Source: Candidatus Bipolaricaulota bacterium
Lineage (GTDB): Bacteria > Bipolaricaulota > Bipolaricaulia > UBA7950 > UBA9294
Reading direction: 5' to 3'
NCBI GenBank assembly: GCA_026390345.1
Contig: JAPLGD010000056.1
Coordinates: forward strand, 1 to 37,142
Length of the DNA: 37,142 nucleotides
Under the pieces are notes generated by a model. The model was not told the DNA's origin and made no database searches. It saw only the letters and a program-made list of their open reading frames with translations. The stretch's first letter is position 1, and each line of letters begins with the position of its first letter. Below are positions 1 through 37,142 of this stretch, piece by piece. The translations under genes and the position numbers were made by a program.

Positions 1-1
1 G

Positions 2-766
2 CGGATTGCCGACAGCGATCTTCGCGACAGGAAACTCGAGCCGGCAACGGTTCGTCGCTGGTTCCAGAAGAGCTACGGAATGACGTTCCAGGCCTATCAG
101 CGTCTTGTGCGGCTGTCGCACGCCTTCGGGCGCATCCGCGATGGCGATGACGTCGCAGCGGCGGCCTTCGGCACGGGCTTCGAGTCGCTCAGCGCGTTCT
201 CCGATCTATCCAAGAAGGCGACTGGGTTCACCCCCGGCATGAGTCGGCAGCGCTCTATCGCGGCGGTGACAAGAATCGAGTCGCCAATCGGCCCGCTGCT
301 TGCCGTGGCGAACGACGCTGGCCTCTGTCTCCTCGAGTTCGTCGACCGTCGGATGCTTGAGACGCAGTTGAAGCGCGTCCGCTCGCAGCTTGATGTCGCC
401 CTGCTTCCAGGGACGAATGCGGTGTTCGCGACCGTCCGCGAGCAGCTCGACGAGTACTTCGCCGGCGCCCGCCGTAGCTTCGACGTGCCGCTCGCCATCA
501 CGGGAACGGTCTTTCAGAAGCAGGTCTGGGAGGCGCTCAGAACGATCCCTTACGGTCAGACCCGCTCCTACCGCGAACAGGCGGACCTGATCAGCCGGCC
601 CACGGCTGTTCGTGCGGTAGCTCGAGCCAATGGGGACAATCGGTTCGCGATCATCATTCCGTGTCACCGTGTGGTCGGAGCGGATGGATCGCTCACGGGC
701 TACGGCGGGGGCATCTGGCGGAAGCGATTCTTGCTTGACCTCGAGCAGCGTCACGCTGCGCTGTAG
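2..766 (+). CDS. ada: Bifunctional Ada-like protein: AraC-type HTH plus methylated-DNA-[protein]-cysteine S-methyltransferase (5' truncated by window edge)
   Basis: Open frame runs to the left edge (RIADSDLRDRKLEPATVRRWFQKSYGMTFQAYQRL... AraC-like HTH), then the MGMT domain with active-site IIPCHRVVGADGSLTGYGGG. Confidence 0.88.
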   Translation, partial: RIADSDLRDRKLEPATVRRWFQKSYGMTFQAYQRLVRLSHAFGRIRDGDDVAAAAFGTGFESLSAFSDLSKKATGFTPGMSRQRSIAAVTRIESPIGPLLAVANDAGLCLLEFVDRRMLETQLKRVRSQLDVALLPGTNAVFATVREQLDEYFAGARRSFDVPLAITGTVFQKQVWEALRTIPYGQTRSYREQADLISRPTAVRAVARANGDNRFAIIIPCHRVVGADGSLTGYGGGIWRKRFLLDLEQRHAAL

Positions 767-972
767 ACAAGAGACCGCAGGGTCTTGCGATGACGCTTTC
801 AGACCTGGCAAGAGACTCGACCCTGCACCCAGGGCCGCTCTCCGGGCTCATCCAGCGTTCTCGAGGTTTGATCTCCGCCGGCGTTGACCTGAACCCGCGT
901 GTCGAAGTGGAACGGTCTACGCCCATCCTCGAGATCGACGTGCAGCCTCCGGCCAGCCGATGGCTTCGGCCT

Positions 973-1491
973 TCACACGGCTTGATCGAACTCGCTGCGG
1001 TAGCTGGCGACGCCGCTCACATCCGCCATAGCGCGCTCGTCGAGGACGAGAACCATGAACGCCTCGCCAGGGACACCGTCCCACTGTGACACGAGGCCTC
1101 GGCCTGACGCGAGGGTGAACCCGAACCGTGGGTAGTATTCCGGGTGTCCGAGAACGATGACGAACGGGCAGCTCCGCTCGCGCATCGCATCGATGCCGGC
1201 TCGAACGAGCATGGAGCCAATTCCCTGCCGCTGCCGCTCCGGCACGACGACAAGGGGCGCAAGCCCCATGCCCTCCAGGACGACCTTGCCCTCGCGGGTG
1301 ACAAGGACTGGACTGAAGAAGATGTGGCCCAGAATCTTGTCGCCTTCGTCCGCGACGAGCGACACGGCATCCGGACACGCTTCTCGGAGCAGATCCACGA
1401 CGAAGCCCTCGGCCGCGCGGCCGAAGGCCTTCTCGTTGACCTCGCTCACAGCCGCGAAGTCTCCCGGCCGCTCAGCTCGTACGGTGATCAT
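973..1491 (-). CDS. GNAT family N-acetyltransferase
   Basis: MITVRAERPGDFAAVSEVNEKAFG...LAPLVVVPERQRQGIGSMLVRAGI...VLGHPEYYPRFGF; classic GNAT acetyl-CoA loop RQRQGIG and YPRFGF motif. Confidence 0.88.
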   Translation of the reverse strand: MITVRAERPGDFAAVSEVNEKAFGRAAEGFVVDLLREACPDAVSLVADEGDKILGHIFFSPVLVTREGKVVLEGMGLAPLVVVPERQRQGIGSMLVRAGIDAMRERSCPFVIVLGHPEYYPRFGFTLASGRGLVSQWDGVPGEAFMVLVLDERAMADVSGVASYRSEFDQAV

Positions 1492-1591
1492 GCTCTCTCC
1501 TGATATCGGCCGGGAGCGTGAGGGCCCGGTCCCGCGATCACGTGCCGGGCCCTACGCCAGGCTCAACCGCGCACCTCTCCGAGCCGCCGCC

Positions 1592-1993
1592 TCAGAGCTT
1601 GATGAGTCCCCCGGGCGTGGACTGAAACCCGCACGCGCTGTAGTAGAACGAGTGGAGCTTGTCCTCGAAGTCGACGTGCAGCCACTCGCAGCCGGCGGCG
1701 CGCGCGCGTTTGGTTGCCTCTTTGACGAGGTTCGTACCGAGGCCCTGCCGCTTCTTGCCCTCTTTCACCATCGTGTCGAGGATGAAGGCGTGGACGCTGC
1801 CGTCCCAAGCCACGTTGACGAAACCGATGAGATCTTGACCTTCCCGCGCCGTCACCCAGCCGAGGCTGTGCGACCGAACTCGGCCGGCCCAATCCTCCGC
1901 GTCGAGAACGGGGTGACCGAACGCCTCTGCGTGGAGTGCATTCAATTCGTGGTTGTCGAAGTCGCCGCGCCACTCGAGGTTCGCCTTTGCCAT
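1592..1993 (-). CDS. GNAT family N-acetyltransferase
   Basis: ILDTMVKEGKKRQGLGTNLVKEATKRARAAGCEWLHVDFEDKLHSFYYSACGFQST; GNAT motif A and terminal GF. Confidence 0.85.
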   Translation of the reverse strand: MAKANLEWRGDFDNHELNALHAEAFGHPVLDAEDWAGRVRSHSLGWVTAREGQDLIGFVNVAWDGSVHAFILDTMVKEGKKRQGLGTNLVKEATKRARAAGCEWLHVDFEDKLHSFYYSACGFQSTPGGLIKL

Positions 1994-2263
1994 GAGGACC
2001 TCCTCTCAGGCCATGGGTGACCTCTCGGGTCACGCCGTCACCTGCGCCGCGATCCGTGCTCGCCCGGCGGGCGCTTCCTGCCCCCATGCGCCCCGTCGTG
2101 CGAACGCCACAGACACGATACAGCCTTTTGCTCAATCGACGAGTCCGTCCAGACCCTGTCGACTTCCTCTCCCGCTATCGCCATGGCCGCGTGGAGAAAG
2201 AAGCGACCTGCGCGCCTCTGCGCACAGGCCGTCACGTCCGCGACTTCGAAGCGTCCCCGCCGG

Positions 2264-2740
2264 TCACACGACGGCGTCGTCTTCCCGAGCGTCGTCCCGC
2301 TCCGAGCCAAGGTCGCTTGCCCTCTTCGGCTTCCGTTCGCGGCGCGGAATGGTGTGGCGCGTCAGTCCCGCGTGCATCGACCGCAAGCGGTCGAACGCCT
2401 CTCCGTGCGATTCGTCGGTCTTCGACCACTCGACGAGCCGGGCACAGGGGAAGGTCTTGCACTCGGAGCAGTGCTTGAGCCCCTTCGCATCGACGCAGCA
2501 ATGGAGAATCCAGCAGTCGGCCGACCAGTGGGCGTTGCGGTCGCCGTGACACCCGTTGCAGACGAGCTTCCGCTCGATCGCTTCGGCGACGCCTTCGCCC
2601 TCCTTGAGCCAGCCCTCCTGCTTGAACCAGCCGATCACTTCCGCCGCCGCGGCCTTGTCGGACGGAAACCTGCGGATCGAGCACGACCCGCAATCCAACC
2701 CGCATGCGGCGATTGTCTCGGACTTCTTCAGCCTCGGCAT
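2264..2740 (-). CDS. DUF3795-like cysteine-rich protein
   Basis: IAACGLDCGSCSIRRF...CNGCHGDRNAHWSADCWILHCC...KHCSECKTFPCARLVEW; Cys pattern typical of DUF3795. Confidence 0.75.
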   Translation of the reverse strand: MPRLKKSETIAACGLDCGSCSIRRFPSDKAAAAEVIGWFKQEGWLKEGEGVAEAIERKLVCNGCHGDRNAHWSADCWILHCCVDAKGLKHCSECKTFPCARLVEWSKTDESHGEAFDRLRSMHAGLTRHTIPRRERKPKRASDLGSERDDAREDDAVV

Positions 2741-3561
2741 TCTGGCGTACCTCCAAAGCTATTGTCGCGAACGGCGGCCGCTTTGTGAACCCGCACGTGA
2801 AGGAAGTACGGGACGACCTGTGCGTCCTGCACCTGCGGACACTGCTCGACCACGGCCTCGGACGGGCAGGGCTCCTCGACGCGCTCGATCCGGAATCCGG
2901 TCTCAATGAGCAGATTGAGCCACTGGCTAAGCGTTCGCGTGAACCGCGGAACCCGGAATGTCGCGACGCTCTCCCGCACTTCCTCGGGTGCGGCGCTGAA
3001 GGTCCACTCCTCGACCTTGCCTTCGAGCTTCTCGAAGTAGCCGCCGACCTCGTAAGCGTACGTCCGTCCCTCCGGGTCGCGTAGGTTCTTCCGGTGCGGC
3101 GTGTCGTAGCACGGATGCATGATCGAGAACTGGAAGAACCCGCCCGGCTTGAGGACACGGTACGCCTCGGCGACGGCGCGCTCGACGTTCGGCATGTCCA
3201 TCAGACACATCACGGCGGTGACAAAGTCGAAGCTCCCATCCGGGAACGGAAGGTCCAGACCGCTCGCGACGCGGTAGTCGATGCCGAGCGGCTCGCGCTC
3301 CTCTTTCTCTCGAGCATGACCGATGAAGACCTCGGCAATGTCGATGGCCGTGATGCGGGCGCCTCGCTTCGCAATCAGACGGGTGTTGTGGCCCTCGCCA
3401 CAGCCGACATCGAGACCGTGGAGGCTGGCGACGTCGGGGAGCATGGCGAGGAACGCCGGGGTGTTGAGGCGGTCGCGGTAGACGTCGTAGCCGGCGCGGG
3501 CGAGCCGCGTCCAGACCTCGGCATTCTCGTTCCACAGCCGCCCGACGTCTCGATCGTCCAT
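2728..3561 (-). CDS. Class I SAM-dependent methyltransferase
   Basis: LHGLDVGCGEGHNTRLIAKRGARITAIDIAEVFI...LPFPDGSFDFVTAVMCLMDM...VLKPGGFFQFSI. Confidence 0.88.
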   Translation of the reverse strand: MDDRDVGRLWNENAEVWTRLARAGYDVYRDRLNTPAFLAMLPDVASLHGLDVGCGEGHNTRLIAKRGARITAIDIAEVFIGHAREKEEREPLGIDYRVASGLDLPFPDGSFDFVTAVMCLMDMPNVERAVAEAYRVLKPGGFFQFSIMHPCYDTPHRKNLRDPEGRTYAYEVGGYFEKLEGKVEEWTFSAAPEEVRESVATFRVPRFTRTLSQWLNLLIETGFRIERVEEPCPSEAVVEQCPQVQDAQVVPYFLHVRVHKAAAVRDNSFGGTPECRG

Positions 3562-3569
3562 GTCCCCTC

Positions 3570-4115
3570 CTAGGCGTCGCTCGGCCCGGGCTCCCAGCCT
3601 GTCTCCTGACTCCAGCGGTCAGCTCTTGTCATCACGTCCCAGATGAACGGGGCCTTCGCGTCGGTGTAGCCCACTCGATCGTCGCCGTGTCTGTCCGCGA
3701 GAGCGCGCTTCGTCTCCGCGTACCGCACCGCGTCCTCCGGATGGGCTCGCACGTAGTCTCGGAAGAGAAGGGCAAACTGCTCCGACCAGCTCCCGGCGCG
3801 ACGCACATGAACGTGGGTCCGCCGTTCGCCCGGCGGCTCGCGGAAGTACCGCTTGGTCCGCTCGGGATTGCCCGCTCGGAAGATGTAGCCCGCGCGCTCG
3901 AGTGGGACGCGGTACGCGTCGAGCGGCTCGAACGACACGACCGACACCTGGACGTCGATGATCGGCTTCGCCGCCAGCCCTGGGACGGCCGTCGACCCAA
4001 TGTGGTCGATGCGCATGGCGACGTCGCCGAGGACGCCGCGCAGCCGGCCGCCGAGCTCGGCGAACAGCCTCGGCCACTCGGCGTCGTACGGAACGATGAT
4101 GACTCGATCGGCCAC
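3570..4115 (-). CDS. GrpB family protein (UPF0157)
   Basis: IVPYDAEWPRLFAELGGRLRGVLGDVAMRIDHIGSTAVPGLAAKPIIDVQVSV; hallmark HIGSTAVPGLAAKPIID. Confidence 0.92.
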   Translation of the reverse strand: MADRVIIVPYDAEWPRLFAELGGRLRGVLGDVAMRIDHIGSTAVPGLAAKPIIDVQVSVVSFEPLDAYRVPLERAGYIFRAGNPERTKRYFREPPGERRTHVHVRRAGSWSEQFALLFRDYVRAHPEDAVRYAETKRALADRHGDDRVGYTDAKAPFIWDVMTRADRWSQETGWEPGPSDA

Positions 4116-4143
4116 TCCCCCCCTCCTGAAACGCGCCGCTGGG

Positions 4144-4869
4144 TCAGCGCCGCCTGCGGCCTAGGTGCAGCCCCCGCCCGGTCAGGCCCTCGCGATCGTA
4201 GTCGACGACTAGACCTTCGCCTTCCAGGGCCGAGATCATCTCGTTGACCTCAAACAGGCCCAGCTCGTGGCACTCGACGAAGTGCTCGGTCCCCTCGGGC
4301 GTGCCGACGAGGTAGTGGAGGTCGAGGATCGACATCCGGCCGTCGACGAGGCTCGTGTTGACCCGCGCGATCTTGAGGTCCGGCTCGTCGATGTAGACGG
4401 CGTGCACGGTGTTCGGATGCCACTCCTCGGGCGTGAACCACGGCTCGATGACGAGCACGCCGTCGGGATTCAGGTGCGCGGCCATCGACCGCACCGCCGC
4501 GCGGAGCCCGTCAACCGTCTTCACGTAGCCGATCGAGCTGAACAGGCACGTCACAACGTCGAACGTCCGCCCGAGATCGAAGTCCGTCATGTCGGCGACG
4601 TGGAAAGCCACGCCGGGATTCCGCTTGCGCGCGTCCTCGAGCGCCTCCGCGCAGATGTCGAGGCCTTCGACGTCGAAGCTCTCCCTCAAGTGCTCAAGGT
4701 GGCAGCCGGTGCCGCACGCCACGTCAAGCAGGGTGCGACGGCCGGCGTGCCGACTGCCGCGGCCGCCTCCACCCAGGAAGGCGATCAGGCGCTCGACCTC
4801 GGCCGCGTAGTCCTTCTCGGCGTAGATCTTGTCGTAGTACCGCGCCATCTTGGAGTAGGTCTCTGCCAT
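4144..4869 (-). CDS. Class I SAM-dependent methyltransferase
   Basis: Internal ATG (MAETYSKMARYYDKIYAEKDYAAEV...LLDVACGTGCHLEHL...VEGLDICAEAL); upstream 53 codons of the ORF look non-coding. Confidence 0.87.
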   Translation of the reverse strand: MAETYSKMARYYDKIYAEKDYAAEVERLIAFLGGGGRGSRHAGRRTLLDVACGTGCHLEHLRESFDVEGLDICAEALEDARKRNPGVAFHVADMTDFDLGRTFDVVTCLFSSIGYVKTVDGLRAAVRSMAAHLNPDGVLVIEPWFTPEEWHPNTVHAVYIDEPDLKIARVNTSLVDGRMSILDLHYLVGTPEGTEHFVECHELGLFEVNEMISALEGEGLVVDYDREGLTGRGLHLGRRRR

Positions 4870-5101
4870 GGCCGCCGTCCCTCCAGGTCCTGCGTCGCGC
4901 CAAGGATCATACAGCCACCGCGGAGAGCGCGGAGAACGCAGGGTGAAGCGAGCGCGACTCCGGGCCGTCCGCCGATCGAGAGTACCGCCCTGACAGGCGG
5001 CTTCGTTGCCGAGGGACAGGCTCCTCACCGAATGGTCCCAGTCACCCTCCGCCGCGCTCTGCGCTCTCAGCGGTGGGGCATGGGGTTCTGTCCCGGGGCT
5101 C

Positions 5102-6418
5102 TCAGTTCTCGAACCGCTTCCGGACCATGATGTCGAGGATGGTGCGATCGGTCTCCATCATGCCCTGGGTCGAGAGCTGGCCGACGTTGCGCATTGTCTC
5201 CTCGGAAGAGACGGCGACGATCCCGTCGGTCGGTTGCACATCGAGGCCGTGCAGGGCGAAGAGCGCCGACTGGACGGCCGTCCCCGCCGCTGTCGCGAGC
5301 TTGAGCGAGCAGCCCGCCTTGGCGCCGTCGCAGATAACGCCGGCGAGGTCGCCGATGACGTTCTTGATGGCGCCGGCGATGTGGCGATGGCTCCCGCCCA
5401 TCAAGTACGTGATTCCGCCAGTTGCACCCGCCCCAGCAGCGATGGAACAGCCGCAGATGGCGGAGAGCCGACCGGTGTGGGCCTTGATGTGCGCGGTGAT
5501 GACGTGGCTCAGAGCGATCGCCCGCAGAACGCAGTTCTCGTCGTCGCACTCGACGTAGTCCTTGACCGCCCAGATCGGGAGAATGGCCGTCAAGCCGTGG
5601 TTTCCGGATCCCGCCGAACTCATCGCCGGCATCTTCACGCCCGCCATGCGGGCATCCGACGCCGCCGAGGTGAGGATGCGCGCCGCGAGGATCATGTCCT
5701 TCTTCAGAAGCCCCTCGCGAACGAGGCGCTCGAGGGCGAGGCCGACGCCGAGGCCGGGCCCGTACGTGAGCCCGTACTCGGCGAGCCTGACGTTGTGGTC
5801 CACGCCTTCGCGCAGGAAGGCAAGGTCGTCGCCGTCGAGGTCGTCGAGGAGCGCGATCAGCTCAGGAAGCGTGCGCTTGACGAGCCACTCCTCGAGGGCA
5901 CGGACGTTGTTCTGGCTCTTCGAGGTCCCGCAGAGGAGCGGATGGCTGCGCACAGGGCTCCCGTCGAGCGACAACGAGACGATGTTGTCGTGGACGTCCT
6001 CGATGACCGCCTCCGCCGTCTGCGTCCCCGACCGCAGCTGGGCACGGATGTAGATCCCGCTCTTCTTCTCGTCGAGGACGTTGACGACTACGCTCTTCCG
6101 CGCAACGAGGCCCTTCGACGCCTCGAGCGTCTCGCGCGAGATCGGCCGCAGAACCTCGAGCTTGAGGTGGGGATCGCCGCCGAACGCCCCGAGGGCGGCC
6201 GCGAGGTCGATGCCCGATTCTCCTTCGGCGCCTGGAATCGAGACGGCAAACCCGTTCTTGTAGATGTTCGGATCGACCCACAGCTCGATCCCGTCGATCG
6301 CGCGGCGCGGGAGAAGCGACGCCGCCGCTGCCGTCGCAAGCGCGACCGCCGACGGCTCGGTACAGCCAAGCGCGGGAGCAACTTCCATGCGGAGGATGTC
6401 CTTGATCGCGTAGCTCAT
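5102..6418 (-). CDS. L-cysteine desulfidase / UPF0597 family L-serine dehydratase-like protein
   Basis: MSYAIKDILRMEVAPALGCTEPSAVALATAAAASLL... GCTEP motif and C-terminal CDGAKAGCSLKLATAAGTAVQSALFAL; start moved 25 codons into the ORF. Confidence 0.85.
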   Translation of the reverse strand: MSYAIKDILRMEVAPALGCTEPSAVALATAAAASLLPRRAIDGIELWVDPNIYKNGFAVSIPGAEGESGIDLAAALGAFGGDPHLKLEVLRPISRETLEASKGLVARKSVVVNVLDEKKSGIYIRAQLRSGTQTAEAVIEDVHDNIVSLSLDGSPVRSHPLLCGTSKSQNNVRALEEWLVKRTLPELIALLDDLDGDDLAFLREGVDHNVRLAEYGLTYGPGLGVGLALERLVREGLLKKDMILAARILTSAASDARMAGVKMPAMSSAGSGNHGLTAILPIWAVKDYVECDDENCVLRAIALSHVITAHIKAHTGRLSAICGCSIAAGAGATGGITYLMGGSHRHIAGAIKNVIGDLAGVICDGAKAGCSLKLATAAGTAVQSALFALHGLDVQPTDGIVAVSSEETMRNVGQLSTQGMMETDRTILDIMVRKRFEN

Positions 6419-6503
6419 GCGTCTCCTTTCTGACAGGCTCCATCCCACAGTGTCTTCGGAGTGACGCAGACTATCGCGAAGACACGGCGCCACCGCAACC
6501 GCT

Positions 6504-6680
6504 CTAGAGGAGGAACAAGACGGCGCCCGCTACGCCTCCGCGGAGCGCCGGGGCATCCGCCATCGCCTTCGCATCGTCCTCGAAGATGTAGCGGTCCCTA
6601 GCCGTCTCCGCCGTCTTCCGAACGATGCGCGCTCTGAGATCGTCGTCGAGCGCGGGGAACTCCGGTCTTCCTTGAGTCAT
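6504..6680 (-). CDS. Small hypothetical protein (58 aa)
   Basis: MTQGRPEFPALDDDLRARIVRKTAETARDRYIFEDDAKAMADAPALRGGVAGAVLFLL; plausible composition, no recognised family. Confidence 0.4.
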   Translation of the reverse strand: MTQGRPEFPALDDDLRARIVRKTAETARDRYIFEDDAKAMADAPALRGGVAGAVLFLL

Positions 6681-6815
6681 GGAATCGGGAACCTCCTCAC
6701 TGAGATCGAATCCTCTCTCCCGTGAGTGCGCTCCCGCTCGGCTTCGGTTCAATCCGAGGTGCCCGCGTTGCGCGAATGCGGTGACCACAGTAGCCTTGCG
6801 CGCGGGGGGTGAGGA

Positions 6816-7712
6816 ATGTTCCTCGTCAACGTCATCGTTCCCGTGGTGCTGATCGCCGGCGCGGGATACCTGTTCGCGCGGCTCGTCAAGTTCGACCTGG
6901 CCCCGTTCACGCGGCTTTCATTCTACGTCCTGACCCCGGTCCTCATCTTCAACTCCATGCTCAGCCACTCCCTCTCGGGAGCCGTCCTCGTGAACGTGAC
7001 CCTGTTCGTCTTCGCGAGCCACGCCGCGTTCCTCCTGCTCGCCTTCCTCGGCGTTCGCTGGACGGGGTGGGACGCGGACACGAAGACCGCCGCTGTGCTG
7101 TCACTCACGTTCGGGAACTGCGGGATCTACGGACTCCCGATTCTCCTCTTCGCGTTCGGCGACGAGGGGTTCGCCATCGGCGTCGTCTACATGGTCGCGC
7201 AGCTTGCCTTCCAAGTGGTGTTCGGCGTCGGGATCGCTAGCTGGAAGAAGGGAATGTCGCTTCGCTCTCTCGTGCGGGAGATCTTCGCCGTGCCGTGGCT
7301 GCTCGCCATCGCGCTCGGGGTTCTGGTTCGGCTCACCGGGCTCGACCTCCCCGTCGTGGTCACCCGACCGGTGGAACTCCTCGCCGATGCGGCGATCCCG
7401 ATTCAGCTCTTGCTCCTCGGCATGACCCTCACCCAGGTTCGGCTCGGCGGGCTCGTCCGTCAGGCCGCGCCGCTCTCGGTCGCCAAGCTCGTCGTTCCGC
7501 CGCTCGTCGCCTGGGGCCTCGCCGTCGCGTTCGGATTCGACATCCTCGTCCGGTCCGTTCTGATCCTCGAGGCCGGCACGCCTACGGCCGTGAACGCCCT
7601 CATCCTGTCGCTCCAGTACAACCGCCGCTCCGAGCTGAGCGCCGCCGTCGTCCTTCTGACGACGATCGCCGGCGTTGCCGCCACGAGCCTGCTCCTCTGG
7701 CTCTTGACCTGA
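6816..7712 (+). CDS. AEC (auxin efflux carrier) family transporter
   Basis: 298 aa, about 10 hydrophobic segments; FGNCGIYGLPILLFAFGDEGFAIGVVYMV and ILEAGTPTAVNALILSLQYNR typical of AEC permeases. Confidence 0.85.
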   Translation: MFLVNVIVPVVLIAGAGYLFARLVKFDLAPFTRLSFYVLTPVLIFNSMLSHSLSGAVLVNVTLFVFASHAAFLLLAFLGVRWTGWDADTKTAAVLSLTFGNCGIYGLPILLFAFGDEGFAIGVVYMVAQLAFQVVFGVGIASWKKGMSLRSLVREIFAVPWLLAIALGVLVRLTGLDLPVVVTRPVELLADAAIPIQLLLLGMTLTQVRLGGLVRQAAPLSVAKLVVPPLVAWGLAVAFGFDILVRSVLILEAGTPTAVNALILSLQYNRRSELSAAVVLLTTIAGVAATSLLLWLLT

Positions 7713-7853
7713 GCGAACGCGCAGGCTTGCAGCCAACGCGTTGCTGCACGGCTGACGCCATCCTCCCAACTCCACGCCGCGTCCGATCGAATCTCCGCGA
7801 AATGACTCGGACGAGCTGTCTAGCGTACACTCCCCCTAGCGAAGGAGGTTCCC

Positions 7854-8405
7854 GTGAGAAACACTATGACGAGCGGCCCCATTCGCGTTCGCGCGTTTCG
7901 CGAGACAGACACCGAGCCGCTGCATGACGCGGCCTGCGAGTCGATCGCCGAGGTGGCACCCTTCGAAACCTGGTGCCACCCAGGTTTCACCCTCGACGAG
8001 GCCCGCGAATACGTCGAATGGTGGATCAAGGCGCGCGCGAAACGATATGCCTTCTACTACGCCGTCGAAGATGCCACCTCCTCGCGTTTCCTCGGCGCCT
8101 GCGGCGTCAGCGGCTACTCGGGCGAGCACCGCCACGCCATGCTCGGGTACTGGGTTCGCACATCCGAAACCAGGAAAGACGTCGCCACAACGGCCGCCCG
8201 CCTCGTCGTCTCCGCCGCGTTCGCCGACCTGAACCTCTTGCGAATCTCGATCGGCGTTCCCGTCGCAAATAGCGCCAGCCACCGCGTCGTCGAGAAGTTC
8301 GGCGCCGTCCGAGAAGGCGTCATGCGGCAGGAGTTGGTGCTACCGAGCGGCCCGTCCGACGTCGTCCTGTACAGCCTTCTCCCCAGCGAGCTGCAGATGG
8401 TGTGA
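7854..8405 (+). CDS. GNAT family N-acetyltransferase (RimJ/RimL-like)
   Basis: IRVRAFRETDTEPLHDAACESI...AMLGYWVRTSETRKDVATTAARLVVSAAF...NLLRISIGVPVANSASHRVVEKFGAVREGVM. Confidence 0.88.
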   Translation: MRNTMTSGPIRVRAFRETDTEPLHDAACESIAEVAPFETWCHPGFTLDEAREYVEWWIKARAKRYAFYYAVEDATSSRFLGACGVSGYSGEHRHAMLGYWVRTSETRKDVATTAARLVVSAAFADLNLLRISIGVPVANSASHRVVEKFGAVREGVMRQELVLPSGPSDVVLYSLLPSELQMV

Positions 8406-8418
8406 CGCCGCCGTCGCC

Positions 8419-8910
8419 TCACGCTTTCCCGAGCGCCTTCCTAACGTGCGGGATGAGGCCGCCGTCGTTGAGGATGGCGAGCACTTCCTTGGGCAGCGCG
8501 GGAAAGCGGTACTCCTTGCCCTTGTGGGTGACGACGCCCCTTTCGAAGTCGATCTTGACGGTGTCGTCCTTCGCGAACATGGTTGTCCCCGACGCGAGCT
8601 CGACGACGGCCAAACCCTCGTTGATGGCGTTCCGGAAGAAGAGGCGCGAGAACGAGACAGCGATGACGGCAGCGACACCCGATGCCTTGATACAGGTGGC
8701 TGCCTGCTCGCGCGACGAGCCGCAGCCGAAGTTGGCGCCGGCGACGATGATGTCGCCCGGCTTCACGCCCTTGGCGAACGTCCGATCGAGGTCCTCAAGC
8801 GCGTGCTCGGCCATCTCGGCCGCGGTCATCGGCTTGTACGTGTACTTGCCGGCGAAGATGACATCAGTGTTGACGTCGTCCGCGTACTTCCAGACCTTTC
8901 CCTCGATCAT
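8419..8910 (-). CDS. Aconitase-superfamily small (swivel) subunit, LeuD-like hydro-lyase
   Basis: MIEGKVWKYADDVNTDVIFAGKYTYKPMTAAEMAEHALEDLD...GDIIVAGANFGCGSSREQAATCIKASGVAAVIAVSFSRLFFRNAINEGL; ATGA overlap with upstream large subunit. Confidence 0.9.
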   Translation of the reverse strand: MIEGKVWKYADDVNTDVIFAGKYTYKPMTAAEMAEHALEDLDRTFAKGVKPGDIIVAGANFGCGSSREQAATCIKASGVAAVIAVSFSRLFFRNAINEGLAVVELASGTTMFAKDDTVKIDFERGVVTHKGKEYRFPALPKEVLAILNDGGLIPHVRKALGKA

Positions 8911-10178
8911 GCGCCACCTCCACGCACGGCCTTTCTCGGATCGGTGATCACGCCGGCCACGGCGGATGCAGCCACAGTCGCTGGCGAGGCGAGGTACGTC
9001 GAGGCCTCCGACGAGCCCATACGCCCTTGGAAGTTCCGGTTCGCGGTCGAGATGCAGACCTCGCCCGCTGCAAGCACGCCTTCGTGCGCGCCGAGGCACG
9101 GGCCGCAGCCGGGATTGAGGACCATCGCCCCCGCGCGGACGAAGACCTCGACAAGCCCTTCGCGCATCGCGTCAAGCAAGATCTCGCGCGACGCGGGGAG
9201 GACGATCATCCGAACGCCCTTCGCGAGCGTCTTCCCCTCCAAGTACCGGGCCGCCGCGTGCAGGTCCTCGAGCCGGCCGTTCGTGCACGTGCCAAGCAGC
9301 GCCTGGTCGATGCGCGTTCCCTCCACTTCCTCGACGGGGACGACGTTGTCGACGGTGTGCGGCTTCGCGACCTGCGGGCCGAGCTTCGACGCATCGTAGG
9401 TCAGAACCTTCTCGTACTCGGCGTCCGGATCGGGGTAGATCGGCGTGTACTCCGCCTGGGCCCGCGGCTCGAGAAAGGCGAACGTCTTCTTGTCGGGCGC
9501 GCAGTACCCATTCTTCGCACCCATCTCGATCGCCATGTTGGAGAGGACGAGGCGCGACGCAACGCTCATGGCCTCGATCGCCTCGCCGGCGAACTCAACG
9601 GACTTGTAGAGCGCGCCATCGGCGCCGATGTCGCCGATGATCCTGAGGACGAGGTCCTTCGACGTCACGGGGTCTTTCAGCTTCCCGCGCACGTCGATCT
9701 TGAACGACGCAGGGGTCTTGAGCCAGATGCGCGATGTGGCGTAGAGGGCCGCCATCTCCGAGCGGCCCACGCCGGCGGAGAAGGCGCCGAGCGCACCGTA
9801 GGCGGTGGTGTGCGAGTCCGAGCCGACGATGAGGCGGCCAGGGAGCGCATACCCCATCTCGGGGAGCACCTGGTGGCAGACACCGACGCCGACATCATAG
9901 AACGCCTTGATCCCTTGCTTCGCGACGAACTCGCGGATCTCCTTGTGCCCCTTCGCGTACTCCTCGGTCGACGCGGGCACGGTGTGGTCGAGGACGATGA
10001 CGAACCGCTCCGGGTTCTTCACGCGCTCGACGCCGATCTTGGCAAACGTCTTCGCAATCGCCGCGGTGTTGTCGTGCGACATGCAGACGTCGGGCTCGAC
10101 GTCCACAATCTGCCCGACCTCGACCCGCGGCAGCCCCGCCTTCTTCGCCAACACCTTCTGGGCGAACGTCTGTCCCAT
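8907..10178 (-). CDS. Aconitase-superfamily large subunit, LeuC/homoaconitase/DmdA-like hydro-lyase
   Basis: MGQTFAQKVLAKKAG...VGSDSHTTAYGALGAFSAGVGRSEMA...ALLGTCTNGRLEDLHAAA...LNPGCGPCLGAHEGVL...STANRNFQGRMGS; Fe-S Cys residues present. Confidence 0.92.
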   Translation of the reverse strand: MGQTFAQKVLAKKAGLPRVEVGQIVDVEPDVCMSHDNTAAIAKTFAKIGVERVKNPERFVIVLDHTVPASTEEYAKGHKEIREFVAKQGIKAFYDVGVGVCHQVLPEMGYALPGRLIVGSDSHTTAYGALGAFSAGVGRSEMAALYATSRIWLKTPASFKIDVRGKLKDPVTSKDLVLRIIGDIGADGALYKSVEFAGEAIEAMSVASRLVLSNMAIEMGAKNGYCAPDKKTFAFLEPRAQAEYTPIYPDPDAEYEKVLTYDASKLGPQVAKPHTVDNVVPVEEVEGTRIDQALLGTCTNGRLEDLHAAARYLEGKTLAKGVRMIVLPASREILLDAMREGLVEVFVRAGAMVLNPGCGPCLGAHEGVLAAGEVCISTANRNFQGRMGSSEASTYLASPATVAASAVAGVITDPRKAVRGGGA

Positions 10179-10183
10179 GCGCC

Positions 10184-10720
10184 TTATCCCTCCAATGGAT
10201 CGAAGTTCATGAAGTCCGCCAGATGCAGAATGATCGCCTCCGCCGTCCGCTTTCCATGGTCGCCCTCCTTCGAGTGGGCTCCGATGATGTGGAGGACTTC
10301 GGCGGGAAGGCCCTGCGCGTCGGCGAGGGCAAGCCCGGAGAACGGGTGCCGCACGAGGGCTCCGTCCTTCGACTTCCCGAACTTGCCGTCCTTCTCTTGG
10401 ATCTCGAGCAGCTTGCCCACGTCGTGGAGCAGCGCGCCGGCGATCAGGGTGTCGCGATTCAGCTTCAGCTCACCTTTGTAGATCTCGTCGAACGTCTCGG
10501 AGACCGCAATGCAGATCTTGGTCACGCTGCGCACATGGTCGGCGAAGCTGATCTTCACCGGCTTCAGGAGCGTGAACGGAATGCGCGCGATGTCGGCCGG
10601 CTTCCAGCCGCCGCGCGCGAGCCCCGCCTCCCACGTCGCGAGCACCTTGTCGCGCAGGGCCTTGTCTTTGATCTCGTCGACTTCCGGCAGGATCTTCCGG
10701 ATCTCGTCTCTCACTGCCAT
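10184..10720 (-). CDS. HD-domain (HDIG-like) phosphohydrolase
   Basis: MAVRDEIRKILPEVDEIKDKALRDKVLATWEAG...HVRSVTKICIAV...LIAGALLHDVGKLLEIQEK...IIGAHSKEGDHGKRTAEAIILHLADFMNFDP. Confidence 0.82.
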   Translation of the reverse strand: MAVRDEIRKILPEVDEIKDKALRDKVLATWEAGLARGGWKPADIARIPFTLLKPVKISFADHVRSVTKICIAVSETFDEIYKGELKLNRDTLIAGALLHDVGKLLEIQEKDGKFGKSKDGALVRHPFSGLALADAQGLPAEVLHIIGAHSKEGDHGKRTAEAIILHLADFMNFDPLEG

Positions 10721-12258
10721 TCTTCCACCTTTCGCACCACGTCGATCACGGTCCCGTCCCGCCACTCAATCGCGGCGATGACCTCGTCCCCGAACACGGG
10801 GCGGCGCACCGGCTGGATGTACCGGTCGGCGTCCCGCTTGATGTCCGCGAGCTCCCGCACCGGGAGCCCCGCGGCCCGGAAGCGCTCAAGGAGGTCGCCG
10901 CGGCGCGGGTTCACGGCGATCCCTCGCTCGGTCACGATCACGTCAATGACCTCGCCTGGCGTCGTTACCGTCGTCACCCGCTCAACGATCGGCGGGATCC
11001 GCCCCCTCAGTGCGGGGAGGGTAATCATCGTCATCGCCGCGCCGGCCGCCACATCCTGGTGGCCGCCGATCCCGTGCAAGAGCTGCCCGTCGGAGTGCGT
11101 GTTGACGTTGACGTTGAAGTCGAGGTCGACCTCGGTCGCGCCGAGGAAGGCGGCGTCGAGCTTGTACGTCGAGCAGCCGCGCGAGTCGTAGTTCGCATAC
11201 AGCCCGGGGTCCATCATCAGGTGCGCCGGATCCTCGCGCAGCGACGCGATCGCGTCGAGGTCGAACGCCTGCCCGTCGAGGATCGCGCGGATCTGCCCGC
11301 GCCGCAACATGTCGACGAGCATCTTCGTCCCGCCGCCCATGCCGAAGGAGCCCACGATCTTCGCCTTCTCCATCTCGTCGCCGAGGAACTTCGTCGCGGC
11401 GAGCGACATGCCCCCGGCTCCACCCTGGAAGCTAAACCCGTCCTTGAAGTAGCCAGACGCCTTCACCGCCTCCACCGTGAGCCGCGCGATCAGGAGGTTT
11501 GTGGGCGAGTTCGTGAGCTGCAGTGTCCCCGAAGCGATCGACGCCGGGTCGCCGATCTCGTCGACGACGACCACGTAGTCGGTCCATCCCTGCTGGATCT
11601 CCATCGGGAAGACGGGGTACGGCGCAAGGTCGTTCGTTACGACCACGGTCTTTCGCGCGTACTGGGCATCGACGGCCTGGAACGAGATCGGTCCGCACGG
11701 GGTCTTGCCGCGAATGCCGGTCGCGTTCCCGTACGGATCCGCCTGGGGCGCGGCGATGAACGCGACGTCAATCTCCATCGCTCCCGCTTCGATCGCGCGC
11801 CACCGCCCCCCGTGCGAGCGCAGCACCGCCGGTTCGCTGAGTTTCCCGCCCTTGCTGATGAACGCGCCCACCGGCCCGTTCATGGATCCTTCGATCCGCG
11901 ACACGACGCCGGACTCGATGTGCCCCACGATCGGCTCGTGGACCCCGAACAGGGCCGTCGGGCAGATGCGCAGGTCCTTGAGCCCCATCCGCGCGCACGC
12001 GTCGAGAACGAGGTTGATGACGCGATCGCCCTCGCGGAACGAGTGGTGGAACGAGATCGTCATCCCGTTCGAAAGACCGCACGCCTCGATCGCCGCTTCG
12101 ATCGTCGGCAGGACCTTGTCCTCGTGCTGCGCGGCCGCCTTCTGCGGCCGCGGCGCCTTCGTCCCCGTAGGGGTTTTGGCGAAGGCTCCGCCGAACGGAA
12201 TCGCCTTTCGGCTACCAATCCGGTCGGGGATCTCGCGCCCTAGGGCGTTCCCCGTCAT
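10711..12258 (-). CDS. citF: Citrate lyase alpha subunit-like (acetyl-CoA:citrate/citramalate CoA-transferase)
   Basis: SNGMTISFHHSFREGDRVINLVLDA...GPVGAFISKGGKLSEPAVLRSHGGRWRAIEAGAMEIDVAFIAAPQADPYGNATG...; full-length CitF-like, 515 aa. Confidence 0.88.
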   Translation of the reverse strand: MTGNALGREIPDRIGSRKAIPFGGAFAKTPTGTKAPRPQKAAAQHEDKVLPTIEAAIEACGLSNGMTISFHHSFREGDRVINLVLDACARMGLKDLRICPTALFGVHEPIVGHIESGVVSRIEGSMNGPVGAFISKGGKLSEPAVLRSHGGRWRAIEAGAMEIDVAFIAAPQADPYGNATGIRGKTPCGPISFQAVDAQYARKTVVVTNDLAPYPVFPMEIQQGWTDYVVVVDEIGDPASIASGTLQLTNSPTNLLIARLTVEAVKASGYFKDGFSFQGGAGGMSLAATKFLGDEMEKAKIVGSFGMGGGTKMLVDMLRRGQIRAILDGQAFDLDAIASLREDPAHLMMDPGLYANYDSRGCSTYKLDAAFLGATEVDLDFNVNVNTHSDGQLLHGIGGHQDVAAGAAMTMITLPALRGRIPPIVERVTTVTTPGEVIDVIVTERGIAVNPRRGDLLERFRAAGLPVRELADIKRDADRYIQPVRRPVFGDEVIAAIEWRDGTVIDVVRKVEEWQ

Positions 12259-13439
12259 GCCGCACCTCCCTTCGCGAGCTTCTCGGCGTACTTGATCAGC
12301 CGCCGCGCCCGTTCGAGGACGGGCTGATCGACCATGCGTCCGTCGACGGCGACCGCGCCGAGTCCGCGAGATTCGGCTTCACGCGCCGCCTCGACGATCG
12401 CCCGCGCCTTCGCGAGTTCCTCCTCCGTGGGAGAGAATGCGTGATGGAGGATCGGGATCTGCCGTGGGTTGATGGCCCCCTTCCCGTCGAACCCGAGGTC
12501 GCGGGCCCGCGCGCACTCTTCGGCCAGGCCGGCGTCGTTCGCGAGGTCGGCGTACACGGTGTCCGAAGCCTGGACACCGGCCGCCTTGGCGGCGGCCACG
12601 ACGCGCGACCGCGCGAAGAGGAGCGCCTCATTCGTTCTGCGTGCCCCGACATCGCGGGTGTAGTCTTCGGCGCCGAATGCCACGACGACCACACGCTCGT
12701 CGGCCTCCGCCACGTCCTCACAGCGAAGGACGCCGCGCGCCGTCTCAATGATCGGCATGATGTGCGTCGAGCCGACGTCGAACCCGAGCCGCCGCTCGAT
12801 CTTCCCGAGCTCCTTCGAAAGCTCGCGGACGCCCTCGCCGCTCTCGGCCTTCGGCAGGCACACCCCGTGCGGGCGACCTTCGAGCACCTCGGCCACGTCC
12901 TCACGCCCGCCGGCGTCGAGCGGATTGATGCGGACCCAGACTTCGTCGGGGAACGGGACGGCGGCGAGGAGGCGCCGCACGAGCGTCCGCGCCGCGGCCT
13001 TGTCCCCGGGCGGAACGGAGTCCTCGAGGTCGAGGAGGACGCAGTCGGCGCCGTGGATGTCGATCCCCACGAGAAGTCGAGGGTTGTTGCCCGGCGCGTA
13101 GAGCCGGCTTCGGCGCGGTCTGTCAGGGTCCGAAGCCGCACGTTCGACCCGCTCCGAGCGGGTCAGCTTCGCTTCGGGGAGGACCGTCCGGACGGCGGTC
13201 TCAATCCGTGCCGCAAGCACGTAGTCGAGAGCTCCTTGGTCCTGCACCTCGACCGCTACGCCCGGCCTCCCGAGCGCGGCGAGTACCCCTTCGGCGACGG
13301 CGCGAATCCCGTTCTCGAGGAGGTTCCGGTTCTTCGTGGCGACCGCCACGGACGCCCGCTCCGCTTGTCGGGCTACAACGAGGCAATCCGCTTTCGCATC
13401 CGACCCGACTCGCGCCTCCATCGTCCCTCCTTGCCTCAC
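12255..13439 (-). CDS. Fusion of a citrate lyase ACP-like (CitD) domain to a CitE-like lyase beta subunit
   Basis: N-terminal ...VAVEVQDQGALDYVLAARIETAV (CitD DKGALDCVLRAR-like) followed by RRSRLYAPGNNPRLLVGIDIHGADCVLLDLEDSVPPGDKAAARTLV (CitE). Confidence 0.85.
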   Translation of the reverse strand: MRQGGTMEARVGSDAKADCLVVARQAERASVAVATKNRNLLENGIRAVAEGVLAALGRPGVAVEVQDQGALDYVLAARIETAVRTVLPEAKLTRSERVERAASDPDRPRRSRLYAPGNNPRLLVGIDIHGADCVLLDLEDSVPPGDKAAARTLVRRLLAAVPFPDEVWVRINPLDAGGREDVAEVLEGRPHGVCLPKAESGEGVRELSKELGKIERRLGFDVGSTHIMPIIETARGVLRCEDVAEADERVVVVAFGAEDYTRDVGARRTNEALLFARSRVVAAAKAAGVQASDTVYADLANDAGLAEECARARDLGFDGKGAINPRQIPILHHAFSPTEEELAKARAIVEAAREAESRGLGAVAVDGRMVDQPVLERARRLIKYAEKLAKGGAA

Positions 13440-13443
13440 GTCC

Positions 13444-14355
13444 CTACTTCATCAGAAGAGCCAGAACTGCTTTCTGCGCGTGCATTCGGTTCTCGGCCTG
13501 GTCGAAGATCGCGCTTCCCGGGCCCCGCGAGGCTTCATACGTGATCTCCTCGTCGTAGTGCGCCGGCAGGCAGTGCATGACGATCGCGTCCTTCTTCGCC
13601 GCTCCCAAGAGCGACTTATCGATCGTGAACCCCTCGAACGCGTTCTGCTTCGACTTCGCCTCCGTCTCCTGTCCCATGCTCACCCAGACGTCCGTGTAGA
13701 GGACATCGGCTCCCGACGCGGCCTCGCGCGGATCGTGGAGGATCTCAACGCAAGCACCCAGCGCGCGCGCCGCGGCGACGATCTTGCCGTCCGGCTCGTA
13801 CCCCTTCGGGCAGGCGATGCGGAACGCCATGCCGACCTTGGCACATCCTTCGATAAGCGAGTGGGCGACGTTGTTTCCGTCGCCGACGAACGTCAGCGTC
13901 AGGCCTTCGAAGCCGCGCTTCTTCTCCCACACGGTGAGGAGGTCGGCCAGTCCCTGGCACGGGTGGTGAAGGTCGCACAGGCCGTTGATGACCGGCACCG
14001 TCGAGTGCTCGGCCAGCTCGAGAATCGTCTCGTGCTTGAACACGCGCGCCATGATCCCGTCGACGAATCGCGACAGGTTGAGGGCGATGTCCTCGGTCGT
14101 CTCGCGCTCCCCGAGCTTGATGTCGCTTGGTCCAAGGTAGATCGCGTGGCCGCCGAGCTGCTCCATCCCGGCTTCGAAGGAGACACGGGTCCGCAGAGAC
14201 GGCTTCTGGAACACCATCGCCAGGGTCTTCCCCGCGAGCATCGTGTGGCGAATCCCGGCACGGTGTTCGAGCTTGAGGTTCCGGGCGGTCTCGAGGATTT
14301 CGAAGACCTCCTCCGAGCTGAGACTTGCGAGCGAGATCAAGTGACGGACGTTCAT
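13444..14355 (-). CDS. argF: Ornithine carbamoyltransferase
   Basis: MVFQKPSLRTRVSFEAGMEQLGGHAIYLGPSDIKLGERETTEDIA...HPCQGLADLLT...VMHCLPAHYDEEITYEASRGPGSAIFDQAENRMHAQKAVL; true ATG at 14355. Confidence 0.95.
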   Translation of the reverse strand: MNVRHLISLASLSSEEVFEILETARNLKLEHRAGIRHTMLAGKTLAMVFQKPSLRTRVSFEAGMEQLGGHAIYLGPSDIKLGERETTEDIALNLSRFVDGIMARVFKHETILELAEHSTVPVINGLCDLHHPCQGLADLLTVWEKKRGFEGLTLTFVGDGNNVAHSLIEGCAKVGMAFRIACPKGYEPDGKIVAAARALGACVEILHDPREAASGADVLYTDVWVSMGQETEAKSKQNAFEGFTIDKSLLGAAKKDAIVMHCLPAHYDEEITYEASRGPGSAIFDQAENRMHAQKAVLALLMK

Positions 14356-14468
14356 CGTCGGCCAACCCTCCTGCGCATCCTGACGTGGCTTCCGGGACCG
14401 TCCCCGGACGGTGCGATGATAGCCGACGCGGCAAGAGCCACCAACCTGCACGACGTGGGAAGGACGGC

Positions 14469-14897
14469 CTAGGCCGAGAAGCCCGAGACGCGGATGGAAT
14501 GGATCCCGCAACGATTGGCGCCGAAGACGTCGGTCAGCGTGCGGTCGCCGATCATGACTGCCTCAACGGCCGAGACCTCAAGCCGACCCAGGAGTGTGGC
14601 GTAGCCCCGCCGCGAGGGCTTGTGGGCCATCCGGACGAGGGGAAACTCGGGTCCGAGCTCCGAGACGAGGGACTCCACGCTTCGCCAGCGGCGATTCGTC
14701 AGCACCCCAACGCGAAAGCCCCGCGACCGGAGATCGTCGAGGAGTCTTCGCACTTCGGGATTCAGCTTGCTGGCTCTCCGCTCGCCGAGGGTGTTGTCGA
14801 GGTCGAAGATCACGGCCCGCTTCCCGCTCGCCCAGAGCCGGGGGTAGTCGACGTCGAAGATCGAGTGCGCAACTTCATCTGCTCGGAGCAGGCCCAT
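14469..14897 (-). CDS. yqeG: YqeG family HAD IIIA-type phosphatase
   Basis: GKRAVIFDLDNTLGERRAS...GFRVGVLTNRRWRSVESLV...MAHKPSRRGYATLLGRLEV...MIGDRTLTDVFGANRCGIHSI. Confidence 0.88.
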   Translation of the reverse strand: MGLLRADEVAHSIFDVDYPRLWASGKRAVIFDLDNTLGERRASKLNPEVRRLLDDLRSRGFRVGVLTNRRWRSVESLVSELGPEFPLVRMAHKPSRRGYATLLGRLEVSAVEAVMIGDRTLTDVFGANRCGIHSIRVSGFSA

Positions 14898-15120
14898 CTT
14901 CGCCTCCCCGCAGCACGGCGCCGATCTGGGCGTGCGCCTTCAGGCGGTCCGTGACCGCGAGAAACTCGTCCTCCATGCCCTCCGCAACGTAGACCTTGTA
15001 CATCGCAGAGCCGTCCTGGAGCTTGAACTCCCGCCGGACGCTCGCAAGGCCGTCGTGCGCGCTCAGGATGGCGTCGACGAAATGGAGCTCGCCCTCGGTG
15101 GTCGCAATCCAGTAGACCAC
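14875..15120 (-). CDS. Small DUF4911-like protein
   Basis: GTG-start reading: VVYWIATTEGELHFVDAILSAHDGLASVRREFKLQDGSAMYKVYVAEGMEDEFLAVTDRLKAHAQIGAV; sits between mazG and yqeG with overlaps; an upstream in-frame GTG is also possible. Confidence 0.6.
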   Translation of the reverse strand: MVYWIATTEGELHFVDAILSAHDGLASVRREFKLQDGSAMYKVYVAEGMEDEFLAVTDRLKAHAQIGAVLRGGEDGPAPSR

Positions 15121-15136
15121 GGCGCCACAGAATCGT

Positions 15137-15766
15137 CTACCGGCCACGCGGGTCCCCCGAGCGGACGCGCACGGCGTCAACGACCTTCCGCAGAGCGATC
15201 TCGGGATCCACCCCGCTCCTCCACGCGCGCGCCACCGCGGCGAGAAGCTCGAGACCTGCCCGCTCTTCGTTGTCGGCGGCGTCAAGGGGGTCCTCGACGG
15301 ACACGCCGTTGGGAAGCGAGGAAACGAGCTTGCGCGCTGCGAGAAGCGCAGGGAGCTCGACCTCTCGTCGCCCCGGCTCCGAGGCCTTTTCGGACGCCTT
15401 GATCTCATCCCAGCGTGTTCGAATCGAAGGCAAGTCGGACGGCGCGTCTCCAAACACGTGCGGGTGCCGGCGCTCGAGCTTGTCGGCCAGCGACCCCATC
15501 ACGTCGTCCAACGTGAACTCCCCCGCCTCTTCGGCGATCCGACTGTGGAGGAGGACCTGAAGAAGGAGGTCGCCGAGCTCGGACTTGAGCTCTTGCGGAT
15601 CGTTGCCGTCGATGGCGGCGACGACCTCGTGAGCTTCCTCGACCACGTAAGGACGAAGAGTCCGGTGATCCTGCGCGCGATCCCAGGGGCACCCGCCCTC
15701 GGGATCGCGCAATCGGGCAATCAAGTCGACGAGGCGGGCGAGCCGTTCGGCGTGCCGCTCGGTCAT
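15137..15766 (-). CDS. mazG: MazG family nucleoside triphosphate pyrophosphohydrolase
   Basis: LIARLRDPEGGCPWDRAQDHRTLRPYVVEEAHEVVAAIDGNDPQELKSELGDLLLQVLLHSRIAEEAGEF; start chosen at MTERHAERL. Confidence 0.93.
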   Translation of the reverse strand: MTERHAERLARLVDLIARLRDPEGGCPWDRAQDHRTLRPYVVEEAHEVVAAIDGNDPQELKSELGDLLLQVLLHSRIAEEAGEFTLDDVMGSLADKLERRHPHVFGDAPSDLPSIRTRWDEIKASEKASEPGRREVELPALLAARKLVSSLPNGVSVEDPLDAADNEERAGLELLAAVARAWRSGVDPEIALRKVVDAVRVRSGDPRGR

Positions 15767-15767
15767 C

Positions 15768-18371
15768 CTACGGCGTGCTCCCCGCTGCGCCACCGGCTTC
15801 GACGATCAGCCCGCCGACTTCGTCCGCCCGGTACTTGGCGTCCGCCGCGCGAACCTTCTCAAGACGAGCCAGCGCGTCGGACGTGTTCCCGCGGGCGAGC
15901 TGGATCTTGGCCGATGCGATCAGCGCGTCGAGTCCAGCCGACGACAGCGGCTTGCCCTGCCCGACCTCGGCCTGCACCGTCGTCACGATCGAGTCGTACA
16001 GCTTGACCTTCGCCGCGTCGCGGTCGACGCGGGCAAGACCGCGGTTGAGGTAGTCGATGGCCGAGTCATACTCGGTCCGCCAGCGATACGCCTCGGCGAT
16101 GCCGAGGTAGGCGTCCTCCAACGTGGGCTTGAGGTCGATCAGCTTCGCGTACTCCCGCACCGCGGCGCTCCACTTGTACTGCTCGGCGTAGATCTTGGCC
16201 AGCCGGGACAGCGTCTCCGCGTCCGTGGGGTCGAGGGCGACGATCTGCATGGCCAGTCGCTCCCGCTGCTGCGTGTCAAACGAGCGCGCGAGCGCCGTGC
16301 GGAACTGCGTGAGAGCGTCGGCCGTCTGGCCCTTGGCGAGGTCGACGCTGCCCATTCCTTCGTAGGCGTCGGCACGATACGGGGAGCGCACGATCACCGA
16401 ATGGTACTCGCGCTCGGCGTCGGCGAGCTTGCCCATCGCGAGGTGAGCGTTGCCGAGCTTGACGTCGAGGTCGAGTCCGCCGCCGCTCTTCAGCCCCTCT
16501 TCATAGCGGGCGACGGTGCTGGCGTATAGGTCTGCGGCCTGTTGCTTGAACGTCGTGAGGGCCGTCTCCTCCGCCTCGGTACGCGATGCCTTCTTCGTGA
16601 GCGCGTCGCGCTCGCGGATGGCGCGCGTGAGCCGCGCGTAGGCGACGTCGCCCTCTGCAATTGTGAGCTTCGCGTTCGCCGGGTCGACTTGGCGAATCGC
16701 CGCGATCAAGTCCGCGGCCTGATCAGTCTGGCCCATGGCCAGGTCGACGCCGACCAGCTTGAGCATGATCGTCGCGTCGTTCGCCCGGACGCGCAGGGCC
16801 CCTTCGTACCGCGTCTTTGCGAGGCTGTAGTTCGCTTGCTTCACCGCGAGGTCTCCCGACGCGACGTACGCGGCCACGTTCGCCGGGTCCTTGGCGAGCA
16901 CCTCGGCGTAGCGAAGCTCCGCCTCGACGAAGTCGTCGCGGTCCGCGTACAGCTTCCCAAGAAGGAACGTCGCCGTGACGCTGTCCGGACTGAGCTCGAG
17001 GATGTGGTTCAGGAAGTTCTCGTCGGCTTCGACGTCCTCCAGCGCGGCCAGGTACGCCGCGAGCGCTCTGTCCAGGTCCTCCTTCTGGAGTGCCTTCAGC
17101 TCGTCGATCCTCTTCGTCTGCTCGGCGGTCGGGGCAGCGACCTTGCCAAGCGCCGTCAGCTCGGTCTGAAAGGACGACGCCTTCGATTCGTAGATCTGTC
17201 CGATGTAGTAGGGGACGTACTCGTCGCTTGACGTCCCCGCTTTCTGCAATCGCTCAAACTCAGCGAGGCCGAGGTCGATGTCCTCCTCCTGGAGGAGGAA
17301 CGCGCGCACGACGTCGAGCTGCACGTCGACGTTCTTCGTCTTGTACACCTCGCGGTACCACGTGTCGACCCGCGTTGCCGTCTCGTCCTTGACGTAGTCC
17401 TTCGCCACCTGCTCGTGGATCTCGGCGAGCGTCGGCGTGTGGGCTTCCTTGCGGTCGGTGACGCGGATGATGTGGTAGCCGTACGTGGTCTTCACCGGCT
17501 GGCTCAGCTCGCCCTTCGCGAGCGAGAACGCAGCCTCTTCGAACTCCTTCACCATCTGCCCTCGGCCGAACCAGCCGAGCTCCCCACCCTTGTCCCGCGT
17601 GCCGGCGTCGAGCGAGTACTGCTTGGCCAGCGCCGCGAAGTCCCCGCCCGCTACCAGCTTCGCCCGCACCTCTTGGGCCGTCTCGAGGCTGTCGACGAGG
17701 ATGTGCGACGCTTGGACCTGCTCGGGCTGGTCGTACTTCGCGATGTTCTTCTCGAAGTACGTGCCGACCTCGACTTCGGTGGGTTCGATCGTCCCGGCAA
17801 CTTGCTTGTTGACGGCGTCGGCGACGTACTGCGTCTCGATGCTTGCGCGCAGCCGGCCCTTGAACGACTCGAGCGTCTCACCGGTCTGGCTCAAGTACGT
17901 GATGAGCTGCTCCTCGGTGATCTTGTACGACGCCAGGAGTTGAGCGTACTGCTCAGCGAGGGACGCGTCGACGGTCTCCTTCGTCACGCGAATTCCTCGG
18001 GACTTCGCCTCCTCGGCGTAGATGGCCTGGCGGATCAGGTCGGACATCGCCCCGGCCTGGAGCCGCAACTGGAGCATCGCGCCCGCTGCTCCGGAGAAGA
18101 TCCCGGAGGCATCCTGCCCCGCCTGGGTGTAGATGTTCTGGTACTGAGTCACGAGCTGCGAGGCCCGCTCTTGGAACATCGTCAGGCTGATCTTCTCTCC
18201 ACCGACGCTCGCCGCGTAGGTCGGCGCTTCCTCGCTGCCGTTCTGTTCCGACGATCCACCAAACAACCCGCCGGACCGAGTGCCGGTGTACAGCCCTACG
18301 CCGCCCACGAGGAACGCGATAACCACGGCCCAGATGACCGCGCGCTGATGTCGCTTGAAGAACGTTGGCAT
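15768..18371 (-). CDS. Membrane-anchored SurA_N/PpiC-type peptidyl-prolyl isomerase with long C-terminal TPR array
   Basis: N-terminal TM (VIWAVVIAFLVGGVGLY), SurA-like chaperone region, parvulin core (ASHILVDSLETAQEVRAKL...LGWFGRGQMVKEFEEAAFSL...GYHIIRVTDRK), then repeated TPR-like helices. Confidence 0.88.
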   Translation of the reverse strand: MPTFFKRHQRAVIWAVVIAFLVGGVGLYTGTRSGGLFGGSSEQNGSEEAPTYAASVGGEKISLTMFQERASQLVTQYQNIYTQAGQDASGIFSGAAGAMLQLRLQAGAMSDLIRQAIYAEEAKSRGIRVTKETVDASLAEQYAQLLASYKITEEQLITYLSQTGETLESFKGRLRASIETQYVADAVNKQVAGTIEPTEVEVGTYFEKNIAKYDQPEQVQASHILVDSLETAQEVRAKLVAGGDFAALAKQYSLDAGTRDKGGELGWFGRGQMVKEFEEAAFSLAKGELSQPVKTTYGYHIIRVTDRKEAHTPTLAEIHEQVAKDYVKDETATRVDTWYREVYKTKNVDVQLDVVRAFLLQEEDIDLGLAEFERLQKAGTSSDEYVPYYIGQIYESKASSFQTELTALGKVAAPTAEQTKRIDELKALQKEDLDRALAAYLAALEDVEADENFLNHILELSPDSVTATFLLGKLYADRDDFVEAELRYAEVLAKDPANVAAYVASGDLAVKQANYSLAKTRYEGALRVRANDATIMLKLVGVDLAMGQTDQAADLIAAIRQVDPANAKLTIAEGDVAYARLTRAIRERDALTKKASRTEAEETALTTFKQQAADLYASTVARYEEGLKSGGGLDLDVKLGNAHLAMGKLADAEREYHSVIVRSPYRADAYEGMGSVDLAKGQTADALTQFRTALARSFDTQQRERLAMQIVALDPTDAETLSRLAKIYAEQYKWSAAVREYAKLIDLKPTLEDAYLGIAEAYRWRTEYDSAIDYLNRGLARVDRDAAKVKLYDSIVTTVQAEVGQGKPLSSAGLDALIASAKIQLARGNTSDALARLEKVRAADAKYRADEVGGLIVEAGGAAGSTP

Positions 18372-18414
18372 TGCAGTACGTCACTCCCTTGGTGAGAATT
18401 GCAGACTCGCGTGA

Positions 18415-18443
18415 ATAGTACAGACCTCGATCCCGCCCAACAA
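18415..18443 (-). promoter_or_regulatory. Candidate promoter for the PpiC-TPR gene (TTGTTG-17-TACTAT)
   Basis: On the minus strand TTGTTG at 18443..18438, 17-nt spacer, TACTAT at 18420..18415, about 45 bp before the ATG. Confidence 0.5.
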
Positions 18444-18462
18444 GGACCCCGCGAATCTCGGG

Positions 18463-18771
18463 CTACACGACGTCGCCACCCCGCACGACGCTGGCGCGCG
18501 GATCGTGCCGCGGTCGAATGTCCAGGTGGATCGCCGTCTTCTCATCTTCGCCTTCGGCGATTCGAACGGTGGAGAAGCTCGGCGTGCAGTAGAGATCCAG
18601 GCCGCTCGGAGCGACGTACCCCCGCGCAATCGCGATGGCCTTCACCGCCTGGTTCACCGCTCGCGGTCCGATGACGTGGATCTCCGCCGATCCGCACTCG
18701 CGAATGCCGTTGGCGATCGCCCCCGCGGCCGCACCGGGATCCGAGCTCGTCGACACCCTTAGAACGCTCAT
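18463..18771 (-). CDS. spoVS: Stage V sporulation protein S-like (SpoVS, Alba-like fold)
   Basis: MSVLRVSTSSDPGAAAGAIANGIRECGSAEIHVIGPRAVNQAVKAIAIARGYVAPSGLDLYCTPSFSTVRI...EKTAIHLDI. Confidence 0.92.
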   Translation of the reverse strand: MSVLRVSTSSDPGAAAGAIANGIRECGSAEIHVIGPRAVNQAVKAIAIARGYVAPSGLDLYCTPSFSTVRIAEGEDEKTAIHLDIRPRHDPRASVVRGGDVV

Positions 18772-18785
18772 CCCCGCCCTCCGCT

Positions 18786-20303
18786 CTACTTGGCGCTCTC
18801 GCTGAACTGCGTCTGCCGGATCACGTTGACCTTGATCTCGCCGGGGTAGCTCAGCTCCTGCTCGATGGCCCGCGCGATGTCGTAGGCGATCTTCGCCGCC
18901 GCGTCGTCGCTCGCCCGATCGGGCTGCACCATGACCCGCACTTCGCGGCCAGCTTGAATGGCATACGCCTCCTGGACCGCGGGGAACGATCGGCACAGCT
19001 CCTCGAGATCGTGCAAACGCTGGACGTACCGCTCGTACGTCTCCTGCCGCGCGCCGGGGCGCGCCGCCGACAGCGTGTCGGCGGCCTGGATCAGAATGTC
19101 GAGGATCCCGGTCGGCTCCACGTCCTCGTGGTGCGCCGCAATCGCCTGCACGACGTCCTTGGCCTCGCCGTAGCGTCGGGCGAGGTCGGCGCTGATCGTG
19201 GCGTGCGGACCGTCCACTTCGTGGTCGACGGCCTTGCCGATGTCGTGCAGCAGACCGGCGCGCTTCGCCTTCTTGGAGTTCACCCCGAGCTCGTCGGCGA
19301 GGATCTTCGCGATCACACTGACTTCGATCGAGTGCACGAGCTGGTTCTGCCCGTAGCTCGTCCGATAGTGGAGCCGACCCAGGAGCGCCGCGAGCTCCGG
19401 ATGGAGGTCGATCCCGAGGTCGAAGGCGGCCTTGCGGCCCTCCTCCTTGACCCGCTCGGCGAGCCGCGCCTTGGCGCGCTGGACCTTCTCCTCGATCTGT
19501 GCGGGGTGAATGCGCCCATCCTCGATGAGGCGGGTGAGGGCCATGCGCGCGACCTCGCGGCGCAACGGGTGGAAGCACGAAAGCACGACCATCTCGGGGG
19601 TGTCATCGACCAGGAGTTCCACGCCGGTGAGCGCTTCGAACGTCTTGATGTTGCGGCCTTCCCTGCCGATGATCCTGCCCTTGAACTCCTCCGACGGGAG
19701 CGGCACCGAGCTGACGGTGCTCTCCTCCACGTATTCCGGCGCATAGCGCTGGACGGCGGTCGCCACGATGTGAGCCGCCCGCTCCTTGGCCTCTTCCTTC
19801 GCCCGCCGCTCGATCTCCTCGATCTTGCGTGAGAAGTACCGCTGGGAGTCGTTCTCGACGACCTTGAGGAGGTGCTCCCTCGCCTGGTCCTGGGTCCACC
19901 CGGCAACCTGCTCCAGCTGGTGCTTCCCTTGCTCGAGGAGCTTCGACCCCTCGTCCTTCAGCTTGACGAGCTCTTCCTCGTCGGCACGAAGCGAGTCCTC
20001 GATCTTTTCGAGGTTCGTGGCGCGCGTTCCCAGTCGCTCTTCGCGCTTGGCGACCCGCTCCTCGGCGCGGGCGACGTCCTCTTCCCGCCGCTTGGCGCGC
20101 TCCTCGGCCTCGTCGCGCAGCTCTTGGGCCTGCTGGCGGGCCTCCAGGAGCAGTTCCTTCTTCGCCTGCTCGGCCTCGTCCTGAGCCGTTCTGAGGATCT
20201 CGCCCTCCCGGCGGCGGCGTGGGACACTGCCGATCAAGAGGCCGATTCCAATGGCCGCGATCAGACTCAATCCCAACCCGAGGTAGTTCAAGACCGGGCT
20301 CAA
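18786..20303 (-). CDS. rny: Ribonuclease Y
   Basis: N-terminal TM (LNYLGLGLSLIAAIGIGLLIGS), coiled coil, KH domain (GRIIGREGRNIKTFEALTGVELLVDDTPEMVVLSCFHPLRREVA), HD domain (AGLLHDIGKAVDHEVDGPHA); probable TTG start after AAGGAAGGAA. Confidence 0.95.
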   Translation of the reverse strand: MSPVLNYLGLGLSLIAAIGIGLLIGSVPRRRREGEILRTAQDEAEQAKKELLLEARQQAQELRDEAEERAKRREEDVARAEERVAKREERLGTRATNLEKIEDSLRADEEELVKLKDEGSKLLEQGKHQLEQVAGWTQDQAREHLLKVVENDSQRYFSRKIEEIERRAKEEAKERAAHIVATAVQRYAPEYVEESTVSSVPLPSEEFKGRIIGREGRNIKTFEALTGVELLVDDTPEMVVLSCFHPLRREVARMALTRLIEDGRIHPAQIEEKVQRAKARLAERVKEEGRKAAFDLGIDLHPELAALLGRLHYRTSYGQNQLVHSIEVSVIAKILADELGVNSKKAKRAGLLHDIGKAVDHEVDGPHATISADLARRYGEAKDVVQAIAAHHEDVEPTGILDILIQAADTLSAARPGARQETYERYVQRLHDLEELCRSFPAVQEAYAIQAGREVRVMVQPDRASDDAAAKIAYDIARAIEQELSYPGEIKVNVIRQTQFSESAK

Positions 20304-20457
20304 GCTCAGTTCCTTCCTTTCCGTGAGGCCGCAGGGAGGATTATACCCTGTTCCCGCCCCCGACAGGACGAGCGGTAGGCAGGAACCCACGGACGGGAGG
20401 GAGGGGATGCGAGGCGACCTGTCGGAACGACGGAGCGCGAGCGGCGGCTTGCCCGCA

Positions 20458-21405
20458 TCAGGGGGTGGCGGCCGCCGCGGCCTCCGACGGGCTCGTGACT
20501 TCGATATCGAGTCCGAGGAGCTTCGCGGTCAGCCGAACGTTCTGTCCACCCTTGCCAATGGCGAGTGACAGCTCGTCATCCGGCACAAGGACCTTGGCCT
20601 TCCGATTCTCCTTGTCCAGCTCGACGGAGAGGACGGACGCCGGCTCGAGGCCATTCTTGAGCAACTGAACTGGATCCTCGCTCCACCGGACGAGGTCGAT
20701 CTTCTCGCCCGACAGCTCGCGTGTCACGACACGCACCCTGGCGCCGCCGGCGCCCACGCAGGTTCCGACGGGGTCGACGTTCCGGTCGAGCGACTCGACG
20801 GCCACCTTGGACCTTCGTCCCGGCTCGCGGGCGATCGCTCGAATGACGAGGATCCCCTCGTCGATCTCCGGGACTTCGAGCCGCATCAACTCCGCGACGA
20901 ACTCCTTCCGAGTTCGCGAGAGGAGGATGCGCGGATCGCCCTGGGTCTGCTCGACGCTGACGAGGTAGCAGCGAAGGCGCTGGCCCGCGTGGTACCGCTC
21001 GCCCGGAATCCGCTCGGGCTCCGGCAGAATCGCTTCGGCCTCCCCCAAGTTGACCCAGACGCTCTTCCCTTCGAACCGATGGATCGAGCCGCTGATGATC
21101 TCCCCAACGCGGGTCACATAGAGGTTGTAGACGATCTCGCGCCGGCGCTGAACGATCTCCTGGCGGATCGTTTCCTCGGCCTTCTTCGTGGCGATGCGGC
21201 CGAACGCCGCGAGGTCGATGTGCTCACCGCGGATGAGGATGTCCCCGGAGTGCTGGTCAATCTCGACCTCGACCTCCTCCTCCAGGCCATGCTCCTCCTG
21301 GTAGGCGGCCGCGAGGCCTTTGCGAATGGCCGCATAGAGATCCTCTCGCGGGATCCCTTTCTCTTTGGCCATCTCTTCCAGCGCTTCTATGAACTCGATG
21401 TTCAT
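20458..21405 (-). CDS. nusA: Transcription termination/antitermination protein NusA (no C-terminal acidic repeats)
   Basis: MNIEFIEALEEMAKEKGIPREDLYAAIRKGLAAAYQ...S1 domain...DPVGTCVGAGGARVRVVTRELSGEKIDLVRW...IGKGGQNVRLTAKLLGLDIEV. Confidence 0.95.
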   Translation of the reverse strand: MNIEFIEALEEMAKEKGIPREDLYAAIRKGLAAAYQEEHGLEEEVEVEIDQHSGDILIRGEHIDLAAFGRIATKKAEETIRQEIVQRRREIVYNLYVTRVGEIISGSIHRFEGKSVWVNLGEAEAILPEPERIPGERYHAGQRLRCYLVSVEQTQGDPRILLSRTRKEFVAELMRLEVPEIDEGILVIRAIAREPGRRSKVAVESLDRNVDPVGTCVGAGGARVRVVTRELSGEKIDLVRWSEDPVQLLKNGLEPASVLSVELDKENRKAKVLVPDDELSLAIGKGGQNVRLTAKLLGLDIEVTSPSEAAAAATP

Positions 21406-21555
21406 CGTTCGCCTATCCTGTCGTGCCAGCCTGAGACGCCGGGTGTCCTCACCGCGGTGGACTTCTCACCGCCAGCCTCTTACTCTCTCCCTAACAAACA
21501 ACGCGGTCGCACAAGTGGCGACCTGCCGTCCGTCCCAGATGGACGCGCTCTGGGC

Positions 21556-21584
21556 ATTATACGGGAGTCCGCGTGAGCGAACAA
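21556..21584 (-). promoter_or_regulatory. Candidate sigma-70-type promoter for nusA (TTGTTC-17-TATAAT)
   Basis: Minus-strand TTGTTC at 21584..21579, 17-nt spacer, perfect TATAAT at 21561..21556; implies a leader of about 145 nt. Confidence 0.6.
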
Positions 21585-21600
21585 ACGAGTCCCCAACCCA

Positions 21601-22512
21601 ATGGAAGACATCATCCGGATCGTTGAACCCGAAGAAGAGGGTGAGCGCCTCGACCGTGCTCTCGTCGCCGTCGCCGGAGGGCTCGCCCGGGCGGAGATCC
21701 AGCGCCAGATTCGCGCCGGGCGCGTTCTCGTCGACTCCATCGCCGTCATCCAGCCGTCCCGGCGCCTACGTGCCGGCGAGCAGATCGTCTGGCACGTCGC
21801 ACCGCAGGAGACCCTGACTCCGCGGGAGCTCGCCATCCCGATCCTGTACGAGGACGACGTGCTTCTCGTCGTCAACAAGCCCGCAGGTCTTGTTGTGCAC
21901 CCCGGCGCGGGAACGACGGAGACCACACTCGTCGAGGCCCTCCTCGTCGGCCGCGACCTCCCCGCTTCGGACGACCCCGTTCGGCCCGGTATCGTCCATC
22001 GACTCGACAAGGAGACGAGCGGCGTCCTCGTCGTCGCGAAGACGGCCGAGGCGCTCGCGTCCCTTCAGGGGCAGTTCGCGGCGCGCACAGTCGAGAAGCT
22101 GTACTTGGCGCTGGTCGATGGCGTCATCGCCGAGGACGAAGGTCGCATCGACGCGCCGATCGGCCGGGACCCCGCGATCCCCCGCCGCATGAGCATCCAG
22201 GCGGGAGGACGAACGGCGCAGACTCTGTTCCGCGTCCTCCGCCACGAAGGCAACCGATCCTTCCTCCTCGTGCGGCCGCTCACGGGAAGGACGCACCAGG
22301 TCCGCGTGCACTTCCAGTACATCGGTCATCCGGTCGTCGGAGACGGAATCTACGACGGCTCTGCGGCTTCCAGCCTCGGCCTGCACTCGTGGAGACTGAC
22401 GATCCGCCACCCATCCTCGGGAGACATGATGACGTTCGAAGCTCCGCCGCCCCCCGAGTTCCCGGCGTTCGACTACGAAGCGCTGCGAGAGAGCGACCTC
22501 GCGGCGACGTAG
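21601..22512 (+). CDS. RluA/RluD family pseudouridine synthase
   Basis: S4 domain then NKPAGLVVHPGAGTTETTLVEAL...RPGIVHRLDKETSGVLVVAKT...LTGRTHQVRVHFQYIGHPVVGDGIYD. Confidence 0.94.
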   Translation: MEDIIRIVEPEEEGERLDRALVAVAGGLARAEIQRQIRAGRVLVDSIAVIQPSRRLRAGEQIVWHVAPQETLTPRELAIPILYEDDVLLVVNKPAGLVVHPGAGTTETTLVEALLVGRDLPASDDPVRPGIVHRLDKETSGVLVVAKTAEALASLQGQFAARTVEKLYLALVDGVIAEDEGRIDAPIGRDPAIPRRMSIQAGGRTAQTLFRVLRHEGNRSFLLVRPLTGRTHQVRVHFQYIGHPVVGDGIYDGSAASSLGLHSWRLTIRHPSSGDMMTFEAPPPPEFPAFDYEALRESDLAAT

Positions 22513-22985
22513 TAGTCGATCGCGGCCGCGTAGGTGAGCGCGGTCGCTGTGTAGAAGAGTTCCACTCCCCCGGGCCATCCGGCCATGACGAACGCGATCG
22601 CGACGAAGGCAGACGCTGACGCGACCTTCCCGAGGATCCTCGCCGCCTGGACGAGGTTTCCGCGCATGCGGAGTGCGAGGGCGCCGATCCCGATCCCGAC
22701 TTGAGGGGCGAGGAACAGGACGACGGCCAGCGTCGGCAAGAAGCCGAGCGTGTAGAGCGTGAACAGGACGGAGACGTACAAGGCCTTATCCACAAGGGGA
22801 TCGAGGACCTTGCCGAGGCGAGTCACCTCGTGCCGCTTCCGTGCGACGAGCCCGTCGATCGGGTCTGTCGCGCAGGCGGCCAGGAAGACCCACCACGCCG
22901 CCCATCGCTCGCCCAGGACCAGGAGAACGACCACCGGAACGATGGCGAGGCCGCGCGTGATCGTGATGGCGTTGGCGAGCGACAT
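22473..22985 (-). CDS. CDP-alcohol phosphatidyltransferase (PgsA-like)
   Basis: MSLANAITITRGLAIVPVVVLLVL...ACATDPIDGLVARKRHEVTRLGKVLDPLVDKALYVSVLF; matches D..DG.AR...G...D...D motif. Confidence 0.9.
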   Translation of the reverse strand: MSLANAITITRGLAIVPVVVLLVLGERWAAWWVFLAACATDPIDGLVARKRHEVTRLGKVLDPLVDKALYVSVLFTLYTLGFLPTLAVVLFLAPQVGIGIGALALRMRGNLVQAARILGKVASASAFVAIAFVMAGWPGGVELFYTATALTYAAAIDYYVAARSLSRSAS

Positions 22986-23031
22986 GATCGCGGAGAATCA
23001 TAGATCGCTCTTCCCTGCTTCACAACTACCC

Positions 23032-23061
23032 TTGAAGCCCTTTCGCCAAGCTCGGTATAAT
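23032..23061 (+). promoter_or_regulatory. Candidate promoter (TTGAAG-18-TATAAT) upstream of the COG2403-like GTPase gene
   Basis: Perfect TATAAT at 23056..23061 about 50 bp before ATG at 23110; TTGAAG at 23032..23037. Confidence 0.55.
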
Positions 23062-23109
23062 CCCACCCTTCACGGGTCCGGTGAGGATCCTGCAAGGGGA
23101 GGGCAAGTC

Positions 23110-24429
23110 ATGAAACGACGCGTCATCATCATGGGAGCCGCCGGCCGCGACTTCCATAACTTCAACGTGTACTTCCGCGACAACACGGACTACGAGGTTG
23201 TGGCGTTCACCGCGACGCAGATCCCGGACATTGCGGGGCGGACATACCCGAAGGAGCTCGCGGGACGCCTGTACCCCACGGGCATCCCGATCCACCCCGA
23301 GGACGAGCTCGCGCAGCTCATCGCGGAGCACAAGGTTGACATCGTCGTGTTCAGCTACAGCGACGTGTCCAACCAGTACGTCATGGAGCGCTCCGCTTTG
23401 GTCAACGCCGCGGGCGCAGACTTCATGCTTCTCGGACCCCGGTCGACCATGGTCCTCCCCAAGAAACCGCTGATCTCGATCACCGCCGTCCGCACGGGCT
23501 CGGGCAAGAGCCAGACGACCCGACGCGTCTGCGACATTCTCAAGGCCAGAGGGAAGAAGCTCGCCGTCATCCGCCACCCGATGCCGTACGGCGACCTTGT
23601 GAAGCAGGAAGTCCAGCGGTTCGAGACGTACGCCGACCTGGACAAGCACGAGTGCACGATTGAGGAGCGCGAGGAGTACGAGCCCCACATCGAAAATGGG
23701 ACTATCGTCTACGCGGGCATCGACTACGAGAAGATCCTCCGAGCCGCGGAGAAGGAGGCCGACGTCATCATCTGGGACGGCGGGAACAACGACTTCTCGT
23801 TCTACAAGCCCGACCTGTCGATCGTGGTTGTCGATCCGCACCGAGCCGGCCACGAGCTTCTCTACTACCCAAGCGCGGTCAACGTCCGGATGGCCGACGT
23901 CATCGTCATCAACAAGGTGGACACGGCCGCCCTCGACGACATTCAGTTCCTGCGCGACAACGTGACGCAGCTGAACCCGCACGCGACCGTGATCGAGGCC
24001 GCGTCGCCGATCCAGGTGGACAACCCGGCGCTGATCCGCGACAAGCGCGTGCTGGTCATCGAGTACGGCCCGACGCTCACGCACGGCGGCATGGAGTACG
24101 GAGCCGGCGTTCTTGCGGCGCGCCGCTTCGGAGCCTCGGAAATCATCGACCCGCGCCCCTACACCGTCGACTCGATCTCGGCGACGTACCGCAAGTACCC
24201 GAAGATCGGGCACCTGCTTCCGGCGATGGGGTACGGCGAGAAGCAGATTCGCGACCTACAGAAGACCGTCGACAAGGTCGAGTGCGACGCCGTCGTCATC
24301 GGCACACCGATTGACCTCGGCCGGCTCTTGAAGTTCAAGGTCCCGGCGACGCGGGTGCGCTACGAGCTGCAGGAGATCGGGCTTCCAAACCTCGAGCAGG
24401 CCCTCGCAGCGAAGTTCCCGAACCTGTAG
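23110..24429 (+). CDS. COG2403-family P-loop GTPase / cyclic 2,3-diphosphoglycerate synthase-like protein
   Basis: MKRRVIIMGAAGRDFHNFNVYFRDNTDYEVVAFTATQIPDIAGRTYPKELAG...VRTGSGKSQTTRRVCDIL...VDVIVINKVDTA; ATG follows an AGGGGAGGG SD. Confidence 0.85.
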   Translation: MKRRVIIMGAAGRDFHNFNVYFRDNTDYEVVAFTATQIPDIAGRTYPKELAGRLYPTGIPIHPEDELAQLIAEHKVDIVVFSYSDVSNQYVMERSALVNAAGADFMLLGPRSTMVLPKKPLISITAVRTGSGKSQTTRRVCDILKARGKKLAVIRHPMPYGDLVKQEVQRFETYADLDKHECTIEEREEYEPHIENGTIVYAGIDYEKILRAAEKEADVIIWDGGNNDFSFYKPDLSIVVVDPHRAGHELLYYPSAVNVRMADVIVINKVDTAALDDIQFLRDNVTQLNPHATVIEAASPIQVDNPALIRDKRVLVIEYGPTLTHGGMEYGAGVLAARRFGASEIIDPRPYTVDSISATYRKYPKIGHLLPAMGYGEKQIRDLQKTVDKVECDAVVIGTPIDLGRLLKFKVPATRVRYELQEIGLPNLEQALAAKFPNL

Positions 24430-24455
24430 AGACGATTCCTGGAAGACAGGCCATG

Positions 24456-24491
24456 AGCCCGTCGCGCACGCCGCGCGGCGGGCTTTCTCTT
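24456..24491 (+). terminator. Rho-independent terminator-like hairpin after the COG2403-like gene
   Basis: AGCCCGTCGCGC-acgcc-GCGCGGCGGGCT followed by TTCTCTT. Confidence 0.7.
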
Positions 24492-24493
24492 GG

Positions 24494-24682
24494 CTACGCG
24501 TGCGGAGCGCGCCAGGCGAACAGGAGACCGAGCGCCAAGCCGAGCGCCGCACCCATCTCGAGTCCGAACACGAAGTCGTCAAAGCCAAACCCGGCAGCGG
24601 CCCCGACCGCCACGCCAAGCGGCAGGAGCACAGCCAGATGACGCCACCGCCCCAGTCGACTAAGCAAGATCGTCCTCCCCAA
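24494..24682 (-). CDS. Small membrane protein (62 aa, two predicted TM segments)
   Basis: MGRTILLSRLGRWRHLAVLLPLGVAVGAAAGFGFDDFVFGLEMGAALGLALGLLFAWRAPHA; overlaps the 3' end of the HD-GYP gene by 23 bp. Confidence 0.5.
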   Translation of the reverse strand: MGRTILLSRLGRWRHLAVLLPLGVAVGAAAGFGFDDFVFGLEMGAALGLALGLLFAWRAPHA

Positions 24683-25571
24683 TCACAGACAGAAACGCAC
24701 GGACGACACGCGGGTCGAATTGCGTTCCTGCGTTCAGTTTCAGTTCGAGAACCGCGGTCTGCTTCGCAAGGGCCTTCTGATACGGGCGCTCGGACGTGAT
24801 CGCGTCGTACGCGTCCACGACCCCGACGACCCGAGCCTCAATCGGGATCTCCTCGCCCCGGATTCCGCTCGGGTACCCGGACCCATCGTAGTTCTCGTGG
24901 TGGGCCAGGACGATCTTCGCGGCATCCTTGAGGAACGCCTTCTCGCGCAGCATCTCGGCCCCGTGTTCCGGGTGACGGCGCATCTCGACCCACTCGTCGT
25001 CGGTGAGCGGACCCGCTTTGTTGAGGATTCCATCGGGAACCCGCACTTTGCCGATGTCGTGGAGGTAGGCACCGTACGACAGGTCAATCAACCGCTGCGC
25101 GGAGAGTCCCATACGCTCGCCGGTGCGGATCGCCAGCCGCTCGAGACGGTGGCAGTGGCCCTCCGTCGCCTCGTCCTTCTCTTCGACGGAACGGGCGAGG
25201 GCCATCATCTCCTGGATCTCCTCCTTGATCAGGTGGTAGCTCGGCGGCGAAGACACCATCAGGAGATCCACGTCCTCATCCACTCGGAAGTAGGCACGCT
25301 CCGGGAGGCCGCGGTGGTAGAGGTAGTCGCCGCTGCGAACGGTGTTGCCCTTCCCTTCACCGGTCAGGGTCAGAAGCCCGCCGAGGACGTAGATGAACTC
25401 GAACCCGGACCACTCCTTCGCTTCGTCGAGGAAGAAGTGCTTGCCGGCGGCAATGCGATGACGGGTGACCTCGACCGCTCCCTGTTGGACCAGGAGCTCG
25501 AGCGTCGTCGACTTCTTCTCCGCCTTCGGCCGGTCGCCCTCGGACTTGCCCAGGGTTAGCCCGTCAACCAC
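24660..25571 (-). CDS. HD-GYP domain protein with N-terminal cupin-like domain (putative c-di-GMP phosphodiesterase)
   Basis: Cupin-like GFEFIYVLGGLLTLTGEGKGNTVRSGDYLYHRGLPERAYF then AYLHDIGKVRVPDGILNK...HPEHGAEMLREKAFLKDAAKIVLAHHENYDGSGYPSGIRGEEIP; GTG start after a GGAGGGGGC SD. Confidence 0.87.
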   Translation of the reverse strand: MVDGLTLGKSEGDRPKAEKKSTTLELLVQQGAVEVTRHRIAAGKHFFLDEAKEWSGFEFIYVLGGLLTLTGEGKGNTVRSGDYLYHRGLPERAYFRVDEDVDLLMVSSPPSYHLIKEEIQEMMALARSVEEKDEATEGHCHRLERLAIRTGERMGLSAQRLIDLSYGAYLHDIGKVRVPDGILNKAGPLTDDEWVEMRRHPEHGAEMLREKAFLKDAAKIVLAHHENYDGSGYPSGIRGEEIPIEARVVGVVDAYDAITSERPYQKALAKQTAVLELKLNAGTQFDPRVVRAFLSVIGEDDLA

Positions 25572-25768
25572 GGAGCCCCCTCCTTCATCCGCCCGCTTCT
25601 CCCTCACGCCCGGCCGCCTACCCGCTTTCGTCGGGCTCGCACGCTTCGCGGGCCCAGAGATGGTCCGCCCCGAACACTGCGGAAGAGAAGAACAGGCACC
25701 CGCACGCGGTACTTTACGTGATTCCCACCGTCGCCATCCACCGCGGGCGCTCAGCCTGCCCATCAAGC

Positions 25769-25800
25769 AGACGCGGTGAGCCCTTGTGCTCACCGCGTCT
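25769..25800. terminator. Perfect 13-bp inverted repeat (terminator/stabiliser hairpin) between the HD-GYP and peptide genes
   Basis: AGACGCGGTGAGC-ccttgt-GCTCACCGCGTCT; no strong U-tract on either strand. Confidence 0.65.
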
Positions 25801-25814
25801 CATTCCCTAGCTCG

Positions 25815-25841
25815 GACGCCTCGGGCATGTGCCCGAGCGTC
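25815..25841 (-). terminator. Hairpin immediately 3' of the repeat-peptide stop codon
   Basis: GACGCCTCGGGC-atgt-GCCCGAGCGTC (one bulged base), 3 nt past the stop codon at 25845..25847. Confidence 0.6.
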
Positions 25842-25844
25842 GCT

Positions 25845-26030
25845 CTACTCAATCGTGGGGCCGCCTCCGACGTGAATCGGCGAGCTCAGCGCGCTCGGGC
25901 CACCTCCGACGTGAATCGGCGAGCTCAGCGCCTTCGGGCCGCCGCCCACATGGATCGGATCGGCGGAGACACCCACCGCCACGGTCAGGAAGAGAGCAAC
26001 GATGATGCCGACGACTACCCAACGTTTCAT
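25845..26030 (-). CDS. Secreted short repeat peptide precursor (signal peptide plus three PIHVGGGP units)
   Basis: MKRWVVVGIIVALFLTVAVGVSADPIHVGGGPKALSSPIHVGGGPSALSSPIHVGGGPTIE; strong SD (AAGGAGGTCGTACCAAG-ATG); Sec-type leader with VSA cleavage context. Confidence 0.8.
   Translation of the reverse strand: MKRWVVVGIIVALFLTVAVGVSADPIHVGGGPKALSSPIHVGGGPSALSSPIHVGGGPTIE
25857..25958 (-). repeat. In-frame 39-bp tandem repeat (2.6 copies) inside the peptide gene
   Basis: Copies 25920..25958, 25881..25919 and partial 25857..25880 each encode PIHVGGGP; the copy closest to the start codon is the most diverged. Confidence 0.9.
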
Positions 26031-26066
26031 CTTGGTACGACCTCCTTGGGTCCGTACTCGCCGAAC

Positions 26067-26072
26067 AGTATA
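26067..26072 (-). promoter_or_regulatory. Candidate -10 element (TATACT) for the repeat-peptide gene
   Basis: TATACT on the minus strand about 37 bp before the ATG; no convincing -35. Confidence 0.4.
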
Positions 26073-26221
26073 TGCCCAGGTTATGCCTCCCGAACGGAGC
26101 CCTTAGACGGAATCGCCCCGGGCGGGTTGGCGCCGTGTTGTCCTGCTGCGCTATAGGACATGCGTCCGCGGCATCGTCGCGCCATTGCCCTCTCGCAGGA
26201 ACTCGGTTTCCCGTCGGGCGA

Positions 26222-26250
26222 TTGTGGGGAGCCGATCCCACCGATACAAT
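26222..26250 (+). promoter_or_regulatory. Candidate promoter for nifJ (TTGTGG-17-TACAAT)
   Basis: TTGTGG at 26222..26227, 17-nt spacer, TACAAT at 26245..26250; ATG at 26324. Confidence 0.45.
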
Positions 26251-26311
26251 CCGCGCGGATTCCTACGTCGTTCGCCGATGCTTCCCGTAGCGGCGAGCGG
26301 CTTCACGTTGA

Positions 26312-29878
<3,567 letters not shown>

Positions 29879-29904
29879 CAGCTTTCGGCCATCTTGCGAG
29901 AGGT

Positions 29905-29944
29905 AGAGACGAGAGGCCGCCGCGGGCGATGGCCTCTCGTCTCT
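29905..29944 (+). terminator. Terminator-like hairpin after nifJ
   Basis: AGAGACGAGAGGCC - 12 nt - GGCCTCTCGTCTCT, perfect 14-bp stem. Confidence 0.75.
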
Positions 29945-29976
29945 CCTAGGAACTCAAGTCCGAGGCTTGAGTTCCC

Positions 29977-30021
29977 GAGTACAAAGAGCGCTACGAGGCG
30001 TACAAGAAACTAGCCGCGTAG
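29977..30021 (+). pseudogene. Remnant of a second nifJ 3' end (EYKERYEAYKKLAA*)
   Basis: gagtacaaagagcgctacgaggcgtacaagaaactagccgcgtag encodes EYKERYEAYKKLAA-stop versus the intact nifJ C-terminus [16 protein letters not shown]-stop. Confidence 0.75.
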
Positions 30022-30059
30022 CGTGATGACCGGTAGGAGCTGAGCGAATCCCGGTGGAT

Positions 30060-30090
30060 GAGAAGGGGGCGCTGCGAGCGCCCCCTTCTC
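30060..30090 (+). terminator. Rho-independent terminator after the nifJ remnant
   Basis: GAGAAGGGGGCGCT-style stem: AGAAGGGGGCGCT-gcg-AGCGCCCCCTTCT followed by CTTTGGTT. Confidence 0.85.
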
Positions 30091-30122
30091 TTTGGTTGCA
30101 CAGCGTCTCTCCCCGTTCAAAG

Positions 30123-30178
30123 GATCGGGGAACACATACCTCATCTCCCGGACGAGTTGTGGTATATGTCCCCCGATC
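30123..30178. promoter_or_regulatory. Long imperfect inverted repeat upstream of the GGDEF gene
   Basis: GATCGGGGAACACATACC (30123..30140) versus the reverse complement of GGTATATGTCCCCCGATC (30161..30178): 16/18 positions match, 20-nt centre. Confidence 0.6.
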
Positions 30179-30196
30179 TCTAGGTAGAATTACGAC

Positions 30197-31828
30197 ATGA
30201 CGTGGGTTCTGACACCCGCCGCAGTGGTTCTCTGGTCGACGGCGATCCTCGCGCTCGTCGTCGTCTGGATCGTGCTGCGGCACGAGGCATTCCCCGGCAG
30301 CCGCGTGTTTCCCTACCTGATGCTCGCCGTAGCGGAGTGGGCGCTCTTCTCCGGTCTCGAAGCGGCATCGACGTATGTCTCGGTCAAGGTCCTCATGTCG
30401 CAGCTGGAGTACGTCGGAATGGCAGCGACTCCGATCCTGTTCCTCATCTTCGCCGCACGCCACTCCGGCTACGACCGCTGGTTGTGCCGCCCGACCCGGC
30501 GAGCCGCGCTCTGGCTTCCCGCCCTCGCCACCATCGCCGTCGCCGCGACGAACAACCAACACCGCTGGCTGTGGGCGGACTACTTGCCGGGCCCCCAGGG
30601 CTCCAACGCAATCATCTACGTTCACGGACCCGCCTACTACGGAATCGCCGCAGAGGTCTACGCATTCGTCCTCGTCGGGTGCGTTCTCGTCGCGCGGTCG
30701 GCGTTCCGCCACTCCGGTGCTCGCCGCCGGCAGGCGATCACGATCCTCCTCGCGTCGGCGTTTCCGCTCACAGCCGGGCTGCTCTACGTCGCCGACGTCA
30801 ACGTGGTTCCGGGACTCGACCTCATCCCCGTCTCCTTCCTCATGACGGGCCTCGTGTTCCTGGTCGGAATCGGGCTCTTCCGGGTGTTCGACCTCGTCTC
30901 CGCCGCCCGCAACGCCCTCATCGAGCAGACAGGCGATGCCGTCCTCGTCGCCGACGCAGACGGCCTCGTCGTCGACGCCAACCCGACCGCCGTGCACTGG
31001 CTCGGCGGCGACTCGCCTCTCGTGGGGCGGTGCATCGCCGCGGTCTTCGCGACGTGGCCGAAACTCCGGTCCGCGTGCCTCACAGAACAGACGGACCGCA
31101 TCGAACTGACCCTGCGCGAGGACCCCTTGCTGCACGTGGACATTCACGTGACTCCGCTGCGCCAGCCCCAGGGCCGGCAGGCCGGCTGCTTCGTCGTCTT
31201 GCGCGACATCACCGAGCGCTACCAGAACGAGGTCACGCTTCAGCACGCGAACGATCAGCTCAAGAGACACGTGCGGGAGATCGAGGCGCTGCAGGGCGAA
31301 CTGCGCGACCAGACCATCCGCGACAGCCTCACCGGCTTGTTCAACCGCCGATACTTGGACGAGATCTTGCCCCGCGAACTCGGACGGGCCGCCCACGAGG
31401 GCGGAGTCCTCTCCGTCGTCATGATCGACATCGACCACTTCAAGGAGACGAACGACACGCGTGGCCATCGCGAGGGCGACCGGCTCCTGTCGCTTCTCGG
31501 ACAGGTGCTGCACGGCGGAACCCGCCCGGGGGACGCTGCCTGTCGCTACGGAGGCGAGGAGTTCCTGCTCATCCTTCCCGGCGCGGCGCCCGAGGTTGCG
31601 AGGGACAGAATGAACACCCTGCGCGCGGAGTACTCCGCGCGCCTCCGCGTCGAGGGGTTCGAGTCTCCGCCGACCCTGTCCGCCGGCGTCGCCGCATTCC
31701 CGGCCCACGCCCAGTCGGACGACGGCCTCCTCCGCGCCGCCGACGCCGCACTCTACCAGGCCAAAGCCGAAGGCCGCGACCGCGTGTGCATCGCCATCGC
31801 GAACCCCGGGAACGCTGATTCCACCTAG
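30197..31828 (+). CDS. Diguanylate cyclase: N-terminal 7TM (histidine-kinase-type) - PAS - GGDEF
   Basis: Multiple N-terminal TMs typical of HisK_7TM, PAS region, then RDSLTGLFNRRYLDEILPRELGRAA...VVMIDIDHFKETNDTRGHREGDRLL...CRYGGEEFLLILPG. Confidence 0.92.
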   Translation: MTWVLTPAAVVLWSTAILALVVVWIVLRHEAFPGSRVFPYLMLAVAEWALFSGLEAASTYVSVKVLMSQLEYVGMAATPILFLIFAARHSGYDRWLCRPTRRAALWLPALATIAVAATNNQHRWLWADYLPGPQGSNAIIYVHGPAYYGIAAEVYAFVLVGCVLVARSAFRHSGARRRQAITILLASAFPLTAGLLYVADVNVVPGLDLIPVSFLMTGLVFLVGIGLFRVFDLVSAARNALIEQTGDAVLVADADGLVVDANPTAVHWLGGDSPLVGRCIAAVFATWPKLRSACLTEQTDRIELTLREDPLLHVDIHVTPLRQPQGRQAGCFVVLRDITERYQNEVTLQHANDQLKRHVREIEALQGELRDQTIRDSLTGLFNRRYLDEILPRELGRAAHEGGVLSVVMIDIDHFKETNDTRGHREGDRLLSLLGQVLHGGTRPGDAACRYGGEEFLLILPGAAPEVARDRMNTLRAEYSARLRVEGFESPPTLSAGVAAFPAHAQSDDGLLRAADAALYQAKAEGRDRVCIAIANPGNADST

Positions 31829-32000
31829 ATCTTCGCGTTCCACGATCCTTGCAGTCACGCGCAGATCGGCACGGTCTTGGTGTTCACCGCTCCGGCGTGC
31901 CCGTGCGCTGGAGCGACCCGCCTGAGAGCAGTACGATGCCGCAACGCACTCGCCTCCCAATGCCGCGGCTCGAGTGGCGTCCGTCCGACGATGAAAACAG

Positions 32001-32354
32001 ATGCGATTGGACAAGGCCCGAGGTCTGTTGCTTGTTCGCTGGGTCCACACGCTGATCTACGTCGTGATGGTCGCGGCCATCATCGTCCTGCTCATCGCCG
32101 GCTTCACAGGACGCGCCGGCGTGTGGCTTTGGGTTTCGTTGGGGCTCCTCGCCGTCGAGAGCGTTGTCCTCGTCGGCAATGGAATGAAGTGTCCTCTGAC
32201 GGCACTGGCCGTACGCTACGGAGCCGAGAAGGGATACGCTTTCGATACGCTCCTCCCTGAGCAACTGACGCGCTACACGTTTCGCTTCTTTGGCACCCTC
32301 ACGGCTCTCGGCCTGCTGCTCATGATTTTCCGGTGGGCTCGAGTGATTGTGTGA
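32001..32354 (+). CDS. Small integral membrane protein of unknown function
   Basis: 117 aa with three hydrophobic segments; conserved-looking GNGMKCPLTALAVRYGAEKGYAFDTLLPEQLTRYTFRFFG. Confidence 0.65.
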   Translation: MRLDKARGLLLVRWVHTLIYVVMVAAIIVLLIAGFTGRAGVWLWVSLGLLAVESVVLVGNGMKCPLTALAVRYGAEKGYAFDTLLPEQLTRYTFRFFGTLTALGLLLMIFRWARVIV

Positions 32355-32492
32355 TCGACCGCTCCCGGCCTCGTCCCTCGAGCCCGAATCGGACGGCGCC
32401 GACGCGCATCCTTCGGACGGCCTGCGTTCGCACCTCGCCAGCGACGCCCTAGGGCAGATCCCCACGAGTGCGGCTCACTGGCGACAGCAGTC

Positions 32493-32521
32493 TTGACAAA
32501 GGCTTCTCGATGCCTTATTAA
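32493..32521 (+). promoter_or_regulatory. Promoter of the arsR-like gene (TTGACA-17-TATTAA)
   Basis: Perfect TTGACA at 32493..32498, 17-nt spacer, TATTAA at 32516..32521. Confidence 0.7.
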
Positions 32522-32533
32522 GTATGTACTTAA
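32518..32533. promoter_or_regulatory. Candidate ArsR-type operator palindrome overlapping the -10
   Basis: TTAAGTA-TG-TACTTAA, perfect 7-bp arms. Confidence 0.7.
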
Positions 32534-32550
32534 TCACACGGGAGGGCAGG

Positions 32551-32961
32551 GTGAACGAGAACCACGCGGCGGAGATCTTCAGAGCACTCAGCGTTCCGAG
32601 TCGGATGCAGATCCTCCTGCTCTTGAAGTCGAGCGGGCCGATGCCGGTGAAGACGATCGCCGAGACGCTCGACATGACCTCCCCGGCGGTTTCTCAGCAC
32701 CTGAAGGTTCTGCGGCAAGCGGGTCTCGTCCAGTCGGAACGCCAAGGCTACTTCGTTCCCTACTCCGTCGACGCCCATGCGCTCTCTGATTGCTGCGGGA
32801 TGATGGTCCGCGTCTGCGCGTGCCCGGCTCACGGTGATACCGCCGACCCCGCGGGCAGGGAGACCGAGAGCGCTGCGCTCGTGCGCGAGCGGGAGGCGCT
32901 GCTGCACGAGCTGGAGCGAGTTGAGAAGGAGCTCGCGACGCTGCGTGGGGAGGAGGGTTAG
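32551..32961 (+). CDS. ArsR family metalloregulator
   Basis: GTG start after GGAGGG SD: VNENHAAEIFRALSVPSRMQILLLLKSSGPMPVKTIAETLDMTSPAVSQHLKVLRQAGLVQSERQGYFVPYSV...DCCGMMVRVCACPAHGD. Confidence 0.9.
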   Translation: MNENHAAEIFRALSVPSRMQILLLLKSSGPMPVKTIAETLDMTSPAVSQHLKVLRQAGLVQSERQGYFVPYSVDAHALSDCCGMMVRVCACPAHGDTADPAGRETESAALVREREALLHELERVEKELATLRGEEG

Positions 32962-33053
32962 TTTTTTTGTCCAAGCTGGTAAGTAGTTGCGCAAGTGATG
33001 AACACCGAAACGGTGTCCGTCGACGAGAGAACCATGAAGGAGGTGACAGACCG

Positions 33054-33263
33054 ATGAAGATCGTGCGCATCGAGCAGGGTTGCGGCGACGGCCAAGAGGC
33101 CAACTGCTGCACCTCGGTTCACGGAGAAGCCGGCGGGTGCTGCGGCATGACCCGTCAGTTCATGACGAAGGAAGAGCGGCGCGAGTCGCTGGAAGCGTAT
33201 CGCGAGGAGCTCAAGAAGGAACTAACCGGCGTCGAAGAGCACCTGAAGGACATGGGGAAGTAG
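33054..33263 (+). CDS. Cys-rich small protein (69 aa), putative metal-binding partner of the ArsR regulator
   Basis: MKIVRIEQGCGDGQEANCCTSVHGEAGGCCGMTRQFMTKEERRESLEAYREELKKELTGVEEHLKDMGK; strong AAGGAGGTGA SD; about 90 bp after arsR. Confidence 0.8.
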   Translation: MKIVRIEQGCGDGQEANCCTSVHGEAGGCCGMTRQFMTKEERRESLEAYREELKKELTGVEEHLKDMGK

Positions 33264-33318
33264 CTCGACGGAGGGGGAGGGGGTGACGACCCCCTCCAAC
33301 TTCCATTCTGGGCAGCAT

Positions 33319-33843
33319 CTAAGGCTGCGCGCCGTCCTCTACATCCGGGCGCTGCCGCGCGAGGCTCTCGAGGCTCTCGCCCGAGAGTCGGCAGAGGCGC
33401 CACTCGTCGAACACCGTCGCCCCAAGGCCTTCGTACAACTCGATGGCGTTCCGGTTCCAGTCGAGGACGATCCACTCGAAGCGCCCGCAGCCTTCCCGCA
33501 CCGCGAGGTCGGCAAGGTAGGTCAGGAGCGCCTTGGCAATCCCTTTGCCGCGGTACTCCGGCTTCACGTAGATGTCGTCAAGCCACAACCCGCGTCGCCC
33601 GGTCATCGTGGCGAACGTCGGGAAGTAGACGACGTACGCCGCTGGCTTCTGGCCGACAAACGCGAGCAACGCTTTCGCCGCAGGGCTCTTCCCGAACAGC
33701 GCGTCGCGCAGGTTCTCTTCCGTCGCGGTGAGGTCGAGGTTCTCGAACTCAGCCATCGAGCGAATGAACGACATCAGAAGCGGGACGTCGGCAACTGCCG
33801 CCGCCCGCACATCGAGATTGAGATCCTCCAGATCAAACCGCAT
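33319..33843 (-). CDS. GNAT family N-acetyltransferase (diamine acetyltransferase-like)
   Basis: VRAAAVADVPLLMSFIRSMAEFENL...LWLDDIYVKPEYRGKGIAKALLTYLADLAVREGCGRFEWIVLDWNRNAIELYEGLGA. Confidence 0.92.
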   Translation of the reverse strand: MRFDLEDLNLDVRAAAVADVPLLMSFIRSMAEFENLDLTATEENLRDALFGKSPAAKALLAFVGQKPAAYVVYFPTFATMTGRRGLWLDDIYVKPEYRGKGIAKALLTYLADLAVREGCGRFEWIVLDWNRNAIELYEGLGATVFDEWRLCRLSGESLESLARQRPDVEDGAQP

Positions 33844-33943
33844 TGCTTGCCCTCCGTACCCAACACAACAATGCTACCACACTGCGGAGCTTTCCGCCCC
33901 TCGACAAGCGCAGTCTCCCGGCTCGACGCCCGCCGGCGCAGCG

Positions 33944-34405
33944 TCAAACGAGCCGCTTCTTGAAGAAATGCTTCTGGTAGCCAGGCGGGTAGTCGTCAAG
34001 CGTGGCGAACACCTCGTAGCCGTGCTTCTCGTAGAACGGGCGCGCCTCGAAGTCATACGTGTCGACGTGCGCGTACCGGCACCCGGAGCGGGCAGCCTCG
34101 TTCTCAAGCTGCGTGAGGAGCCGGCCGCCGTGGCCCTGGCTCCGCACGGTCGTATCAACCCACAGGAGCTTGATGTAGAGCCACCCACCGAAGAGGAATC
34201 CGTCGACCCCGCCAAGAACCTTCCCGGAGTCATCCTCGAGGAAGACCCGGATCACTCGTCCGAGCTCGATCGGCCCGCAGTGTTGGTGGATGTTCTCGCA
34301 AAGACCCTGGTAGACGGCGCCGAGGAGTGCCTCGGTCTCCTCGAGCTGTTGCCGCTTCTCGCAGACATAGACCTTGGTCGAGAGTTTGCCCGGCTTCTCA
34401 CTCAC
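33944..34405 (-). CDS. GNAT family N-acetyltransferase
   Basis: LYIKLLWVDTTVRSQGHGGRLLTQLENEAARSGCRYAHVDTYDFEARPFYEKHGYEVFATLDDYPPGYQKHFFKKRL. Confidence 0.92.
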   Translation of the reverse strand: MSEKPGKLSTKVYVCEKRQQLEETEALLGAVYQGLCENIHQHCGPIELGRVIRVFLEDDSGKVLGGVDGFLFGGWLYIKLLWVDTTVRSQGHGGRLLTQLENEAARSGCRYAHVDTYDFEARPFYEKHGYEVFATLDDYPPGYQKHFFKKRLV

Positions 34406-34591
34406 TTCGCCGCCCTCCTTCTAGGCGGCCTTCGCCTTCCGGTCGAGTAGGCCGCCCGCCCAACGCCAACCACAGCGAGGATGGAGGAACTCGCGTTTCG
34501 GCCGCGTCTCGCACCTCTGCGGCTCGCAGACCGCCCTATCCACGTGAGGGGAGGCAATCGGGCGTTGAGCTGCGGAACGCACCTAGCCCCG

Positions 34592-35638
34592 CTACTCCTG
34601 CGGCACGCCCCACAGACGTACGGTGCCGTCCCAACTCGTGGAGGCGATCAACGTCCCGTCGGGGCTGAAGGCAACGCGAAGGACTTCAGCCGTGTGCCCC
34701 TCGAGCGTCGCCACGCGGCGCTGCCCGGCGACGTCCCAGATGCCGACGGTCTTGTCGTGGCTGCCCGAGGCAAGAAGGGTTCCGTCGTGGCTGAATGCGA
34801 TCCCGTTGACGTAGCCGAAGTGTCCGCCGAGCGCGGCAACCACCGAGTAGTCGGCCGTCTTCCAGAGGTAGATGGCGTTGTCGTCGGTCCCCGCGGCGAG
34901 CAGATCGCCGAGTGAACTGTACGCGACGTCGCCGACCGGGTTCTGCGGCTGAGACAGCTTTGCGGCCACCTTCCCGCTCCCTGCGTCGAGCACGCCGGCC
35001 CCGTCCCAGCGGCCACCGTAGGCGAGCGCCGTCCCCGCCGGATCGAAGGCGACGGAGAGATACCCGCGCATCCCGACGTAGCCCCAGAGCTCTTCGCCGG
35101 TCGGGACCTTCCAGAGGCGGATGTCGGAGGACAGACTGCACGAGGCCAGCGTCGCGCCGTCCGGGCTGAAGGCAAGCTCCCAGATCTGCGCCGAGTGGGC
35201 CGCCCAGCCGCCGATGCGCTCGCCCGTGGCCGGGTTCCACAGCGTGATCGTTTTGTCGAAGCCGCCGCAGGCGAGCGCCGCACCGTCTGGGGAGAAGGCA
35301 CAGGCGACGATCTGCGTGGGAGACTCCTCGTAGAGCCGACGGACGACGGAGCCACTCTCGACGTCCCAGATTGGCACGGGGTTCTTCCCGCTTGCCGCAA
35401 CAAGGAGGCGGCCGTCGGGACTGAACGCGACGCTGCACTGGCTGAGCGCACCTCGCTTGTAGTCGGGGATCTCCAGTGTTCGGAGGAGACGGACCTGGCC
35501 GGCGTTCTCGATCGTAATCGGCTGCAAGGTGGGAGGCGAGTCGGCGCACGGGCACGGCAGGGAGAACCCGCCGATGCTACCTGCCGCCAATAGGCCAAGC
35601 GTCACTGTCAACTGCAGCGTTATCCTGTTCGTCCGCAT
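34592..35638 (-). CDS. Secreted WD40-repeat protein
   Basis: N-terminal signal-like segment (LQLTVTLGLLAAGSIGGFSLPCPCADS), then about seven WD repeats such as VAFSPDGTLIASTSWDGTVRLWGV and IAFSHDGTLLASGSHDKTVGIWDV. Confidence 0.9.
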   Translation of the reverse strand: MRTNRITLQLTVTLGLLAAGSIGGFSLPCPCADSPPTLQPITIENAGQVRLLRTLEIPDYKRGALSQCSVAFSPDGRLLVAASGKNPVPIWDVESGSVVRRLYEESPTQIVACAFSPDGAALACGGFDKTITLWNPATGERIGGWAAHSAQIWELAFSPDGATLASCSLSSDIRLWKVPTGEELWGYVGMRGYLSVAFDPAGTALAYGGRWDGAGVLDAGSGKVAAKLSQPQNPVGDVAYSSLGDLLAAGTDDNAIYLWKTADYSVVAALGGHFGYVNGIAFSHDGTLLASGSHDKTVGIWDVAGQRRVATLEGHTAEVLRVAFSPDGTLIASTSWDGTVRLWGVPQE

Positions 35639-35880
35639 CCTGACTCCTTTCTGAACGCGAGGTCGCGCGCGTGCGGGCGGCCTCCCCGCTGCGGATGGAG
35701 TTTACCGAAGCGACGGAGAGCCGGCACATGAGCTGCTGCAGATCCGGCAAAGCGAACAAGGAACCTCTTCCGACCACGATGAAAAGGAGAACGGTGCATC
35801 CCAAGCCCGGGCGTTCTCCCGAGCTGCTTCAGCATCATCGAAGCAGCCCTCGAGGCGGCGAGGGCAAGGGCGCCTGCGAA

Positions 35881-35915
35881 GAGAAAGGGCGCCCCCATCG
35901 GCGGCGCCCTTTCTC
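35881..35915 (-). terminator. Terminator-like hairpin downstream of the Crp/Fnr gene
   Basis: GAGAAAGGGCGCC - 9 nt - GGCGCCCTTTCTC, perfect 13-bp stem. Confidence 0.75.
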
Positions 35916-35942
35916 GCTAGCTAGTTGACGTCAGAAGGGTAA

Positions 35943-36605
35943 CTAGCTTGGCTCCTGCATCTTCAGCCGCAGGCCAGCCTCGTTCTTGATGACGATTCGA
36001 TAGCGACTCTTGTCGAGGATCCCCTCGCGCTCGAAGCGGTTGAGCGCAAGCGTCGTGTTCTCCCGCGCCGAGCCGATCATGTCGGCGAGCTCTTTGTGCG
36101 TCACCGGGAAGCCGATGAGGATCCCCTCGGTCGTCGCAACGCCGTACTCGTCGGAGAGTTTCAGGAGCTGACGCGACAGCCGCGCTTGGATGTCGCGGAA
36201 CGCGAGGTCTTCCAGCGTCTCCTCGTACTCCTTCAAGCGGTGGGCGAAGTGCCTCAGCAGATGCTGCAGCGCCGCCATGTCTTCCGCGACGGCATCGGAG
36301 AACGCCTTCTTGGAGACGCAGCGCAGTACGGTGTCCTCGATGGCCGTCGCCAGATGCCGGCGGAACTTCTCCCCGACGAGGCACATCTCACCGAAGATCT
36401 CGCCCTCGTTCAGGATTGAGAGGGTCAGCTTCTTCCCGCTCTCGTCGAGGTACGCCAGCTTCACACGCCCCGTCTCTATGAGGAAGACCGATGTGCTCGG
36501 AGTGCCGGGATGGTAGATCGTCTCCCCGCGGTCGGCGTGGAGTAGGTCTCCAAGCTCCGCCAGCATCCGCGCGAAGCTCACTTTGTCATTGGCAGTCGAT
36601 AGCAT
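35943..36605 (-). CDS. Crp/Fnr family transcriptional regulator
   Basis: cNMP-binding fold (GETIYHPGTPSTSVFLIETGRVKLAYLDESGKKLTLSILNEGEIFGEMCLVGE) plus HTH (VTHKELADMIGSARENTTLALNRFEREGIL); start at MLSTAND, alternative ATG at 36626. Confidence 0.92.
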   Translation of the reverse strand: MLSTANDKVSFARMLAELGDLLHADRGETIYHPGTPSTSVFLIETGRVKLAYLDESGKKLTLSILNEGEIFGEMCLVGEKFRRHLATAIEDTVLRCVSKKAFSDAVAEDMAALQHLLRHFAHRLKEYEETLEDLAFRDIQARLSRQLLKLSDEYGVATTEGILIGFPVTHKELADMIGSARENTTLALNRFEREGILDKSRYRIVIKNEAGLRLKMQEPS

Positions 36606-36805
36606 CCGCCCTCCCTTGTCCAGCATGAAGAGGCTAGCTCGCGACCGGTGCTTCGATGAGGAAACCTACGGTAGAGAAGGGGAAGATTCTCGCTCGCCAG
36701 ACGGTACAAGCGTCCCATAAGAAGAGGAACTGCGGCGAGGAATGGGATGAAAAGGGATAGCGTGGTCCTGACACCGATGCCGAGGTCCTACAATTTGCTC
36801 CCTAG

Positions 36806-37142
36806 AAAGGAGGTGATCCAGCCGCACGTTCTCGTACGGCTACCTTGTTACGACTTCACCCCTCTCGCGGAAGTTACCCTAGGCGCCCTAAGAAGGACGA
36901 CTTCAGGTACCCCCCACTCGGTTGGTGTGACGGGCGGTGTGTACAATCCCTGAGTACGTATTCACCGCGGTGTGGCTGACCCGCGATTACTAGCGATTCC
37001 GGCTTCATGAGGTCGAGTTGCAGACCTCAATCCGAACTGAGAAGGGTTTTTTGAGATTAGCTCCCCCTTACGGGATTGCAACCCTTTGTACCCCCCATTG
37101 TAGCATGTGTGTCGCCCCAGGCATAAGGGACATGATGACTTG
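36806..37142 (-). rRNA. rrs: 16S ribosomal RNA, 3' portion (5' part outside the window)
   Basis: Plus strand reads aaaggaggtgatccagccgcac...ggctaccttgttacgactt...gacgggcggtgtgtac, the reverse complement of the 16S 3' end, 1492 and 1392 regions. Confidence 0.97.

Follow-up and report, generated by a model that had tools for sequence, protein, structure and literature searches.

We describe a conserved pair of genes in Bipolaricaulota whose pairing, judged from sequence, points to an undescribed peptide-signalling system that would have a c-di-GMP enzyme as its receptor. The pair was found in a stretch of 37,142 nucleotides, referred to here as the window, which is contig C81 of a 1.98-Mb Candidatus Bipolaricaulota genome. 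We read it as a two-gene peptide-pheromone system in which the receptor would be the cupin domain of a c-di-GMP phosphodiesterase, and we put the probability of this reading at roughly 0.6. A fuller version, which we regard as an even bet, would make this a phylum-wide pheromone system of a non-TPR sensing class, in which the cupin receptor gates the phosphodiesterase directly and multi-copy pro-peptides come in lineage-specific types that co-evolve with the receptor pocket.

The peptide precursor gene is a 61-aa open reading frame with an ATG start on the minus strand (25845-26030). Direct reading of the DNA agreed in coordinates and sequence with the initial annotation, which had reported a Sec-type leader and three PIHVGGGP units. 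The product consists of MKRWVVVGIIVALFLTVAVGVSA and, beyond the putative cleavage point, DPIHVGGGPKALSSPIHVGGGPSALSSPIHVGGGPTIE. The leader occupies residues 1-23 (25962-26030); cleavage after VSA is suggested by inspection and by homologues, where the putative site has the same placement ahead of the first unit. The PIHVGGGP units lie at residues 25-32 (25935-25958), 38-45 (25896-25919) and 51-58 (25857-25880), all on the minus strand, and Tandem Repeats Finder reports the underlying DNA repeat with a 39-bp period, 2.6 copies and a score of 153. A Shine-Dalgarno sequence, AAGGAGGT (26040-26047, minus strand), stands 9 nt 5' of the ATG, and strong ones precede the homologues too. Degenerate DNA for PIHVGG matches the 2-Mb genome three times, always inside this gene, and the reversed pattern has no match. 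Searches of the peptide against Pfam and NCBIfam gave no family above cut-off, and PADLOC did not match it.

A protein search followed by a profile search found homologues in 22 of the 33 genomes of the window's family. Because these share the same layout, the reading frame is neither a chance occurrence nor an assembly artefact, and the comparison confirms it as real and conserved. Across 100 genomes of the phylum, profile matches were confined to this family, the weakest of them there covering the leader only. None of the refuting conditions named in the initial annotation came true where sequence comparison could address them. It had proposed looking in relatives for a changing copy number behind a constant unit, and this is what they hold: 2-5 units per precursor, linkers variable in sequence and length, and copies that agree within one gene. 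It had also considered that the repeats might be a fragment of a larger, unrelated protein, which is ruled out by homologues that are stand-alone reading frames. All family members have a leader of like kind; the first unit begins one residue (two in G028) past a small residue that fits signal-peptidase cleavage, and the last unit ends at the stop codon or 2-3 residues short of it.

Unit types differ by lineage. The unit is PIHVGGGP or PIHVGGGR/T in g1, g10, g3 and G032, PIHVGGS in g13, PVHVGGS, PVHIGGS or PIHIGGS in g7, PINVGGT, PINVGGE, PINVGGLE or PIQVGGT in g4, PIEVGGE in g2 and PIHVPGGP in g12. Two genomes have additional copies of interest. G003 (C57, L130:494-616) holds a second repeat reading frame, VSKPINVGGTYSTPIDVGGNYSTPIDVAGDYSTPIDVGGK, which is leaderless, has a GTG start and a strong Shine-Dalgarno sequence, lies ~280 bp upstream of the main peptide gene and has N/D at unit residue 3 where the main gene has E; it may represent an intracellular form or else a paralogue that has degenerated. 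G014 has two peptide genes (L084 and L086, on contigs C190 and C5) with different leaders and identical repeat regions, PIHVGGSSV/A x4; one of them is at a contig end, and the assembly may have been broken at the shared repeat.

Comparison of the core copies within single genes gave 225 synonymous and 2 nonsynonymous codon differences over 82 copy pairs. As these pairs overlap, the minimum number of changes was also counted position by position, giving 102 synonymous and 2 nonsynonymous changes, while 2778 of the 3852 single-base changes possible in the core codons are nonsynonymous. Copies that differ almost solely at synonymous sites indicate that the gene is translated and under selection, and the excess of synonymous differences rules out recent duplication alone as the source of copy identity. 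In comparisons of species within a genus, the unit shows the tightest constraint in the precursor (nonsynonymous/synonymous 19/63, against 56/97 for the leader and 62/69 for the linkers). Judged by these counts, the units are under purifying selection.

Most of the evidence is carried by the partner gene, which the initial annotation missed when it described the peptide gene as having its own intergenic space; the gene is not isolated but forms half of a conserved pair with its downstream neighbor. The partner (24660-25571, minus strand) encodes a protein of 303 aa, with a GTG start placed by alignment and an AF2 model of pLDDT 82. Its cupin domain spans residues 24-107 (25251-25502) and its HD-GYP phosphodiesterase domain residues 117-296 (24684-25223; PF13487, E=1.6e-40), both on the minus strand, and Foldseek matches the model to HD-GYP enzymes and, separately, to cupins. 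The catalytic motifs are intact: HD, HHE..DGxGYP and the metal-ligand residues are all present, and H139, H171, D172, H200, H225 and G232-Y233-P234 are invariant in the alignment, except that G006 lacks H139. From the domain and its motifs, we propose that the partner is a c-di-GMP phosphodiesterase. The cupin, on inspection of the alignment, lacks the usual metal-binding histidines. No TPR repeats were found in the partner proteins, for which Pfam gave cupin, HD, GAF and GGDEF matches only and the AF2 model with Foldseek gave cupin and HD-GYP. The proposed receptor has no membrane anchor and looks cytoplasmic. A role in anti-phage defence was considered and rejected, the only sign of it being that the partner weakly matched the HD region of Cas10.

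Within the family, the partner is a single orthologous protein encoded immediately downstream, in the same orientation as the peptide gene; at a few loci it was masked by a longer antisense reading frame and was recovered by further searches. The same 22 of 33 genomes hold both genes, and the remainder, including those of g6, g8, g9 and g11, hold neither. The gap between the two is ~20-40 nt and operon-like in g3, g7, g12 and g13, and ~130-345 nt with a strong hairpin in g1, g2, g4 and g10. The window's own hairpin (25769-25800, minus strand) is possibly a terminator or attenuator. In G006 (L123:3658-4628) the peptide gene is reduced to a Shine-Dalgarno sequence and the first 8 codons, followed by a hairpin, and the partner lacks ~32-34 residues including H139, the first histidine of the HD domain. 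Two genes that function as a pair would be expected to decay jointly, although a fault in the MAG assembly could produce the same picture.

Other genes are also conserved in this neighborhood: rny, nusA, rluD, pgsA, the gene at 22759-24429 and PFOR recur in 15-19 of the 22 family loci, so that chromosome synteny was a real concern as the sole cause of pairing inside the family. An MFS_3 transporter gene stands between PFOR and the peptide gene at ~10 loci of g2, g3 and g4 (e.g. L071:9770-11065). It is possibly a peptide exporter and, since it is not universal, was left outside the core system. The window also holds a membrane-type diguanylate cyclase gene (30197-31828, plus strand; GGDEF match at 31316-31783), ~4 kb from the peptide gene.

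The other families dispel the concern about synteny. Families f4, f6, f7 and f9 contain cupin-HD proteins with 36-49% identity, of which several have extra GAF and GGDEF domains in Pfam. Among 33 cupin-HD loci, one (G039) was left out because its upstream region is masked; in 29 of the 32 assessable loci, over five families, a leader-bearing peptide gene lies directly upstream of the cupin-HD-GYP gene. The three loci that lack an intact one are G048:C10, G054 and G006. When six other conserved neighbors from the window were searched with tblastn against the other-family loci, none was found, and the cupin-HD gene alone was common. As these families share nothing but the pair, synteny is excluded as the only cause. 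All complete genes that immediately precede a receptor gene encode a strong leader and a signal-peptidase-like site.

Outside the family, each pro-peptide has one copy of the motif, at the C-terminus and preceded by a pro-region, and some of the pro-peptides reach 109-123 aa. The upstream reading frames end in FDPIHVVGG (G062), FDPIHVIGG (G082), FDPIHIGGSGG (G059), VDPIHVTK (G051), DNPISIGGSGQN (G048:C71) and FDPINIID (G069:C28). At G069:C27 (L165:3894-4680), two tandem pro-peptides ending in FDPPKLIG* and FDPPTLIG* precede one cupin-HD-GYP-GGDEF gene, and we propose that they are two related ligands of one receptor.

Peptide and receptor also vary together. With peptides scored as His or non-His at unit residue 3, receptor column 49 (25425-25427 in the window) gave the strongest association among the 303 columns. 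Asp stands there in 19 of 19 His-type pairs. In the non-His pairs the residue is F once, Y five times, T once and D once; the D is the exception at G069:C28, where the peptide has N. Columns 87 and 92 also split the two types within the family. The receptor tree, which does not include the f4 and f9 rows, requires the type to have switched at least twice. In a weak alignment to quercetin dioxygenase, using what we take to be its metal-ligand positions, receptor E58 falls on the metal-ligand Glu; by ungapped extension, residue 92 coincides with the final ligand His, and residue 49 comes immediately ahead of the first pair of His. By this alignment, the covarying residues are probably near the cupin pocket. 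We treat the covariation as suggestive of a receptor role and not as proof, because the non-His types of the family form one clade and G069:C28 disagrees. Two receptors without an adjacent peptide gene have D (G048:C10, L126) and Y (G054, L129) at residue 49, which predicts that their ligands, encoded elsewhere, would be of His type and non-His type, respectively.

These observations are consistent with the following mechanism. A pro-peptide with 2-5 pheromone copies, or one C-terminal copy in other families, would be exported by Sec, the pheromone being a short linear peptide with the core P-I-x-[V/I]-G-G. Signal peptidase would free the N-terminal side of the first copy, the last copy would end at or near the stop codon and proteases would cut the linkers. 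The mature peptide, of ~7-9 residues, would enter the cytoplasm through an oligopeptide ABC transporter; re-import has to be assumed, since the peptide has an export leader and the receptor looks cytoplasmic. The genome has possible parts for import and output, with 11 SBP_bac_5 and 11 GGDEF matches. There it would bind directly to the metal-free cupin of the partner protein, and binding would switch the c-di-GMP phosphodiesterase formed by the HD-GYP domain; in other families the output part is HD-GYP, in most cases together with GAF and/or GGDEF. Of these steps, export is read from the sequence, while the later ones, and with them the direction of regulation and any density dependence, are inferred.

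The rival that survives best, which we consider unlikely though it deserves to be taken seriously, is that the peptide works outside the cell, as a signal or an effector, with some other receptor, both genes being co-regulated outputs of one programme and adjacent for reasons of expression. It gains from the leader, which places the peptide outside, while the cupin-HD-GYP protein has no membrane anchor. An AF2 model of peptide and receptor as one chain, obtained by reading through the stop codon in the same frame in the window, also left the units disordered and undocked (pLDDT ~30), in a set-up that seldom docks short peptides. Against this, the pair is retained in unrelated contexts, residues covary at the cupin pocket and the two genes decay together in G006, so we prefer the cupin domain as receptor.

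We think it improbable that the peptide is a periplasmic or surface structural or metal-binding repeat, a role that the initial annotation had offered on the strength of His and Gly. The unit in the window does contain both, behind a leader and in predicted disorder, but entire lineages have Asn, Gln, Glu, Ser or Lys in place of His, a single short copy is enough in other families and the partner is constantly a signalling enzyme. Slightly less credible still is a RiPP-like or antimicrobial precursor with several cores. The initial annotation had left the choice between signalling peptide and RiPP-like product open; a leader, multiple cores and a Gly-rich unit would suit the latter, yet no modification, immunity or peptidase gene is conserved alongside in 23 family loci, database searches assign the peptide to no such group and the partner is a c-di-GMP enzyme. 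The signalling half of that proposal stands: a conserved unit, variable copy number and linkers, a leader, lineage-specific types and a constant partner mean that, on comparative grounds, a signalling peptide is strongly favored. It is very improbable that the precursor binds and regulates the HD-GYP protein directly within the cell, either ahead of export or with no export at all, since the leaderless G003 reading frame with its own Shine-Dalgarno sequence is set against the leaders and cleavage sites found upstream of receptors.

If the pheromone reading is correct, peptide pheromones would be joined directly to c-di-GMP through an additional receptor fold, and there would be a first handle on social behavior in uncultured Bipolaricaulota. 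As the peptide can be predicted from its gene and the proposed receptor is a soluble protein of 303 aa, binding is testable without cultivation, and the natural unit types (H, N, Q, E, S and K at residue 3) with their matching receptor residues offer a ready specificity series. A literature search, with subscription journals mostly outside it, gave no match for the motif and no link between a peptide pheromone and a cupin or HD-GYP receptor.

Quorum sensing by linear peptides that act on cytoplasmic receptors has been described in Bacillota, where the receptors are TPR proteins. The RRNPPA systems (Rap-Phr, PlcR-PapR, NprR-NprX and AimR-AimP) include multi-copy Phr pro-peptides and cytoplasmic receptors, with 1-4 and up to 8 reported pheromone copies per pro-peptide (PMC11343458, PMC10075063), and the criteria for detecting RRNPP systems require a TPR receptor (PMC10075063). 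The likeness is in layout: a short Sec-exported pro-peptide gene adjoins the gene of a cytoplasmic receptor, and the pheromone is C-terminal or multi-copy, the single C-terminal copy of the other families being the classic pro-pheromone arrangement. The precursor, at 61 aa and with a leader by inspection, falls within the size range of small exported pro-peptides (10-100 aa, Sec leader), and a receptor gene is adjacent in 29 of 32 loci, assuming that the cupin-HD protein is the receptor. The differences are that this receptor is a cupin and HD-GYP protein with no TPR match, the phylum is Bipolaricaulota and not Bacillota, the peptide gene lies upstream of the receptor gene and the proposed output is c-di-GMP.

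An HD-GYP phosphodiesterase as the output of a cell-cell signal is known from RpfG of Xanthomonas, where the kinase RpfC senses DSF, a fatty acid, and signals by phosphotransfer to RpfG (PMC3749722). Here, in contrast, the signal would be a gene-encoded peptide and the cupin sensor is in the same chain, with no kinase. Yeast alpha-factor precursors likewise place tandem copies of a single short pheromone, spaced by linkers, behind a leader; they are eukaryotic, act through a membrane receptor, are processed by Kex2 and Ste13 and have no homology to the peptide described here. RiPP precursors differ in their co-located modifying enzyme, of which none is conserved in the 23 family loci. Both components of the pair fall outside the known peptide-signalling families; the system follows the logic of RRNPP and is not a member of that group, its receptor having an unrelated fold.
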